This document shows, piece by piece, positions 1-64,000 of a stretch of DNA of 64,000 nt. Below the pieces are notes generated by a model. The model was not told where the DNA came from, did not search any database, and saw only the letters and a program-made list of their open reading frames with translations. Origin of the DNA: Algibacter amylolyticus (GTDB taxonomy: Bacteria; Bacteroidota; Bacteroidia; Flavobacteriales; Flavobacteriaceae); contig NZ_JACHGE010000004.1 in assembly GCF_014202225.1 (NCBI RefSeq), positions 186,001-250,000 of the forward strand, in the 5' to 3' direction. A program made the translations under genes and the position numbers. Positions within the stretch are counted from its first letter, which is position 1, and each line of letters begins with the position of its first letter.

Positions 1-420
1 AAATTTAGACCCAAATGCCACATTTTTAAAATTGGTTTCTCTATCGTACGGATTCGTGTTATGCGCCATTCCTTGCCCAATACGAAACATTACATTCCGT
101 TTAAAAAAGTAAAAGTTGTAATGTGCATAAAGCGAATAATTATTCCCTAAAACAGGGTTCTTCATGTCTTGGTAAGCAAAAGACACACCATAATCTGGAT
201 AATTAAAACGCTGTTCCCAATCTTTAAAACCGTACGTTTTTTTATTCCAACTTAAAATAACACCATCGGGATGTCCCGTAATTAAATGAAGAATTTCGTT
301 GTTGTGCAGTGCAATATTTCCTCGAAAATAATTCACATCCACATACGACGTGTTTGTTTTGTCCTGAGCAAAAACAATAACACTAATAAAACTTAAAACA
401 CAACTAAAAAATAATTTCAT
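1..420 (-). CDS. Acyloxyacyl hydrolase-like outer-membrane protein, N-terminal part (runs off the window)
   Basis: An open frame starts at the ATG at 418-420 and continues without a stop to base 1, giving 140 residues of a protein cut by the window edge. Residues 1-19 look like a signal peptide ending in VFAQD. The rest has alternating aromatic and polar residues typical of a small outer-membrane barrel, with stretches such as ITGHPDGVILSWNKKTYG, NYPDYGVSFAYQDM and RIGQGMAHNTNPYD. I associate these from memory with the flavobacterial acyloxyacyl hydrolase (PagL-like, lipid A 3-O-deacylase) family. The catalytic His/Ser region would lie beyond the edge, so activity cannot be judged. It lies 24 bases after the metF stop, on the same strand. 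Confidence 0.65.
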   Translation of the reverse strand, partial: MKLFFSCVLSFISVIVFAQDKTNTSYVDVNYFRGNIALHNNEILHLITGHPDGVILSWNKKTYGFKDWEQRFNYPDYGVSFAYQDMKNPVLGNNYSLYAHYNFYFFKRNVMFRIGQGMAHNTNPYDRETNFKNVAFGSKF

Positions 421-444
421 ATTGGAGGTCTAGTAAAGCAATAA

Positions 445-1401
445 TTAAAATAATGCTTGAGCAATGGCTTTTACGTTATCACTTTTACCCATAGAGTAGT
501 AATGTAAAACAGGAACACCCGCTTCACGCAACTCTTTAGATTGCTGAATAGCAAACTCCACACCTACCTGTCTTACTGCTTGGTTGTCCTTACAACCCTC
601 AACCGCATCAATTAAATCTTGAGGCAAATCAATTTTAAAAACCTGCGGCAAAATTTGTAAATGGCGTTTTACAGCAATAGGTTTTATGCCCGGAATAATA
701 GGCACATTAATACCCATTTCTCTTGCCTTATCAACAAACTCAAAATACTTGTTATTATCAAAAAACATTTGCGTAACCACGTAATCTGCACCAGCATCAA
801 CCTTAGCCTTTAAACGTCTTAAGTCTGTAACTAACGATGGCGCTTCCATGTGCTTTTCTGGGTAGCCAGCAACACCAATACAAAAATCAGAATTATGCTC
901 TACAACAACATCATCATGCAAATATTGTCCTCTATTTAAAGTCGCAATTTGCTCTACCAACTCGCTAGCATAGGCATTTCCACCTTTAACCGGTTTAAAA
1001 TAAGGCTCGTCTTTCATGGAATCTCCTCGAAGCGCCATAACATTATCTAAACCTAAATAATGACAATCTACCAACACATATTCCGTTTCCTCTTTGGTAA
1101 AACCACCACACAATAAATGCGGAATCGCATCCACCTTATACTTATGCATAATAGACGCACAAATACCTACTGTTCCTGGTCGCATTCGCGTAATACGCTT
1201 ATCTAAAAGTCCGTTACCTTTATCAATATACACATATTCCTCTCTAGAGGTCGTTACATCAATAAATGGCGGTTTAAACTCCATTAAAGGGTCTATATTA
1301 TTGTATAAATCCTGAATGTTTTTTCCTTTTTTTGGCGGTATCACTTCAAAAGAAAACAAAGTTTTACCGTTAGCGTTTTTTATATGGTCTGTTACTTTCA
1401 T
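445..1401 (-). CDS. metF: Methylenetetrahydrofolate reductase
   Basis: At 318 residues this is normal for bacterial MetF. It reduces 5,10-methylene-THF to 5-methyl-THF with NAD(P)H and FAD in the cytosol, supplying the methyl group used by MetH. The N-terminal SFEVIPPKKGK (residues 17-27) is the MetF signature. VMALRGDSMKDEP (about 120) and YVVTQMFFDN (about 210) are the conserved barrel strands that line the FAD/folate site. It is the last gene of the methionine run begun by the SAM riboswitch near 6.4 kb. A short hairpin (1408-1425) lies just ahead of the ATG. Confidence 0.95.
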   Translation of the reverse strand: MKVTDHIKNANGKTLFSFEVIPPKKGKNIQDLYNNIDPLMEFKPPFIDVTTSREEYVYIDKGNGLLDKRITRMRPGTVGICASIMHKYKVDAIPHLLCGGFTKEETEYVLVDCHYLGLDNVMALRGDSMKDEPYFKPVKGGNAYASELVEQIATLNRGQYLHDDVVVEHNSDFCIGVAGYPEKHMEAPSLVTDLRRLKAKVDAGADYVVTQMFFDNNKYFEFVDKAREMGINVPIIPGIKPIAVKRHLQILPQVFKIDLPQDLIDAVEGCKDNQAVRQVGVEFAIQQSKELREAGVPVLHYYSMGKSDNVKAIAQALF

Positions 1402-1407
1402 TACTAT

Positions 1408-1425
1408 TTCCTGCGAAAGCAGGAA
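1408..1425. repeat. Short palindromic repeat, family A (TTCCTGC-N4-GCAGGAA)
   Basis: A perfect 7-base inverted repeat around GAAA, seven bases before the metF start codon. Relatives sit at 5333-5352, 28169-28188, 32962-32981 and 32991-33008. The stem is conserved and the loop varies, which suggests a dispersed flavobacterial palindrome. In mRNA it would form a hairpin close to the metF start. Confidence 0.7.
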
Positions 1426-1503
1426 TCTATTTATTGTTAATATTCTATTTTCTTAGCCACGAATTTACAAACGAATTCTTAAAGCTACTTTTTTATTTTT
1501 TTG

Positions 1504-1591
1504 GGCGTTACCACAAGGGTCGGGCTTTACCTTGCAAGTCCTCGCACCTCCTACGTCGGGCTGTGGGCTTTACACTGCAATCCCTAACGCA
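1504..1591 (-). repeat. Dispersed repeat family C, copy 1
   Basis: Read on the minus strand, it begins TGCGTTAGGGATTG and ends GGTAACGCC, so the outer six bases GCGTTA and TAACGC are complementary. Inside are two AAAGCCC blocks (CCCACAGCCCGACG and AAAGCCCGACCC). It lies between metF and the small gene at 1594, three bases from that gene's stop. Other copies: 8659, 19764, 25196, 30452, 41623 and 47953. Confidence 0.85.
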
Positions 1592-1593
1592 GG

Positions 1594-1827
1594 CTAACCT
1601 AACATTTTTGTTACCTCATCAAAGCTTTCTTTATACTCCCAATAAATCCATCTACCATCGGTATAATCTGTTAAAATATAGGTTTCGCTAACAGATTTTA
1701 TTCTAGACACAGCCACAAGTTTCTTCGAAAATGTATCCGAATTTACATGCAGCAAAACTTCTTTATTCTTATTGTCATATCCATGAGATATCACATAGCT
1801 TCCTAAAGTTAATTCTATAAATTTCAT
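1594..1827 (-). CDS. Small hypothetical protein (77 aa)
   Basis: The protein begins MKFIELTLGSYVISHGYDN and ends VTKMLG. I do not recognise a family. It looks like a compact soluble beta-rich protein with no signal peptide, membrane segment or cysteine. The frame is open upstream to 1893, but that extension is encoded by a palindromic repeat (1845-1934) and is probably not translated, so I use the ATG at 1825-1827, after an A/T-rich leader. It lies between metH and metF in the same direction and may share their transcript. Real-gene status is likely from its length-independent coding look, but there is no homology support here. Confidence 0.55.
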   Translation of the reverse strand: MKFIELTLGSYVISHGYDNKNKEVLLHVNSDTFSKKLVAVSRIKSVSETYILTDYTDGRWIYWEYKESFDEVTKMLG

Positions 1828-1844
1828 AATTATTCTTCTTTTAA

Positions 1845-1934
1845 AAGCCTCCCCTAACCCCTCCGAAGGAGGGGAACACTTACTCTTGCACAACAGTAAG
1901 AGTTCCTCCCCATGGGGAGGTTAGGTGGGGCTTC
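1845..1934. repeat. Composite inverted repeat, family E (three nested hairpins)
   Basis: The outer arms AAGCCTCCCCTAACC and GGTTAGGTGGGGCTT are complementary apart from one or two bases. Between them are a CCCCTCC-GA-AGGAGGGG hairpin, a CTTACT/AGTAAG hairpin and a CCTCCCC-AT-GGGGAGG hairpin. It falls between metH and the small hypothetical. A related half element is at 23425-23490. Confidence 0.75.
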
Positions 1935-1937
1935 TAA

Positions 1938-4640
1938 TTATTCTTCGGCTAATGTTGGGTGCAACCACTTTCTTGCCTTCTCCTTTGTTATTCCTTTTCG
2001 CGTAGCATAATCTGTTACTTGGTCGTCGGTAATTTTACCTAAACCAAAATACTTAGCCTCAGGATTACCAAAATAATACCCCGAAACTGCTGCGGCAGGC
2101 CACATGGCTAAACTCTCGGTTAATTTTACACCTATTAGTTTTTCTACTTCTAGCAATTCCCAAATGGTTTCCTTTTCTAAATGGTCTGGACACGCCGGAT
2201 ATCCTGGTGCTGGACGAATACCTTTATAACTTTCTTTAATTAAATCGGTATTCGTTAAATCTTCATCTGCAGCATAACCCCAATGTTTGATTCTTACTTG
2301 CTTATGTAAATATTCAGCAAAAGCCTCTGCAAATCTATCGGCAATGGCTTGCACCATTATCGCGTTATAATCATCTTCTTTTGCTTTATAACTTTCTGCT
2401 AATTCTTGGGCTCCAAAAATACCAACACAAAATGCGCCTATATAATCGGTTTTACCCGTTTCTTTTGGTGCAATAAAATCTGATAAAGCATGATTAGGAA
2501 TCCCTTCACGCTTTTTTAATTGCTGACGCAAAGTCCTAAAAATAAATGGCTCTTGGCCTTTTTTAGTTACCGAAATATCATCTTCATTTATAGAGTTTGC
2601 TTCAAACAATCCAAAAACAGCTTTAGGTTTTAAAGATTGTTTTGCTATAATATCTTTAATTAATTCTTGAGCCTCTTTATACATGATCGTGGCTTGTTCG
2701 CCCACGACTTCATCAGTTAATATATCTGGAAATTTACCATGTAAATCCCAACTTCTAAAAAACGGACTCCAGTCAATAAAAGGTTCTAATTCTTTTAAGC
2801 TTAATTGCTTTAAAATCTGCACACCTAATTCCTTAGGCTTTACAATTTCAGAAGTTTCCCAATCTATTTTATATTTTCTTTTTCTTGCCTCTGCTATTGA
2901 TATATATGATTTCTCTTTGCCGCGTTTTAAAAACTTGGTTCTAAATTCATCATAATCAGCTTTCATTTTAGCAACATACGCATGCGATGTTTTCTTGTTT
3001 AACAAATCGCCTACAACGGTTACTGCTCTCGATGCATCATTTACATGTACAACCGCGTTATTATACTGAGTATCAATTTTAACTGCTGTATGCGCTTTTG
3101 AAGTTGTTGCACCACCAATAAGTAACGGTAATTCAAAATTTTGACGTTGCATTTCTTTAGCTAAATACACCATTTCATCTAACGATGGCGTAATTAAACC
3201 AGATAAACCAATAGCATCTACACGTTCACTAATAGCCATTTCAATAATTTTTTCGGGTGGTACCATAACCCCTAAATCCACAATTTCGTAATTATTACAA
3301 GCTAAAACAACGCTCACAATATTTTTACCAATATCGTGTACATCGCCCTTAACGGTTGCCATTAATATTTTACCAACAGGCTCTTGTTTTTCGGTTTTTG
3401 CTGCTTCAATAAACGGGTTTAAATAGCCTACTGCTTTTTTCATTACACGAGCAGATTTTACAACCTGGGGTAAAAACATTTTTCCGGCACCAAACAAATC
3501 GCCGACTACATTCATACCAATCATTAAATGCCCTTCAATAACATCGATTGGGGTTACTGCTTCTTGTCTAGCTTGCTCAATATCTTCAATAATAAAAGCA
3601 TCAATACCTTTTACTAAGGCATGAGTAATGCGTTCTTGCAATGGATTTTCACGCCATGATAAATCTGCACCAGCTTCCTTTTTAGATCCTTTTACGGTTT
3701 CAGCAAAATCAAGTAAACGCTCTGTAGCATCGTCTCTTCTATCTAAAATTACATCTTCAATATGCTCTAATAAATCCTTTGGAATATCATCATAAACCTC
3801 TAATAAAGCAGGATTTACAATACCCATGTTCATACCCGCTTGAATAGCATAGTATAAAAACACTGAATGCATCGCTTCGCGCACACCGTTATTCCCTCTA
3901 AATGAAAACGACACGTTACTTACACCTCCACTAACCGAAACATTTTCTAGATTTTGACGCACCCAACGGGTAGCTTCAATAAAATCGATAGCATTTCTGC
4001 GGTGCTCATCCATTCCTGTTGCTACAGGAAAAATATTTAAATCGAATATGATATCTTCAGAAGGAAAACCAACTTTATTTACCAACACATCATACGATCG
4101 TTGTGCAATTTCTATTCGTCTATCATAATTATCAGCTTGTCCAACTTCATCAAAAGCCATGACAATTACTGCAGCTCCGTAACGCTTAATTTGTTTAGCC
4201 TCGTAAATAAATTTTTCTTCGCCCTCTTTAAGTGAAATCGAATTAACAACACATTTACCTTGTACAACCTTAAGGCCTGCTTCGATAATTTCCCATTTGG
4301 AACTATCAATCATAATAGGCACACGACAAATATCTGGTTCGGCAGCAATTAAATTTAAAAAACGAATCATGGATTCTTTTCCATCAATTAATCCATCGTC
4401 AAAATTAATATCAATTATCTGTGCACCACCATCTACTTGATGACGTGCAATATCCAAAGCTTCATCAAATTTTTCTTCTTTAATTAAGCGAAGAAATTTT
4501 CTAGACCCTGCAACATTAGTACGTTCACCTACATTTATAAAATTGCTGTTTTCGTTTAAAACCAAGGGTTCTAAACCAGACAATTTCATGTATTTACTTT
4601 GGTGTACTGTTACTCGTTTTTGGTTATTAGGCTCACTCAT
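1938..4640 (-). CDS. metH: Methionine synthase, pterin/B12/activation part (split MetH)
   Basis: This 900-residue protein is the C-terminal three quarters of cobalamin-dependent methionine synthase. The methyl-THF (pterin) barrel begins with FINVGERTN (residues 34-42). The B12-binding domain carries the lower-ligand motif DVHDIG (433-438, ligand His435). The reactivation domain has the AdoMet-binding motif RPAPGYP (809-815). The homocysteine and zinc domain is missing here and is encoded separately at 5326-6342, so the two products presumably assemble into one enzyme. Two small genes separate the halves. The four-helix-bundle gene ends three bases before this start, so it is almost certainly co-transcribed and under the upstream SAM riboswitch. 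Confidence 0.95.
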
Positions 4641-4642
4641 AC

Positions 4643-4999
4643 TTATAATTTCTTGTAATAATTGATAAATCCGTTAAGCAACTTTTTACAAGTTTCTATT
4701 TGAGATAATATATTATTTAACTTTTCTTCTGAAACAAACTTCAAATCGTTTGAAAGATATAACTGAGTTTCTAATTCATATAAAGAACCTCTAGAGATAT
4801 ACAAAAAACGAATAATATCCTTGGGTGTTTGTCTTCCGCAACCCTCTGCTATATTAGATGGAACTGAAACCGAACACCTTCTAATTTGGTTTGTAATACC
4901 ATACACCTCTTCTTTTGGGAAATCATTAGTTATTAGATAGACTTGACTAACTAGCTTTCTAGCTTCAATCCAAACATCAAGTTCTATATATGATTTCAT
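4643..4999 (-). CDS. Four-helix-bundle protein (S23 / 23S rRNA intervening-sequence family)
   Basis: 118 residues, with the family hallmark [12 protein letters not shown] (about residues 49-60), a start like [14 protein letters not shown] and a run of amphipathic helices. Members occur widely in Bacteroidota, and some are encoded inside 23S rRNA intervening sequences. They form homopentamers of unknown role. Here it lies inside the split metH transcription unit, two bases before the second metH gene and not in rRNA. It has no visible link to methionine synthesis. This could be an inserted passenger gene, or translational coupling may matter for metH. Confidence 0.85.
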
Positions 5000-5003
5000 T
5001 TTT

Positions 5004-5038
5004 TAACAATTAACTATTAACGAACTACCAATAACTAA
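5004..5038. repeat. AT-rich intergenic repeat, family F (ACTATTAAC..CCAATAACTA)
   Basis: A low-complexity TAAC/TAAT stretch. Similar text recurs at 14613-14642, 14713-14744 and 15662-15693, always in short gaps between co-directional genes. It touches the stop codon of the ABM gene. Its function is unknown. Confidence 0.4.
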
Positions 5039-5316
5039 ACATAATGTTCTACTGTTGGAAACGGTTCGTAAAAATGATGTAATAATGCTTTCCATTGTTG
5101 GTAGGCATCGGATGTTCTAAACCCGATTTCATGATCTTCAAGTGTTTCCCAGTTTACTAATAATATATATTTATCGTCCTGCTCGATACATTTTTTTAAT
5201 TGGTGCGAGATATAGCCTTTCATTGAAGAAATTATTTTTTCAGCCTCTTGAAAACTAGTTTCAAATTCTGCCGAAAGTCCTTTCTTTATATGTAATGTGG
5301 CTACCTCTAGAATCAT
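5035..5316 (-). CDS. Antibiotic biosynthesis monooxygenase (ABM) family protein
   Basis: A 93-residue single ABM (dimeric alpha/beta barrel) domain, recognised from EVATLHIKKGLSAEFETSF at the N-terminus, the central QLKKCIEQDDKYILLVNWETLEDHE strand region (residues about 40-65) and the C-terminal FYEPFPTVEHY. Related proteins are heme- or quinone-active monooxygenases or small-molecule binders, and the substrate cannot be read from the sequence. It starts ten bases after the first metH gene's stop, so it belongs to the same operon. Its position between the two MetH halves is unusual, and no methionine role is established. Confidence 0.8.
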   Translation of the reverse strand: MILEVATLHIKKGLSAEFETSFQEAEKIISSMKGYISHQLKKCIEQDDKYILLVNWETLEDHEIGFRTSDAYQQWKALLHHFYEPFPTVEHYV

Positions 5317-5325
5317 AACTCCTAT

Positions 5326-6342
5326 TTATAAGATTCCTGCCTCCGCAGGAATTACAAATTCGCGTGGTTTATATTTGGCGGCAATATTAGCTATAACACC
5401 AATATGCTCTGGCGATGTACCGCAACAACCCCCTATAATATTAATTAAATTCTTTTTTAAATACTCTTCAATTTGCTCTCCCATTTCTTCTGGAGTTTCA
5501 TCGTACTCTCCAAAAGCATTTGGCAATCCTGCATTTGGATGCGCCGAAATAGCAAAATCGGTTTTATTGGCGATAGCTTCCAAATGGGGTTGTAATAAAT
5601 TGGCACCTAAGGCACAGTTAAAACCAACCGACAATAACGGAATATGCGACACAGAAATTAAAAAGGCTTCGGCTGTTTGTCCAGACAAGGTTCTTCCTGA
5701 TGCATCGGTAATTGTTCCGCTTAACATAGTTGGAATGTCTATACCGCGTTCGTCCTTAACTTCTTCAATAGCAAACAATGCTGCTTTGGCGTTAAGCGTA
5801 TCGAAAACCGTTTCAACCAATAACAAATCAACACCACCATCAACTAAAGCTTCTATTTGTTGCTTGTATGCAATTCTTAACTCATCGAAAGTTACTGCTC
5901 TATAACCTGGATCGTTTACATCTGGCGACATACTTGCTGTACGGTTTGTTGGGCCTATTGAACCTGCAACAAAACGTGGTTTATGAGGCTCTTTAGCTGT
6001 AAACTCATCGGCAACTTCTTTGGCTATTTTAGCCGACTGAAAATTTAACTCGTATACCAAATCTTCCATTTGGTAATCTGCCATAGCTATGGTAGTTCCA
6101 GAAAACGTATTGGTTTCTACAATATCTGCCCCAACCTCAAAATATTTTCCATGAATGGTTTTAATAGCTTCGGGCTGTGTAATAGACAACAAATCGTTAT
6201 TACCTTGCAATGGTGTTGGGTAATCTTTAAAACGCTCGCCTCTAAAATCTTCTTCGGTGAATTTATACGCTTGTAGCATGGTACCCATGGCGCCATCTAA
6301 AACTAAAATTCGTTCTTTTAATGCTTGTTGTATATTCGACAT
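5326..6342 (-). CDS. metH: Methionine synthase, homocysteine-binding part (split MetH)
   Basis: 338 residues forming the homocysteine S-methyltransferase barrel. ILVLDGAMGTMLQ (residues 12-24) is the start motif. The zinc ligands appear as Cys243 in VGFNCALGAN and Cys306/Cys307 in IIGGCCGT. It binds and activates homocysteine for methylation by the cobalamin part at 1938-4640. The last residues, FVIPAEAGIL, are encoded by a palindromic repeat (5333-5352), so the natural end has been overrun by the repeat. It is the first gene after the SAM riboswitch at 6393-6498 and begins the methionine operon. Confidence 0.94.
   Translation of the reverse strand: MSNIQQALKERILVLDGAMGTMLQAYKFTEEDFRGERFKDYPTPLQGNNDLLSITQPEAIKTIHGKYFEVGADIVETNTFSGTTIAMADYQMEDLVYELNFQSAKIAKEVADEFTAKEPHKPRFVAGSIGPTNRTASMSPDVNDPGYRAVTFDELRIAYKQQIEALVDGGVDLLLVETVFDTLNAKAALFAIEEVKDERGIDIPTMLSGTITDASGRTLSGQTAEAFLISVSHIPLLSVGFNCALGANLLQPHLEAIANKTDFAISAHPNAGLPNAFGEYDETPEEMGEQIEEYLKKNLINIIGGCCGTSPEHIGVIANIAAKYKPREFVIPAEAGIL
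5333..5352. repeat. Family A palindrome inside the end of metH
   Basis: ATTCCTGC-CTCC-GCAGGAAT, a perfect 8-base inverted repeat. It encodes residues within the PAEAG tail of the homocysteine part of MetH and would form a hairpin at the gene end. Confidence 0.75.
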
Positions 6343-6392
6343 TTGATATGTATTATCTGCATGTCATCAAGAAAAGTGAAGGATTACTTTTC

Positions 6393-6498
6393 GTTATCTT
6401 TCCAATACGTTTGTATTAGTAGAATTTAGCACCTTCTTTAAAAGATAAAGGGTTGCCAAGGCCTCAACGGGTCTAATCCCTCTACCTTTCTTGATAAC
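6393..6498 (-). promoter_or_regulatory. SAM-I (S-box) riboswitch upstream of metH
   Basis: Read on the minus strand the element has the S-box order. The P1 5' strand is GTTATCAAGAAAGG (6485-6498), followed by GAGGGATTAGACCC, GGCAACCC, then AAGGTGCTAAATTCTAC, and the P1 3' strand GAAAGATAAC (6393-6402). The core segments GAGGGA..GACCC..GCAACC..GGTGCTAA.TCC match the SAM-I consensus. It lies about 50 bases ahead of the metH homocysteine gene, so it should lower expression of the metH-metF run when SAM is plentiful. No terminator with a U-tract follows it. A second hairpin (6371-6392) and an anti-P1 sequence (6363-6376) are described in the findings. Confidence 0.93.
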
Positions 6499-6523
6499 AC
6501 TAGTACGTTAATGAACTCGCGTA

Positions 6524-6531
6524 CAAAAGTA
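6524..6531 (-). promoter_or_regulatory. Candidate -7 promoter box for the metH operon
   Basis: TACTTTTG matches the Bacteroidota -7 consensus TAnnTTTG and stands 26 bases ahead of riboswitch P1, a sensible distance for a start site near 6516. No clear TTG -33 element is visible at the expected spacing. Confidence 0.45.
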
Positions 6532-6905
6532 CTAACTATATTTTTGTTTTCCTTATCCTGTGCGGTCTTTTTTCGAACTTATAGGTTTAATTAAGAAATA
6601 TAATTTCACTATTCGTTCTATATAATTCTTTCCAAATTCAGGATTCATTTCAATCCTTCAAAAAAAAAAATCTTTTCTATTCATTTTGCCTTGATGCAAA
6701 ACGAACCAAAAAATTAAAACGATTTAAGGAAATTACTAAAGCACCATTCGCTGATTACTTTATATTTTTAGTTTTAAAAAACAGTTGCACTTTCAATCAT
6801 AAATCCTGAATCCAACTAACATCACGACTCATTATTTCTAAAATCGCTGATTCCGACGCTGTCGGAACTCCAAGCACGATTAAAGTTTTTAAGTACTAAA
6901 ACAAC
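6532..6905. other. Intergenic region between the metH promoter and cysM
   Basis: About 370 bases with no credible gene. It contains an A11 homopolymer (near 6661), a segment reading CCTTGATGCAAAACGAACC (6702-6720) that I recognise from memory as a recurrent flavobacterial intergenic sequence, and a small inverted repeat TTCCGACGCTGTCGGAA (6851-6867). The last could act as a weak terminator for cysM. The remainder looks like decayed repeat DNA. Confidence 0.4.
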
Positions 6906-7796
6906 CTATTCAAATAAGCTTGAAGACAAGTATCTATCTCCACGGTCGCAAATTATGGCTACAATAACACCTTCCTCTATTTGTTCAGCTATGGTTAAAG
7001 CACAAAACACAGAGCCACCACTACTCATACCTGCAAAAACACCTTCTTCTTTGGCTAAGTTAATGGTTGTTTGTTTGGCATCGTTTTCCGATACATCTAC
7101 CACAATATCTACGTTTTTAGGATCGAAAAATTTTGGCACATACTCTGGCGACCATTTTCTAATACCCGGTATTCTGGCACCATCGGCTGGTTGCGCACCA
7201 ACAATAGTTATGTCTTTATTTTTTTCTTTTAAATAGGTTGAAACTCCTGTTATGGTTCCTGTGGTTCCCATAGCAGATACAAAGTGCGTTACCTGTCCTG
7301 CTGTAGCTTCCCAAATTTCTGGACCCGTAGTTTTATAATGTGCCTTCCAATTATCTGGATTCTCAAACTGATTTAATAAAGTATACCCCTTTTCATCGCG
7401 AAGCTTAAATGCTAAATCTCGCGATCCTTCAATACCAACATCAGACGGTGTTAAAATAACCTCGGCACCGTAAGCACGCATGGTTTTAACACGTTCTTCG
7501 GTAGAGTTTTCAGGCATTATTAATACCATTTTTAAACCTAAAAGCTTAGCAATAAAAGCTAAAGCAATTCCAGTATTTCCACTTGTTGCTTCAACTAAAG
7601 TACCACCTTTTTTAATATCGCCTCGTTTTAAAGCTTCATTAATCATATTAAAAGCAGGTCGGTCTTTAACGCTTCCTCCTGGATTATTACCTTCTAGTTT
7701 TAAAAACAATCGCACACCTTTTTTCGAAATAAGGTGTGTTGCCTCCACTAATGGCGTATTGCCAATTTGACCAATAATACTATTCTTGAATTCCAT
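6906..7796 (-). CDS. cysM: Cysteine synthase (O-acetylserine sulfhydrylase, CysM type)
   Basis: 296 residues, the usual length for this fold-type II PLP enzyme. It condenses O-acetylserine with sulfide (or thiosulfate for the B type) to form cysteine. The PLP lysine is Lys44 in GGSVKDRPAFN, the substrate loop is TSGNTG (71-76), and the phosphate-binding loop is MGTTGTITG (about 175-183). RKWSPEYVPKFFD is closer to CysM than CysK. It overlaps the upstream cysE by 17 bases (7780-7796), so the two are translationally linked and should act as a pair. It is the last gene of the sulfur run. Confidence 0.92.
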   Translation of the reverse strand: MEFKNSIIGQIGNTPLVEATHLISKKGVRLFLKLEGNNPGGSVKDRPAFNMINEALKRGDIKKGGTLVEATSGNTGIALAFIAKLLGLKMVLIMPENSTEERVKTMRAYGAEVILTPSDVGIEGSRDLAFKLRDEKGYTLLNQFENPDNWKAHYKTTGPEIWEATAGQVTHFVSAMGTTGTITGVSTYLKEKNKDITIVGAQPADGARIPGIRKWSPEYVPKFFDPKNVDIVVDVSENDAKQTTINLAKEEGVFAGMSSGGSVFCALTIAEQIEEGVIVAIICDRGDRYLSSSLFE

Positions 7797-8523
7797 TCTT
7801 TCTAGGTCTTATTTTTATTTCTGTTTGATACGTAACTAACGAGTTTTCTGGCACCGATTCTGTAATCCAAACGTTAGCTCCAATAATACTATTTGCTCCA
7901 ATAGTAATATCGCCTCCTAAAATAGTGGCATTTGCATAAATGCACACATTATCATCGATTGTTGGGTGACGTTTTGTGGAAGCTAAACTCTTAGAAACCG
8001 AAATACCACCTAAAGTTACCCCTTGATATATTTTAACGTGCTTCCCTATAATAGAGGTTTCGCCAATAACAATTCCGGTACCATGATCGATATAAAACGA
8101 ATCGCCAATGGTTGCCCCAGGATGAATATCTACACCGGTAATGCCATGAATATACTCGCTCATCATTCTAGGAAGTATGTGCACGCCTAACTTATAAAGC
8201 GCATGACTTAGCCTATAAATTGAAATGGCATAAAAACCAGGATACGCCAAGTATATTTCGGTTAAAGAATGGGATGCAGGATCATTACTCTCAAAAGCAA
8301 TAGCATCTAAATCTAATTTTTTTCTTATTTCTGGTAATTGGGTTTTAAAGGTTTCCCAAATTTCTTTACCGTTCTCAATTTCTAATTTAGACACAATTTC
8401 AACAAACGTGTTTTCTAAATAATCGCCATGAGCTTCTTCTTGCTCACAATCAAATAAAGAGTAAAACAATCTTTTCGTGAATGTTTTTGCAGTGTCTTTA
8501 AGGCAAACGTTGTAGCTTTTCAT
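7780..8523 (-). CDS. cysE: Serine O-acetyltransferase
   Basis: 247 residues. The N-terminal helical region is followed by a left-handed beta-helix of hexapeptide repeats, with VDIHPGATIGDSFYIDHGTG (about 134-153), VVIGETSIIGKHVKIYQGVTLGG and ILGGDITIGANSIIGANVWI. The catalytic His is in IDHGTG. It transfers acetyl from acetyl-CoA to serine, giving the substrate of the overlapping cysM product. The fold and N-terminus resemble the EpsC-like serine acetyltransferase group common in Bacteroidota. The C-terminal peptide that docks into cysteine synthase in other bacteria cannot be judged. Confidence 0.92.
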   Translation of the reverse strand: MKSYNVCLKDTAKTFTKRLFYSLFDCEQEEAHGDYLENTFVEIVSKLEIENGKEIWETFKTQLPEIRKKLDLDAIAFESNDPASHSLTEIYLAYPGFYAISIYRLSHALYKLGVHILPRMMSEYIHGITGVDIHPGATIGDSFYIDHGTGIVIGETSIIGKHVKIYQGVTLGGISVSKSLASTKRHPTIDDNVCIYANATILGGDITIGANSIIGANVWITESVPENSLVTYQTEIKIRPRKNGIQE

Positions 8524-8611
8524 TTTAAATAATTTGCTGTGGTAAGGGCTTTAAATTTCAGTTAATAAAAGTAAAACTTATACTTGTAAATCCCTCCTAT
8601 TTTAAAAACTA

Positions 8612-8644
8612 AATCCTGCAAAGGTTTTAAAGCCTTGCAGGATT
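8612..8644. repeat. Palindromic repeat family B (AATCCTGCAA..TTGCAGGATT)
   Basis: Ten-base perfect arms around a loop containing GGTTTTAAAGCC, upstream of cysE. Relatives at 19907-19937, 23498-23530, 33098-33126 and 36985-37011 share the CTGCAAGGTTTT/AAAACCTTGCAGG core. Confidence 0.75.
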
Positions 8645-8658
8645 ATCATTTTATTTTT

Positions 8659-8747
8659 GGCATTCCCCTATTGGGTCGGGCTTTACGCTGCAAGTCCTCG
8701 CACCTCCTACGTCGGGCTGTGGGCTTTACGCTGCAATCCCTAATGCA
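8659..8747 (-). repeat. Dispersed repeat family C, copy 2
   Basis: Same internal blocks as copy 1, but the outer ends read TGCATTAGGG and GGGGAATGCC. GCATT still pairs with AATGC although both sides differ from the GCGTT/AACGC of copy 1. It lies between cysE and the flavoprotein gene, only 15 bases beyond the family B palindrome. Confidence 0.85.
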
Positions 8748-8795
8748 CCCTATCCGCCAAGGTTATTTTTTAACCTCAACTTCAAGAATATTTGT

Positions 8796-9851
8796 CTAAT
8801 TAATAGCTTGAACAACTGCTTTTGGCGCTTCTTTTCTAGAACCATCAAAACCATCAATACCACTAACTGTTGTATATTTTAAAACATACTTCTTTCCTGG
8901 GTTTATTATTTGATAAGCCGCTTGACACATAATAGTAGCCTCATGGAACCCACAAAGAATCAACTTTAGTTTACCCGGATAAAAATTACCATCTCCAATA
9001 GCAAATATTCCAGGAATATTAGTTTGATAATCTAATGCGTTGTTAACCTTTATAGCATTTTTTTCAATTTCTAAGCCCCAGTTAGCTATAGGTCCTAATT
9101 TAGGAGACAATCCAAATAAAGGAATAAAGTGATCTGTTTTTAAAATAAAAGCATCTTCATCTTTTTTCTTAACCTCTATAGCTTCAACCTTACCATCACC
9201 GATAATATCGGTAACTTCAGCAGGTGTAATTAAATTAATTTTACCTGCATTTTTAAGTTCCTGTACTTTCTCAACAGAATCTAAATGCCCTCTAAATTCG
9301 CTACGTCTATGAATAAGTGTTACGCTTTTTGCAACGTCTGCTAAAAAGATACTCCAATCTAATGCAGAATCTCCACCACCAGCAATTACCACATCTTTAT
9401 CGCGGTATACTTCTGGTTCTTTAATAATATACTCAACACCTTTATCCTCGTATTTAGCAAGGTTTTCAAGCTGTGGCTTTCTAGGTTCAAAACTTCCTAA
9501 ACCACTAGCAATAGCCACCACAGGCGCTTGATGCTGCGTACCCTTATTTGTAGTTACTATAAAGGTTCCGTCTTCTTGTTTTTCAACCGTTTCTGCACGT
9601 TCTCCCAAAGTAAAACCTGGCTCGAACTGCTTACCTTGTTCTAATAAATTTTTGGTTAAATCGCCAGCTAAAATTTCTGGAAAACCAGGGATATCGTAAA
9701 TAGGTTTTTTAGGATATAACTCCGAGCATTGTCCACCTGGTTGCGGAAGCGCATCAATTAAATGGCATTTCAATTTTAACAATCCTGCTTCAAATACTGT
9801 GAATAATCCAGTTGGCCCCGCGCCTATTATTATTATATCTGTTTTAATCAT
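8796..9851 (-). CDS. Ferredoxin/flavodoxin-NADP reductase-like flavoprotein (TrxB-like)
   Basis: A 351-residue two-dinucleotide-binding-domain flavoprotein. The FAD motif IIIGAGPTGLFTVFEAG is at residues 7-23, the NADP motif VIAGGGDSALDWSIFLAD at about 150-167, and the second FAD contact FAIGDGNFYPGKLKL near 284-298. The thioredoxin reductase CxxC is absent (only isolated cysteines), which points to the ferredoxin-NADP+ reductase group of this fold. No sulfite reductase flavoprotein subunit is visible, so I infer that this enzyme reduces the ferredoxin that feeds the sulfite reductase at 11219-13306. The downstream end abuts repeats. Confidence 0.82.
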   Translation of the reverse strand: MIKTDIIIIGAGPTGLFTVFEAGLLKLKCHLIDALPQPGGQCSELYPKKPIYDIPGFPEILAGDLTKNLLEQGKQFEPGFTLGERAETVEKQEDGTFIVTTNKGTQHQAPVVAIASGLGSFEPRKPQLENLAKYEDKGVEYIIKEPEVYRDKDVVIAGGGDSALDWSIFLADVAKSVTLIHRRSEFRGHLDSVEKVQELKNAGKINLITPAEVTDIIGDGKVEAIEVKKKDEDAFILKTDHFIPLFGLSPKLGPIANWGLEIEKNAIKVNNALDYQTNIPGIFAIGDGNFYPGKLKLILCGFHEATIMCQAAYQIINPGKKYVLKYTTVSGIDGFDGSRKEAPKAVVQAIN

Positions 9852-9853
9852 TA

Positions 9854-10438
9854 CTAAGATTCTTTTTTTTCAATTAATCCTTTTGTGAATTCGTTTAGTG
9901 TTTCCACTTTTTCTTCAAAATCACCTTTTATTGTTTTTCTATACTCGTTTAAATTCTTGACTAAATCGTCTACATTTTCTGGAATAACATCCTCAAAAAA
10001 CTGACGTAAACGTTTAGCTGTTGTTGGCGATTTTCCGTTAGTACTAATCGCTACTTTTACATTGCCTTTGGTTACAATACCACCCATATAAAAATCGCAA
10101 TACGGTGGGTTATCGGCAACATTAACTAAAATGCTTCTTTTTCTGCAATGTTTATGAACCTTTACATTAACCTTAGGAACATCGGTTGTTGCAACAACAA
10201 TATGCTTTCCTTTTAAATACTTTTTTTTGTATTTTTTTTCAATTAAGGTTACATTTCCTGTTTTAGCCAAAGATAATGTACCTTCTCTAAACATAGGTGA
10301 CACCATTGTTACACAAGCATCTGGACTAGACTTTAACAAGAACGTTAACTTCTCTTCAGCTACGTTTCCTCCGCCTATAATAAGCACATTTAAGCTTTTA
10401 GCTTTTAAAAAAATAGGATATAAATTATTTCTTTCCAT
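9854..10438 (-). CDS. Precorrin-2 dehydrogenase / sirohydrochlorin ferrochelatase (CysG N-terminal type)
   Basis: 194 residues. The Rossmann motif NVLIIGGGNVAEEKL lies near residues 18-32, followed by VNVADNPPYCDFYMGGIVTKGNVKVAISTNGKSPTTA, typical of the Met8p/CysG N-terminal family. It oxidises precorrin-2 and inserts iron to finish siroheme. It is three bases from the next gene, the methyltransferase that makes precorrin-2, and close to the siroheme-dependent sulfite reductase, so all three form one functional unit. Confidence 0.9.
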   Translation of the reverse strand: MERNNLYPIFLKAKSLNVLIIGGGNVAEEKLTFLLKSSPDACVTMVSPMFREGTLSLAKTGNVTLIEKKYKKKYLKGKHIVVATTDVPKVNVKVHKHCRKRSILVNVADNPPYCDFYMGGIVTKGNVKVAISTNGKSPTTAKRLRQFFEDVIPENVDDLVKNLNEYRKTIKGDFEEKVETLNEFTKGLIEKKES

Positions 10439-10441
10439 AGC

Positions 10442-11203
10442 CTATTTATTTTCAACAGCTTGCTGTATAGAATTTAAAACCGCTCTATGTTTTACAACCT
10501 CACCAATAACAATTATTGCTGGTGCTGCTAGTTCATTTTCTTTTACAACTTGTTGTATATTACGTATGGTTCCTATACCTACTTTTTCATTATCTCGTGT
10601 ACCATTTTGAATAATGGCAACCGGCACATTTCTTTTATTTTCGGCATAAAACACCTTAACAATTTCCTTTAACTTATGCATACCCATTAAAATTACAATG
10701 GTTGCTGTCGATTTTGCTGCTAACTCAACATCTGTAGATAACGCATGATCTTTAGTTGTAGCTGTAACCACCCAAAAGCTTTCTGAAACTCCTCTTTTAG
10801 TTAACGGAATACCTTGATAAGCAGGAACTGCCAAAGACGACGAGATTCCAGGAACTACGTACGTTTCCAATCCGAACTCTCTAACATAATCAATCTCTTC
10901 TGCTCCGCGACCAAAAATAAAAGGATCCCCTCCTTTTAAGCGTACTACGTGCCCTTTTTCTTTGGCCTTAGTTACAATTAACTCGTTAATTTGATCTTGC
11001 TGAAATGCGTAACACCCTTTGCGTTTCCCTACAAAAACAAGCTCTACATCTTTAGAAGCATATTTAAGTAACGACTCGTTAATAAGCGCATCGTACAGTA
11101 TAACATTTGCAGATTCAATAGCCTTAATTGCCTTAAGGGTTATTAAATCTTCGTCGCCTGGACCAGCACCTACTACTGTTAATTTTGGGGTGTTTATATT
11201 CAT
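10442..11203 (-). CDS. cobA: Uroporphyrinogen-III C-methyltransferase
   Basis: 253 residues, a standalone SUMT. It uses SAM to methylate uroporphyrinogen III twice, giving precorrin-2 for siroheme. Signatures are LTVVGAGPGDEDLITLKA (residues 8-25), VRLKGGDPFIFGRGAEE (about 86-102) and VVPGISSSLAVPAYQGIPLTKRG (about 114-136). It sits three bases before the dehydrogenase/chelatase gene and 15 bases after the sulfite reductase, so the block is very likely one transcript. Confidence 0.93.
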   Translation of the reverse strand: MNINTPKLTVVGAGPGDEDLITLKAIKAIESANVILYDALINESLLKYASKDVELVFVGKRKGCYAFQQDQINELIVTKAKEKGHVVRLKGGDPFIFGRGAEEIDYVREFGLETYVVPGISSSLAVPAYQGIPLTKRGVSESFWVVTATTKDHALSTDVELAAKSTATIVILMGMHKLKEIVKVFYAENKRNVPVAIIQNGTRDNEKVGIGTIRNIQQVVKENELAAPAIIVIGEVVKHRAVLNSIQQAVENK

Positions 11204-11218
11204 GTAATATTTTAAAAT

Positions 11219-13306
11219 TTATGCTTCTTGTTGCGCTGCTCTAAATGCTCTAACCGCTGCTAAAAATTTATCTGAATTAGATATGTAATTTAAAGCAAAC
11301 TCTTTAGTTGGCGCATTTTTATTGATTTGGTAGATTAACTCAGAGAACGATGTTCCTAATTCAATACCTCCTGTTTCAACAAATATTTCATCAAATTGAG
11401 AAATAATTCCAGCATGCGTATTCGTCTTTTTATTCTCTGCTAATAATAACGCTTTCGCCGAATTAACTAAAGATTGGTAAGCATAATAGATAGCACTAGA
11501 ATATACTTCGTTTTCAAAAGCTTCTTTTGCATTATCAATTTTCTCTTCACTTTCAAAAAACAAAGTTGCAATTAAATCGATTACTACTCCAGCACATTCT
11601 CCAATTCCTATTTCTTTTACATACTTTTCTTCTTCACCCCAATCAATAAAATCTTCTTGAGTTAAGTTAGTAGCATCTTGTAAATCGTTTAAGAAATCAT
11701 AGAAATACTTTTCTCCTTTTTCTTGATAATATTCTACAAATGGCTTTCCGTTTGCATTAGCTTCAAAATCATTTAAAATTCTGCGTAACGCTTCTGGTCC
11801 TCTTCTACTTGGTACTTTTACTACTTTATCTGCAAAAGTTGCATTACCATCACCTTGGTTACCACCACCTAATAATACTTGTAACGCAGGCGCTACTAGT
11901 TTTTCAGGTGTACGAACCGTCATCCCTTGGAAACCAATATTTGCCATATTGTGTTGTCCACAAGCATTCATACAACCACTAATTTTAATAACCAAATCTT
12001 GGTTTTTTAAATATTGTGGGTACTCTGCTTTAAGCATACGCTCTAACTCTACAGCAATACCTGTACTACTTGCTATACCTAAATTACAAGTATCTGTTCC
12101 AGGACACGCAGTAATATCTACGGCTTTATTATAACCAGCTTCTACAAAACCTAATTTTTCAAGTTCTTGATAGAAAAATGGCACTAAATCTTCTTTTACA
12201 AAAGGAATAACAATATTTTGACGTAATGTTAAACGTACTTCGCCAGCACCATATTTATCCACTAAATTAGCTAATAAACGTGCTTTATCTGTATAAAAAT
12301 CACCTAATAATACTTTAACACCAATAGCTACATAACCTTCCTGTTTTTGAGGAATAAGGTTGGTAGACTTCCATAATTCGAAAGCTTCTTGATCTTTAAT
12401 TTCGGCTGTAGGCGCTTCAACTGAAACTGGTTTTGAAGCTACATATGCATCAGCATCAATAGCAACGCTTTTAAATTCGATAGCTTTTTGCTCTTCAGCA
12501 ATTAAGTCTTTAAAAGCATCTAAACCGATATCTTTTAATAAGAATTTCATACGTGCTTTAGCTCTACTTTTACGCTCACCGTAACGATCAAAAACTCTTA
12601 AAACACCTTCCATAATTGGAATGATTTTATCGGTTTCAATAAAGTCGTATAACACATCGGCATGACGGGGTTGAGACCCTAAACCACCAGCAACTAAAAC
12701 TTTAAAACCGCGAACGCCGTTTTGTGTTTTTGCTATATATCCTATATCATGTAAATAAGACAATCCTGTATCTTCGTCGGTTGATGAGAAAGATACTTTA
12801 AATTTACGTCCCATTTCTTGACAAATAGGGTTACGTAAAAAGAATTTATATAATGCATCTGCATATGGCGACACATCAAAAGGTTCGTTTACATCGATAC
12901 CTGCAGTTTCAGAAGCTGTTACATTTCTTACTACATTTCCACAAGCCTCACGTACGGTAACCTCATCTTTTTCTAATTCGGCCCAAAGCTCTGGTGTTCT
13001 ATTTAAATCCACATAATGAATTTGAATATCTTGACGGGTTGTAATATGTAGACGCCCACGAGAATACTCATCTGATACAGCTGCAATTCTTCGTAATTGA
13101 TTACTTTTTAACTTTCCGTATGGTACTTTAATACGAATCATTTGCACGCCTTCTTGACGCTGACCGTACACACCACGTGCTAAACGAAGACTTCTAAATT
13201 TTTCTTCGTCTATTTTACCATTATGAAAAAGCTCAATTTTATTGGCTAAATCTATGATATCCTTTTGTACGATTGGATTTTCTATTTCTGTTTCAAAACT
13301 TTGCAT
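11219..13306 (-). CDS. Ferredoxin-type sulfite reductase fused to a C-terminal HEPN domain
   Basis: 695 residues. Residues about 1-545 form a nitrite/sulfite reductase with both siroheme half-domains. The N-terminal half contains LRRIAAVSDEYSRGRLHITTRQDIQ. The [4Fe-4S]-siroheme ligands are in TACPGTDTCNLG (near 395-410) and SGCMNACGQHN (near 440). The remaining 130-150 residues (from about 560) are helical and match a HEPN fold, with AIYYAYQSLVNSAKALLLAENKK and NTHAGIISQFDEIF. The enzyme reduces sulfite to sulfide with six electrons. The genes around it (siroheme synthesis, CysDNH) argue for sulfite rather than nitrite. The role of the HEPN tail is unknown. Bacterial HEPN domains are often RNases or nucleotide binders, but no clear RxxxxxH motif is seen. 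Confidence 0.9.
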   Translation of the reverse strand: MQSFETEIENPIVQKDIIDLANKIELFHNGKIDEEKFRSLRLARGVYGQRQEGVQMIRIKVPYGKLKSNQLRRIAAVSDEYSRGRLHITTRQDIQIHYVDLNRTPELWAELEKDEVTVREACGNVVRNVTASETAGIDVNEPFDVSPYADALYKFFLRNPICQEMGRKFKVSFSSTDEDTGLSYLHDIGYIAKTQNGVRGFKVLVAGGLGSQPRHADVLYDFIETDKIIPIMEGVLRVFDRYGERKSRAKARMKFLLKDIGLDAFKDLIAEEQKAIEFKSVAIDADAYVASKPVSVEAPTAEIKDQEAFELWKSTNLIPQKQEGYVAIGVKVLLGDFYTDKARLLANLVDKYGAGEVRLTLRQNIVIPFVKEDLVPFFYQELEKLGFVEAGYNKAVDITACPGTDTCNLGIASSTGIAVELERMLKAEYPQYLKNQDLVIKISGCMNACGQHNMANIGFQGMTVRTPEKLVAPALQVLLGGGNQGDGNATFADKVVKVPSRRGPEALRRILNDFEANANGKPFVEYYQEKGEKYFYDFLNDLQDATNLTQEDFIDWGEEEKYVKEIGIGECAGVVIDLIATLFFESEEKIDNAKEAFENEVYSSAIYYAYQSLVNSAKALLLAENKKTNTHAGIISQFDEIFVETGGIELGTSFSELIYQINKNAPTKEFALNYISNSDKFLAAVRAFRAAQQEA

Positions 13307-13351
13307 GCTATACCTGACTTTTCTTAATTAGAAAAAAACTTTTTGTTGTTT

Positions 13352-14599
13352 TTACTGAATAAATCCAGCTCCAACTGTATTATTAGATTGTGGATCGATT
13401 ATAATAAAAGATCCATTTGTTCTATGATTTTTGAACTGATCGTAAAAAATTGGCTTATTTAATTTAAATGACACTGAAGCAATATCGTTAATATTTAACC
13501 CTGTTACATTCTTTTCAAAACCAGAATAATCTGGGTTAATCTTATGATTGATTCTATCAACCTTAGCCAATACTTTATTTACACCATGTTGAATGATATA
13601 TTTCCCTCCAGGTGTTAATTGATCGGTATCCATCCAACAAACATTTGCTGTAAATTGCTTATCGATGGTTGGTATATCGTTTTCTTTAACAATCATGTCG
13701 CCACGACTTACGTTAATATCATTTTCTAAAGTAATGGTTACAGACGAACGTCTTGAAGCCGTTTCATACTTTTCATCATAGAAATAAATATCTTTAATTT
13801 TCGATCTCGTTTTTGATGGTAACACAATAATATCGTCGCCAACACTTAGATCGCCACCATAAACTTTTCCTGCATATCCTCTGTAATCATGAAATTCTTC
13901 AGTTTTAGGACGAATTACATATTGCACAGGGAAACGCGGAGTACCAGAGTTAAATATATCTGCCTTATCTAATTGCTCTAAATGCTCCAATAAAGCCTCA
14001 CCTTTATACCATGGCATTTCATTAGATTTATTAACAACATTATCACCCTTTAAAGCACTTACAGGAATGAAAGTGATTTTTTGGTCTTGATAATCTCTTT
14101 TACTCATTAATTCTGTGAAATCGGCTTTAATTTTATTGTAAACCTCTTCAGAATAATCAACCAAATCCATTTTGTTAATGGCAACTACGACGTCTTTAAT
14201 TCTCAATAAATTATTAATAAAGAAGTGACGGTTTGTTTGCTCGATAACACCTTTTCTAGCATCAATTAGAACAATAGAAGCCTGAGATGTTGAAGCTCCT
14301 GTAACCATGTTACGTGTATATTCTACGTGACCTGGAGTATCTGCAATGATGTAACTTTTCTTTTTAGTTGAAAAATAAATATGTGCTACATCAATGGTGA
14401 TTCCTTGTTCTCTTTCGGCCATTAAACCATCTGTGGCTAAAGAAAAATCTAAATAATCGTATCCTAGTTGTTCACTTTTATCTTCAATGGCTTTTAACTT
14501 ATCTGAAGTTAATGATTTTGTATCATAAAGAATACGTCCTATTAACGTACTTTTTCCATCATCTACACTTCCTGCTGTTGCTATTTTTAATACTTCCAT
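13352..14599 (-). CDS. cysN: Sulfate adenylyltransferase GTPase subunit
   Basis: 415 residues. An EF-Tu-like GTPase with P-loop GSVDDGKSTL (about 10-19), DTPGHVEYTRNMVTGAS and NKMDLVDY. Together with CysD it makes adenosine 5'-phosphosulfate from ATP and sulfate, using GTP hydrolysis to drive the reaction. The length shows there is no fused APS kinase domain (CysNC fusions exceed 600 residues). It follows cysD with a 148-base gap containing family F repeats, and the sulfite reductase follows 45 bases later. Confidence 0.95.
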   Translation of the reverse strand: MEVLKIATAGSVDDGKSTLIGRILYDTKSLTSDKLKAIEDKSEQLGYDYLDFSLATDGLMAEREQGITIDVAHIYFSTKKKSYIIADTPGHVEYTRNMVTGASTSQASIVLIDARKGVIEQTNRHFFINNLLRIKDVVVAINKMDLVDYSEEVYNKIKADFTELMSKRDYQDQKITFIPVSALKGDNVVNKSNEMPWYKGEALLEHLEQLDKADIFNSGTPRFPVQYVIRPKTEEFHDYRGYAGKVYGGDLSVGDDIIVLPSKTRSKIKDIYFYDEKYETASRRSSVTITLENDINVSRGDMIVKENDIPTIDKQFTANVCWMDTDQLTPGGKYIIQHGVNKVLAKVDRINHKINPDYSGFEKNVTGLNINDIASVSFKLNKPIFYDQFKNHRTNGSFIIIDPQSNNTVGAGFIQ

Positions 14600-14612
14600 T
14601 TTTGCTGTTATT

Positions 14613-14744
14613 GATTACTAGTTGTTTGTTATTAGTTGTTTGATTATCCTAAACACCAATAAAACTTCAGTAACTTAATTTTTTAATATTTTTTTTTGAT
14701 ATGTGATTGGCTACCAGTAACTAATAACCAAAAACTATTAACCA
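14613..14744. repeat. Two family F AT-rich repeats in the cysD-cysN gap
   Basis: Stretches of ACTAGTTGTTTGTTATTAGT type (14613-14642) and AACTAATAACCAAAAACTA type (14713-14744) face each other in opposite orientation, so they could pair in the mRNA. The sequence between is T-rich with no gene. Confidence 0.4.
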
Positions 14745-14747
14745 TTT

Positions 14748-15653
14748 CTAGAAATACCCTTGTTGTTTACGTTTTTCCATGGCGCCTTCAGAACGCTTAT
14801 CGTCAATTCTAGCACCACGTTCAGAAATTGTAGAATCTCTAATTTCTTCTACTACTTTAGAAATAGAAACCGCATCTGAATATACAGCTGCCGTACAGCT
14901 CATATCTCCTACCGTTCTAAAACGCACCATTTTTTCTATCACTTCTTCATTCTCATCTCTATAAACCACATCGTCTTCAGCAGACCAGATCATGCCATCT
15001 CTTAAAAAGACTTTACGTTTGTGTGCAAAATAAATTGAAGGAATCTCAATATTTTCTTTTTCTATATACGACCAAACATCTAGTTCTGTCCAGTTTGAAA
15101 TTGGGAATACACGAACATTTTGTCCGTGGTTAATACTACCATTCAACATATCAAATAATTCAGGACGTTGATTTTTTTCATCCCATTGACCAAAATCATC
15201 ACGTACAGAAAAAATACGTTCTTTAGCTCTTGCTTTTTCTTCATCACGACGCGCACCACCAATAGCAGCATCAAATTTAAATTCTTCTAAAGCATCAAGA
15301 AGCGTAGTTGTTTGTAGCATATTTCTACTTGCGTAACGACCAGATTCTTCTTTTACTTTACCTTCATCAATAGAATCTTGTACATTACGTACAATCAATT
15401 CTAAACCTAATTCTTTACATAAACGATCTCTAAATTCAATTGTTTCCGGGAAGTTATGCCCCGTATCAATATGTAATAAAGGAAATGGTACTTTTGCAGG
15501 ATAAAATGCTTTAACAGCTAATCTTACCAAAGTTATTGAATCTTTTCCTCCAGAGAATAATAACACAGGTTTTTCAAACTGCGCCGCAACTTCTCTCATG
15601 ATGTAAATCGCTTCGTTTTCTAGTGAATTGATATTTGATGTATCTTTCTTCAT
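14748..15653 (-). CDS. cysD: Sulfate adenylyltransferase small subunit
   Basis: 301 residues, the usual length. The PP-loop SGGKDSITLVRLA lies near residues 34-46. FPLLHIDTGHNFPETIEFRD, GGARRDEEKARAKERIFSVRD and FPISNWTELDVWSYIEKENI are CysD landmarks. The C-terminal RIDDKRSEGAMEKRKQQGYF is characteristic. It catalyses ATP-dependent adenylylation of sulfate with CysN and is the second enzyme-coding gene of the sulfate reduction run, after cysH. Confidence 0.95.
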   Translation of the reverse strand: MKKDTSNINSLENEAIYIMREVAAQFEKPVLLFSGGKDSITLVRLAVKAFYPAKVPFPLLHIDTGHNFPETIEFRDRLCKELGLELIVRNVQDSIDEGKVKEESGRYASRNMLQTTTLLDALEEFKFDAAIGGARRDEEKARAKERIFSVRDDFGQWDEKNQRPELFDMLNGSINHGQNVRVFPISNWTELDVWSYIEKENIEIPSIYFAHKRKVFLRDGMIWSAEDDVVYRDENEEVIEKMVRFRTVGDMSCTAAVYSDAVSISKVVEEIRDSTISERGARIDDKRSEGAMEKRKQQGYF

Positions 15654-15661
15654 AATTTTTT

Positions 15662-15693
15662 ATGGTTGTTGGTTATTGGTTTTTAGTTGTTAG
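15662..15693. repeat. Family F AT-rich repeat in the cysH-cysD gap
   Basis: GGTTGTTGGTTATTGG followed by TTTTTAGTTGTTAG, the same type of text as the cysD-cysN gap. No gene is present in these 87 bases. Confidence 0.4.
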
Positions 15694-15740
15694 GATTTAT
15701 TTTAACTATAACAATTCTAAACTTTTAACCTTAAACTTAG

Positions 15741-16361
15741 TTATGCGTGTAAACCACACTCTCTATTTTCTAATGCTTTTGTTGGGTCGAAATATTTAAA
15801 TTCGTTTGGTAAATTGTTTTCTTCTAAATACGCATCTAATTTTTCATCAGACCAAAAATAGAAAGGACTCACCTTTAAAACACCGTCTTTACTTAAACTA
15901 AAAATGCCAATACTGTTTCTAAATGCTGTTTGCCCTTGGCGTAAGTTTGTAAACCAAACGTTAGGTTTGTGCTCGTCCATAGCACGTTTAAAAGGTTCCA
16001 ATTTTACCTGCTCTGTAAACAAAGCGTGTTCTGGAGCATCAACACTTGGAATTCCCATAACAACATCTCTATGAGACGCTGTTTGTTTTGGCACATATAA
16101 AGACACATTCAAGTTTAAATCTTTAATAACTTGCTCTGCATGCTTATATGTTTGTGGTGTATTATAACCCGTATCGCACCAAACCACGGGAATACTAGAT
16201 TCTACACTGCTAACTGCATGTAAAATAGCAGCCTCGTATGGCCTAAAGTTAGTGGTTACTACGGCTTTATTATTAAGCTCGAAAGCCTTCTGAATAATTT
16301 CAGTAGGCGTTGCTTTTTCAAAGCTTTTATTTAATTCTTCTATTTGAGTTTCTGTAAACAT
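15741..16361 (-). CDS. cysH: Phosphoadenylyl-/adenylyl-sulfate reductase
   Basis: About 206 residues from the ATG at 16361. An upstream ATG at 16385 would add eight residues (MGKINKEI) but overlaps the DUF2061 gene, so I prefer the internal start. The C-terminal catalytic motif ECGLHA is present, as is TNFRPYEAAILHAV in place of the usual PP-loop and the VWCDTGYNTPQTYK strand. There is no CC..CxxC iron-sulfur motif, so it belongs to the cluster-free group, typically PAPS-specific and thioredoxin-dependent. It produces sulfite for the downstream sulfite reductase. No APS kinase gene is seen in the window. Confidence 0.9.
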   Translation of the reverse strand: MFTETQIEELNKSFEKATPTEIIQKAFELNNKAVVTTNFRPYEAAILHAVSSVESSIPVVWCDTGYNTPQTYKHAEQVIKDLNLNVSLYVPKQTASHRDVVMGIPSVDAPEHALFTEQVKLEPFKRAMDEHKPNVWFTNLRQGQTAFRNSIGIFSLSKDGVLKVSPFYFWSDEKLDAYLEENNLPNEFKYFDPTKALENRECGLHA

Positions 16362-16372
16362 AATCTCTTTAT

Positions 16373-16630
16373 TTATTTTCCCCATTTAATTGAATTCCAT
16401 AAACGCTCATGGAAAAAGTATAATACCATTTTAGTTAAAAAATCGACCGAAGCAATAGATGCTGCAACAGCCATTTCTCCTGTTAATATATATGAAACTA
16501 TTAATGTATCCAAAGTACCTATTACTCTCCAACTTAAAGCTTTTGCTACACTTCTAATTGGCTTTTCTCCAACAGCATCCTCTTTATAAGTAGATTTTTC
16601 TTTACTTTTTAATAACATTTGCGCTATCAT
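16373..16630 (-). CDS. DUF2061 membrane protein, first gene of the sulfate-reduction operon
   Basis: 85 residues with two hydrophobic segments (VIGTLDTLIVSYILTG and AVAASIASVDFLTKMVLYFF), preceded by KALSWRVIGTLDT and ending FFHERLWNSIKWGK, the features of DUF2061. Its biochemical role is unknown. It is often encoded with cysH, which begins 11 bases downstream of its stop. A candidate promoter and operator lie just ahead of it (16648-16680). Confidence 0.88.
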   Translation of the reverse strand: MIAQMLLKSKEKSTYKEDAVGEKPIRSVAKALSWRVIGTLDTLIVSYILTGEMAVAASIASVDFLTKMVLYFFHERLWNSIKWGK

Positions 16631-16647
16631 TTCTTATTAGTTATATT

Positions 16648-16680
16648 AATCCTATCAATTTAGTAGGGATTACAAATGTA
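16648..16680 (-). promoter_or_regulatory. Candidate promoter and Rrf2 operator of the cys operon
   Basis: On the minus strand a -7 box TACATTTG (16673-16680) fits TAnnTTTG. Immediately after it lies an imperfect palindrome, AATCCCTA then TAGGATT around a CTAAATTGA centre (16648-16671), where a repressor would block the start site. The gene for an Rrf2-type regulator is next door (16794-17210). A TTG lies 15 bases upstream of the -7 box, which is shorter than usual. The link between regulator and site is inference. Confidence 0.4.
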
Positions 16681-16793
16681 AAACATTTTATAATACAAAA
16701 AACAGTTTTAACAACTTTTTAGAATAATGGAATAATTTTACGGTAAAAGGAAGATTTTTATTTAAAATAGGAGATAATTTTGAGATATTTTCA

Positions 16794-17210
16794 TTAATCG
16801 ACGCTAGACAAATCTGCTAAAGTGGTATTTCTGAACACATTAAGCGTGCTATCGCGCACCTCAACCATAAGTCTATGCACGCTACAAAGGGTTTCGTCTG
16901 GACAATCATCACATTTTTCGTAATAATTAAGACTCACACAGGGCACCATAGCTATTGGTCCTTCTAAAACGCGCATAACATCGGTCATTTTTATTTCCGA
17001 AGGCTCACTCCTTAAATAATACCCACCGTGTTTTCCTTTTTTAGAACCTAATATCCCTGCCTTTCTTAAGGTTAACAAAATACCTTCTAAAAATTTTTGA
17101 GGTATTTGCTCGCTCTTAGCAATTTTACCCACTTGAACCGGCATATCATCTTCACTCCTAGCAATAAACGTTAGAGCTTTTAATCCGTATTTTGTTTTTT
17201 TAGATAGCAT
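16794..17210 (-). CDS. Rrf2-family transcriptional regulator
   Basis: 138 residues. The winged-helix N-terminus MLSKKTKYGLKALTFIA, the recognition region IPQKFLEGILLTLRKAG and the wing GSKKGKHGGYYL are standard for Rrf2. After residue 90 there are four cysteines in the order C-x9-C-x2-C-x5-C (PCVSLNYYEKCDDCPDETLCSVH). That spacing could bind an Fe-S cluster or respond to a thiol ligand, as in IscR or CymR relatives. Its position beside the cys operon suggests it controls sulfur assimilation. This is inference from context. Confidence 0.88.
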   Translation of the reverse strand: MLSKKTKYGLKALTFIARSEDDMPVQVGKIAKSEQIPQKFLEGILLTLRKAGILGSKKGKHGGYYLRSEPSEIKMTDVMRVLEGPIAMVPCVSLNYYEKCDDCPDETLCSVHRLMVEVRDSTLNVFRNTTLADLSSVD

Positions 17211-17242
17211 GACGCTAATATAAGTGTTTTATAAACTTGTTA

Positions 17243-18448
17243 TTAATCTGTTGTATGCGATTTTTCTAAAGCATAAAACGTAGCTTGTACATAATCATCT
17301 CCATCGCCACTATTATTCTGGTTATACACACCTGCTTTAAAATACATGTATTGACCGCCAACATTGAACCCGCTGTTTGTCATATCAACAGTTTTAACCA
17401 CATCATCCTTACCTTCTCGCATAATAGTAACCGTTAAACTATCGCCTACCACTTTAATAGTATAGCTAAATTTTTCATTAAGCGCAATACCGTCTGCAGG
17501 GTTAGAAGCACTATTACTTCTGGAACCTATCATTTCGTGCCATTGTTCACTTCCGTTTCCATCGGTAGGTTCGTGAGCAAAATAAATAGACCCTAAAGTG
17601 TTATTTTTTAATTTTCTGTAATAAATTCGCACAGGCTCATCATCATTAGCATGTATTTGCCCAACAATTACTCTACCAACTTGCCCGCTATCGCCAGTAG
17701 TTGTTACGTGATTTACGGCAAGTGTAGCACTCATTTCGCCATCATATCCCGCAGCTGCATTTTTATCAGCAGTTGGCGCTGTACCAAAAACCCAATTATT
17801 TTTATTAACGCCTTGTGTACTTATACTCGTATTAGTTCCTCTTAACATTTCACGCAATTCTACTCGCGTGTAGCTTGTACCTGTAGATGTTTTAAAGCCA
17901 TCGACAGGACATTTAAAAACCATTCCGCCATCATTGGCTGTATAAAAATAAGTACTGTTAGTGTATTTATTATTAATCTGGCTCACCGTAATTGTAGTTG
18001 CCGTACCATTACCTTTATTAACCGGTATACTTAAATTCCATGTAGATAAATCGAAATTTTCTGAGGGTGTTTTATTAGGGTCCAACCCTACTGTAGCAGG
18101 TTCTTTTCCCGCCTGAGTTATGGTTAAATCTCTTGTAACATCATCACTTATCACACTAATTACTCCACTACGCTTAGCTTCCGTTAAGTTAGCCGAAACC
18201 GAAACATTTATCGTCCCATTGTTGGTTCCGTTTGTAGGTGTAAGGGTAATCCAATCATTATTATTTTGGGTATACCAATACGAATTAGCTGTTACCGTTA
18301 TCGATTTCGATTCTTGATTTGCAGTAAATTCAGAAACTGAAGATAAACTCAACTCTACGGCTTTTACTTCTTCATTTGAATCATCTGAACCACAACTAAA
18401 TATGGATGTGAAAATTAGAAGTACAAATATCATTTTTAATAGTTTCAT
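17243..18448 (-). CDS. Lipoprotein alginate lyase, PL7 family, with N-terminal BACON domain
   Basis: 401 residues. The lipobox IFSCG (Cys19) predicts an outer-membrane or surface lipoprotein. Residues about 30-115 are a BACON domain (WYTQNNNDWITLTPTNG, GVISVISDDVTRDLTITQAG). The rest is a PL7 jelly-roll with the three family motifs RVELREM (near 205), QIH (near 263) and YFKAGVYNQN (near 370). PL7 enzymes cleave alginate by beta-elimination. QIH rather than QVH is seen in many polyguluronate-active members, but specificity is not settled by this alone. It lies alone between metZ and the Rrf2 gene, with no SusCD pair nearby. Confidence 0.92.
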   Translation of the reverse strand: MKLLKMIFVLLIFTSIFSCGSDDSNEEVKAVELSLSSVSEFTANQESKSITVTANSYWYTQNNNDWITLTPTNGTNNGTINVSVSANLTEAKRSGVISVISDDVTRDLTITQAGKEPATVGLDPNKTPSENFDLSTWNLSIPVNKGNGTATTITVSQINNKYTNSTYFYTANDGGMVFKCPVDGFKTSTGTSYTRVELREMLRGTNTSISTQGVNKNNWVFGTAPTADKNAAAGYDGEMSATLAVNHVTTTGDSGQVGRVIVGQIHANDDEPVRIYYRKLKNNTLGSIYFAHEPTDGNGSEQWHEMIGSRSNSASNPADGIALNEKFSYTIKVVGDSLTVTIMREGKDDVVKTVDMTNSGFNVGGQYMYFKAGVYNQNNSGDGDDYVQATFYALEKSHTTD

Positions 18449-18568
18449 AAATTATACGTATTATATTAACACCAAGCCATTTTGCAACATTATTAAAATT
18501 CACTTATTAATATCGCAATTTTATATACACTCCTTGCAAAAACGATACCTAAATATTTTAGTTAAGAA

Positions 18569-19735
18569 TTATTTACCTAAAGCCTGCTCTAAATCCTGAA
18601 TAATATCATCAACATGCTCTAAACCAACCGAAATACGCACCATACCATCTGTAATTCCTGCAGCTTTTTTAACTTCTGGCTCAACCTTAGCATGCGTTGT
18701 ACTTGCAGGATGCGTTACAATAGTTCTAGTATCTCCTAAGTTTGCCGAAAGCGAACACATTTTTACACTATCAAAAAAGGACTTTCCGCCTTTTAAACCA
18801 CCTTCAACCTCAAAAGCCACTATATTACCACCCAAACGCATTTGCTTTTTAGCGATATCGTATTTAGGATGCGATTTTAAAAAAGGATATTTAACCCAAG
18901 TTACCTTAGGGTGCTCCTCTAAAAACGTAGCAATTTTAATGGCATTCTCACAATGCTTTTCAACGCGCAGCGCCAGAGTTTCTAACGATTTAGATAACAC
19001 CCAAGCATTAAACGGACTTAACGATGGCCCAGTAAGTCTAGAAAATAAATATATTTCTCTAATAAGTTCTTTACTACCAACCGTTATGCCACCAAGCACA
19101 CGCCCTTGCCCATCCATTAATTTAGTAGCCGAATGTATTACTAAATCGGCACCAAGTTTAATTGGGTTTTGTAAATACGGTGTGGCAAAACAATTATCGA
19201 CCACCAAAAGTATGTTGTGCTTTTTACAAATAGCACTTAAAAATTCTAAATCAAGAATATCTACACCCGGATTTGTTGGCGTTTCAGCATAAATAAACTT
19301 GGTATTGGGTTGTATTAAACCTTCAATAGCATCAACCTCGTTTATATTAAAATACGAACATTCAATATTCCATTTCGGAAAGTATTTTGTAAACAAACCA
19401 TGAGTAGCACCAAAAACCGAACTACAAGACAACACATGGTCGCCAGCATTTAACAACGTTGCAAACGTCGAGAACACCGCAGCCATTCCGCTAGCAAAAG
19501 CAAAACCAGCCTCGGCACCTTCCATAGCGCACACCTTATCTACAAATTCATTAACATTCGGGTTACTATAACGGCTGTATAAGTCGCGTTGCTTCTCTTC
19601 GGCAAACGATGCTCGCATTTCTTCCGAATCGTCAAAAACAAAACCAGAAGTTAAGTATAATGGCACCGAATGCTCCGAAAATTGTGTCGTTTCACTCTGT
19701 GTTCGTATCGCCGAAGTTTCAAATTTCTTACTCAC
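18569..19735 (-). CDS. metZ: Homocysteine-forming sulfhydrylase of the Cys/Met PLP family (MetZ-like)
   Basis: 388 residues. Cys/Met metabolism PLP enzyme with the lysine in HSATKLMDGQGRVLGG (near 205), RYSNPNVNEFVDKVCAMEGAE and FASGMAAVFSTFATLLNAGDH. QGRVLGG after the lysine is characteristic of O-succinylhomoserine sulfhydrylases (MetZ) rather than cystathionine lyases. It forms homocysteine from an activated homoserine and sulfide. The fused MetX domain upstream would supply O-acetyl- or O-succinylhomoserine. The specificity has to be tested. It is separated from the metX-thrA gene by 288 bases of repeat DNA. Confidence 0.82.
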   Translation of the reverse strand: MSKKFETSAIRTQSETTQFSEHSVPLYLTSGFVFDDSEEMRASFAEEKQRDLYSRYSNPNVNEFVDKVCAMEGAEAGFAFASGMAAVFSTFATLLNAGDHVLSCSSVFGATHGLFTKYFPKWNIECSYFNINEVDAIEGLIQPNTKFIYAETPTNPGVDILDLEFLSAICKKHNILLVVDNCFATPYLQNPIKLGADLVIHSATKLMDGQGRVLGGITVGSKELIREIYLFSRLTGPSLSPFNAWVLSKSLETLALRVEKHCENAIKIATFLEEHPKVTWVKYPFLKSHPKYDIAKKQMRLGGNIVAFEVEGGLKGGKSFFDSVKMCSLSANLGDTRTIVTHPASTTHAKVEPEVKKAAGITDGMVRISVGLEHVDDIIQDLEQALGK

Positions 19736-19763
19736 TTTTATTCTTTTTAATCATTTTTATTAT

Positions 19764-19854
19764 GGCATTACCCAAAAGGGTCGGGCTTTCCGCTATATCT
19801 TTTTTTGCCATTTATGGCAGCAAAAAAAAGGATACCGCTACAATCCCTAATGCA
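19764..19854 (-). repeat. Dispersed repeat family C, copy 3 (variant centre)
   Basis: The outer ends TGCATTAGGGATTG and GGGTAATGCC pair as GCATTA/TAATGC. The usual centre is replaced by a hairpin of TTTTTTTGCC and GGCAGCAAAAAAA type. It lies between metX-thrA and metZ. Confidence 0.8.
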
Positions 19855-19906
19855 CTTATTTGCCAAAGTCTGTCTATAAGGCAAACTTTCTTTTTATCTA
19901 CTAACC

Positions 19907-19937
19907 GACCTGCGAGGTTTCCAACACCTTGTAGGTC
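19907..19937. repeat. Family B palindrome
   Basis: GACCTGCGAGGTTT and CACCTTGTAGGTC form imperfect arms. A second partial copy follows at about 19960-19988 (CTTGCAAGA..ACCTCACAGG). Together with copy 3 of family C they fill the metX-thrA to metZ gap. Confidence 0.65.
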
Positions 19938-20023
19938 TATTTTATTATTTTCAACCTATACTTGCAAGATTTTTAAGACCTCACAGGAAAGCATATTCTC
20001 GAAAAAACGAGACATCTATATTA

Positions 20024-23000
20024 CTAGTTTAATTTCGACAACCTCAATATATCTCCAAAAACACCTCTTGCAGTAACTTCTGCTCCTGCTCCTGCTCCTT
20101 GTATAACTATAGGTTGCTCACCATAACTTTCTGTAAATATTTCAAAAATAGCGTCACTTCCTTTTACATGTCCTAATGTACTATCTTCCGGAATAGACAC
20201 TAATTTTACTTCCAATAGGCCTTTATCCTGCGATAAATCGCCCGATAAATCACCAACATATCGTAACACATGTCCTGCCTCTTGCTCGTCTTTTATCTTT
20301 TGGTATTGCTCATCCAGAACATGTAATTGCGATAAAAATTCCGAAACCGAAATATCTCTATACGCTTCTGGAATTAAATTTAACACCTCAACATCTTCAA
20401 ATTCGTTTTGCAAATCTAACTCTCTTGCCAAAATTAATAACTTTCTAGCCACATCATTTCCCGAAAAATCCTCACGTGGATCTGGTTCTGTAAACCCTTT
20501 ATCAACCGTTTCTTGAATAATTTCACTAAACGGTTTATCTTCAGTCGAAAAATTATTGAATAAATAACTCAACGTTCCAGAAAACACTCCTCTAATTCTT
20601 GTAATATTCTCTCCAGATTCGTGCAGTAATTTAATAGTATCAATTAAAGGTAAACCTGCACCAACCGTAGTTTCGTATAAATATTGCTTATTGCTGTTTT
20701 TTAATTCTGTTCTTAATTCCGTATAAAAATCGTGCGAAATCGTGTTTGCAATTTTGTTGGACGACACTAAATCGAAACCAGCTTTTACCAACGGAATATA
20801 ATTTTTATAAAATGTAGAACTCGCCGTATTATCAACAGCAATTAAATTCTCTAAATGATGATTATTAGCATAGGTAAGAATATCTTCTATCGAATTTTCA
20901 AACGAGCTCGATGCAATAGCATTTTCCCAATTAGCTTCTGCTCCATTTTTATCTAGCAATAGCTTTTTAGAGTTTGCAATTGCAAAAATATTTAAGCTTA
21001 TACCTTTTCGTTTTTCAATGTCGCCTTTCGATTTTAAAATCTGGTTAATTAAAGCGCCACCAACACCTCCATGACCAAAAATGGCGATATTAATTTTTTT
21101 AGAAACCCCAAAAACCTCACCATGAATAACATTTACAGCCTTATGCAGTTGAGCCTTTTTAACCACCAAACTCACATTCTTTCCTGTAACCGTGTTATTA
21201 AAAAGCAACGGTGTAATTTGGTTTTTTATAAGTGCATTAAATGGCTTGTGGAATGAGCTTAACTCAATACCAATAATTGATATTACAGCCACATCGTCTA
21301 CAACATCAATTTTATTAACATCTTGCGAGTAAAAATCACTTTCAAACTCACGCTCTAAAGCAATAACCGCTTGTGTAGCTTGGTCGGCATCAATAATTAA
21401 CCCAATACCACGCTCCGACGATCCTTGTGATACAATACTAACGCTAATACCATATTTACTTAACGCTCCAAAAATTCTAGCATCTACACCAATTTTACCT
21501 AAAAGACCACGCCCTTCTAAATTCAGTAATGCCACATTATCTAAAATAGATAATGATGTCACTTCTTTAGTGCTTGGTCTTGCGGTAATTAATGTGCCTT
21601 CATCATCAGAATTAAAGGTATTTAAAATACGCAGATTAATATTTTTTTCAACTAAAGGGATAATGGTTTTAGCATGTAAAACCGAAGTCCCAAAATTAGC
21701 CAACTCGTTAGCTTCGCTAAACGAGAGTTCTCTAATTTGTTTAGCATCTGGAACCAACACAGGATCTGCTGTGTAAATACCGCTAACATGGGTGTAATTT
21801 TGTAACTCTTCGGCATCTAAAAAATTAGCTAATAATGCCGCTGTATAATTACTTCCATTACGCCCTAAAGTGGTTGTTTCATTTTTTAAATTAGAAGCAA
21901 TAAAACCAGTTACCACATTAACTACATCTTTATGTTTGCTAAAGTAGTTCTTGGTGTTTTCTTTTGATATTTTCGATAATGGCTGTGCATTACCAAAGGT
22001 TTCATCGGTTTTTATTAACTCGCGCGAGTCGGTTGCTTTTGCTTTAACCCCTTGGTTATTTAATAAACTAGCAATAAGCTTTACCGATAATAATTCGCCT
22101 TGAGCTAAAATATTATCCTTTGTCTTTTTGCTATAATCGCGTAGTAAACTAACCCCTTCAAACAACTTATCTAGCACCAAAAATTCTTCCGAAAAATCTA
22201 TACTTTTTAAAGGTTCTACTTGGTAGGCCTTAAAGGCATTTAAATCGTCTTGATACGGTTCGCCCGTTAAGGCTTTATTTAAAATAGCCTCCAAATCGTC
22301 TGTTGCCGAACCCCTTGCCGAAACCACAACACTTATGCGCTCGCCAGCAATCACTTTATTTTTAATAATTGAAAGTACCGTTTCTAAACCTTTTCCGTTG
22401 GCTAACGATTTTCCTCCAAATTTTAATACTTTCATAGGTTTTCTTTTAGAGTGTGGCACAAAAATGCCTTCTATAATTTTTTCTAACTGCTCGTATTCCA
22501 TTAAAAACGCGTCGTGCCCGTGTACCGAATGTATTTCGTTGTACGTTACATTAGGATGCGTTAATGCTAATTGTTTATGGGTTTCGCGGTTTTCTTCAGC
22601 TGTAAAAAACAAATCCGAATCCACACCAACAATATGTATTTTGGCTTCAATATTTTCAAGTACATTAAAGTTACTTGAACGGCCTTTAGTAACATCAATC
22701 GACCTTAACAACTGATTCATTAATTTATAGGCCGACAACTGAAAACGCTCTTGCAATTTATTACCATGATGCAACAACCAACTCTCCACATTAAAAATCT
22801 CTAATTCGTCGTTTTTAGAACGATGAAAACGCTCTTTAAAAGATTCTGGCGTGCGGTAACATAACATGGCATGCATCCTTGCATCGTGTACCGGATGCTT
22901 AGAATTTAACAAGAATTGCTCCTGTATTTGGCAGTTTGCAATTAACCAATCGGTCGATTTCCAATCGGTAGCAACTACCACTAAATGCTCGGTAAAATCA

Positions 23001-23419
23001 GGTTTTATAACTGCCATTTCCCATGCAATTCCACCACCTAACGATCCGCCAATAGTTGCAAATACTTTCCCTGTATTTAATTCCTTAAGTCCTGTTAAAA
23101 ATATATTGGCCACATCGCGAGCCACAAAATCCTTGTAGTTATCAATAACAAAACCATCAAAACCATTTCCGGGAATATTAAACGACAAAACCGTATAAAG
23201 CTTGGTATCAATAACCTTATCATCGCCAACCAAATCGCGCCACCAGCCATTTTCGCCAGCCACATCGCTATTTCCCGTTAAGGCATGATTTACCAAAACA
23301 ATGGGCGCACTACCCAAAGGCTTTCCAAAAACCTGATAACTTAACTTAATATTTTGGTTAAGCACACCACTTTCGGTAGTAAAGTTTGTTATATCAATAT
23401 GTTGTAATTCGTGTTTCAT
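20024..23419 (-). CDS. thrA: MetX-like acyltransferase - aspartate kinase - homoserine dehydrogenase triple fusion
   Basis: 1131 residues. Residues 1-325 are an alpha/beta hydrolase of the homoserine O-acyltransferase type, with nucleophile Ser126 in GGSLGGG, an acid in VGVDSDLFF (Asp267 or Asp269) and His302 in VHGHDAF. Residues 329 to about 770 are aspartate kinase (KVLKFGGKSLANGK, then the GRNGSNYTAAL loop and ACT repeats). The rest is homoserine dehydrogenase (NIAIFGHGGVGGALINQIL, TVGAGLPLIDT). One chain would thus carry the first and third steps from aspartate to homoserine plus the acylation that commits it to methionine. The intermediate dehydrogenase (asd) is not in the window. The kinase/dehydrogenase order matches ThrA. 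It is downstream of metY and its SAM riboswitch. Confidence 0.92.
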   Translation of the reverse strand: MKHELQHIDITNFTTESGVLNQNIKLSYQVFGKPLGSAPIVLVNHALTGNSDVAGENGWWRDLVGDDKVIDTKLYTVLSFNIPGNGFDGFVIDNYKDFVARDVANIFLTGLKELNTGKVFATIGGSLGGGIAWEMAVIKPDFTEHLVVVATDWKSTDWLIANCQIQEQFLLNSKHPVHDARMHAMLCYRTPESFKERFHRSKNDELEIFNVESWLLHHGNKLQERFQLSAYKLMNQLLRSIDVTKGRSSNFNVLENIEAKIHIVGVDSDLFFTAEENRETHKQLALTHPNVTYNEIHSVHGHDAFLMEYEQLEKIIEGIFVPHSKRKPMKVLKFGGKSLANGKGLETVLSIIKNKVIAGERISVVVSARGSATDDLEAILNKALTGEPYQDDLNAFKAYQVEPLKSIDFSEEFLVLDKLFEGVSLLRDYSKKTKDNILAQGELLSVKLIASLLNNQGVKAKATDSRELIKTDETFGNAQPLSKISKENTKNYFSKHKDVVNVVTGFIASNLKNETTTLGRNGSNYTAALLANFLDAEELQNYTHVSGIYTADPVLVPDAKQIRELSFSEANELANFGTSVLHAKTIIPLVEKNINLRILNTFNSDDEGTLITARPSTKEVTSLSILDNVALLNLEGRGLLGKIGVDARIFGALSKYGISVSIVSQGSSERGIGLIIDADQATQAVIALEREFESDFYSQDVNKIDVVDDVAVISIIGIELSSFHKPFNALIKNQITPLLFNNTVTGKNVSLVVKKAQLHKAVNVIHGEVFGVSKKINIAIFGHGGVGGALINQILKSKGDIEKRKGISLNIFAIANSKKLLLDKNGAEANWENAIASSSFENSIEDILTYANNHHLENLIAVDNTASSTFYKNYIPLVKAGFDLVSSNKIANTISHDFYTELRTELKNSNKQYLYETTVGAGLPLIDTIKLLHESGENITRIRGVFSGTLSYLFNNFSTEDKPFSEIIQETVDKGFTEPDPREDFSGNDVARKLLILARELDLQNEFEDVEVLNLIPEAYRDISVSEFLSQLHVLDEQYQKIKDEQEAGHVLRYVGDLSGDLSQDKGLLEVKLVSIPEDSTLGHVKGSDAIFEIFTESYGEQPIVIQGAGAGAEVTARGVFGDILRLSKLN

Positions 23420-23424
23420 ATAGA

Positions 23425-23530
23425 AGCCCCTGCTAACCTCCCTCTTTCGACTGCGCTCAATGCAGGCTCGGGGAGAAATACTTACTGTTATGCTTTAAGA
23501 CCTGCAAGGTTTCAAAAACCTTGTAGGTCT
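23425..23530. repeat. Hybrid repeat: family E half plus family B palindrome
   Basis: 23425-23490 resembles the family E element (AAGCCCC..CTAACCTCCC..CGGGGAG..CTTACTGTTA). 23498-23530 is a near-perfect family B palindrome with arms AGACCTGCAAGGTTT and AAACCTTGTAGGTCT. They occupy the whole gap between metY and metX-thrA. Confidence 0.7.
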
Positions 23531-23546
23531 GTTTTCTTTATTTTAA

Positions 23547-24821
23547 TTAAATAGTTTTAAAAGCTTCTAATAAATCGGCTTTTAAATCTTCGATATCCTC
23601 AATACCAACAGATAGTCTAATTAAATCTCCAGACACCCCTGCCGAAGCTTGTTGTGCCTCATCCAATTGTTGGTGTGTTGTACTTCCTGGGTGAATAATT
23701 AATGATTTTGTATCACCAATATTAGCCAGTAAAGAGAATAATTTTGTATTATCTGCTATTTTTTTAGCAGCATCGTAGCCACCTTTGTGTCCAAAAGTTA
23801 CAATACCACTTTGACCTTTTGGTAAATATTTATCTGCTAAAGCTTTGTATTTACTGCTTTCTAAACCAGGATAGTTTACCCAAGCAATTTCATCTTGTGC
23901 TTCCAACCATTTTGCAAGCTCTAAAGCATTGGCACTGTGTTGTTTAATTCTAACTGGTAAAGTCTCTAAACCTTGAATAATGTTAAAAGCGTTTGTTGGA
24001 CTCATAGCTCCACCAAAATCTCTTAAACCTTCAAGAATTAATTTAAATGTATACGATGCTGCACCTAAAGCGTCGTGATATACTAAACCGTGGTATCCTG
24101 CAGATGGCTCTGTAAACTCAGGAAACTTTCCGTTTGCCCAATTAAAAGTACCTGCATCAATAATAGCACCACCTAACGAGGTTCCTTGTCCGCCAATATA
24201 TTTAGTTAACGAGTGTATTACAATATTAGCACCATGTTTTATAGGGTTTAATAAAGCTGGTGTTGCTACGGTATTATCTACTATAAAAGGTACTTCGGCT
24301 GCTTTAGAGTGTGCTGCGATAGCCTCTAAATCTAAAACATCTAACTTAGGATTCCCCAAAGACTCTACAAAAAAGGCTCTTGTATTATTTTGTACGGCAT
24401 CCTTAAAATTATCTGGATTTGAAGCATCTACAAATGTTGTTGTAATACCTAATCTTGGTAATGTAACATTTAATAAATTATAGGTTCCGCCGTATAAACT
24501 ACTAGAGGCTACAACATGATCGCCTGCTTTTAATAAGGTTAATAAACCTGTTGCAATAGCAGCGGTTCCCGATGCAAAAACTACAGCGCCAATACCACCT
24601 TCTACGGCCGCTAAACGATCTTGTAAAATTTGATTTGTAGGGTTGTTTAATCGTGTATAAATAAAACCTAGTTCCTTTAATGAAAATAGATTTGCAGCAT
24701 GGTCCGAATTGTTAAAAACATACGATGTAGTTTGATAAATTGGTACAGCTCTTGTTCCTCCGTTTGCTGTTACATCATGTCCTGCGTGTAATGCGTTTGT
24801 TGCTAATTTAAGATCACTCAT
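23547..24821 (-). CDS. metY: O-acetylhomoserine sulfhydrylase
   Basis: 424 residues, the larger size typical of MetY. The PLP lysine is in HSLTKYIGGQGTSLGG (near 205). ALHAGHDVTANGGTRAVPIYQTTSY starts the protein, and YTRLNNPTNQILQDRLAAVEGG is conserved. It makes homocysteine from O-acetylhomoserine and sulfide, bypassing cystathionine. It lies directly behind a SAM-I riboswitch and ahead of metX-thrA, which should supply its substrate, so the three genes look like one SAM-repressed unit. Confidence 0.93.
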   Translation of the reverse strand: MSDLKLATNALHAGHDVTANGGTRAVPIYQTTSYVFNNSDHAANLFSLKELGFIYTRLNNPTNQILQDRLAAVEGGIGAVVFASGTAAIATGLLTLLKAGDHVVASSSLYGGTYNLLNVTLPRLGITTTFVDASNPDNFKDAVQNNTRAFFVESLGNPKLDVLDLEAIAAHSKAAEVPFIVDNTVATPALLNPIKHGANIVIHSLTKYIGGQGTSLGGAIIDAGTFNWANGKFPEFTEPSAGYHGLVYHDALGAASYTFKLILEGLRDFGGAMSPTNAFNIIQGLETLPVRIKQHSANALELAKWLEAQDEIAWVNYPGLESSKYKALADKYLPKGQSGIVTFGHKGGYDAAKKIADNTKLFSLLANIGDTKSLIIHPGSTTHQQLDEAQQASAGVSGDLIRLSVGIEDIEDLKADLLEAFKTI

Positions 24822-24910
24822 TTTTCTAGTTTTTTATATTATTAGTTTAATAAAGTCAAAATTCACTTATAAAAAGTGCATTTAGTAGAAAAATGTTAAA
24901 AAGAGATGTG

Positions 24911-24929
24911 AAATTACAGACTGTAATTT
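24911..24929 (-). terminator. Hairpin after the metY riboswitch, possible attenuator
   Basis: A perfect inverted repeat AAATTACAG-A-CTGTAATTT directly follows riboswitch P1. On the transcript it is followed by CACATCTCTTTTT, so a weak terminator is possible, though the U-run is seven or eight bases away from the stem. It may instead be an expression-platform hairpin of another kind. Confidence 0.35.
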
Positions 24930-24933
24930 GTGA

Positions 24934-25055
24934 GTTATCTATCCAAATACCAATAAATGAATTGGCAATTTAAGTAGAATTTAGCACCTTCTTTAATAAG
25001 TTTAAAGGGTTGCTAAGGTTTCAAAGGGTCTAATCCCTCCACCTTTCTTGATAAC
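24934..25055 (-). promoter_or_regulatory. SAM-I (S-box) riboswitch upstream of metY
   Basis: On the minus strand: P1 5' strand GTTATCAAGAAAGG, then TGGAGGGATTAGACCC, TAGCAACCC, AAGGTGCTAAATTCTAC, and the P1 3' strand TAGATAAC. The core is nearly identical to the metH riboswitch, but the stem-loops differ (for example P4 and the TTGCCAATTC..GGTATTTGGA arm). It lies about 110 bases ahead of metY. Confidence 0.93.
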
Positions 25056-25085
25056 ATTTCAATACGTGTTTGAACTTTGTGAATG

Positions 25086-25117
25086 CAAAGATTGAACCTG
25101 TAACGTTAATATCCAAA
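25086..25117 (-). promoter_or_regulatory. Candidate promoter of the metY operon
   Basis: A -33 TTTG (25114-25117) and a -7 AATCTTTG (25086-25093, one mismatch to TAnnTTTG) are 20 bases apart, the usual Bacteroidota arrangement. Transcription would start just ahead of the riboswitch. Confidence 0.5.
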
Positions 25118-25195
25118 TTTTTAAGAGTATTTTTTGATTTAAAACAAATAAACCTCGTGTTGGCATTTCTATAACCTACTTTAGTTAACACGCCC

Positions 25196-25280
25196 GCGCA
25201 AGGGATTGAACGGCCTGTTTGAGCTCCCCGACCTTAGGAGGGAGCGAGTAGTGAAAGCCCGACCCCTTGTGGGTTGCGCC
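25196..25280 (+). repeat. Dispersed repeat family C, copy 4 (inverted, diverged)
   Basis: The orientation is opposite to the other six copies. The ends are GCGCAAGGGATTG and GTGGGTTGCGCC, so GCGCAA pairs with TTGCGC although both differ from copy 1. The centre is GAGCTCC..GGAGGGAGC. It lies between the metY promoter and the 25290 gene. Together with the riboswitch and promoter it explains the 24822-25289 gap. Confidence 0.75.
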
Positions 25281-25289
25281 CAAAAAAAA

Positions 25290-26840
25290 TTAGGTGCTTG
25301 CGTTATTAAATTTATCGCGAATAATATCGCCAATTGGTCGGTTTTCGATTTTAGACTCTAACCACGAAATTATATCGAGATATAAAAAGGAACGACTTTG
25401 GTATGGGTCGTTTTCGTAGGTTTTTAGTTTTTTGTGAAGTTTGATGAATTCGCCTTTTACCTCGTGCGGATAAATATCGCCCAAACCACGTAAAAACTTG
25501 ATAAATTCCTTTTGCACTTCGTACAAATCTTCCATTTTAATTAAAAACTTGTAGGTACTTTTTATTAAAACGTCCAAATTATAATCTAAACCAGCCTCGT
25601 AATGTGCTACAAGATTTAAAATTCGTGAGAAACACAACAAATCTTCGCGCATTTGCAAGGATTTATTGCTTATAATTTTCTCTAAATAGTATATGCATTT
25701 TTTATTATCGCCGGCCCCAAAATACATACTTGCTATTTTGTAGTAAAACACCATAATATGATGCTCATCTATACGGTTTTTATAGTTTTTTAAGCGCTCT
25801 AAAACCTCCTCTACAAGTGGCAAACCGGCTTCGAAACTACCTTCTATGAAGTGCAGATTAAATTTATTATTGTAAATATACAAAAAGGCTAAACCCTCGA
25901 TATTATCGTCTGTTGGAAACCATTTTTCCTTGGTTAGCGCTTCTAACTTTAATAATGAGAATTTGAATTTTTCGTGTTTGTTTAGGTAAAATAAAGATTC
26001 TAACAAGTAATTATTTCCTTTTAGAAAAAAGACAGGATTTAAGGCAATCATATCTTTATTATCGTAAAACAGATCGACCCATTTTGAGGCGTATTTATAA
26101 CAGGACAAAAAATCGACCGTTAAAAAACTATACCATAAATACGATTTGTAAAGCCACAGCTTTTCTCTGAAACCTAATTTATTTATGTCGTATTTGGGAA
26201 GCCTATCGTTAAAATATTTTGTTATTATTTGATAGTCTTCATCATTTTTAATGTAGCCCATTTTTAAAAACAAACCATATAATTGCAGCGACAAATTAGA
26301 TAGTTTACTAGCCAATACATTTTGCATACTCAGCTCTTTGGCTTGCACGGTAAGCTCGTCTGCACGACTACTAATACTTCGTGTAATGTATTGAGATTCG
26401 ATAACTTTTTCTAGATCGACAATTTCGTAAGCTGCGTTTTTTTCTTCATTTAAAATGGCTAAATTTTTTGCTTTATCTAAAATCTTTAAACTTTGTTTGT
26501 AAAGTCCTTTATGATATAAAATAGTTGCAAAATCTAATTGTTCGCGAATTTGAATACGAATATCTTGATGCGATGGATTTAACCTTAAACTAATTAAAAT
26601 CTGTTTGTATAAATGCGCCTTTAAATTAGATAACTGTTGTTTTTTAACGATGCCTTTTTTAAGAATAGCCGCCTCATCATACACATTAATTTTATCAAGA
26701 ATATTAAAGAGTTTTAAAAACTTTGACTCCTCATTAACGCCTAATCTCCCAACATAAAGCTTGAATTGCCTTTTTTCGGATTTAGACAACGATTTAATCA
26801 ATACAAATAAATTATCTTTTTGCTCTTTCGTCATAGTCAT
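25290..26840 (-). CDS. Helical-repeat protein of unknown function
   Basis: About 516 residues from the ATG at 26840. The frame opens with a GTG at 26858, and another ATG is at 26834. The start KEQKDNLFVLIKSLSKSEKRQFKLYVGRLG is distinctive. The body is alpha-helical with TPR-like units (for example HKGLYKQSLKILDKAKNLA and FGAGDNKKCIYYLEKII), but the consensus is weak. There is no signal peptide, membrane segment or catalytic motif. I do not recognise a function. It is divergent from leuA (124 bases between starts), so the two could share regulation. Similar proteins are, to my recollection, widespread in Flavobacteriaceae. Confidence 0.75.
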   Translation of the reverse strand: MTMTKEQKDNLFVLIKSLSKSEKRQFKLYVGRLGVNEESKFLKLFNILDKINVYDEAAILKKGIVKKQQLSNLKAHLYKQILISLRLNPSHQDIRIQIREQLDFATILYHKGLYKQSLKILDKAKNLAILNEEKNAAYEIVDLEKVIESQYITRSISSRADELTVQAKELSMQNVLASKLSNLSLQLYGLFLKMGYIKNDEDYQIITKYFNDRLPKYDINKLGFREKLWLYKSYLWYSFLTVDFLSCYKYASKWVDLFYDNKDMIALNPVFFLKGNNYLLESLFYLNKHEKFKFSLLKLEALTKEKWFPTDDNIEGLAFLYIYNNKFNLHFIEGSFEAGLPLVEEVLERLKNYKNRIDEHHIMVFYYKIASMYFGAGDNKKCIYYLEKIISNKSLQMREDLLCFSRILNLVAHYEAGLDYNLDVLIKSTYKFLIKMEDLYEVQKEFIKFLRGLGDIYPHEVKGEFIKLHKKLKTYENDPYQSRSFLYLDIISWLESKIENRPIGDIIRDKFNNAST

Positions 26841-26982
26841 AAAAACAGTATTAACCACTTGATTTATAGTTGTTTAAGCTAATATAAACATAGTTAAACA
26901 TCGTAATAATTATATATGAAGTTCTGTATTTAGAAAACCAAAATATAAATTCGTGTAACAATACGAAAATATATTTTAATAA

Positions 26983-28158
26983 ATGTCTGATAATAAAGTC
27001 CAAATTTTTGATACTACACTAAGAGACGGCGAGCAAGTCCCGGGTTGTAAACTAAACACTGACCAAAAACTAGTTATTGCAGAACAGCTCGATTTATTAG
27101 GAGTAGACGTTATTGAAGCTGGTTTTCCAGTATCTAGTCCTGGAGATTTTAAATCGGTTGAAGAAATTTCAAAAATAATAAAATACGCTACAGTTTGCGG
27201 TTTAACCCGATCTGTAGAGAATGATATAAAAGTTGCTGGCGAAGCATTAAAATATGCTAAACGCCCAAGAATCCATACGGGTATAGGTACTTCCGATTCT
27301 CATATTAAATTCAAATTTAAATCGAACCAAGATGCTATTATCGAACGTGCTGTTAAAGCCGTTAGTTATGCAAAAACGTTTGTTGAAGATGTTGAGTTTT
27401 ATGCTGAGGATGCTGGTAGAACCGATAACGAGTATTTAGCACGTGTTTGCGAAGCTGTAATTAAAGCCGGAGCAACAGTATTAAATATCCCTGATACTAC
27501 AGGATATTGTTTACCTAGCGAATATGGAGCAAAAATAAAATACCTTAAAGAAAACGTAAGAGGTATTGACAAGGCTATTTTATCTTGTCATTGCCACAAC
27601 GATTTGGGATTAGCTACAGCAAACTCTATTGAAGGTGTTATTAACGGTGCACGCCAAATTGAATGTACTATAAACGGTATTGGAGAGCGAGCAGGAAATA
27701 CAGCTTTAGAAGAAGTTGTAATGATTTTAAAACAGCACCCTTACCTGAACTTAGATACAGGAATTAATACCGAAATGCTTTACGGTATTAGCCAATTAGT
27801 TTCAGACAATATGGGTATTTACACACAACCAAACAAAGCTATTGTTGGCGCTAATGCTTTTGCACATAGTTCTGGAATTCACCAAGATGGTGTGATTAAA
27901 AACCGTGAAACTTACGAGATCATGGATCCAAAAGATGTTGGAGTAACAGAATCTGCTATTGTATTAACAGCACGTAGCGGTAGAGCTGCACTAGCTTACC
28001 GAGCAAAAAACGTTGGATACGAATTAACTAAACTTCAATTGGATGAAATCTATACTAATTTCTTAGATTTTGCCGATAAGAAAAAGGAAGTGGACGATAA
28101 AGACATCCATATCATTATAGAAAACAGTAAAGTATATAAAGAAATTATTTCGGCATAA
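26983..28158 (+). CDS. leuA: 2-Isopropylmalate synthase (short form)
   Basis: 391 residues. [15 protein letters not shown] (residues 10-24) is the HMGL/IPMS signature, [14 protein letters not shown] (near 205) supplies metal ligands, and [18 protein letters not shown] (near 298) is typical of LeuA. It condenses 2-oxoisovalerate with acetyl-CoA. The C-terminal LeuA regulatory domain that binds leucine (present in ~520-residue enzymes) is absent, so allosteric control would be different. Citramalate or homocitrate synthase are alternatives, but coupling to leuB supports LeuA. Confidence 0.9.
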
Positions 28159-28168
28159 ATAAAAATAG

Positions 28169-28188
28169 ATTCCTGCGTTAGCGGGAAT
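28169..28188. repeat. Family A palindrome between leuA and leuB
   Basis: ATTCCTGC-GTTA-GCGGGAAT, one G-T mismatch in the stem, in the 47-base intergenic space. It could affect relative expression of leuA and leuB. Confidence 0.65.
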
Positions 28189-28205
28189 AACTAAAAGCTA
28201 AATTG

Positions 28206-29324
28206 ATGAAATTAAATATTGCCGTTTTACCAGGTGATGGTATTGGTCCAGAAGTAACAGCACAAGCCGTTAAGGTTTTGAAGGTTGTTGCCATGGAATT
28301 TAACCACGTATTTACATTTCAGAACGCTTTAGTTGGCGCATGCGCAATAGATAAAACAGGTAACCCCTTACCGGAAGAAACTATTAATATCTGTAAAAAC
28401 GCAGATGCTGTTCTATTCGGAGCCATTGGAAACACAAAGTATGATGATGACCCTGATGCTAAAATTCGTCCAGAACAAGGCTTATTAGGCATTAGAAAAG
28501 AGTTAGGTTTACACACCAACATACGCCCTATAATTGCTTACGACGATTTACTTAGTAAATCATCTTTAAAATCAAAGCAAATAAAGGATACCAATATTCT
28601 TATTTATCGCGAATTAACAAGTGGTATTTATTTTGGAGACCGACACTTAAGTGACGACGGAAACATTGCTACCGATATTTGTAAATACGAACGTTTCGAA
28701 ATTGAGCGCGTTACGCATTCTGCATTTAAAGCAGCACAATCTAGAAAACGTAAATTAACCTTGGTTGATAAAGCTAATGTTTTAGAAACCTCTCGTCTTT
28801 GGCGCAGAATAGTTAAAGAAATTGCACCGCAATATCCAGATGTTCGTGTTAATTGCACTTATGTTGATAATGCGGCCATGGAACTTATTATAAAACCCAG
28901 GCAATTTGACGTTATTTTAACCGAAAACATGTTTGGAGATATCCTATCGGAAGAGGCTAGTGTAATTGTAGGCTCTATTGGTTTATTAGCATCGGCATCT
29001 ATTGGCGATAAGCACGCCATGTTCGAACCTATTCACGGCGCATATACCAAAGCAGCAAACAGAGGTATTGCAAACCCAATTGCCTCAATACTATCGGCGG
29101 CTATGTTGCTAGATCATTTTGGGTTAGATGAAGAAGCGGCTATAGTGCGAGAAGGTGTAGGCAAATCATTAAAATTACACATTACAACACCAGATTTAAA
29201 TAACAAATACGATAATATAAGCACCACAAAAGTGGGCGATTTTATAGAGGATTTTATACAAAATCCAGACGAAACAAATCTAAACTTCACTAACATTCAT
29301 TTAGGACAATCCACCATCATTTAA
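28206..29324 (+). CDS. leuB: 3-Isopropylmalate dehydrogenase
   Basis: 372 residues from the ATG at 28206 (a TTG three bases earlier also opens the frame). MKLNIAVLPGDGIGPEVTAQAVKVL is the family start, and ENMFGDILSEEASVIVGSIGLLASAS (near 240) is the metal and NAD signature. AIGNTKYDDDPDAKIRPEQGLLGIRKELGL distinguishes leuB from isocitrate dehydrogenase. It oxidatively decarboxylates 3-isopropylmalate. It is followed by a strong terminator. leuC and leuD (isopropylmalate isomerase) are not adjacent. Confidence 0.95.
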   Translation: MKLNIAVLPGDGIGPEVTAQAVKVLKVVAMEFNHVFTFQNALVGACAIDKTGNPLPEETINICKNADAVLFGAIGNTKYDDDPDAKIRPEQGLLGIRKELGLHTNIRPIIAYDDLLSKSSLKSKQIKDTNILIYRELTSGIYFGDRHLSDDGNIATDICKYERFEIERVTHSAFKAAQSRKRKLTLVDKANVLETSRLWRRIVKEIAPQYPDVRVNCTYVDNAAMELIIKPRQFDVILTENMFGDILSEEASVIVGSIGLLASASIGDKHAMFEPIHGAYTKAANRGIANPIASILSAAMLLDHFGLDEEAAIVREGVGKSLKLHITTPDLNNKYDNISTTKVGDFIEDFIQNPDETNLNFTNIHLGQSTII

Positions 29325-29388
29325 TTTTTTGAGTTAGTCACCAAAAAGTAAATTAAACTAAACATTTGGCCGGAAAATCCTAAAACGT

Positions 29389-29419
29389 AAAAAGCGCATC
29401 TAACCAATGCGCTTTTTTT
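29389..29419. terminator. Bidirectional terminator between leuB and the esterase gene
   Basis: Inverted repeat AAAAAGCGCAT / ATGCGCTTTTT with a CTAACCA loop, flanked by A- and T-runs, placed between convergent genes. It can stop transcription from both sides. Confidence 0.85.
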
Positions 29420-29459
29420 AATATCATAATTTCCGACCTCGATTGTAAATTAAAATAGC

Positions 29460-30368
29460 CTACAGCTGCGTCATCCAATCGCAAAATCTATCAGTCCACG
29501 ATTGTAAATACCCTTGTCCAATAGCTAAACCAAAGCCATGACCTCCGTACGGATAAATATGCATTTCCGATGGAACACCATTATCTTTTAAGGCCTTATA
29601 TAAGTTTAAACTATTTTCCACCGGAACCGAAGCATCATCACCAGAATGCACTAAAAACGTAGGTGGTGTATTTTTGGTAACCTGCAATTCATTGGAATAT
29701 CTTGCTATTAAAGCATCATCCGCATTTGCGCCTAATAAATTAGTTTGCGACCCCTTATGTGTAAAATTATCCTGCATGGTAACTACCGGATAAATTAAAG
29801 CCACAAAATCTGGTCTAGCCGATATGGTATCCAAAGGCTGCTCCTTAAAGGTATTTGGAGCATCAAATTGAGTTCCTAAAGTAGATGCTAAATGTCCGCC
29901 TGCCGAAAACCCAATAACCCCTATTTTATTAGGTTTTATGTGCCACTTTTCGGCATTGGCCCTAAGTAACCGTATAGCCCGCTGCGCATCCTGTAAAGGC
30001 GCCTCATGCGGCGTAATTAAAGATTTTGAAAGTGGTAATCTGCTTTTTAAAACAAAGGCCGCAATCCCTTTACTATTTAGCCATTTTGCAACATCTGTAC
30101 CTTCCCAATCGTACACCAAATAGCGGTATGCACCACCAGGACAAATAAGCACAGCACTACCATTTGCACTGCGTTCCGATGGTAAAAACACCTTAATAGT
30201 TGGTGTTTTAGTCAAAAAAACACGTTTAACATCTTTAACTTCTATAGCCTCATTTTCTGTAGTATACTTATGGTTAGGAATGGTTTCCCATAAATTTAAA
30301 ATCTCATTTTGGGCCGTTGTGCTAAAGGCAATTAAAAACAAAAAACATAAACAGATATAAGACTTCAT
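29460..30368 (-). CDS. Secreted alpha/beta-hydrolase (acetyl-xylan-esterase-like)
   Basis: 302 residues from the ATG at 30368. A signal peptide ends near AFSTTAQ. The nucleophile motif GFSAGGHLAS (Ser near 150), the acid in LVHSGDDASVPVENS and His in GGHGFGLAIG form a complete catalytic triad. VLICPGGAYRYLVYDWEGTDVAKWLNSKG resembles the BD-FAE/acetyl-xylan esterase group of carbohydrate esterases. The substrate is probably an acylated polysaccharide, from similarity only. It lies alone, convergent with leuB. Confidence 0.83.
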   Translation of the reverse strand: MKSYICLCFLFLIAFSTTAQNEILNLWETIPNHKYTTENEAIEVKDVKRVFLTKTPTIKVFLPSERSANGSAVLICPGGAYRYLVYDWEGTDVAKWLNSKGIAAFVLKSRLPLSKSLITPHEAPLQDAQRAIRLLRANAEKWHIKPNKIGVIGFSAGGHLASTLGTQFDAPNTFKEQPLDTISARPDFVALIYPVVTMQDNFTHKGSQTNLLGANADDALIARYSNELQVTKNTPPTFLVHSGDDASVPVENSLNLYKALKDNGVPSEMHIYPYGGHGFGLAIGQGYLQSWTDRFCDWMTQL

Positions 30369-30451
30369 CAATTACAGGTTTAAAAATTAATTAGGAAAAT
30401 TAGTCTTTATTTTATCTAAACGCAAATTGCAATTTTCCAGAAAGTGTTTTT

Positions 30452-30574
30452 GGCGTTACCCCACCCTTCGTCTATGCTCAGGGCAGGCGGTCGGGCTTTC
30501 CGCAGTCGCTTTTTTGTGTTGCATAGGTGCAACAACACAAAAAGAGCTTCAACAATGCTCCAATCCCTAACGCA
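30452..30574 (-). repeat. Dispersed repeat family C, copy 5 (long centre)
   Basis: The ends are GCGTTAGGGATTG and GGTAACGCC. The centre carries its own hairpin (CTTTTTTGTGTTG with CAACAACACAAAAAG) in place of the second AAAGCCC block, making the copy about 120 bp. It fills most of the gap between the transporter and esterase genes. Confidence 0.8.
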
Positions 30575-30668
30575 TGTAACCGCTAACCTTCTTGTATAAA
30601 AAATAAGCAAGCGCATATTTACTAAGCTCAAATTCAGGTTGCGCTATACCTTCAAAATATATTTACGT

Positions 30669-31637
30669 TTAATCTAACCGTTTAGACAACCGTGTTGCCA
30701 AAACACTTATAATTAGTATTTGCGATGCATGAAACAGCATTAAAGGCAATAAAATGATTCCTATAGTAGCCATATTACCAAAAATAATTTTCGAAAACAC
30801 TGTACCATGTACTAAAGATTTTTTGGTACCGCAAAATTGTGCAGTAATTTGGTCTTCCTTGTTAAAATTCATCTTTCTAGATAAAAACCCTAGCACTATA
30901 AACACCAATAAAAACAATAGCAATACCGCAACAAAAAGAAACAGTAAATCTAATATCGATACCGAACTAAAAATGTTTTCTGTAAACGACTCTGCAAAAC
31001 TCTTGTAAATAATAAGCAGGATAATAGACTTATCAAAAAGGGTAAGTTTAGCATTATGTTTTTGTACAAAAGCGCCAAAAAACCGTTGTAACAATAGCCC
31101 CAAAACCACAGGTAATATAATTTGAACAATAAGCTTAATGTAAATGGCGGTAAAATCGAAATCGGCTTGTTCATCATTAACAAAAAGTCCCATCCAAAGT
31201 GGAGTTAATGCAATACCAATAATTCCCGAAATACTCGCATTAAAAATAGCAGCAGGAATATTCCCTTTTGCCATAGACACCATAACCACAGACGACGATA
31301 CTGTAGATGGTAACGCCGCTAAAAAAAAGAAAGCCAACCAAATAGTTTCTTGGGTTTCATTTTGTATTAACGGACGACACCCCAAAACTAACATGGGGAA
31401 AATTAAAAACGTAGCGCTCTGCACTAAAAGATGTAGTTTCCAGTTTTTAAGTCCTGCTTTAAGCTTTGCCGGACTCAATTTAAGCCCATAAAAAAAGAAT
31501 ATAAGCGAAATTCCTACCGTACTAATCGTATCGATAGGAATTTTGCTTTTGCTTACGCCCCATTCAGGAAAAAAATAAGCTAACATGATTACGCCAATAA
31601 TAGATAAAACAAATTTATCAATCTTAATATTCTGCAT
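30669..31637 (-). CDS. Bile-acid/sodium symporter (SBF) family transporter
   Basis: 322 residues with about nine or ten hydrophobic segments. Family features include FFYGLKLSPAKL near residues 48-59, the crossing-helix region FFLAALPSTVSSSVVMVSMAKGN (near 103-125) and QFCGTKKSLVHGT (about 265). Members import organic acids or related anions with Na+. The substrate cannot be read. It follows argH by 32 bases in the same direction, so it may share the arginine operon transcript, but no functional link is evident. Confidence 0.85.
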   Translation of the reverse strand: MQNIKIDKFVLSIIGVIMLAYFFPEWGVSKSKIPIDTISTVGISLIFFFYGLKLSPAKLKAGLKNWKLHLLVQSATFLIFPMLVLGCRPLIQNETQETIWLAFFFLAALPSTVSSSVVMVSMAKGNIPAAIFNASISGIIGIALTPLWMGLFVNDEQADFDFTAIYIKLIVQIILPVVLGLLLQRFFGAFVQKHNAKLTLFDKSIILLIIYKSFAESFTENIFSSVSILDLLFLFVAVLLLFLLVFIVLGFLSRKMNFNKEDQITAQFCGTKKSLVHGTVFSKIIFGNMATIGIILLPLMLFHASQILIISVLATRLSKRLD

Positions 31638-31669
31638 CCTTGAAATTTCTAGGGTCCGATACCACCTAA

Positions 31670-32944
31670 CTACTTAGGAAACTTATTGCGAATTTTATCT
31701 AAACATAAATTATGAATACTACCAGCGTGTGTATGTTTTTTAGAAGTATCAGGAACATAAGTACCATCTTGTACTTGTCCGCCTATTTTTTGATAAGCTT
31801 CCCTAAAGCTTTGCCCTTCAACAACCAACGTATTAATATTATCTACAGTAAATAAGTACTTATATAAATCGCTATTTACATCAACATCTTTAACAATAAT
31901 TTGCTGAATCGAGTAATTAAAAATATCAAGTATATCTTTTAATTCTTCAAAAGCAGCAATCATGTTTTCCTTTAACAACTGATAATCTCTATGGTATCCA
32001 CTTGGTAAATTATTGGTTATTAATACCATTTCACCTTGTAAGGCTTGGATTTTATTACACTTACCACGAATCAACTCAAATACATCCGGATTCTTTTTAT
32101 GTGGCATTATACTACTACCTGTTGTTAACTCATCTGGGAAGGAGATAAAGCCAAAATTCTGACTCATGTACAAACACGTATCCATAGCAAAACGTGACAA
32201 GGTATTACATAAACTACCTAATGCTACTGCAATAGTTCGCTCGTTTTTACCACGTCCCATTTGGGCAGCCACTACATTGTATTTTAGTGTTGCAAACCCC
32301 ATTTCTTTGGTGGTTAATTCTCTATCAATTGGAAATGAACTTCCGTAACCTGCTGCCGAACCTAAAGGGTTTTGGTCTACCGTTTTAATAGCGGCATCCA
32401 ATAAAAACACATCGTCAATCATAAGTTCTGCATAGGCAGAAAACCACAACCCAAATGATGATGGCATAGCCACTTGTAAATGTGTATAACCCGGTAAAAC
32501 CTTGTCTTTATAAGTGTCAGCTAAACCTAAAAGGGTTTCAAAAAGTGTTTTTGTTTTATCTTTAATAACACCTAAGTTCTCTTTGTAATATAAATGACAA
32601 GCCACTAAAACTTGATCGTTTCTAGAACGTGCGGTATGGATTTTTTTTCCAACTTCGCCTAAAGACTTTGTTAATTCAAATTCAATTTTTGAGTGTACAT
32701 CTTCAAATTGTGCATCGATAACAAAAGTTCCGTTTTCAATTTGCTCTTCAAGAACTTTTAATCCGCCCAATAATTCTACCAATTCTTCAACCGAAATAAT
32801 TCCGATTTTCTGAAGCATTTTGGCATGTGCTTTTGATGCAATAACATCGTATTTTGCAATATGAATATCAATTTCGCGGTCGTTTCCAACTGTAAATTGT
32901 TCTATTTTTTTATCGATTGATATGCCTTTATCCCAGAGTTTCAT
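31670..32944 (-). CDS. argH: Argininosuccinate lyase
   Basis: 424 residues. The fumarase/ASL signature GSSIMPHKKNPDV (near 280) and HTARSRNDQVLVACHLYY (about 101-118) are present. It splits argininosuccinate into arginine and fumarate, the last biosynthetic step. It is the last biosynthetic gene of the arginine/proline operon. A cluster of family A and B palindromes separates it from argE. Confidence 0.95.
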   Translation of the reverse strand: MKLWDKGISIDKKIEQFTVGNDREIDIHIAKYDVIASKAHAKMLQKIGIISVEELVELLGGLKVLEEQIENGTFVIDAQFEDVHSKIEFELTKSLGEVGKKIHTARSRNDQVLVACHLYYKENLGVIKDKTKTLFETLLGLADTYKDKVLPGYTHLQVAMPSSFGLWFSAYAELMIDDVFLLDAAIKTVDQNPLGSAAGYGSSFPIDRELTTKEMGFATLKYNVVAAQMGRGKNERTIAVALGSLCNTLSRFAMDTCLYMSQNFGFISFPDELTTGSSIMPHKKNPDVFELIRGKCNKIQALQGEMVLITNNLPSGYHRDYQLLKENMIAAFEELKDILDIFNYSIQQIIVKDVDVNSDLYKYLFTVDNINTLVVEGQSFREAYQKIGGQVQDGTYVPDTSKKHTHAGSIHNLCLDKIRNKFPK

Positions 32945-32961
32945 TTTAGTAAATTTTTGTT

Positions 32962-33126
32962 ATTCCCGCGAAGACGGGAATCTTATTTAATTTCCGCGAA
33001 AGCAGAAATCTCCGCTTTCATTTTTATTTATCTATTTGTTTTAAAGATGCGTCAAGTTTTTAAATTCTAGCACATCTAATTTATGTTTTCAGTTTACACC
33101 TACAAGGTTTTTAAAACCTCGCAGGA
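32962..33126. repeat. Cluster of family A and B palindromes between argE and argH
   Basis: Family A copies at 32962-32981 (ATTCCCGC-GAAG-ACGGGAAT) and 32991-33008 (TTTCCGC-GAAA-GCAGAAA). A family B copy at 33098-33126 (ACCTACAAGGTTTTT with AAAACCTCGCAGG). They lie within a 195-base gap inside an otherwise tight operon. Confidence 0.65.
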
Positions 33127-33139
33127 GCTATTGAAAATA

Positions 33140-34210
33140 CTATCCCAAAAGTACGTTCTTCAACAATTCAATATATATCTGTACACCTTCCTCAATTTCA
33201 TTTACGTAAATAAATTCGTTTGCCGAATGCGAGCGTGTGCTATCGCCTGGTCCTAGCTTTAAACTCGGACAGGTTAATACCGCTTGATCGGATAAGGTTG
33301 GCGACCCATAAGTGGTTCGTCCCATAGCAACGCCTGCTTTTACCAAATCGTGTTCCACAGGAATACTAGATGAATTTAAACGCAAACTACGTGCTTTTAT
33401 GCTTGTAACGGGTGCTTTTTCTTGTAAAATTTCGGCAATTTCAGCATTGCTATACGCATCGTTTACACGAACATCAATCACTAGATCGACGTGTGCTGGC
33501 ACTACATTATGTTGTGAGCCTGCATTAATTTGTGTTACCGTAAGCTTAACATCGCCTAAAGCTTCAGAACCTTTTTCGAACTTAAAATCTTTAAACCATT
33601 GTAACGCATCAATTGTATTATAAATGGCGTTATTATTATTTGGATGTGCTGCATGACTTGGTGTACCTTCAATAACGGCATCAAAAACTACCAAACCTTT
33701 TTCGGCAACGGCTAGATTCATTAAAGTAGGCTCGCCAACAATAGCGACATCTACCTTAGGGATAATTGGAAGCATACTATTTAGCCCGTTTGGACCACTG
33801 CTTTCCTCTTCCGCGGAAGCGACAATAACTAAATTATATTTTAAATTTTCCTGATTGTAAAAATGGGTAAATGTTGCTATTAATGATACCAAACAACCAC
33901 CTGCATCGTTACTTCCTAAACCATATAATTTACCATCTTGAACAAAGGCCTCTAACGGATTATTAGTGTAGGCCGAATTTGGCTTAACCGTATCGTGATG
34001 GGAGTTTAACAATAGCGTTGGTTTGTCTTCATCAAAATGCTTATTGACTGCCCAAACGTTATTTTTTGTGCGTTTATAATCGATTTTATAACGTGTAAAC
34101 CAATCTTCAATATGCAATGCTGTTTTGTCCTCTTCGGAAGAAAAAGACTGCGTTTCTATCAGCTTTTTTAATAGCGATATAGCATCTTGTGTTAAATCTT
34201 GTATGGGCAT
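33140..34210 (-). CDS. argE: M20 deacylase of the arginine pathway (ArgE-like)
   Basis: 356 residues, M20 family dizinc amidohydrolase. Zinc ligands appear in LLLNSHHDTVKPN (about 70-82) and GLGSNDAGGCLVS (about 96-108). The catalytic EE is in VASAEEESSGPNG, and the lid domain follows (VEGTPSHAAHPNNNNAI). It removes the N-acyl group of acyl-ornithine or, in organisms using acylcitrulline transcarbamylation, N-acylcitrulline. The adjacent argF' at 35997 favours acylcitrulline as the substrate. It overlaps nothing but starts one base after argB ends. Confidence 0.9.
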   Translation of the reverse strand: MPIQDLTQDAISLLKKLIETQSFSSEEDKTALHIEDWFTRYKIDYKRTKNNVWAVNKHFDEDKPTLLLNSHHDTVKPNSAYTNNPLEAFVQDGKLYGLGSNDAGGCLVSLIATFTHFYNQENLKYNLVIVASAEEESSGPNGLNSMLPIIPKVDVAIVGEPTLMNLAVAEKGLVVFDAVIEGTPSHAAHPNNNNAIYNTIDALQWFKDFKFEKGSEALGDVKLTVTQINAGSQHNVVPAHVDLVIDVRVNDAYSNAEIAEILQEKAPVTSIKARSLRLNSSSIPVEHDLVKAGVAMGRTTYGSPTLSDQAVLTCPSLKLGPGDSTRSHSANEFIYVNEIEEGVQIYIELLKNVLLG

Positions 34211-34211
34211 A

Positions 34212-34991
34212 TTATAGGGTTATGGTTGTAAAATTATCATTTTCTTGCGTTAGCATAGATGTATTTCCCATATTTATAGAGTTTACACCACCACGTAAAG
34301 CATCGAAACAGTTTTCTAATTTGGGTAGCATGCCATCTGCAATAATCCCTTTAGCTAATAAATCTTGATAGGTTTTGGTGTTAATGTGTTTTACTACCGA
34401 GTTTTTATCGTTTATATCTTCTAGAACACCATTAAGCTCGAAACAATAATAAATTGAAGTGTTGTATAACGCACTCATGCCAACGGCTACTTGCGAGGTA
34501 ATAGTATCGGCATTGGTATTTAACAACTGCCCGTTTCCGTCGTGTGTTATAGCACAAAAAACAGGTGTGAAATCGGCTTGAATTAATTTATCGATTGATT
34601 TATGAGCTACTGCTTTAACATCGCCAACAAAACCAAAATCGATGTCTTTTACCGGACGCTTATCTGATTGTATGCTGTTAACATCGGCTCCTGTTAATCC
34701 AATAGCGTTAGTATTTAAAGCTTGCAGTTTTGCTACCACATTTTTGTTAACCAAACCACCGTAAACCATGGTAATAACCTCAAGAGTTTCGGCATCGGTA
34801 ATTCTACGACCATTTACCATTTTAGACTCAATACCTAACTTAGAAGCGATATGTGTTGCACGTTTACCACCTCCATGAACCAATATTTTCTTGCCTTCTA
34901 AATTGGAAAATAATTTTAAAAATGCCTGTAAAGCGTTTTCATCTTCAATAATATTTCCTCCTATTTTTACTATGGATAGTTTTTCTTTCAT
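34212..34991 (-). CDS. argB: N-acetylglutamate kinase (possibly N-succinylglutamate kinase)
   Basis: 259 residues, amino-acid kinase fold. VKIGGNIIED (residues 8-17) binds phosphate, VHGGGKRATHIASKLGI (about 38-54) and INMGNTSMLTQEN near the C-terminus are standard. It phosphorylates the N-acylglutamate formed in the first step. Whether the acyl group is acetyl or succinyl is open: Bacteroidota are known to use an N-succinyl route in at least Bacteroides fragilis. It is one base from argE. Confidence 0.92.
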   Translation of the reverse strand: MKEKLSIVKIGGNIIEDENALQAFLKLFSNLEGKKILVHGGGKRATHIASKLGIESKMVNGRRITDAETLEVITMVYGGLVNKNVVAKLQALNTNAIGLTGADVNSIQSDKRPVKDIDFGFVGDVKAVAHKSIDKLIQADFTPVFCAITHDGNGQLLNTNADTITSQVAVGMSALYNTSIYYCFELNGVLEDINDKNSVVKHINTKTYQDLLAKGIIADGMLPKLENCFDALRGGVNSINMGNTSMLTQENDNFTTITL

Positions 34992-34996
34992 GTATA

Positions 34997-35983
34997 TTAA
35001 ACTACAATTGTTTTTTCAATATTATTATATGTTATCCAAGATTTTAAGCGACCTATATAAAACATTTTAAGGTAATTTTCGGATAGAAAAATGTTAGACC
35101 AATCGAACCTTTTAGCTTGAACACCAAGATAAAAAACTAAAACAGCTAATCCTGCTTTTGGAATAAAATTCATTTCGGCATCCGATATACGCTTAACACT
35201 TTGATAGCCGGCTAAAAACTGCTTCTTTTTTTGTTCGTAAGTCGTCTTATCCGTTTCGATGTTAAACAACTGAAAACAAAAATACCCTACATCTAAAATT
35301 TGAGGGCCATTACCACAAAAATCGAAATCGAAAATGGTAATATCGCCTGTTTCTTTAACCGCCATATTATCATACCAAATATCTAAATGAACGCTACCTT
35401 TTTGAAGGTTTTCAAAATCGTTATCATGATAATAACTATCTATGTTTTTGATAAATTCCATTTCTGGTAAATCTTCAGTAAAATACGTTTTTAAATACGT
35501 GTAAGGCTCTTCTAGCAGTGACTTATAATTATATGAAATACGGTTTAAGATTTTATTTTCGGTAAGTGTATGTATTTTGGCCATTAGTGCCCCAATATTA
35601 AAACAGGTTTCCTCCTTTAGAAATCGGATTTTCTCTCCTTTAGCAAACGAAAAAAGCACTACATACCTTTTACCTTCTGGCGCTTCTATTTCTTGAATAT
35701 ACTCCCCTTTTCTATCTGGAATAGGAAAAGAAACACTTAAATTATTCTCCTGAAGTAACTTTAAAAGCGTTATTTCTTCTGAAATTTCAGGTTTAGACCT
35801 CCAATTATGACTGTAAACTCTTAAAACATATTTCGTTTCATTATTGGAAAGAAAATACGTGTGATTCATTCCTGTACGGAACAATTTACAATCAAAATCC
35901 CCATGTAATGGATATTTACCTTGTACAAATGCTCCCAATTCTTTTGCCGAAAGCGTAGAAGTTATAACAGGAAATACAGTCAT
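34997..35983 (-). CDS. Aminoglycoside-phosphotransferase-fold kinase in the arginine operon
   Basis: 328 residues of the APH/homoserine kinase-II (ThrB2-like) fold. The catalytic loop is HLDIWYDNM (about 201-209) and the metal motif is IFDFDFCGNGP (about 217-227). The N-terminal lobe FRTGMNHTYFLSNNETKYVLRVYSHNW binds ATP. It presumably phosphorylates a small hydroxylated or aminated compound, and the substrate is unknown. Six bases separate it from argB and 13 from argF', so it is part of the operon. No argininosynthesis step requires a kinase besides ArgB and ProB, which makes its presence odd. Confidence 0.8.
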   Translation of the reverse strand: MTVFPVITSTLSAKELGAFVQGKYPLHGDFDCKLFRTGMNHTYFLSNNETKYVLRVYSHNWRSKPEISEEITLLKLLQENNLSVSFPIPDRKGEYIQEIEAPEGKRYVVLFSFAKGEKIRFLKEETCFNIGALMAKIHTLTENKILNRISYNYKSLLEEPYTYLKTYFTEDLPEMEFIKNIDSYYHDNDFENLQKGSVHLDIWYDNMAVKETGDITIFDFDFCGNGPQILDVGYFCFQLFNIETDKTTYEQKKKQFLAGYQSVKRISDAEMNFIPKAGLAVLVFYLGVQAKRFDWSNIFLSENYLKMFYIGRLKSWITYNNIEKTIVV

Positions 35984-35996
35984 TAGTTAATAGTTT

Positions 35997-36935
35997 CTAT
36001 GAATCTTCTAATATCTTTTTAAGCACTAATTGCGCTGCGTAGGTTCTGTTGTTTGCTTGTTGTATTACCAAAGAACTATCGGTATCTAAAACAGCATCTT
36101 CAACCACTACATTTCTTCTAACGGGCAAACAGTGCATAAATTTTGCATCGCCAAGTTTAGCTTTAGTAATCATCCAATTAGGATCGGTATTGATTACTTT
36201 TCCGTAATCTTGATACGAGCTCCAGTTTTTAGTATATACAAAATCGGCATCTTTAAAGGCTTCTTCTTGATTGTGATAAATTGGCGTATCTCCAGTAATT
36301 TCTGGATTTAAATCGTAACCTTCTGGATTAGCAATTACAAACTCTACATCCATTTTTTGCATAGCTTGAGCAAAACTATTTGCCACAGCATGAGGCAAAG
36401 CCTTTACATGTGGCGCCCAACTTAAAACCACTTTAGGCTTTTTAACCTTAGCATGTTCTGAAATGGTAATCGCATCGGTTAATCCTTGTAATGGATGTCC
36501 TGTAGCACTTTCCATGTTTACAATAGGCACTGAAGCATATTTTTTAAACGCATTTAAAACCTGCTCGCTATTATCTTTTTCTTTATCGGTTAAAGTAGGA
36601 AATGCTCTTACTGCAATAATATCACAGTATTGAGACACTACGGCTGCAGCTTCTTTAATATGTTCGGCTGTATTGCCATTCATAATGGTACCATCGCCAA
36701 ACTCAATTCCCCAAGCGTCGCCAGAAACATTCATTACAATAGGAGCCATACCTAAATTTAAAGCTGCTTTTTGAGTACTTAAGCGCGTACGTAAGCTAGA
36801 ATTAAAAAACAATAAACCCAATGTTTTATTTTTTCCTAATTCTTGATGCTCTAGCGGATTTGCTTTAAGTTTTTTGGCTTCTTCAATCCAAGTATTAATA
36901 TTATCTATATCGTTAATTGACGTGTAATTTTTCAT
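35997..36935 (-). CDS. argF': N-acylornithine transcarbamylase (ArgF-prime, SOTCase/AOTCase type)
   Basis: 312 residues. The carbamoyl-phosphate motif FNSSLRTRLSTQKAAL (about 48-63) replaces the STRT of ordinary ArgF, and HCLPVRRNVVVEDAVLD (about 270-286) is the family's C-terminal motif. This pattern is typical of N-acetyl- or N-succinyl-ornithine transcarbamylases, where acyl-ornithine is carbamoylated before deacylation. Within Bacteroidota the characterised enzyme (Bacteroides fragilis) acts on N-succinylornithine. The acyl specificity here was not assigned from residues I can verify. Confidence 0.88.
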   Translation of the reverse strand: MKNYTSINDIDNINTWIEEAKKLKANPLEHQELGKNKTLGLLFFNSSLRTRLSTQKAALNLGMAPIVMNVSGDAWGIEFGDGTIMNGNTAEHIKEAAAVVSQYCDIIAVRAFPTLTDKEKDNSEQVLNAFKKYASVPIVNMESATGHPLQGLTDAITISEHAKVKKPKVVLSWAPHVKALPHAVANSFAQAMQKMDVEFVIANPEGYDLNPEITGDTPIYHNQEEAFKDADFVYTKNWSSYQDYGKVINTDPNWMITKAKLGDAKFMHCLPVRRNVVVEDAVLDTDSSLVIQQANNRTYAAQLVLKKILEDS

Positions 36936-36984
36936 TTTATGCTCGCCTATGCGGGTATCTTTTTAATTTAACTTTAATTTTTTA

Positions 36985-37011
36985 CTACAAGGTTTTTGAA
37001 ACCTTACAGGA
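36985..37011. repeat. Family B palindrome at the end of proB
   Basis: CTACAAGGTTTTT and AAACCTTACAGG form the arms. The element starts at the proB stop codon and encodes that protein's last residues (CKVSKTL), so the gene end has been replaced by repeat DNA. Confidence 0.7.
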
Positions 37012-37767
37012 TATTTTAGTAAACGCCACCTTATCTTCCATGGCATTTAGCATAAAATCATCCTCTAATCCGTTTACAATCCATGTTTCAATATTTGCTG
37101 CTTTAGCTACCGTAGCCGCTTCTATTTTAGATTCCATACCACCACTACCATGCGTAGATTTCGAGTTTACAACTTGAGCTCTTAAGGCATCAAAATCTAT
37201 AACTTCTTTTATGGTTTTAGGCGCTCCATTCTCCATAGATTCCTTGGTATAAATACCATTTGTATTGGTAGCAATTATAAATAAATCGACATTTAAAAGG
37301 GATGCTGTTAAGGCGCCTAATTTATCGTTATCACCAAATTTAATTTCGTCGGTGGCAACGGTATCGTTTTCATTAATTATAGGAATGTAGTTATTGTTTA
37401 CCAACACGTTAATAGTGTTAACAATATTGGTTTTACTTTCTTGCTTTTCAAAATCTGAATAAGACAATAAACATTGCGAACTCAACAAGCCATATTCTCT
37501 AAAAATTTCTTGATAGATTCGTATTAAATGCGGCTGCCCTATAGATGCCAAGGCTTGTTTTACAAACACTTCTTCGCGCTGACTTTCTAGCTTTACAAAT
37601 TGTTTTGCCACAGCAATAGCACCAGAACTTACAATAATAAACTCGTGGGTATCTTGAAGCTTTTGTATTTGGTTTGCAATATCTTCAATTTTACCACGCG
37701 ATAAATTATTGGTTTCTTTAGTTAGCGTGTTAGAGCCAATTTTTAGTAAAATGCGTTTTTTCTTCAT
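36985..37767 (-). CDS. proB: Glutamate 5-kinase (catalytic domain only)
   Basis: 260 residues. ILLKIGSNTLTKE (residues 5-17) and FIIVSSGAIAVAK are the kinase motifs, and IPIINENDTVATDEIKFGDNDKLGA (near 128-152) is the glutamate/proline-binding region. It makes glutamyl-5-phosphate. The C-terminal PUA domain found in enterobacterial ProB (about 367 residues) is absent. It lies next to proA in an operon that also makes arginine, so glutamate flow to both products is co-ordinated. Confidence 0.93.
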   Translation of the reverse strand: MKKKRILLKIGSNTLTKETNNLSRGKIEDIANQIQKLQDTHEFIIVSSGAIAVAKQFVKLESQREEVFVKQALASIGQPHLIRIYQEIFREYGLLSSQCLLSYSDFEKQESKTNIVNTINVLVNNNYIPIINENDTVATDEIKFGDNDKLGALTASLLNVDLFIIATNTNGIYTKESMENGAPKTIKEVIDFDALRAQVVNSKSTHGSGGMESKIEAATVAKAANIETWIVNGLEDDFMLNAMEDKVAFTKISCKVSKTL

Positions 37768-37818
37768 TATTTAAAACTTCACCTGCTTATTTTAAAACAC
37801 CCATTAAGATATACCTAA

Positions 37819-39015
37819 TTAGCGTATTTGCCCATTACCATGAACGTACCATTTATTAGTGACTAAATGCTGTAAACCAATTGGTCCTCGTTGGTGTAAT
37901 TTATCGGTACTAATGGCTAACTCGCCACCTAAACCAAACTCGAAACCATCTGTAAAACGTGTTGATGCATTATGATAAACAGCACCACAATCTACACTAG
38001 CCATAAAATTTTCGGCAGCACCTTGTGCACTTGTTACTATAGATGCCGAGTGACCTCCACTGTATTTATTAATCATTTCGATAGCCGCTAAGGTATGTGG
38101 TATACTTCCAATAACGATTTTATAATCTAAAAACTCTTTATACCAAATATCGTCGTTTTCAATTTGCTTAACCGTTTTATAATTGGCTAAAGAATCATCT
38201 CCTAAAACTTCAACATTATGTGATGCTAAGCGTTCTAATAAATCTTCAATAAACTGTGCTTTATTTGGCAAATCATTATCGATTAATACTTTATCTACAG
38301 CATTACAACCAGACACTTTTTGTGTTTTGGCATTTACAATAATATCGAGAGCCATAGCTACATCGGCATGTTTATGCACATACACGAAGTTATTTCCGCG
38401 TCCGCTAACAATTACAGGACATTTAGCATTTTGCTTTACAAACTCGATTAAACGTTCGCCACCACGTGGCACAATTAAATCTAAAGTTTGCGTTGGATTT
38501 TCTAAAAACGCTTGTGTTTCGGTACGGTTATAATTTAAATACTCCACCCATTCTGTACTTACATCGTTATCTTGTAATGCCTTGTGCCATAAATCTACAA
38601 TAGCTAAGTTAGAATTTAAAGATTCTTTACCGCCTTTTAATAAAATTTTGTTTCCAGATTTGAATGCAATGCCTCCGGCTTCGATAGTAACATCTGGTCG
38701 CGACTCATAAATAATCATGACCGTACCAAATGAAGCTGTGCGATTATAAATTTGCATGCCATTATCGTGTGTAAAGCTAAAACGCTCTACACCTACAGGA
38801 TCTTCTAATTCTGCTAACTGGCGTAAAGACTCAATCATGCCTTCTATTTTGGCATCGTTAACTTTTAAACGATCACTCATAGCCAAATCACTATCATCAT
38901 AGCTATCCATATCTATTTTGTTAGCATCTAGGATAGTTTGTGCGTGTTCTTTAACCAATTCCTTCATGGAATTTAATACGGCATTACGTTTATGTATACT
39001 TAGTGTTTTGTTCAT
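37819..39015 (-). CDS. proA: Glutamate-5-semialdehyde dehydrogenase
   Basis: 398 residues, aldehyde-dehydrogenase fold. The active Cys is in TQKVSGCNAVDKVLID (near 240), and NRTASFGTVMIIYESRPDVTIEA (about 90-112) is a ProA hallmark. VYHNASTRFTDGFEFGLGGELAISTDKLHQRGPIGL near the C-terminus is typical. It reduces glutamyl-5-phosphate to the semialdehyde. It follows the unknown secreted gene by 10 bases and precedes proB by 51. Confidence 0.95.
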   Translation of the reverse strand: MNKTLSIHKRNAVLNSMKELVKEHAQTILDANKIDMDSYDDSDLAMSDRLKVNDAKIEGMIESLRQLAELEDPVGVERFSFTHDNGMQIYNRTASFGTVMIIYESRPDVTIEAGGIAFKSGNKILLKGGKESLNSNLAIVDLWHKALQDNDVSTEWVEYLNYNRTETQAFLENPTQTLDLIVPRGGERLIEFVKQNAKCPVIVSGRGNNFVYVHKHADVAMALDIIVNAKTQKVSGCNAVDKVLIDNDLPNKAQFIEDLLERLASHNVEVLGDDSLANYKTVKQIENDDIWYKEFLDYKIVIGSIPHTLAAIEMINKYSGGHSASIVTSAQGAAENFMASVDCGAVYHNASTRFTDGFEFGLGGELAISTDKLHQRGPIGLQHLVTNKWYVHGNGQIR

Positions 39016-39025
39016 TTTTAGTTAC

Positions 39026-39616
39026 TTAATTACATTTGCTATTATAGAAATCAACGATATCTTCAATAGCTCCTTTACTTAACTCTTTTTGTTTTAATTT
39101 TTCTAGTAAAACGGGACAATCCTCAAATAAGTGCCATTCATTTTTTCTTATTTTTCGTCCAATGTTAATGGTATTATCATTCTTTTCAATGTAGTACACA
39201 TTACTTCCACCGTAACCCATAGACATCATTGGCATTCCCGTATTTGCACCTCCCACTCCCATACCCATTGGCATTGAACCACTGGACTTATAAACAACAA
39301 ATAAATTTAATTCACCTAATTGAACAATCTTCATTAACATTGTGAAATCACCAACTGTCTTATAACGATATTTCTCATTTGTAGTTAAATCATCATAACC
39401 AGTTACATTACTAGAGTCGTAAGTCTCAGGTTTAGAATCTAAATTTTCCCTAAACTTAATTCCTCCAAATGACCTTCTCTTTATTAAACCTTTTTCTGAA
39501 GTACCATCTGTAAAATAAACAATAGCTTTTTCATAAAGTTCCCCTTTCGACAATCCAAATTGTGCTTTCGCACCTAGAGAAAAAAACAATGTGATTAGAA
39601 TAAAAATGTTTTTCAT
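39026..39616 (-). CDS. Secreted protein of unknown function inside the arginine/proline operon
   Basis: 196 residues. A signal peptide (MKNIFILITLFFSLGAKA) ends before QFGLSKGELYEK. The remainder is soluble, with alternating beta-like strands (AIVYFTDGTSEKGLIKRRSFGGIKF), a glycine/methionine-rich stretch SMPMGMGVGGANTGMPMMSMG (about 113-133), and no clear motif. I do not recognise a family. It lies four bases after argD's stop and ten before proA, so it is co-transcribed. Its relation to amino-acid synthesis is unknown; periplasmic location makes an enzymatic role in the cytosolic pathway unlikely. Confidence 0.75.
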   Translation of the reverse strand: MKNIFILITLFFSLGAKAQFGLSKGELYEKAIVYFTDGTSEKGLIKRRSFGGIKFRENLDSKPETYDSSNVTGYDDLTTNEKYRYKTVGDFTMLMKIVQLGELNLFVVYKSSGSMPMGMGVGGANTGMPMMSMGYGGSNVYYIEKNDNTINIGRKIRKNEWHLFEDCPVLLEKLKQKELSKGAIEDIVDFYNSKCN

Positions 39617-39620
39617 TTTT

Positions 39621-40775
39621 CTAGCTTACGTTTACAGCTTCTTCAATCTCAACCAACGCTTCAACCAACGCTTCAAAAAACATATTAATATGATCTCTTC
39701 TCAACGTTAACGGAGGTAATATTCTTAATAATTTTTTATTTGCGGCTCCACCAGTAAAAATATGGTGTTTATAAATTAAATTCTTTCTAAGTTCTCCAAC
39801 TTCAAAATCGAATTCTAATCCTAGCATCAACCCTCTTCCTTTTATATTTTTTATTTGCGGAATGGTTTTGGCTAATTTCATGAAATAGCACGACATCTCA
39901 TTTACATTATCTATTAACTTATGCTCTTCAATAACGTTTAAAACCGATAAACCTGCTGCGCAAGCTAAATGGTTTCCACCAAAAGTAGTGCCTAACATGC
40001 CAAATTTAGCTTCAATATTTGGATGAATTAAAATCCCTCCAATAGGAAAACCGTTCCCCATACCTTTTGCTATGGATATAACATCTGGCGTTACATTATA
40101 GTGCTGAAATGCAAAAAACTTGCCTGAGCGTCCGTAACCAGACTGTACCTCATCGGCAATAAACATGGTGTTATTTGCTTTACAAAGTGCATCAACAGAT
40201 TCAAAAAACTCAGCAGAACCTTCATCCAAACCACCTACACCTTGAATAAACTCAACAATAACCGCACAAACATCACCTTTTTCTAATTCTGATTTTACAC
40301 CTTCAATATCGTTTAACTCAAGAATAGTTACTTTTTGCTGCGCATTAATTGGCGCAATAATATTTGGGTTATCGGTTGCCGCTACAGCGGCCGACGTACG
40401 ACCATGAAAACCATTTTTAAAAGCAACCACACGAGATTTCCCCGTTTTAAACGATGCCAGTTTTAAGGCATTCTCGTTAGCCTCGGCACCAGAATTGCAT
40501 AAAAACAACTCATAGTCTTTACAACCCGAAAGTGCTTCTAATTTATCGGCAAGCTCTACCTGTAACGGATTTTGAACTGCATTAGAGTAAAACCCTAATT
40601 TAGCGACTTGAGATGCTACAGCATCAACATAATCTGTATGCGCATGTCCAATAGAAATTACAGCATGACCTCCGTAAAGATCTAAATACTCTGTGCCTTT
40701 TTCATCGTAAACATAAACACCTTTTCCTGAAACAGGCGTTACATCATATAACGGGTAAACATTAAATAGTGGCAT
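39621..40775 (-). CDS. argD: Acyl-ornithine / aspartate-family aminotransferase (ArgD)
   Basis: 384 residues, class-III aminotransferase. The PLP lysine is in SIAKGMGNGFPIGG (near 240), preceded by FIADEVQSGYGRSGKFFAF. YLDLYGGHAVISIGHAHTDYVDAVA is conserved near 30-54. It transaminates N-acylglutamate semialdehyde to N-acylornithine. The length and neighbours fit ArgD rather than ornithine aminotransferase. It follows proC's stop by one base. Confidence 0.92.
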   Translation of the reverse strand: MPLFNVYPLYDVTPVSGKGVYVYDEKGTEYLDLYGGHAVISIGHAHTDYVDAVASQVAKLGFYSNAVQNPLQVELADKLEALSGCKDYELFLCNSGAEANENALKLASFKTGKSRVVAFKNGFHGRTSAAVAATDNPNIIAPINAQQKVTILELNDIEGVKSELEKGDVCAVIVEFIQGVGGLDEGSAEFFESVDALCKANNTMFIADEVQSGYGRSGKFFAFQHYNVTPDVISIAKGMGNGFPIGGILIHPNIEAKFGMLGTTFGGNHLACAAGLSVLNVIEEHKLIDNVNEMSCYFMKLAKTIPQIKNIKGRGLMLGLEFDFEVGELRKNLIYKHHIFTGGAANKKLLRILPPLTLRRDHINMFFEALVEALVEIEEAVNVS

Positions 40776-40776
40776 T

Positions 40777-41571
40777 TTATTTGGTTTTTATTTGGTTTAT
40801 TTTCTCAAACGATGCGTTAATTCCTTTAATAAGCGACGAGCTTAAACCTTGGTGTTCCATTTCGTTTAAGCCTTCAATAGTACAGCCGCTAGGTGTTGTA
40901 ACACGATCTATTTCTTCCTCTGGGTGTTTGCCAGATTCTTTTAATAACGTAGCCGCCCCAAAACAAGTTTGCATAGCAAGTTCATGCGCTTCATGAGCCT
41001 CAAATCCTAACTGAATAGCGCCTTGTGTCGTAGCGCGAATTAAACGCATCCAAAAGGCAATTCCGCTAGCACAAATAACTGTTGCTGCCTGTAATTGTTC
41101 CTCCGGAATTATCATAGATCGCCCCATACAATCAAAAATAGTTTTTGCTAATTCTACTTTAGCCTTAGCCATGTCATTTACCGAAATACAGGTCATAGAT
41201 TGCCCCACAGAAGCCGCCGTATTTGGCATAGCGCGAACAACAAAACGATCTTTACCTACAATATCTTCAATTCTTGAAATTGCAAAACCAGTTATAACCG
41301 AAATAATAACATGATTTTTATTAAGTAACGGTTTTAAATCCTTTAAAATAGCCTCAAAATGACGCGGTTGAACCGCAAAAATTAAAATATCGGCATTTTT
41401 AACAGCTAAAGCATTATCCGAAGTAAGCTCAACCTTATCAAACTCCTCAAACCCTTTAATAGAGCTTATATTTCTCTTCGTTAAATACAACGTTGTTAAA
41501 GCATTTGTCGTTACCAATCCTTTTGCAATAGACTGTCCTAAACTTCCTGCTCCTATAATTGCTACTTTCAT
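40777..41571 (-). CDS. proC: Pyrroline-5-carboxylate reductase
   Basis: 264 residues. The Rossmann start MKVAIIGAGSLGQSIAKGL binds NAD(P)H. VVRAMPNTAASVGQS (about 111-125) and the C-terminal helical region DRVTTPSGCTIEGLNEMEHQGL (near 223-244) are P5CR landmarks. It completes proline synthesis from the ProBA product. Its place between argC and argD shows proline and arginine genes are fully interleaved. Confidence 0.94.
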   Translation of the reverse strand: MKVAIIGAGSLGQSIAKGLVTTNALTTLYLTKRNISSIKGFEEFDKVELTSDNALAVKNADILIFAVQPRHFEAILKDLKPLLNKNHVIISVITGFAISRIEDIVGKDRFVVRAMPNTAASVGQSMTCISVNDMAKAKVELAKTIFDCMGRSMIIPEEQLQAATVICASGIAFWMRLIRATTQGAIQLGFEAHEAHELAMQTCFGAATLLKESGKHPEEEIDRVTTPSGCTIEGLNEMEHQGLSSSLIKGINASFEKINQIKTK

Positions 41572-41622
41572 ATTAACTCTTTTATCGCACCCTTCAATAA
41601 GGGAATCTATTTAATTTATAAT

Positions 41623-41710
41623 GGCGTTACCACAAGGGTCGGGCTTTACGCTGCAAGTCCTCGCACCTCCTTCGTCGGGCTATGGGCTTTCCACTGCAAT
41701 CCCTAACGCA
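41623..41710 (-). repeat. Dispersed repeat family C, copy 6
   Basis: Almost the same as copy 1 (ends GCGTTAGGGATTG and GTGGTAACGCC). It lies in the 208-base gap between argC and proC, within the operon, so the operon transcript would contain this hairpin. Confidence 0.85.
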
Positions 41711-41779
41711 GAAAAACCTCGTAGGCATTAACGCAAACTTTTACTCTACTCTTCCTTTTACTGAATCTAAATCAACTCC

Positions 41780-42763
41780 CTAAAAATAAGTTGCCTTTAA
41801 ACCTAAACCTAAAGCTTCTTCTAATCCAAACATTAAATTCATGTTCTGTACTGCTTGTCCAGAAGCACCTTTTAATAAGTTATCAATTACACTAGTAATT
41901 AATAATTTCCCGTTGTGTTTATGTACATGAACCAAACATTTATTGGTGTTTACAACTTGTTTCATGTGTAAAAAATCATCAGCTACAAAGGTAAATTTAA
42001 CATCTGCATAAAATGCTTCGTATAACGCTTTTGCATCCTCTACTGTACCTTCGTAATCGGTATAAATAGTAGCAAAAATACCTCTAGAAAAATTACCTCT
42101 ATTTGGCATAAAAATAATTTCGGAATTAAAGCTAGATTGCAATTGATTAACCGATTGGTTTATTTCTCCTAAATGCTGATGCGTAAACGGCTTGTAATAC
42201 GAAAAGTTATTATCTCGCCACGTATAATGTGTAGTTGCAGATAATGACGTTCCTGCACCCGTAGCACCTGTAACAGCATTAATATGCACATCGTTACCAA
42301 GTAAACCAGCATCTGCCAATGGCAACAAACCTAATTGAATAGCCGTAGCAAAACACCCTGGATTTGCAATATAATTAGCACTTACAATTGCATCTTTATT
42401 TAACTCTGGTAAGCCATAAACAAATGTTTTTCCATTAAAAACCTTATCGGCTTCTAACCTAAAATCGTTACCTAAATCAATAATTTTTGTGTTTTTAGAA
42501 AACGTATTAGCCTCTAAAAACTTAACAGAATTTCCATGACCTAAGCATAAAAACAAAACATCAACATTTGGGTTTACGGTATCTGTAAATTTTAAATCTA
42601 AAGTCCCAACTAAATCCTGATGTATTTTGCTAATCTTATTGCCAGCGTTACTTGTACTAAACACAAAATCAATTTCGGTTTCTGGGTGGTTAATTAGCAA
42701 CCTAATTAACTCACCTGCTGTATAACCAGCACCACCAATAATTCCTGCTTTAATTTTTTTCAT
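41780..42763 (-). CDS. argC: N-acetyl(or succinyl)-gamma-glutamyl-phosphate reductase
   Basis: 327 residues. GIIGGAGYTAGELIRLL (about 6-22) binds NADP, the nucleophile Cys is in ANPGCFATAIQLGLLPL (near 135), and TGATGAGTSLSATTHY follows. It reduces the acylglutamyl phosphate made by ArgB. It follows argG by 85 bases that contain a half family B repeat (42834-42850). Confidence 0.95.
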   Translation of the reverse strand: MKKIKAGIIGGAGYTAGELIRLLINHPETEIDFVFSTSNAGNKISKIHQDLVGTLDLKFTDTVNPNVDVLFLCLGHGNSVKFLEANTFSKNTKIIDLGNDFRLEADKVFNGKTFVYGLPELNKDAIVSANYIANPGCFATAIQLGLLPLADAGLLGNDVHINAVTGATGAGTSLSATTHYTWRDNNFSYYKPFTHQHLGEINQSVNQLQSSFNSEIIFMPNRGNFSRGIFATIYTDYEGTVEDAKALYEAFYADVKFTFVADDFLHMKQVVNTNKCLVHVHKHNGKLLITSVIDNLLKGASGQAVQNMNLMFGLEEALGLGLKATYF

Positions 42764-42848
42764 TTTTTATACTTCTTTTAGACCTAAACGCTTAAAAAAA
42801 CTGACGGTCTTTTTGGAAATTTATTTCTCTTTTGAGACCTACAAGGTT

Positions 42849-44024
42849 TTATGAGTTTACTTGTCTGTAAATTTTATTTTGATTCCCAATAATTTTGATG
42901 AATCCTTTTGCATCCTCTGCAGTCCACGCTTTATTTTCTTCGCCATAAGTACTAAACTTACTAGACATTAAATCATGATCTGAAACAATACCATCTAAAG
43001 AAAAGTGGTAAGGTTTTAAAGTCACTACAACATTACCAGAAACCATTTTTTGAGAACTTTGTAAAAAGGCTTCTGTATCGCGCATAACAGGATCTAAATA
43101 TTGACCTTCATGTAAATGCATGCCGTAAAAACTAGACAGATAATCTTTGTGCTGTAATTGCCATTTTGTTAAGGTGTGCTTCTCTAACAAATGGTGCGCC
43201 TTTACTGTAATTAAAGCAGCAGCAGCTTCAAAACCAACACGTCCTTTAGTTCCAACAATAGTATCGCCAACATGAATATCTCTACCAATAGCGTAAGCCG
43301 AAGCTATGTTATTTAGCTTTTCTATATTAACTTCCGGAGCATTTTCTTCGCCATTTAACGCTACAAACTCACCATTTTTAAAGGTTAGCGTTACTTTTTC
43401 TTCACCTTCTTTTTCTAATTGCGATGGGTAAGCCTCGCTTGGTAAAGGTTTTTCAGACTTTAAAGTCTCTACACCGCCAACACTAGTTCCCCAAAGGCCT
43501 TTATTAACCGAGTATTTAGATTTTTCCCAAGGCATATCAATACCTTCAGATTTTAAATAATCTATCTCCTCTTGTCTTGTTAATTTTTGGTCTCTAATTG
43601 GCGTAATAATTTTAATGTTTGGCGCTAAGGTTTGAAAAATCATATCAAAACGTACTTGATCGTTTCCGGCTCCTGTACTACCATGAGCAATATATTCGGC
43701 ATCAATACTTTTAGCATATTCAATAATTTCAATAGCTTGAATAATACGTTCGGCACTAACAGACAATGGGTAGGTACCGTTTTTTAATACGTTTCCAAAA
43801 ATTAAATACTTTACTACTTTTTGGTAAAATGTAGCTACGGCATCAATATTTTTATAAGTTGAAACGCCCATTTTATAAGCGTTACTTTCAATATGCTTAA
43901 TTTCTTCAGTTGTAAAACCACCTGTATTTACACTTACAGCATGTACATCATACTCTTTTGATAAACTTACTGCGCAATACGATGTATCTAAACCTCCACT
44001 ATATGCTATTACTAATTTTTTCAT
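42849..44024 (-). CDS. argG: Argininosuccinate synthase
   Basis: 391 residues. The PP-loop AYSGGLDTSYCAVSL (about 7-21) and AHGSTGAGNDQVRFD (near 114) are standard. ATP-dependent condensation of citrulline and aspartate. It is the second gene of the operon, 30 bases after the GNAT gene. It is a class of ArgG that lies among early arginine genes in Bacteroidota. Confidence 0.95.
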   Translation of the reverse strand: MKKLVIAYSGGLDTSYCAVSLSKEYDVHAVSVNTGGFTTEEIKHIESNAYKMGVSTYKNIDAVATFYQKVVKYLIFGNVLKNGTYPLSVSAERIIQAIEIIEYAKSIDAEYIAHGSTGAGNDQVRFDMIFQTLAPNIKIITPIRDQKLTRQEEIDYLKSEGIDMPWEKSKYSVNKGLWGTSVGGVETLKSEKPLPSEAYPSQLEKEGEEKVTLTFKNGEFVALNGEENAPEVNIEKLNNIASAYAIGRDIHVGDTIVGTKGRVGFEAAAALITVKAHHLLEKHTLTKWQLQHKDYLSSFYGMHLHEGQYLDPVMRDTEAFLQSSQKMVSGNVVVTLKPYHFSLDGIVSDHDLMSSKFSTYGEENKAWTAEDAKGFIKIIGNQNKIYRQVNS

Positions 44025-44054
44025 TTTATTATTTTGTATAACTTATTCTATAAT

Positions 44055-44627
44055 TTAAATTTGTTTTAAATGTCCTATTTCAGACTTAAAACATTCATTA
44101 ACATAATACTTGAAATTTAACTCGTCCCTTAATTTCCCCAGTTTTTCTAGCTCCTCAACCAAGCCCGCAGACATTTTAGCTAAGGTAACATGAGTCATCC
44201 CTATTAACTCATTATAATGATGCACTTTAGGAGTTTGTGCTACCGAAATTAAAAAAGAATTAGAAAACAACTCGGTCATTCTAGACATTAATAACAACCC
44301 AAGGTTATAATTTCGACAGTCGCGATCTACCCACAACGAGGTACGTTCGTAAACAGAATGCCCTTTTACCTGGTGCTCATGAACAAAAATATGACCATAA
44401 ATTCTATCATCTTTCTTCAATATAAAACAGCCATTTTCAGCACGCGTTCTTAGCATGTCTACATCTACATAATATAATGTAGAGAGCTCTTTTGAGCGTT
44501 CTGAAATTAATTCTAACGTTTTATTAGAAAGTTTATAAACGAGCTTTATCTCTATGTCTTCATTAAAACAATAGGCTTCAGCTTTCTCTATAACACTTAT
44601 AATATCTGTATCCAATATAGTATCCAT
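44055..44627 (-). CDS. GNAT acetyltransferase, candidate N-acylglutamate synthase
   Basis: 190 residues, single GNAT fold. The acyl-CoA-binding stretch VDRDCRNYNLGLLLMSRM (near 106-123) follows the GHIFVHEHQVKGHSVYERTSLWV strand pair, as in GNAT enzymes, although the QxxGxG/A loop is degenerate. No classical argA or argJ is seen in the operon, yet ArgB, ArgC, ArgD and ArgE all require an N-acylglutamate. As the first gene it is the natural candidate for the synthase that makes N-acetyl- or N-succinylglutamate. That function is inferred from position, not from residues. It follows the leader RNA. Confidence 0.7.
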   Translation of the reverse strand: MDTILDTDIISVIEKAEAYCFNEDIEIKLVYKLSNKTLELISERSKELSTLYYVDVDMLRTRAENGCFILKKDDRIYGHIFVHEHQVKGHSVYERTSLWVDRDCRNYNLGLLLMSRMTELFSNSFLISVAQTPKVHHYNELIGMTHVTLAKMSAGLVEELEKLGKLRDELNFKYYVNECFKSEIGHLKQI

Positions 44628-44742
44628 TTTACAACCCCTTCAAGGTATATTTTTATTTCTTTCAAAATCAAAAAAAATGACCTTAAAACAATCGATTAGT
44701 TTAAGTATTTATAGTTAAATAATTACTTAAAAAATCTATTCC

Positions 44743-44948
44743 AAAAAAAATAACGAAACTTCGAAAGCAAATAGCTTTCTTAAACTGAATAGCCCCTAGG
44801 GGCGAGTTAAAGGAAAACGCACAACAGTTGCTTTAGTATTTGCTACTAAAACAGAAGAGATAAGAGATATGTTGTTTCCTGTTTTCACTGAATAACTACC
44901 TTAACTATTAACTCTAAATCGTCGGCGTGAGCCCCTTTCGTTAATATA
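44743..44948 (-). ncRNA. Structured leader RNA of the arginine/proline operon (candidate attenuator)
   Basis: The RNA is read on the minus strand from a likely start near 44948 to a run of eight U (44743-44750). Complementary pairs: TAACGAAA (44936-44943) with TTTCGTTA (44751-44758), closing the whole element next to the U-run; GGGGC with GCCCC and GAGTTAA with TTAACTC, two consecutive pairs on the 3' side; AGGAAA..CAACA with TGTTG..TTTCCT; and a perfect hairpin TTTAGTA-GCAAA-TACTAAA. GAAAGC-TATTT-GCTTTC (44763-44779) forms a terminator-like hairpin, while AGCAAATA from the hairpin above can instead pair with TATTTGCT of that stem. It does not resemble the SAM, TPP, cobalamin or lysine riboswitches I know. 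Confidence 0.55.
44796..44888 (-). CDS. Possible 30-residue leader peptide with terminal arginine codons
   Basis: A GTG-initiated frame inside the leader RNA, ending in VVRFPLTRP then TAG. CGT and CGC arginine codons occupy positions 24 and 29 of 30, and the stop lies inside GCCC-CTAG-GGGC. Codon choice (TTA, ACT, GTT, TCT) looks like that of nearby genes. There is no ATG or Shine-Dalgarno, and an open run this short is not rare by chance, so translation is unproven. Confidence 0.35.
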   Translation of the reverse strand: MKTGNNISLISSVLVANTKATVVRFPLTRP

Positions 44949-44953
44949 AGGCG

Positions 44954-44983
44954 CAAAATTACAACTAATTATGGATTACACAA
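44954..44983 (-). promoter_or_regulatory. Promoter of the arginine/proline operon
   Basis: -33 TTG (44981-44983) and -7 TAATTTTG (44954-44961, exact TAnnTTTG) are 19 bases apart. The predicted start falls near 44948, just ahead of the closing helix of the leader RNA. This is the best match to the Bacteroidota promoter pattern in the window. Confidence 0.65.
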
Positions 44984-45100
44984 CATTAAATATAAAAAAT
45001 AGAGCAAATTTATATTTAATATTGTGCAATTATATTAATCTAGCATTTTTGCCATCAAAAACATCCATATATTTAATATTTCTTAAAAATTTAAAAGCGT

Positions 45101-46078
45101 CTATTTAGGCAAAACAAATGGTCTTAAAGATGTTTTTTCAGCAGTAGGAAAATCTTCAGGCAATTCCGTTTGGGTTACCTTATTTGTTGCTGCCCATTCT
45201 ACACCTCTTTTTAATAGGGTAATAAAGCCAACACACTCAAAAGATGTGGTATCGTGCCCCAAAGGTGTATGAAAAACTCTTCCTTTACCATATTTTACTA
45301 CCAAAGCAACTGGTTCTTTTTGTTCCAACTCTGGTTTTTTCTTAGTAGAGACTGCGGTTGCTAAAATGGCTACATTTTTTGCAGGCCCTCTTAAAAAAGC
45401 ATAACATTCGTCTGGTGCATGCATCCATACCTTAGGCATGCCTTTTGTAATAGGATGTTCTGTATCAAAAATAGTTATAGGAAAAGCTTCTCTTTTACCA
45501 TGCGTTCCTCCTTTTCCGGGACTATAATCTCTTTTAACTTTGTTATCCTTATCCACATACAAATAGGGGCCGTCTTTTTCGGTTCTTCCGCCCCAACCGC
45601 CAATGGCAATCATTTCGTTATAAGCTGCCCATTCCGGAAAGCTATTATCGGCTGCATGTACACTTACAAAACCACCTCCTTTTTCTATGTATTTTTCAAA
45701 AGCAAGCTTAGTTTTTTCTGGCCATGAAGCGGCACGCCAACCAAAATTAGAAATAACCACATCGTACTTTGAAAATTTAGGACTAAAATCTGGGTCGGTT
45801 TTTGGCTTACCCTCAATCCCTTCGGGTACATTGGCATACCCTAACCAACTTTTGTTTTCTTCACTATTATTTAAATATTTTGTTCGGGCGATATCTACCG
45901 TAAACAAGCCCGTTTCTTCAAGATACTGCTTCATCATTATAGTCGATTTTGGCCATACCGTATGGTTATTTTGTCCGTCTACAATCAGCACTTTTATTTT
46001 CCCCTTAATGGGGTTGCTTGCATAGCCTGTTGTTAAAAAACAAAGACTTATTAGTAATACAACAATACGATTTATCAT
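45101..46078 (-). CDS. ThuA-domain protein
   Basis: 325 residues. A signal peptide (MINRIVVLLISLCFLTTGYA) precedes the class-I glutamine amidotransferase-like ThuA domain, with KVLIVDGQNNHTVWPKSTIMMK (about 28-49), YDVVISNFGWRAASWPEKTKLAFEKYIEKGGGFVSVHAADN (about 108-148) and FHTPLGHDTTSFECVGF near the C-terminus. ThuA proteins accompany sugar-oxidation operons such as trehalose/sucrose utilisation, but their catalytic role is not settled. Last gene of the cluster at 45.1-50.4 kb. Confidence 0.9.
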   Translation of the reverse strand: MINRIVVLLISLCFLTTGYASNPIKGKIKVLIVDGQNNHTVWPKSTIMMKQYLEETGLFTVDIARTKYLNNSEENKSWLGYANVPEGIEGKPKTDPDFSPKFSKYDVVISNFGWRAASWPEKTKLAFEKYIEKGGGFVSVHAADNSFPEWAAYNEMIAIGGWGGRTEKDGPYLYVDKDNKVKRDYSPGKGGTHGKREAFPITIFDTEHPITKGMPKVWMHAPDECYAFLRGPAKNVAILATAVSTKKKPELEQKEPVALVVKYGKGRVFHTPLGHDTTSFECVGFITLLKRGVEWAATNKVTQTELPEDFPTAEKTSLRPFVLPK

Positions 46079-46090
46079 AATTTTATTTTT

Positions 46091-46882
46091 TTATAATTCT
46101 CTTACCCAAATATTTCTATAGCTTACACCGCTATTATCGCGGTGATCTTGCAGTTTTATTGGCGCTTTGCCGTGCGGTTTATTTCTAGGCCAACCAATAA
46201 ACTCGGTAGTACCTTTAATTTCATAGTGGTCTTGAATTAACACGCCATTATGCAATACCGTAATGGTACCTGATTCTATTTTAGTACCAGCGCTATCAAA
46301 CTTAGGCGCATGGTAAATAATATCATAAACATTCCATTGTCCTGTTTTTGAAGACGCTTTAGCCAACGGAATACCTTGCTTGTAAATAGATCCTACTTGA
46401 CCATTTACATAAGTGCCATTATCGTTATTATCTAAAACTTGCACCTCATATCTGTTTTGCAAAAACACACCGCTATTTGAGCGATGTTGTCCGTTGCCTC
46501 GTATCTCTTCTGAAGATTTCCATTCTATATGAAGCTGAATATCGCGAAAATTACGCTTGGTCTGTATATCGCCAGTCTTGTTTTTAACCGTCATACTTTT
46601 ATCTGGGTTTAAAACCCAAGTTACCTGCGAAGCATCAACGGAAGACACCCACTCATCAAAATTTTCACCATTAAAAAGCACAATAGCATCCGATGGAATT
46701 TTAGTCTCCTCGTTTACACGAACAACTTTAGGCTTAGGCTCCCAAACCTCAGTATCTGTTGGCTTTTTTGGTTCCGTAAACCCTTCAACAGATTCCTCTT
46801 TTTCATTAGAATCCACAGGAACAATCTTGCTACTACAAGACACAAACACCAAGGCTATTAAAAATATAAAGACTTTATGCAT
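46091..46882 (-). CDS. Lipoprotein DUF1080 protein (3-keto-glycoside hydrolase-like)
   Basis: 263 residues. The lipobox FVSCS (Cys16) is followed by a linker and a concanavalin-like DUF1080 domain. Its signatures are IVLFNGENFDEWVSS (about 66-80), SNSGVFLQNRYEVQVLDNN (about 141-159) and GKAPIKLQDHRDNSGVSYRNIWV at the end. DUF1080 members are now described as 3-keto-disaccharide hydrolases in some pathways. The start ATG overlaps the upstream isomerase stop by one base, so the two are translationally coupled. Confidence 0.9.
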   Translation of the reverse strand: MHKVFIFLIALVFVSCSSKIVPVDSNEKEESVEGFTEPKKPTDTEVWEPKPKVVRVNEETKIPSDAIVLFNGENFDEWVSSVDASQVTWVLNPDKSMTVKNKTGDIQTKRNFRDIQLHIEWKSSEEIRGNGQHRSNSGVFLQNRYEVQVLDNNDNGTYVNGQVGSIYKQGIPLAKASSKTGQWNVYDIIYHAPKFDSAGTKIESGTITVLHNGVLIQDHYEIKGTTEFIGWPRNKPHGKAPIKLQDHRDNSGVSYRNIWVREL

Positions 46883-47934
46883 TAAATACCTAAGATGCTT
46901 TTTAAATAATCTTCATCAATTTCGCCTCCAGCAAAATCATCAAAACTACGTTGGGCAGCTTCAATAATATGCTTTTGAATAAATGGTGCACCTTCGCGAG
47001 CACCTTGATCGGACGATTTTATACAACATTCCCATTCCATAACCGCCCAAACATCGCAATTGTATTTAGTAAGTTTTGTGAAAATGCCTTTAAAATCTAC
47101 TTGACCGTCACCTAAAGAACGGAATCGACCTGCACGATCTTTCCAATCTGAAAAACCACCATAAACCCCTTGTTTTCCCGAAGGATTAAACTCGGCATCC
47201 TTAACGTGAAACGATTTAATACGCTCATGATAATAATCTATAAACGTTAAATAATCCAATTGCTGCAGCACAAAATGACTAGGATCGTAAAGGATATTAG
47301 CGCGATTATGATTCCCTGTAGCTTCTAAAAACCGCTCGAACGATACACCATCGTGTAAATCTTCTCCCGGATGAAGTTCATAACACACATCGACACCTTG
47401 CTCATCAAAATGATTTAAAATTGGTGTCCAACGTTTTGCTAGTTCTCCAAATCCCATGTCTACCAAACCTTGCGGGCGTTGTGGCCATGGGTACACCGTG
47501 TGCCACAATAAAGCTCCCGAAAATGTTGCGTGCGACTTTAATCCCAAGCGTCCGCTAGCGGTTCCAGATTTTTTAACAAAATCGATAGCCCATTCTGTTC
47601 TAGCCTTAGGATTTCCGCGCACGTGCTCTGGTGCAAAACCATCAAACATAGCATCGTAAGCCGGATTAACAGCTACCAATTGCCCTTGTAAATGCGTAGA
47701 TAATTCTGTTATTTCTAAACCATACGAATTTACTTTTCCTTTAAGCTCATCGCAATACGTTTGGCTTTCCGCGGCCTTTTCGATATCAATTAAACTCGAT
47801 TCCCATGTTGGTATCTGTATACCTTTATACCCTAAATCGGCAGCCCATTTACACATCCCATCCAAACTATTAAATGGTGCTTCACTTCCTGCAAACTGAG
47901 CTAAAAAAACTGCTGGTCCTTTTATTGTTTTCAT
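46882..47934 (-). CDS. Sugar phosphate isomerase/epimerase-fold protein
   Basis: 350 residues of the xylose-isomerase-like TIM barrel. Metal-site candidates are the Glu in VCYELHPGEDLHDG (about 178-191), Asp/His in NILYDPSHFVLQQLDY (about 214-229), FHVKDAEFN (about 249-257) and the Glu in AVMEWEC (near 313). Similar proteins in 3-keto-sugar clusters act as epimerases, isomerases or 3-keto-glycoside lyases. Substrate undetermined. Separated from the Gfo/Idh gene by repeat copy 7. Confidence 0.88.
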   Translation of the reverse strand: MKTIKGPAVFLAQFAGSEAPFNSLDGMCKWAADLGYKGIQIPTWESSLIDIEKAAESQTYCDELKGKVNSYGLEITELSTHLQGQLVAVNPAYDAMFDGFAPEHVRGNPKARTEWAIDFVKKSGTASGRLGLKSHATFSGALLWHTVYPWPQRPQGLVDMGFGELAKRWTPILNHFDEQGVDVCYELHPGEDLHDGVSFERFLEATGNHNRANILYDPSHFVLQQLDYLTFIDYYHERIKSFHVKDAEFNPSGKQGVYGGFSDWKDRAGRFRSLGDGQVDFKGIFTKLTKYNCDVWAVMEWECCIKSSDQGAREGAPFIQKHIIEAAQRSFDDFAGGEIDEDYLKSILGI

Positions 47935-47952
47935 AATTATTATATTTTTTTT

Positions 47953-48040
47953 GGCGTTACCACAAGGGTCGGGCTTTCTGTTTCAAGTCCTCGCACCTCC
48001 TGCGTCGGGCTGTGGGCTTTACACTACAATCCCTAACGCG
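47953..48040 (-). repeat. Dispersed repeat family C, copy 7
   Basis: Very close to copies 1 and 6 (GCGTTAGGGATTG..GGTAACGCC), lying between the isomerase and oxidoreductase genes of the sugar cluster. The outer pairing GCGTTA/TAACGC is intact. Confidence 0.85.
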
Positions 48041-48066
48041 GTACCCGCCAACACTTATTTTTCAAA

Positions 48067-49215
48067 TTAATTTAGTTTTGTCCAAGCGGCATTGTTTTTA
48101 TCACTTTCAACCGAGGCATAGATAAATTGCATACCACGAACACCATCTTTTACGGTTGGGTAATCTGGCTTTGCAATAGTTTCACCATTTAAAACCGCCA
48201 TTAAATGCGTTGCAAAGTTTTTATAAATGGTTGCAAATGCTTCCAAATAGCCTTCTGGATGTCCCGCAGGAATTCTAGAAACACTTAAAGCTTCATCGTA
48301 CAAATCGTTTCCATTAGGTGTAAATATTTTTACAGGCTTATCTAACCAATGTGTTATCAATTGGTTTGGATTTTCCTGATGCCATTCCAAACTCCCTTTA
48401 TCACCATAAACTCTTATAGCCAAATCATTTTCTTCACCTAAAGCAATTTGCGAAAAAGACATGGTTCCCTTCGCTCCATTTTCCATACGCAACAATAAAT
48501 TACCATCGTCATCTAAAGTTCTACCTTCGCCAAATACACCTAAATCGGCAGCTAATTCTTTAATTTTTAGTCCCGAAATATATTCTACCAAATTTTCGGC
48601 ATGTGTACCAATATCACCTAAAGCACCACCTATTCCAGAACGTTTAGGATCTACACGCCACGAGGCTTGTTTTTGCCCTGTTTTTTCAACCGCTGTAGAT
48701 AACCAACCTTGTAAATATTGCACTTGTATTTTTCTAATATTACCCAAATCGCCTTTAGCCACCATAGCTCTAGCCTGTTTTACTAATGGGTGTCCTGTGT
48801 AATTATGAGTTAAAGCAAATAACTTTCCGCTGTTTTCTACTAGTTGTTCTAGAGCGATTGCTTCATCCAAAGTTAAGGTCATAGGCTTATCACTTACCAC
48901 ATGAAAACCATGTTCCAAAGCCATTTTTGCAGGAGGAAAATGCATGTAATTAGGCGTAACAATAGACACAAAATCCATTCGAACACCTTCAGGCAATTCC
49001 TTTTCCTTTAAAATCATTTCCTCAAAGCTCCCGTAACATCTATCTTCAGGAAGATATAATGCTTTTCCTGAAGCTATTGATTTTTCGGCATTACTACTAA
49101 ATGCACCACAAACCAACTCTATCATGCCGTCAATTGAAGCTGCTTTTCTGTGCACATCACCAATGAATGATCCGGTACCTCCACCAATCATTCCCATTCT
49201 TAATTTTCTAGCCAT
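48067..49215 (-). CDS. Gfo/Idh/MocA-family sugar oxidoreductase
   Basis: 382 residues. The Rossmann motif GMIGGGTGSFIGDVHRKAA (about 8-26) binds NAD(P), and VVSDKPMTLTLDEAIALEQL (about 132-151) is the EKP-type catalytic motif with Asp in place of Glu. The C-terminal half has the GALGDIGTHAENL (about 198-210) region. This family oxidises ring hydroxyls of sugars, including C3 of glycosides. It lies directly after the MFS gene (3 bases), so it is the first enzyme after transport. Confidence 0.9.
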   Translation of the reverse strand: MARKLRMGMIGGGTGSFIGDVHRKAASIDGMIELVCGAFSSNAEKSIASGKALYLPEDRCYGSFEEMILKEKELPEGVRMDFVSIVTPNYMHFPPAKMALEHGFHVVSDKPMTLTLDEAIALEQLVENSGKLFALTHNYTGHPLVKQARAMVAKGDLGNIRKIQVQYLQGWLSTAVEKTGQKQASWRVDPKRSGIGGALGDIGTHAENLVEYISGLKIKELAADLGVFGEGRTLDDDGNLLLRMENGAKGTMSFSQIALGEENDLAIRVYGDKGSLEWHQENPNQLITHWLDKPVKIFTPNGNDLYDEALSVSRIPAGHPEGYLEAFATIYKNFATHLMAVLNGETIAKPDYPTVKDGVRGMQFIYASVESDKNNAAWTKLN

Positions 49216-49218
49216 ATT

Positions 49219-50391
49219 TTAAATTTGATTCAATTTTTCTCTCTTTTTCATGTAAACATTTAAACCAATAAAAGCCACAATAAGAATTGCTGGCAGTATC
49301 GACATGGTTCTTAAAGCTTCAACAGCATTAGCATCGTCCATAAGTTTTCCCATAACAGGAAGCACTAAAGACACCGAAAACATTCCTGCACCACCCATAA
49401 TAGAAAGACCTAAAGCTCCTGTTTCTGGCAAATATTCGGCCACAAACCCCAACATGGTTGGCCAAAAGAATGTTACGCCTACTGCAAAAACGGCTGCTGC
49501 TACAAAGGTCATTCCGCCACTGGTAATGGTTAACAACCACAACCCTATAAAGGTAAATATTGCCGAATACAACAGCATTCCTGATGGTTTCAACTTATGT
49601 ACTACCTGACCCGCAAACAAGCGCCCTAAAGCCATAATACCGTTAATAAATGCCAACACCAATAAAGGAACCGCTACCGATTCTTTTAAAAGGGATTCTA
49701 TACGTTGTGTGGTTCCTAACTCGGATGCTGCCGTTAAAAACATGCATAATACCATAAATATAAACAAGGGTTTACCAACACTAGAAAACATTTTTTTATT
49801 ACTAATACCCATTTGAACACGCTCTGTAACCGGGAATTGTTGTCCGAAAAACAGAATAGCATAAGCAAACAAAGGCACAAATAGTGTAGCCACCATGATT
49901 TGCCAACTTAAGCCCATAACATCCATAACTAACCATCCTACTATAGAGCCAATAACGATTCCTCCTGGAAACCAAACATGAAAACGGTTTAGCATTTTAG
50001 TTTTTTGATTGCTATACATGGAGGCCACCATTGGGTTTAATGCTGCTTCAACCATACCGTTACCAATACCAACAAATAAGGTTGCCAAAAACAAGGAGGT
50101 CATTGAGTCGGCCATAATAGTCCAAACAATACCTATAGCATGTGTTATAAAAGCGATCCAAGTAATTTTTTTAATTCCTAAAAAATCGACCATCGGACCA
50201 CCAAAAATCATAGCCAAGGTAAACCCGAAAAAAGCGGGTGTAAATGCATAACCAATTTGCTCTAGTGTTAGTCCTACGCCTTCTGGCCCAAAAACGGTTT
50301 CTAATCTTGCTCGAATTGCAAAAGTCATTGCAGTTGTAATTAAAGCAAGGCAACTCCCAAGAAAGAGTCTTCCTTTGTTAATGTTTTCCAT
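49219..50391 (-). CDS. MFS transporter, probable sugar importer
   Basis: 390 residues with about twelve hydrophobic helices, starting LFLGSCLALITTAMTFAIRA. The inter-helix region FLGIKKITWIAFITHAIG after helix 2 and the second-half GALGLSIMGGAGMFSVSL fit MFS sugar or nucleoside-type permeases. It lies ahead of the Gfo/Idh gene and behind an inverted repeat (50429-50453). Substrate inferred only from the cluster. The AraC gene upstream is transcribed separately or in common. Confidence 0.87.
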   Translation of the reverse strand: MENINKGRLFLGSCLALITTAMTFAIRARLETVFGPEGVGLTLEQIGYAFTPAFFGFTLAMIFGGPMVDFLGIKKITWIAFITHAIGIVWTIMADSMTSLFLATLFVGIGNGMVEAALNPMVASMYSNQKTKMLNRFHVWFPGGIVIGSIVGWLVMDVMGLSWQIMVATLFVPLFAYAILFFGQQFPVTERVQMGISNKKMFSSVGKPLFIFMVLCMFLTAASELGTTQRIESLLKESVAVPLLVLAFINGIMALGRLFAGQVVHKLKPSGMLLYSAIFTFIGLWLLTITSGGMTFVAAAVFAVGVTFFWPTMLGFVAEYLPETGALGLSIMGGAGMFSVSLVLPVMGKLMDDANAVEALRTMSILPAILIVAFIGLNVYMKKREKLNQI

Positions 50392-50428
50392 CTTAAAATA
50401 TTTAGTTTAGTGAGTGTAGAACTTACTA

Positions 50429-50453
50429 TATAATATTTTAAAAGAATATTATA
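50429..50453. promoter_or_regulatory. Inverted repeat upstream of the MFS operon
   Basis: TATAATATT and AATATTATA, 7 bases apart, 38-62 bases upstream of the MFS start. It may be an operator for the neighbouring AraC-type protein or a leader hairpin. AT-rich sequence makes chance symmetry fairly likely. Confidence 0.3.
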
Positions 50454-50512
50454 CCTAGTGAAAATAGGCATAAGAAATTAAAACAATGTGTATAATTATT
50501 CAATGAAAGATT

Positions 50513-51544
50513 TTAAACACTTTCCATCTCTGAAACAGCTTGCGCTACGCGGTAACTATTTGGCGAACATTTTTCATGTTTTTTAAATACCGTTGCGAAA
50601 TATTGACTCGTAGTAAATCCGGACATATAGGCTACCTCCGAGATAGACAATTCACTCTGCTCTAGCAGTAATTTTTTAGCTAATTCTAACCTTTTCATGG
50701 TTAAATAACGCATAGGCGTAACATTTGTTAAACGCTTACAATGGTGCGTAAACCTTGTAACACCAACACCTGCCGATTCTGCCATAAGCTCGACAGTCCA
50801 GTTTTCGGAAAGATTGTTACCCAATTCATCCAAAAAATATTTTACACTCCTAGAACTATCTGTTAAGGATTCGTTTAGAACAATATCATCGGTATTTAAT
50901 AAATCTAATAATAGAATTAATAGGTAGTTTATTAGCAGTCTGATTTTTGATGCGTTACTACCAGAATCATCTGTATTAACAGCTTTATATATTCTTGTAA
51001 AACAATCTCTAATTTTTTGATCGGTTTTCCATACCGATTTTTCGTTTTGCCTAAGAATGGTGGTTAAACGATCTAAATCTGATGGGGTTAAGGTTATCCA
51101 ATCTGGCCAAACCCAATCTTGATGTGGCCTACGCACACCCAAATCGATTATTACCCAATAGAATTTCCCCATCCCAACATGCGGATTTCCTACTTTATGA
51201 GCTTCCCACGGCCGCGTAATTGTTAAATGATTTGGCGCCAGTATAACTTCCTTGTTTTCTTGGGCATAAGGCATACTACCCGACTCTAAAAAATGAAACT
51301 CAATACCTTCATTTCTATGCCAATCTAAACCCCAATCTTGAGGCACACTAGCATCCCAATAACCAATACTATTAAGCCCTATGGTGTTATCATCTAAGCG
51401 ATCTCCAGGATATGTGTGTCTCGCTAAGGCTTTAAATTTTAATTTTTTTCTGTTGAAAGCATCCAGTAAAGGCACACAAGTATCGGCATGATACACGATA
51501 CCATCACCTTTAAACGGTTCTATTTTAACCTTATTTACTTTCAC
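50513..51544 (-). CDS. AraC-family transcriptional regulator
   Basis: 343 residues. Cupin-like N-terminal sensor (EFHFLESGSMPYAQENKEVILAPNHLTITRPWEAHKV, about 87-122) and C-terminal AraC double helix-turn-helix (WTVELMAESAGVGVTRFTHHCKRLTNVTPMRYLTMKRL, then ELSISEVAYMSGFTTSQYFATVFKKHEKCSP). It is directly ahead of the MFS operon in the same direction and probably activates the sugar cluster in response to a ligand bound by the cupin. Confidence 0.9.
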   Translation of the reverse strand: MKVNKVKIEPFKGDGIVYHADTCVPLLDAFNRKKLKFKALARHTYPGDRLDDNTIGLNSIGYWDASVPQDWGLDWHRNEGIEFHFLESGSMPYAQENKEVILAPNHLTITRPWEAHKVGNPHVGMGKFYWVIIDLGVRRPHQDWVWPDWITLTPSDLDRLTTILRQNEKSVWKTDQKIRDCFTRIYKAVNTDDSGSNASKIRLLINYLLILLLDLLNTDDIVLNESLTDSSRSVKYFLDELGNNLSENWTVELMAESAGVGVTRFTHHCKRLTNVTPMRYLTMKRLELAKKLLLEQSELSISEVAYMSGFTTSQYFATVFKKHEKCSPNSYRVAQAVSEMESV

Positions 51545-51649
51545 TGAAATTATTTAAACAATTCTATTGCAAATTAGTTAATTAAACAGTGACAAACAAG
51601 CTATACTATTCTCACAATTCTACCCAAGAAAAAAAACAACTTTAAACGT

Positions 51650-52024
51650 TTACTTTTTCAACTGAAACAATAACGCAGCGAGTGCCATACTTAAACCTAT
51701 AAACTCCCTTGAACCTTCTAAATATGCTTTTTCATAAACCATTTCTCCAAAAATCTCAGATTTATTATCCGTTTGAAACCATTCTAACAACAAACTAAAA
51801 TGCATTGCCGCATAAACCACTAAGCCTATACAAATTAAAACAATTACCAATTTAGGAACAACCATATAATTAGAAACTAACGCGATAATGGCTACAATTA
51901 AATAAATTAAAAACCACAGTACTGGGTCTGGGTCATTTAACTGAAGTACAGCAAAAATGACAAACAAACCACAAAGTATAAAATTGATTATTTTTTTTAC
52001 TCTTGAGGATTGTGCCTTTATCAT
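51650..52024 (-). CDS. TMEM220-like four-helix membrane protein
   Basis: 124 residues with four hydrophobic segments, beginning KKIINFILCGLFVIFAVLQLNDPDPVLWFLIYL. The NDPDPVLWF motif after helix 1 is the TMEM220 hallmark. Function unknown. It lies between the AraC gene and the divergent TonB receptor gene, with about 200 bases to the receptor. Confidence 0.8.
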   Translation of the reverse strand: MIKAQSSRVKKIINFILCGLFVIFAVLQLNDPDPVLWFLIYLIVAIIALVSNYMVVPKLVIVLICIGLVVYAAMHFSLLLEWFQTDNKSEIFGEMVYEKAYLEGSREFIGLSMALAALLFQLKK

Positions 52025-52162
52025 AGTGTGTTTAGCCTAAATATTATTGATCAAAAATAGATAATCTAAAATTAAATCACCATTTTCTTACCAAACTTAC
52101 CATCTTTAATATTTAAAATATTTCAGTCACTTATAACAAACATTAATGAGGTTATATTTTTA

Positions 52163-52170
52163 TAAATTTG
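52163..52170 (+). promoter_or_regulatory. Candidate -7 box of the TonB receptor gene
   Basis: TAAATTTG matches TAnnTTTG and lies about 50 bases ahead of the receptor start. No TTG is visible near -33, so support is limited. Confidence 0.3.
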
Positions 52171-52221
52171 CTTTCACCTTAAAAAACTAAACAACCAACA
52201 ATAGCTACCCTAAGACAAATT

Positions 52222-55038
52222 ATGAATCATTTTAAACTTATTATTTACATTTTAATAGCAACCAACACATTTTTTATTTCTGCTCAAAACGCTATAAACG
52301 GAAGCATAAAAGACACAAATAATCAACCTGTTGCAGGCGCAAATATCATGCTTAATACGGTACCAAATAAATTTAGCACTACAGATTTAGCTGGTAATTT
52401 CACCTTACCAAATATTCCTGATGGGAGCTACACTTTAACCATATCTCATATAGGTTTTAAAACCATTAACGACCAAATAACGGTTAATTCAAATAGCACA
52501 GATTTCAACTTTACCCTAAATACAGATATATTAAATCTGCATACAGTGGTTGTTACAGGTAATTTCTCCCCTAAAACTCAGCTTGAGTCTAGCACATCTG
52601 TAACCACATTAAACGCAACATCTATTAAACAGGTATATCCACAAGGCACTGCTAATTTGCTTCAAAACATCCCAGGAACATTTACCGATGCTTCGGCGGG
52701 CGAGGTTTTTACTAGAGTTTATACCCGAGGTGTTTCGGCTGCTGCCGAAGACGACATGGGATGGTATTACGTATCGTTACAAGAAGATGGTTTACCTGTT
52801 AGTTTAGTGCAACATTCGTACTACGGACCAGATTTGTTTCATCGTGTAGATTTAACAACATCTATAGTAGAAGCTTTACGTGGTGGAAGCGCTTCTATAA
52901 CCGCAATGAATGCTCCAGGTGGTGTTTATAATTTTATTTCTAAAACGACTACTGAAAAATTAAATGGTGAAATACAATTACAAAATGGTGTTCAAGGAGA
53001 AGGCAACCCGTTTCACCGTGCCGATGCTGTTTTAGGTGGAGGTTTTGGAAACAACTGGTTTTTTAACGCTGGCGGGCATTACCGCCATAACGATGGCGCA
53101 CGAAACACCGATTTTACCTTTAGTAAAGGCGGACAATTTAAGTTTGATATTAAAAAGGAAAACTCGCGAGGCTATTTTAAATTATATGGTAAATATTTAA
53201 TCGATTACACCAATAGGTACAATGGTGTAGCCGCAACAAATTGGAACAACCCAAAAGCAGCCTTTGGTCAAAATTTTAACTCAACCGCCTTATTAATGCC
53301 TGAGTTTAATGCCGCTATTCCAGATGGGAGAAATTTAAACAACACTAATGGCTTTAACCCCGCCAATGGTGTTCACGCTAAAGATTTAGCCTTTGGCTTT
53401 GATTTGTTTCAAAACCTAGGTAATAATTGGTCTGTTAAAAACAACATGAAATTCTCTACCAAAAACGCTAACTGGCAAACATCTATTAGCAATGCATTTG
53501 TGTCCATAAGCGATCCAACGGTTTATTATTTGGTAAGTAATGGTAATCCATTTCCAGTTGGGCAAATCGTTTTTAACGACGCTAACTCTGGAAATGAAGT
53601 AGCTAGAATCGATAACAGCGGTATTTTTAGTGGCAACCCTTCTGAATATTTAACCGACGGCAGATTACCAAACGACGCCGTTATGGGAACCTCAACATGG
53701 TACAAGGATAATGATGCCGACGAGTTTATGCAGCAATTAACCCTAAGAAAAGAATGGGATAATCATGATTTAAATTTTGGCTTTGCTACTGGTTTTTCAA
53801 ACACATCGGTATTCACACAAGGTAGTTTTGCATTTTCAACTTACGAAAACAACCCGAAAATGCTACAAGTAACTTTAGAAAACCCTGGAGATCCTGTAGT
53901 AGCGTTATCTGATGCCTTTGGTATTAGTAATTACGGTGGTTTATTTTTTACCAATAGTCGTGCTAAAATTAGCCAGATTGCAACATTTGCAAACGACCGC
54001 TGGAAACTATCTGATAAACTTAACCTAGATTTAGGCTTACGTTTTGAGTCGATAACACACAAAGGAAGTAACGACCGCTCTGCCCCTTTTACGCAAGATG
54101 GCGGTTTGGATGGAGATGAAACCACCGCTTACGACAACAACATTTTAGCACCAACTGGCCAGCGCGATAATTTTAAGTACAATTATAATTATGTATCGTA
54201 CTCTGTGGGTTTAAATTATAAATTAACTGATGATGCATCCTTATTTGGTCGTTTATCACAAGGAAATAAGGCGCCTGAATTAAATTACTATTTTAATAAC
54301 TTTGCAAATGTTCCAATCAATAAAGCGGGAGAAATTCAAAACATTAATCAAGTTGAAATTGGTTTAAAATCGGCAGTAAAAAGCTTTTCATTTACTAGTA
54401 CTTTGTTCTGGAGTGAATTAAAAAATATTGGAGTCTCTAATTTTGAATTTGATGACGAATCTAGCAGTATATTTTATACACCAATTCAATTTAATAGCTC
54501 ACGAACATTTGGGTTAGAATGGGAAACCAGTTATAACCCCATTTCATACTTAACATTTCGTTTTAACGGTATCCTACAAGACCCTAAAGCTACAAACTGG
54601 AACGTATATGACGCAGCAGGAACAGTTGATATAAGTGACGATAGCACAACCGACTATTCTGGAAACACCTTAGCCTATAACCCTAAATTAATGTTTAATG
54701 TAGCCGCCGAATTTTCGAAAGACAAAGTGTCTTCATTTTTAAAGTGGAAATATACAGGCAAGCGCGAGGGTAATATTGCTAATGCGTTTCAATTAGATGC
54801 TTATAGCGTTTTTGATGCAGGACTTGGTTATAAAATAAGTAAGCGCATAAGTGCCAATTTACTAGTTTCAAATCTTTTTAATTCTGATGGACTTGCAAAC
54901 TTTTTTGGAGCTAACACTTTTGGAGCTAATGCCAATGGGGTAACTACAGAGTATATAAACGAAAATCCAGATGCTAGCTTTATTGTAGTTCCTATTTTAC
55001 CTCGATCTGCTTTACTCCAATTAAATTATAAATTTTAA
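52222..55038 (+). CDS. TonB-dependent outer-membrane receptor with carboxypeptidase-like N-domain
   Basis: 938 residues. A signal peptide (to FFISAQN) precedes a carboxypeptidase-D regulatory-like domain (GSIKDTNNQPVAGANIMLNTVP, about 28-49), then the plug (TANLLQNIPGTFTDASAGEVFTRVYTRG, about 142-169) and a long beta-barrel ending in LQLNYKF, with aromatic final residue. The receptor lacks an adjacent SusD, so it is of the FecA-like rather than SusC type. It starts the run 52.2-59.0 kb on the plus strand and may import the substrate of the neighbouring redox proteins. Confidence 0.9.
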   Translation: MNHFKLIIYILIATNTFFISAQNAINGSIKDTNNQPVAGANIMLNTVPNKFSTTDLAGNFTLPNIPDGSYTLTISHIGFKTINDQITVNSNSTDFNFTLNTDILNLHTVVVTGNFSPKTQLESSTSVTTLNATSIKQVYPQGTANLLQNIPGTFTDASAGEVFTRVYTRGVSAAAEDDMGWYYVSLQEDGLPVSLVQHSYYGPDLFHRVDLTTSIVEALRGGSASITAMNAPGGVYNFISKTTTEKLNGEIQLQNGVQGEGNPFHRADAVLGGGFGNNWFFNAGGHYRHNDGARNTDFTFSKGGQFKFDIKKENSRGYFKLYGKYLIDYTNRYNGVAATNWNNPKAAFGQNFNSTALLMPEFNAAIPDGRNLNNTNGFNPANGVHAKDLAFGFDLFQNLGNNWSVKNNMKFSTKNANWQTSISNAFVSISDPTVYYLVSNGNPFPVGQIVFNDANSGNEVARIDNSGIFSGNPSEYLTDGRLPNDAVMGTSTWYKDNDADEFMQQLTLRKEWDNHDLNFGFATGFSNTSVFTQGSFAFSTYENNPKMLQVTLENPGDPVVALSDAFGISNYGGLFFTNSRAKISQIATFANDRWKLSDKLNLDLGLRFESITHKGSNDRSAPFTQDGGLDGDETTAYDNNILAPTGQRDNFKYNYNYVSYSVGLNYKLTDDASLFGRLSQGNKAPELNYYFNNFANVPINKAGEIQNINQVEIGLKSAVKSFSFTSTLFWSELKNIGVSNFEFDDESSSIFYTPIQFNSSRTFGLEWETSYNPISYLTFRFNGILQDPKATNWNVYDAAGTVDISDDSTTDYSGNTLAYNPKLMFNVAAEFSKDKVSSFLKWKYTGKREGNIANAFQLDAYSVFDAGLGYKISKRISANLLVSNLFNSDGLANFFGANTFGANANGVTTEYINENPDASFIVVPILPRSALLQLNYKF

Positions 55039-55145
55039 TAACCATATTTGGCATACAAATGACCATATGAACAACGTGTAAAAACTAAAAGCCAATACAT
55101 TTACGCAAAACATAAAAAACCAACTTTATCTAACCAAATAAGCAT

Positions 55146-57047
55146 ATGAAAAACAAACTCCTTTTTCTTTTTGCTATTTCGTTGATAATTTCTTGCGAAA
55201 AAGAAGAAACAAAACTGCTAGAAACTGTTAACGAAAAAGAAGAAACACTTAATACATTACCGTTTACTAATATTGAGTTAGAAGACTTATCAGATTTTAG
55301 ACCAACTACTAAAAACTGGCAAATAGCCGGAAGTGTAGTTGCTAATAGAAGTAAAGAAAAAACACTTATACCAGATGAGGGCAAAGGCATTTTAATAAAC
55401 AAAAACGACCAAGAGCAAAATAAACATATATTTTCCAATTTCGAACATGGTGATATTGAGTTAGAACTTGATGTTATGATGCCCATAAAATCTAATTCTG
55501 GTATTTATTTTCAAAGTAGATATGAAATTCAGTTATTTGATAGTTGGGGTGTAGAACATGCTAAACACAACGACATTGGAGGTGTTTATCAACGATGGAA
55601 CAAAGATGCTAAAAAAGGAAAAGAAGGTTACGAAGGACATTCGCCTTTAGTAAATGCTGCCAAGGCCCCTGGTTTATGGCAACATTTAAAAATTATTTTT
55701 CATGCACCAAAGTTTAATGAAAAAGGCGAAAAAATTAAAAACGCTTGGTTTGAAGAAGTTAGGTTAAATAATATTTTAATTCAGAAAAACGTAGAGGTTA
55801 CGGGATCTACTCGTGCTAGCGCTGCAAAAGAAGAAGTGCCTTATGCGCCATTAATGATTCAGGGCGATCATGGACCTGTTGCTTTTAAAAATATAAAATA
55901 TAAACTTTATGAAGACAAAAAAATTGGCATCGAAAAATCTGAGCTTAAAATTTACGATAATTCTAAAAAGCTTTCTGTTTTAAAAAACATAGAAGATCTT
56001 AAACTTCTTGAAACACATGCAACAGACTCTATTTCTCCTTTAATGAGGATTGATGTAAGAGATCAAAAAGTACTAAGTTACTCAGGGAAGCTAGACATAC
56101 CAACATCTGGCGACTATTTATTTGAAGCTGCGGTTAATGGCGGTACGTACTTAATCATTGAGAATGATACTGTAATGAAAATGAATGGCGACTTTGATAT
56201 GAATACTACACAGTTTAATAAAGTCCATTTAAAAAAAGGCCAAGTTACTTACAACCTAGTATATAACAAACCCATAATATGGCGCCGTGGTTTCGACTTT
56301 TTTGTTGAAGGACCAAAAATGCAACGTTATTCATTATTAAAAACAGGAACTACAACTTTAAGCAAGAACAACCCAATAAAGCCAATTACCTTAAACGTGA
56401 CAGAAAAGCCACTTACACAACGTAGTTTTTTAAACCACAAAGGTGTTAAACGCTCGCATTGTATATCGGTTGGATTAGTTGAAAAACTGAATTATAGTTT
56501 AGATTTAGAAACAGGCACTTTACTCCATGTTTGGAGTGGTGATTTCTTAGATGCTACACAGATGTGGCACTCTCGAGGGGAACATCAACGCGGAGAACCT
56601 ATGGGCTTTCCCATTTCATTGCATGGCGATTTAGATTTCGCTTCATTAAATTCTAAGAATGACGCATGGCCAAAAGCCTTAAGTAACAACCAAACATTTA
56701 AACAAATTGGTTATGAATTTAAAAATGAAGGTTTACCCGTGTTTTCATTCGAAATAAATGGAAATGAAATATCACACAACTTTAAAGCCTCTGCAAAAGC
56801 AAAAAGAGGTATCGATCGAGTAATTACTTCTGAATCAAAATCTTCAATGTGGCATAAAATTGCAGATGGAGAAAGCATAAAAGTATTAGAAAATAACACG
56901 TTTATTATAAACAACGAAAGCTATTATATTGTTTTCCCAGATGGAGAAACTCATAAACCAATTATTAGAGACAACAATGGAAAAAATGAATTACTTATAG
57001 AAATTCCTAAAGGACATTCAACTATTAATTATACTATAATCTGGTAA
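55146..57047 (+). CDS. Lipoprotein with DUF1080 and PA14-like domains
   Basis: 633 residues. The lipobox LIISCEK (Cys17) marks a lipoprotein. Residues about 30-255 are a DUF1080 domain (SNSGIYFQSRYEIQLFDSW; APLMIQGDHGPVAFKNIKY). About 290-400 resemble a PA14-type beta-sandwich (ISPLMRIDVRDQKVLSYSGKLDIPTSGDYLFEAAV). The last 220 residues (SHCISVGLVEKLNYSLDLETGTLLHVWSGDF) form a domain I have only seen beside PVC-type dehydrogenases. It acts at the periplasmic or outer-membrane face, likely on sugars. Start at the ATG ahead of the signal sequence. Confidence 0.82.
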   Translation: MKNKLLFLFAISLIISCEKEETKLLETVNEKEETLNTLPFTNIELEDLSDFRPTTKNWQIAGSVVANRSKEKTLIPDEGKGILINKNDQEQNKHIFSNFEHGDIELELDVMMPIKSNSGIYFQSRYEIQLFDSWGVEHAKHNDIGGVYQRWNKDAKKGKEGYEGHSPLVNAAKAPGLWQHLKIIFHAPKFNEKGEKIKNAWFEEVRLNNILIQKNVEVTGSTRASAAKEEVPYAPLMIQGDHGPVAFKNIKYKLYEDKKIGIEKSELKIYDNSKKLSVLKNIEDLKLLETHATDSISPLMRIDVRDQKVLSYSGKLDIPTSGDYLFEAAVNGGTYLIIENDTVMKMNGDFDMNTTQFNKVHLKKGQVTYNLVYNKPIIWRRGFDFFVEGPKMQRYSLLKTGTTTLSKNNPIKPITLNVTEKPLTQRSFLNHKGVKRSHCISVGLVEKLNYSLDLETGTLLHVWSGDFLDATQMWHSRGEHQRGEPMGFPISLHGDLDFASLNSKNDAWPKALSNNQTFKQIGYEFKNEGLPVFSFEINGNEISHNFKASAKAKRGIDRVITSESKSSMWHKIADGESIKVLENNTFIINNESYYIVFPDGETHKPIIRDNNGKNELLIEIPKGHSTINYTIIW

Positions 57048-57063
57048 ACTAAAACTTAAAAAC

Positions 57064-59037
57064 ATGAAGATTATCAATAAAACAATAGTAATAATAGCTG
57101 TCCTTGTAGTAAATCAATTTGGATTTTCTCAAAAAGATAAAATATTAAATTCGGCTCAAGCCATAAAAGAAGCTGAGTATTATAAAATTGTAGACGTCCC
57201 AATACCTAATGATATCAAATTAGAAGTTGGAGGTTTAGCATTAACAGATAAAAACCAACTGGGTGTTTCTACCAGAAGAGGTGAAGTTTGGCTTGTTAAC
57301 AATCCATATAGCAAAACACCAGTATTTAACAGATTTGCACATGGTATGCACGAAACGCTAGGTTTAGCATATAAAGACAATGGTTTTTATTTAGCACAAC
57401 GTGGTGAATTAACAAGACTTGAAGATAAAGATAATGATGGCGTAGCCGATTTATACAAAACGGTTTACTCATGGCCACTTTCCGGGAATTATCATGAATA
57501 TTCATATGGTCCAAAGTTTGACAAAAACGGCGACATGATATTAACGCTAAACGTATCATGGTACAAAGGCGGAAAAAGTTTTGCTAAATGGAGAGGCTGG
57601 CTTGTAAAGGTTACTACAGAAGGAGAATTCACACCTCTAGCTGCTGGACTTAGGTCTCCAGCTGGGTTTGCAATTAATGATAATAACGATATTTTCTATA
57701 CAGAAAACCAAGGTGACTGGGTAGGCTCTGGACGTATGTCGCATTTAGAAATAGGTGATTTTGCAGGACATGCAGAAAGTTTAAAATGGACAGACGAACC
57801 AAACTCACCATTAAAATTAAAACCAGAGGATATTGAAAAACAATCTGGACTTTCAATGTATGATTATGCTAAAAAAGAAAAGGCATTAAAATCTGCCGCA
57901 ATTTGGTTTCCGCACACCATATTAGGTATATCAACCTCAGATATTTTAAACGACACTACTAATGGTAAATTTGGTCCGTTTGAAGGCCAACAATTTGTAG
58001 GAGATCAAGGGCATAGTAAAATTATGCGTGTTTACATGGAAAAGGTAAATGGTGTATACCAAGGCGCTGCTTTTGGTTTTGTTGAAGGTTTTTCTTCTGG
58101 AGTTTTAAGGATGATTTGGGGTAAAGACAACAATATGTTTGTTGGTATGACGAGTCGTGGTTGGGCATCTACAGGAAAAAAAGCCTATGGATTACAACGT
58201 TTAGTTTGGAGCGGTAAAACACCTTTTGAAATTAAAACGATGAAAGCGCTTGATGACGGTTTTGAATTTGAATTCACCAAGCCTATCAACAAAAAATTAG
58301 CTAAAGATCTTTCGAACTATAAGATGTCTACGTTTACATACAAATATCATGATACTTACGGTAGCCCAATTGTAGATCAACAAAAATCTATGGTTCATAA
58401 AGCTGAAATTTCCGCTGATGGGTTGAAAGTAAAATTAACGATTCACGGCATGCGTTTAGGTTTTATTCATCAAATAGAAATGCCTAAACTAAAATCTGCA
58501 TCTGGAGAATTATTATTACACAATACGGGCTATTACACTTTAAACCAAGTACCTGGTGGAGAATTAAAATCGCCACAAATGCATATAGCTAAAACGTCTA
58601 ACAAAAAGGTAGACCAACCTAAGCGAGTTAATACCATGCCGTCTTCATGGGGAGAACATGGAGCAGATGAAAAAGTGGTTATTGGTACAATTCCTGGATT
58701 AAAATATGATACAGAAGAAATCATTATAAACCGAAATAGCAAAATACAACTTACCCTGAATAATAATGACGACATGATACACAATGTGGTTATCACCAAA
58801 CCAGGTAAAGAAACACCACTTAAAATTGGAGAAATGGCTCTTAACCTTGGGTTAGATGGTCCAGATTTAAATTATGTTCCGTTTAGCGACTTAGTTTTAT
58901 TTCATTCAGGGACTGTTGGACCTGAAAGTAACGAAACTATTTACTTTACATCTCCTAGTGAACCCGGTGAGTACTGGATCGTTTGTACATTCCCCGGTCA
59001 TTCATTTACTATGAGGACTAAGTTGATTGTAAAATAA
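57064..59037 (+). CDS. Secreted beta-propeller protein with C-terminal cupredoxin domain
   Basis: 657 residues with a signal peptide (to QFGFSQK). The N-terminal half (about 35-390) is a PQQ-dehydrogenase-like propeller (LGLAYKDNGFYLAQRGELTRLEDKDNDGVADLYKTV; AAGLRSPAGFAINDNNDIFYTENQGDWVGSGRMSHLEIGDF). The final 120 residues are a type-I copper (plastocyanin/azurin-like) domain with ligands His in MIHNVVITKPG, Cys in WIVCTFPGH, His in PGHSF and Met in FTMRT. An oxidase or dehydrogenase that passes electrons to its own copper site is plausible. Sixteen bases after the DUF1080 lipoprotein. Confidence 0.83.
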   Translation: MKIINKTIVIIAVLVVNQFGFSQKDKILNSAQAIKEAEYYKIVDVPIPNDIKLEVGGLALTDKNQLGVSTRRGEVWLVNNPYSKTPVFNRFAHGMHETLGLAYKDNGFYLAQRGELTRLEDKDNDGVADLYKTVYSWPLSGNYHEYSYGPKFDKNGDMILTLNVSWYKGGKSFAKWRGWLVKVTTEGEFTPLAAGLRSPAGFAINDNNDIFYTENQGDWVGSGRMSHLEIGDFAGHAESLKWTDEPNSPLKLKPEDIEKQSGLSMYDYAKKEKALKSAAIWFPHTILGISTSDILNDTTNGKFGPFEGQQFVGDQGHSKIMRVYMEKVNGVYQGAAFGFVEGFSSGVLRMIWGKDNNMFVGMTSRGWASTGKKAYGLQRLVWSGKTPFEIKTMKALDDGFEFEFTKPINKKLAKDLSNYKMSTFTYKYHDTYGSPIVDQQKSMVHKAEISADGLKVKLTIHGMRLGFIHQIEMPKLKSASGELLLHNTGYYTLNQVPGGELKSPQMHIAKTSNKKVDQPKRVNTMPSSWGEHGADEKVVIGTIPGLKYDTEEIIINRNSKIQLTLNNNDDMIHNVVITKPGKETPLKIGEMALNLGLDGPDLNYVPFSDLVLFHSGTVGPESNETIYFTSPSEPGEYWIVCTFPGHSFTMRTKLIVK

Positions 59038-59045
59038 ATCCCAAA

Positions 59046-59082
59046 AAAAAGCGAATCTAATTTAAAACTAGATTCGCTTTTT
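59046..59082. terminator. Bidirectional terminator between convergent redox genes
   Basis: AAAAAGCGAATCTA and TAGATTCGCTTTTT, 14-base perfect arms with a 9-base loop. It ends both the plus-strand cupredoxin gene and the minus-strand propeller-cytochrome gene. Confidence 0.9.
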
Positions 59083-59101
59083 CTTTATTACTTAGTCTTA
59101 A

Positions 59102-61357
59102 CTATTTCTTTTTCCTCTTATCCTCTTCTTTTTTAAGCTCTTCTAGAGTCCAATAATCCTCTCTATCTTTAGATTGTGCTCTGGCATTTCTAACCACTTT
59201 TTTATGAACACCATCCTCATCATTCATTGATCTTACATAACTAAGCACATTTGCAATCCATTCGTCGCTATTATCCTTTAAAGGCATCATAATACCATAT
59301 TCCTTACCTTCAATAGGGCCAATTAATCCATTTAATAAAATTTTACTAAGTGTACCCTTGTCTCCTTTTACCCTTTCGCTACCTATTAAACTTGGCGCTA
59401 TAAGCTTACCGTCTTCGGTTGGCACCCCTTTTAAATCTGCACCATGACAGGTAATACATAATTGCTTGTAGGCATCATAACCTTTAACTATACTTTTTAT
59501 TGAGCCTAGGTCTCTTCCTGCAATTCGCGATTTTAATTGATCTAACTGAGAGTCATCCTTCTTTAAGCTTTCTACAACGGCATGCGAGATAATCTCATGG
59601 CTTTCATATTTTGAATTAATAGCATTAAGCAATTCTGTTGCCTTTTTATCTTTACTAAAACGTAAACTTAAAGCCAATTGATTTACAACATTTACATCGG
59701 TATCGGTAATTAATTGCTCTAAATCTTGAAGCATATCTGCGTCACCGTCCTTTAGGAAATTTTCACTTAACCTAATAGCAGTAAGTCTAACACGGTAATC
59801 TTCATCTTTTAATTTTTCTTTTATTAAGTTTTTATCAATATTACCCAACCCTTCAAGCGTCCAAAGCGCAGTTACACGTTCTAATCCAAAATCTTTATCG
59901 CTATTAAACAAACCATCTAAAAACGAAGTGTTATCTCTAGCTATAGCTTGTAATTCTGGAATTACCGATTCATCACCTCTTAAAACGATTAACTTTTGAG
60001 CTGTGTTTCGGTACCATCCGTTTCTATGGCCTAAATACTCAATTAAATCTGAGGCTTTCTTTCCTATTAAATTTGGTTTTTTATCTAACTCGATATCCTC
60101 ATGTACAATTCTGTAAATCCTACCTTTTCCAATATTTTTATCTAAATTCTTTCGAAGAATTACAGGTCTTAAAAAACTCCCTTTTTTGGTCCAGTTACTT
60201 TCCTGAATAATACCGCGGTACATATCTACTATATAAAGTGCACCATCTGGACCTGTTTTAGCTTGTAATGGCCTAAAATTTAAATCTGTAGAAGCCATAA
60301 ACTCCGCATTATCATAGGCACTATAAAGTACCTTTTTACCATTTTCATTTTTTATTTTCGCTCTACGAATCAATCTACCTACAGGCTCAGGAATAAAAAG
60401 ATCGCCATATAAACTTGACGGTAATTTATGCCCTCTATAAATTTCTTGTCCTGCCACCCCTGTAAAATGGTTAAGTGTACCATCTTCACGCAATCTTTTT
60501 GGACCACCTTGAACATCTGGCGTACCTACAACTGGCCATGGCTCCATAAAACCTTTTGCAAGTCTACCTTTTGCATTAAACTCGCCGTATACTGGTGGTT
60601 GTTGAAAACCAAAAGCAGGGTCTTCGGCACCAGCAGATGAGTAATACATATTTCCTAAATCGTCTTGAGTAAGTCCCCACTGCCCTTTACTTGGCATATT
60701 ATCTAAAGAATCTATTTCTACTTTACCATTGCTTTTAAATTTAAATCGAATAGGATTATATGTAGTATATGTCCAGTTATCTAAATTCCAAATTAATCCA
60801 CTTTGTTGGTGCTCTAAATTTCCACCACGGCGGTTTGGATTATAATAAATGCGTTCTTTTTTATCTGCTACACCATCGCCATCTGTATCTTTATAGCTCC
60901 ACAAATCGTATGAAAACGTCTCATTAACTATCAATTCATTCTCCAGTGGTAAAATCATTCTTGGTAATAGTAAGCTATCTATAAAAACAGTGCTTTTATC
61001 CATTTTACCATCGCCATCTAAATCTTCAAGCATTTTAATTTTACTAATATTTCTATTCGTACCGCTACCATTAACATCTTGCATATACGTATTCATTTCT
61101 GCCACATACATACGTCCATTGCCATCCCATGCTATGGCTACGGGTTCGTCAATCATGGGTTCGCTAGCAACAAGCTCCACTTTATAACCTTCGGGCAAAT
61201 AAAATGTTTTCATACTTTCTTCTGGAGAAAGAAATGCCGAAGAGGCCTCTTTTACAATTTCTGGTTTTTCATAAATTTTATCGACATACTCTTTCTTTCC
61301 GCAACCGAAAAGAGATAATAAAACGACTAGAAGTGTAAAAACATTTTTAATTTTCAT
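59102..61357 (-). CDS. PVC-type lipoprotein dehydrogenase with HEAT repeats and cytochrome c domain
   Basis: 751 residues. A lipobox LFGCGK (Cys20). Residues about 45-420 form a propeller (PLENELIVNETFSYDLWSYKDTDGDGVADKKERIYYNP; AKTGPDGALYIVDMYRGIIQESNWTKKG), about 430-620 are HEAT-like helical repeats, and the C-terminus is a cytochrome c domain with the heme site CITCHGADLKG (about 646-656) and a likely Met ligand in MMPLKDN. Such proteins are called membrane-bound dehydrogenases in Planctomycetes and Verrucomicrobia and are used for sugar oxidation. It faces the propeller-cupredoxin gene. Confidence 0.85.
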   Translation of the reverse strand: MKIKNVFTLLVVLLSLFGCGKKEYVDKIYEKPEIVKEASSAFLSPEESMKTFYLPEGYKVELVASEPMIDEPVAIAWDGNGRMYVAEMNTYMQDVNGSGTNRNISKIKMLEDLDGDGKMDKSTVFIDSLLLPRMILPLENELIVNETFSYDLWSYKDTDGDGVADKKERIYYNPNRRGGNLEHQQSGLIWNLDNWTYTTYNPIRFKFKSNGKVEIDSLDNMPSKGQWGLTQDDLGNMYYSSAGAEDPAFGFQQPPVYGEFNAKGRLAKGFMEPWPVVGTPDVQGGPKRLREDGTLNHFTGVAGQEIYRGHKLPSSLYGDLFIPEPVGRLIRRAKIKNENGKKVLYSAYDNAEFMASTDLNFRPLQAKTGPDGALYIVDMYRGIIQESNWTKKGSFLRPVILRKNLDKNIGKGRIYRIVHEDIELDKKPNLIGKKASDLIEYLGHRNGWYRNTAQKLIVLRGDESVIPELQAIARDNTSFLDGLFNSDKDFGLERVTALWTLEGLGNIDKNLIKEKLKDEDYRVRLTAIRLSENFLKDGDADMLQDLEQLITDTDVNVVNQLALSLRFSKDKKATELLNAINSKYESHEIISHAVVESLKKDDSQLDQLKSRIAGRDLGSIKSIVKGYDAYKQLCITCHGADLKGVPTEDGKLIAPSLIGSERVKGDKGTLSKILLNGLIGPIEGKEYGIMMPLKDNSDEWIANVLSYVRSMNDEDGVHKKVVRNARAQSKDREDYWTLEELKKEEDKRKKK

Positions 61358-61541
61358 GGTATAGGTTTATTTTAATTGTAAAAATGAATAAGAATTATTT
61401 TAGTAAAATGTAAAACTACTAGGAGTCGCAGAAGTTTACGATAAATTATTGCTCCAATGCTATAACTAGTGTTTCAAAAGCCCAAAACATTGCTGAATAA
61501 ACAAAACTACTGCGTAGAATAACGAATTATTCGCGTAGAAA

Positions 61542-61593
61542 AAAAGTCTTTTAATGGTGATTAACTAAAACGTTAAACACCATTAAAAGACTT
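61542..61593 (-). terminator. Terminator of the azurin gene
   Basis: Arms AAAGTCTTTTAATGGTG and CACCATTAAAAGACTTT pair perfectly over 17 bases, and on the minus strand a run of T follows. It lies 31 bases after the azurin stop. Confidence 0.85.
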
Positions 61594-61624
61594 TATAATA
61601 TGATTTAAGAATTATTGCTAGATA

Positions 61625-62134
61625 TTACTCAACAATTAATTTCCCTTTCATTAAAGCGTAATGCCCAGGGAAACTACATAGAAAATCGTAAGTACCAGCT
61701 TCGGGTGCATCAAACTCTACAACGGTTGTTTCGCCGGCACCAACAAGGTCCGTATGTGCTATAACATCTTTACCATTTTCAGGTATATAATTGGTAGCTT
61801 TTGCAGTTGCTGCTTTGTTTCCAAAGGCCATTACATCCACTCCTTTTTTTAATAAAACAAAATTGTGTCCCATAACATTTTTGTCCATTTTACCAATATG
61901 CTTTAATGTAATTTTCACTTTTTCGCCTGCCTTTACACGAATTTCCTTTTTATTAAATTGCATAGCATCATTACCGGTAATGGTTACATCGTTAGGGTTA
62001 CTTTTAGTTTCCTTAACTACATCTGTTTTCTTTTCATATGAAAACCCTTCTTTCTTTTTTTCTTCTTTACCACCACAGGCTACTAATACCACACTAGAAA
62101 AGATAGCTACTAATAAATATTTAATTGATTTCAT
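61625..62134 (-). CDS. Azurin-like lipoprotein (type-I copper protein)
   Basis: 169 residues. A lipobox LVACGG (Cys20) is followed by a charged linker and an azurin domain. The copper ligands are His in VMGHNFVLL, Cys in DFLCSFPGH, His in FPGHYAL and Met in YALMKG. Azurins shuttle electrons in the periplasm. Anchoring as a lipoprotein suits transfer between the neighbouring propeller dehydrogenases and a terminal oxidase. It is transcribed alone between two terminators. Confidence 0.93.
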   Translation of the reverse strand: MKSIKYLLVAIFSSVVLVACGGKEEKKKEGFSYEKKTDVVKETKSNPNDVTITGNDAMQFNKKEIRVKAGEKVKITLKHIGKMDKNVMGHNFVLLKKGVDVMAFGNKAATAKATNYIPENGKDVIAHTDLVGAGETTVVEFDAPEAGTYDFLCSFPGHYALMKGKLIVE

Positions 62135-62181
62135 TTGATATAATTTTGTTTAAATTTAGTTTAACTGTATTACTACAACTT

Positions 62182-62189
62182 CAAATATA
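62182..62189 (-). promoter_or_regulatory. Candidate -7 box of the azurin gene
   Basis: TATATTTG fits TAnnTTTG, 48 bases ahead of the azurin start. The nearest TTG upstream is 24 bases away, a little longer than usual. Confidence 0.35.
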
Positions 62190-62198
62190 AGCATATAA

Positions 62199-62253
62199 AG
62201 GCTTAGTGTAGTACAATTTTTTTCAGTGAAAAATTCTATACTACACTAAGCCT
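62199..62253. terminator. Long hairpin between the aldehyde dehydrogenase and azurin genes
   Basis: Fifteen-base perfect arms AGGCTTAGTGTAGTA / TACTACACTAAGCCT with an inner AATTTTT/AAAAATT stem. It follows the aldehyde dehydrogenase gene by 26 bases on the minus strand and probably terminates it, although the U-run after it is weak. It also overlaps the region where the azurin -33 would lie. Confidence 0.6.
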
Positions 62254-62278
62254 AAAAATAAAAAGAATGCTTTAAAAA

Positions 62279-63871
62279 TTATAAAATATAATCGGTGCTA
62301 ATAAAATTAGATGTCTTCTTATCTAATAATTCATTTAAAATAGCATTATTATAAGGATTGTCTTTTGATGCTACAAAGGTTCTTATAGAAAACGAACGTA
62401 AAGCATCATGCACACTTAAAGTACCAAACGCAGAATCTTTTCGTCCTGTAAATGGATAAACATCTGGACCACGTTGGCAAGAGCTATTTAAATTAACACG
62501 ACACACAAGGTTTACCAATGTATCAATTAGCGGTGATAAGGTTGTAATATTTTTACCAAACAAGCTTACTTGCTGACCATAATCTGATTCGGCCATATCA
62601 TCTAAAGGCTCCTCGATATCCGAGAATGAAACCACAGGTACAACGGGTCCGAATTGCTCCTCTCTAAACACACGCATATCTTTAGTAACCGGATATAAAA
62701 CCGCAGGAAATATAAAATTCTCTGATGTTTCACCACCTTTTTTATTAATTACTTTAGCGCCTTTTTCTACAGCATCATCAATTAACTCTTGAATGTAAGC
62801 TGGCTTATCGGTTTCTGGAAGAGGCGTTAATTTAACACCAGATTCCCATGGGTTCCCAAACTTTAATTGATCTACTTTAAAAGCAAAACGTCTGTTAAAC
62901 TCTTCTACTACAGATTCGTGAACATATAATACTTTTAATGCTGTACAACGTTGCCCGTTAAAAGACAAAGTTCCTGCGATACACTCTTCAACAGCCAAAT
63001 CTAAATCGGCATCAGGTAAAACAATAGCAGGGTTTTTAGCTTCCAATCCTAAAACCATTCTAAGTCTATTTCCTTTAGGATGCTGAGATTGTAGAGCGTT
63101 TGCTGAAGCACTGTTACCTATTAAAGCCAATACATCTATTTTCCCCGATTGCATGATTGGAGTTGCCAATACGCGACCACGACCGTAAACAATATTTACA
63201 ACGCCTTCTGGGAAACTTTTTTGAAATGCTTCAAGCAAAGGAGATATTAATAAAACTCCCAGTTTAGCAGGCTTAAAAATAACAGGATTTCCCATTATAA
63301 GTGCCGGAATTAACAAGGTAAAGGTTTCGTTTAAAGGATAATTGTAAGGTCCTAAACACAATACAACACCTAATGGACCACGACGAATATGAGCGTAAAC
63401 TCCGGAGTTTTTCTCAAATTTAGCTGAATCTCTATCTATTTGCTTATAAGCTTCGATAGTATCATAAATATAATCGACCGTTCTATCAAACTCTTTTTCT
63501 GAATCTGGTAAATTTTTACCAATTTCCCACATTAATAATTTTACAACTTCTTCACGCTTGGTTTTCATTTCTTCAACAAAACTCTCCATACACGCAATTC
63601 TGTCGGCTACTTTCATGGTTGGCCATAAACCTTTACCATTATCGTAAGCTCGGGTTGCAGAATCAAGAACCTCTAAAGCTTCTTTTTCGCCTAACTGCGG
63701 AATAGTTCCTAAAAGGGTTTGCTTGTAATCGCTAGTTGACGAGATGGTTGAGTAAACCTCTGCCGTATCGCCTTCCCAATGTTTTAATTCGCCATCGGAC
63801 AAGTACGTTGACTGATGCAAAAGGGATTCAATTTTATAAGCCTCTGGAATGTCTTTAAAAGGATGCTTCAT
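62279..63871 (-). CDS. gapN: NADP-dependent glyceraldehyde-3-phosphate dehydrogenase (GapN-type aldehyde dehydrogenase)
   Basis: 530 residues, aldehyde-dehydrogenase fold. The catalytic Cys is in [12 protein letters not shown] (near 309) and the general base Glu in [13 protein letters not shown] (near 274). [25 protein letters not shown] (about 174-198) is the NAD(P) region, and [33 protein letters not shown] (about 468-500) resembles the GapN group, which oxidises glyceraldehyde 3-phosphate to 3-phosphoglycerate with NADP. It lies alone with its own terminator, so it is probably a separate unit. Confidence 0.85.
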
Positions 63872-64000
63872 AACTCTTTTTGTTTTTTAAAGCCTCAAAA
63901 AACATAAGTTTTAAGACTTCACTTTAGTTAATTTGTTTACACCCAAAATAACTAAATTTTACTTACAATGATACCCTGAAATTCAAATAAACAGTAAAAA

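Follow-up and report, generated by a model that had tools for sequence, protein, structure and literature searches.

What does the leader of about 200 nt between a candidate promoter and the first gene of an arginine/proline operon do in Algibacter amylolyticus? The window analysed here is a 64,000-nt stretch of this flavobacterial genome, and the leader occupies positions 44743 to 44948 on its minus strand. An initial annotation had described it as structured, non-coding DNA with mutually exclusive pairings, as expected of an attenuator or an unlisted riboswitch. By aligning the relatives of the element and surveying the regions upstream of argG in the family Flavobacteriaceae, we arrived at the reading that it is the 5′ leader of the arginine/proline operon, a ribosome-mediated attenuator sensing arginine and perhaps proline too, to which we assign a probability of roughly 0.8.

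The gene upstream of the leader ends at 45101, and the first two genes downstream, GNAT and argG, start at 44627 and 44024, all on the minus strand. The operon continues with argC, proC, argD, an unassigned gene (39026-39616), proA, an amino-acid kinase (36985), a carbamoyltransferase, an APH-like kinase, a further amino-acid kinase (34212), an M20 peptidase and a lyase. While argC, proC and proA scored above the NCBIfam curated cut-offs, argG and argD were best matches below theirs, and the amino-acid kinases, the M20 peptidase and the lyase are read, by their place, as putative proB, argB, argE and argH. The APH-family kinase gene (34997-35983, minus strand; Pfam) is situated inside this arginine operon between the carbamoyltransferase and amino-acid kinase genes. 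The GNAT gene (44055-44627, minus strand) was matched in 14 of the 249 family genomes searched, weakly in one; nine of the 13 genomes with strong matches also carried the exact 5′ motif of the leader, and the other four (G092, G118, G142 and G160) carried RRP-type leaders without it. Within the genus, the same three of ten genomes (own genome counted) possess both the leader element and the GNAT gene, and one same-genus genome was 99% identical across the element. The features of the leader are collected in Table 1.

Table 1. Features of the leader and its operon, in window positions.
Feature	Position	Strand	Basis
Candidate promoter −7 box TAATTTTG	44954..44961	−	Sequence; Bacteroidetes TAnnTTTG type
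Segment s1, TAACGAAAGGGGC; can pair with s4 (helix h1) or with the Arg29-Pro30 codons (helix h2)	44931..44943	−	Alignment
Near-invariant 5′ motif GGGGCTNNNGCCGACGATTTAGAGTTA	44909..44935	−	Conservation among relatives
Leader ORF, GTG start, 30 codons, TAG stop, ending V-V-R-F-P-L-T-R-P	44796..44888	−	Frame kept in homologues
Outer ORF stem h4, AGGAAACAACA with TGTTGTGCGTTTTCCT	44811..44880	−	One two-sided change
Hairpin h5 within the ORF, TTTTAGTA-GCAAA-TACTAAAG	44831..44851	−	5/8 pairs changed on both sides
Putative regulatory codons CGT (Arg24), CCT (Pro26), CGC (Arg29), CCC (Pro30)	44799..44819	−	Sequence; Arg29/Pro30 in pairing arm s2
Hairpin h6 round the stop codon, GCCCC-TAG-GGGC (s2 with s3)	44792..44803	−	Pair counts
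Hairpin h7, GAAAGC-TATTT-GCTTTC, 3′ of the ORF	44763..44779	−	2/6 pairs changed on both sides
s4, TTTCGTTA, then eight T	44743..44758	−	s4 exact in 29/37 homologues
Arginine/proline operon	31670..44627	−	NCBIfam and Pfam profile matches

A blastn search with the element in 299 sampled family genomes found 10 (nearly) full-length relatives besides the window, with 83-92% identity, and three more sharing the first ~55 nt only; many weak matches of 18-50 nt were treated as chance. Scanning species genomes with the 5′ motif yielded 95 stretches, of which the 80 listed came from Aquimarina, Algibacter, Polaribacter, Tamlana, Aestuariibaculum, Hyunsoonleella, Flavivirga, Jejuia and other Flavobacteriaceae/Bacteroidia. 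Together with the earlier loci these gave 101 distinct sequences, among which the invariance of the 5′ motif is partly imposed, as the loci were collected by the motif pattern. A script sorted them into groups A, B and C with 45, 50 and 6 members, the count for A including seven group C-like sequences. Group A (Algibacter, Tamlana, Polaribacter and others) has a GTG start and mostly the ending ...VVRFPxTRP-stop, group B (Aquimarina, Aestuariibaculum and others) an ATG start close behind the motif and mostly ...RRFRRPLGV-stop, and group C the ending ...VVRFPVRRP-stop. In 88 of the 101 distinct loci argG was located 846-1170 nt downstream; the remaining 13 end 222-1026 nt past the 5′ motif, and in loci long enough for the test the gene was thus found in 88 of 88. 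For 14 chosen homologues the mean identity to the window was 73% upstream, 80% in the promoter, 97% in the 5′ motif, 94% in the spacer, 85% in the ORF, 79% in the 3′ part and 59% after the element.

All segments quoted in the initial annotation were found on the minus strand, that is, TAACGAAA at 44943-44936, TTTCGTTA at 44758-44751 followed by T8 at 44750-44743, and GGGGC, GCCCC and GAAAGC-TATTT-GCTTTC. The promoter box TAATTTTG lies 10 nt 5′ of TAACGAAA and conforms to TAnnTTTG, which we take to be the Bacteroidetes −7 box consensus. Of the 45 group A homologues examined, 39 have exact TAnnTTTG upstream, and of the 43 having a box 35 show the same spacing; transcription would probably start a few nt 5′ of TAACGAAA. 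The exact 18-mer GCCGACGATTTAGAGTTA of the 5′ motif occurred in one copy each in 19 of 397 family genomes. When up to two mismatches were allowed in the 397 genomes, four places had one mismatch and the rest two, and the latter are mostly chance, because a backwards-pattern control also gave ~30 places. The GGC of s1 is also able to pair locally with GCC at 44926-44924. We considered the 5′ motif as a first translated leader and rejected this, since 11 of the 101 sequences have an in-frame stop and no common start codon was seen. In one frame the motif reads ...SRRRFRVNS-stop, resembling the first of the tandem Arg-rich leaders in relatives. The leader-peptide model does not account for the near-invariance of this motif.

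The description of the leader as non-coding has to be abandoned, because a conserved 30-codon ORF fills 44888-44796. The predicted peptide of the window is VKTGNNISLISSVLVANTKATVV-R-F-P-L-T-R-P-stop (GTG at 44888 to TAG at 44796), the leader RNA reading GTG AAA ACA GGA AAC AAC ... GTT GTG CGT TTT CCT TTA ACT CGC CCC TAG; it has just two Arg codons, adjoining two Pro codons. Among the 37 aligned group A homologues the reading frame through Arg-Pro was kept in 36, the ORF being 30 aa long in 30 and 35-38 aa in six, while the spacer 5′ of the GTG (21-24 nt) differs by single bases. That the frame is kept while the spacer shifts by single bases indicates selection on the ORF as an ORF, which is presumably translated. 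The one broken frame belongs to a degenerate leader in an Algibacter MAG (L003), in which the 5′ motif is intact and the operon present, and the frame and the Arg/Pro end are lost. Three of the 37 relatives (L014, L016 and L149) have lost the first Arg and retained the last Arg-Pro; judged by sequence, the Arg/Pro end is the best-kept part of the leader ORF. Proline genes were considered as an explanation of the Pro codons and gave no contrast, with proC and/or proA in the operons of both groups (11 loci printed).

In group B, 49 of 50 leaders end in [FI]RRP and 48 of 50 have 3 to 5 Arg among the last 10 residues. Codon positions 1 and 2 of the R-R-P codons are invariant in the 49 leaders; the first two Arg codons are substituted in a few. 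Third positions are free in the earlier Arg codons, the last Arg having C in 47 of 49 and the Pro C in 49 of 49, a constraint that is expected if the same bases also pair. Across 71 leaders, 265 of 281 Arg codons near the leader end were CGC/CGT; the 19 ORFs of the window contain 165 Arg codons, 81 of them CGC/CGT and 65 AGA/AGG. Both tRNA choice and the demands of pairing may lie behind the preference of the leaders for CGC/CGT.

Ribosomes can also be stalled by a nascent peptide on a free ligand, as in TnaC and SpeFL. If the leader worked in this way, the end of its peptide (R-F-P-x-x-R-P-stop or RRFRRP) would bind free arginine and stall the ribosome at the stop codon or the Pro. Pro stands directly before the stop in most leaders and the F between the arginines is conserved in groups A and B, as such arrest would predict, but the residues preceding the Arg run differ between the groups, most group B leaders have three further residues after the Pro, and the bases of the Pro codon also form the CCC arm of a hairpin, which can account for their being conserved with no arrest involved. 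We therefore regard nascent-peptide arrest as unlikely, and retain the reading in which the ribosome senses arginine through the supply of charged tRNA at the Arg/Pro codons.

To see how far such leaders extend, we turned to argG, detected in 169 of the 239 family genomes sampled, and surveyed 1.5 kb upstream of it in 100 loci, the top 60 by similarity and 40 across the rest of the printed list. An R-R-P-stop ORF was found in 73 of the 100 regions, where the reverse strand gave 2 and a single shuffle of each region 3; another of the four leader patterns discriminates less (62 forward, 20 reverse, 15 shuffled), and a loose count of Arg-rich ORFs (at least 3 Arg in the last 14) is useless alone, with 98 of 100 forward and 47 of 100 reverse. 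A CCC-N-GGG sequence, as a rule round the leader stop, followed by a hairpin with the loop AGGUGNGUCC was present in 81 of 100, and the 5′ motif in 10, one of them also with the AGGUGNGUCC hairpin. In total, 90 loci had the hairpin and/or the 5′ motif, four the R..RP leader alone, and six none of these; five of the six (L205, L239, L240, L243 and L260) show an Arg-rich small ORF, and the sixth (L268) has no ORF that could be called a leader. Most sampled relatives thus carry Arg-rich leaders. Many argG leaders (L178, L182, L199 and others of L174-L273) contain tandem Arg-rich leader ORFs, for example MKNLKNKIR...RRRF-stop followed by ...RRxFPRRP-stop. The AGGUGNGUCC hairpin pattern was matched by 30 of 50 group B leaders, the looser loop AGGTGNG[CT]CC by 44, the remaining six differing from it by one or two loop changes, and the pattern was absent from all 51 group A and C leaders.

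The initial annotation had called the folding of the leader unusually good. This is correct to a modest degree: the minus strand folds at −50.3 kcal/mol compared with −40.2 ± 4.2 for shuffles (z −2.4, with 5 of 200 shuffles as good). The plus strand gave z −2.7 and 2 of 200; with both strands scoring alike, the strand cannot be chosen by folding energy alone. Alignment A1 was made of 37 of the 45 group A sequences (the seven that resemble group C were omitted, as was L120, which is close to L103; the six group C leaders are in neither of our alignments). Under the combined structure, 95.5% of its cells were paired, and 36 cells carried two-sided changes; shuffles gave 8.4, and slid versions of the structure no more than 13. 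These changes are located in h5 and h7, plus one cell in h4, the halves of which were paired in 90.5% and 88.1% of cells. Conservation and covariation, the absence of which the initial annotation had said would count against its structure, were thus found for h5 and h7.

Of the four pairings proposed earlier one fails, that between GAGTTAA and TTAACTC: only 3 of 37 homologues can form the two innermost pairs, and the 63.7% of paired cells equals the shuffled value, as it must with a 5′ side that is the same in all sequences. Helices h1 (UAACGAAA/UUUCGUUA) and h2 (GGGGC/GCCCC) were paired in 96.6% and 99.5% of cells, respectively, and show no covariation, as their 5′ arm is invariant. The Arg29-Pro30 codons sit in both h2 and h6, and both helices are kept without clear two-sided changes. 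RNAalifold favoured h2 over h6 on the alignment, whereas single-sequence folding of the window RNA gave h2 a probability of 0.02 and h6 of 0.98. With ribosomes placed on the RNA, the probability of h1 was 0.80 with none, 0.35 at Arg24, 0.69 at Arg29 and 0.05 at the stop codon, and h2 never rose above 0.04 in any state, being outcompeted by the local h6 wherever the latter was free to form. Folding of the window RNA in this manner did not show a clean on/off switch.

In the wider family, an alignment that took in 84 of 109 sequences had 34 cells with two-sided changes, compared with 12.2 when shuffled and at most 26 when slid. The 26 remained after a slide by +1, so that the variable stem has no sharply defined register; the share of paired cells dropped from 94.3% to 57.1% on that slide. 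The counterpart of h6 here is a CCC-N4-GGG hairpin, with 94.3% of cells paired and without two-sided change. A family model, R1, found no significant match in the window's own genome (best E 0.43), the element itself scoring 12 bits (E 3.7). Since groups A and C have no AGGUGNGUCC hairpin and R1 is not significant, the window's clade is a diverged form. Applied across the phylum with stricter filters, R1 matched 12 of 296 genomes at E <1e-12, all in the same family; the other 41 matching genomes had E 4e-4 to 0.01 and look like chance. In g127, a large genus of this family, 16 of the 17 genomes of the printed list had no R1 match and one had E 0.003, which indicates that the element is not universal in the genus.

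The initial annotation had pointed to eight uridines behind TTTCGTTA. As a conserved feature they were not borne out, 8 or 9 of the 9 bases after TTTCGTTA being T in 4 of 37 group A homologues and at least 6 in 19 of 37. A terminator scan of the window found no intrinsic terminator at the leader. In the wider family, the 8 bases 3′ of the terminal hairpin contained at least 5 T in 10 of 81 sequences, and a control stretch 20 nt further on did so in 44 of 85. The terminator part of the initial annotation is therefore doubtful, given that the scan had no hit, the full U run is rare and the wider family has no U tract. We also tried, and rejected, an antiterminator in which the linker would pair with the 5′ arm of that terminal hairpin (mean best run 3.57 compared with 3.61 shuffled, n=81). 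The attenuator might act through termination of transcription, through Rho, on the stability of the RNA, on how the first gene is translated, or by way of a protein that recognises the conserved loop.

The same stretch could in principle be read as an independent RNA gene of ~200 nt, given its own promoter box, the complementary 5′ and 3′ ends that would close it into a stem, and a U run that is T8 in this species, with a T-rich stretch at this place in roughly half of the relatives. Its constant place ahead of the argG operon in all 88 testable loci and an ORF kept in frame leave such a stand-alone small RNA with hardly any credibility.

Could the RNA itself, rather than its translation, sense arginine or another ligand? 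In such a metabolite riboswitch the AGGUGNGUCC hairpin or the 5′ motif would form the aptamer, and the near-invariance of the motif and the strong conservation of the loop AGGUGNGUCC over stems changing in sequence would fit. There is no common core, though, the hairpin being missing from the 51 leaders of groups A and C and the motif being confined to a tenth of the surveyed loci; an Arg-rich ORF accompanies both RNA motifs, and no Rfam model matched above its gathering score. A riboswitch is thus very improbable. Of the earlier alternatives, attenuator or unlisted riboswitch, the attenuator is supported, though of the leader-peptide kind, the peptide having been missed; the riboswitch lacks support because the helices that covary are within the ORF or adjacent to it, and because across the wider family an Arg-rich ORF persists in RNA that is otherwise mostly different in sequence. 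That the element was unlisted in Rfam was confirmed, the window element giving no match at gathering score. Ten loci of relatives likewise gave no leader match at that score, just a Flavo-1 RNA elsewhere in one of them (L131). Under relaxed settings the best match in the window's element was a partial lysine riboswitch (E 0.02, 17.9 bits versus a cut-off of 30) overlapping the 5′ half, and one relative locus gave weak matches only. Elsewhere in the window, two SAM riboswitches (RF00162; 6391-6500 and 24932-25057, minus strand) and a Flavo-1 RNA (RF01705; 19775-19855, minus strand) scored above gathering.

The C-terminal domain (PF02863) of ArgR, the usual arginine repressor, was found in none of 120 family genomes, a set in which 100 had a completeness of at least 90%, whereas the same search gave matches in 8 of 14 genomes of a control set, including Bacteroides ihuae. 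In a phylum sample, 72 of 198 genomes had PF02863, 71 of them outside the window's class, and the sole match inside the class was borderline (25 bits) with an internal stop. The best reading is that the arginine attenuator stands in for ArgR, and the distribution of ArgR suggests that the mode of regulation has changed within a single phylum.

In the attenuator that we favour, a ribosome would translate the 30-codon leader peptide, the last Arg and Pro codons of which would serve as the GCCCC arm, and two partners would compete for this arm, the 5′ GGGGC and the GGGGC just after the stop codon. With charged tRNA-Arg in short supply, the ribosome would stall on the Arg/Pro codons and shift the helices ahead, and expression of the operon would go up; with arginine plentiful, it would finish the leader and the operon would be held down. 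Pairing of GCCCC with the post-stop GGG would be general, and the alternative pairing with the 5′ GGGGC would occur in groups A to C. More tentatively, and with clear reserve, these leaders may constitute a new class of ArgR-replacing arginine attenuators in Flavobacteriaceae, in which ribosomes stalled at RRP-stop control the AGGUGNGUCC hairpin instead of an intrinsic terminator, the window's clade using the near-invariant 5′ motif with UUUCGUUA, and the hairpin or motif being read by a trans factor, Rho or the ribosome itself. The leader suggests a way in which arginine synthesis can be regulated in a large family of environmental bacteria that lack ArgR as far as sampled, an Arg-Arg-Pro-stop leader plus hairpin provides a recognisable signature, and a conserved hairpin without a U tract makes the flavobacterial attenuation mechanism directly testable.

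Among known systems, the trpL and hisL leaders have a short ORF rich in codons for the product amino acid before a biosynthetic operon, overlapping competing helices. The leader of the window resembles them in its short ORF, its product-amino-acid codons, the biosynthetic operon downstream and its possible competing helices. It differs in that it would serve arginine, in a family in which the ArgR domain was not found, in that its codons and stop are placed in a hairpin arm, and in having no recognisable intrinsic terminator. Bacteroid-trp RNA, going by its name, precedes trp genes, and neither this model (RF01692) nor the T-box nor any other Rfam model matched the window's leader at gathering score. 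Bacteroid-trp RNA is listed as a probable cis-regulatory RNA in Bacteroidetes, and a GUCCY-hairpin motif of Bacteroidetes and Proteobacteria is named in the same 2010 list (PMC2864571). Among the literature matches listed, mostly non-subscription, no title or abstract start concerned an arginine biosynthesis leader peptide in Bacteroidota. A leader peptide sensing arginine shortage through Arg codons is described for rbfL of Staphylococcus aureus, which, as presented there, differs in controlling the translation of a biofilm regulator, with AGA/AGG codons and no arginine biosynthesis operon (PMC13009471). The tandem attenuators of mgtCBR, a different operon, have two short ORFs per leader as described, like the paired Arg-rich ORFs of argG leaders (PMC3641672). 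Within the same family, the main text of a transcriptome study of Flavobacterium psychrophilum mentions arginine once (cyanophycin) and argG never; it reports strong clues for leader-peptide attenuation before amino-acid biosynthesis operons, and conserved 5′ elements, those of pheA and hisG among them, are listed separately (PMC9723704). As a kind of regulation, leader-peptide attenuation is, by that account, already known within Flavobacteriaceae (PMC9723704).
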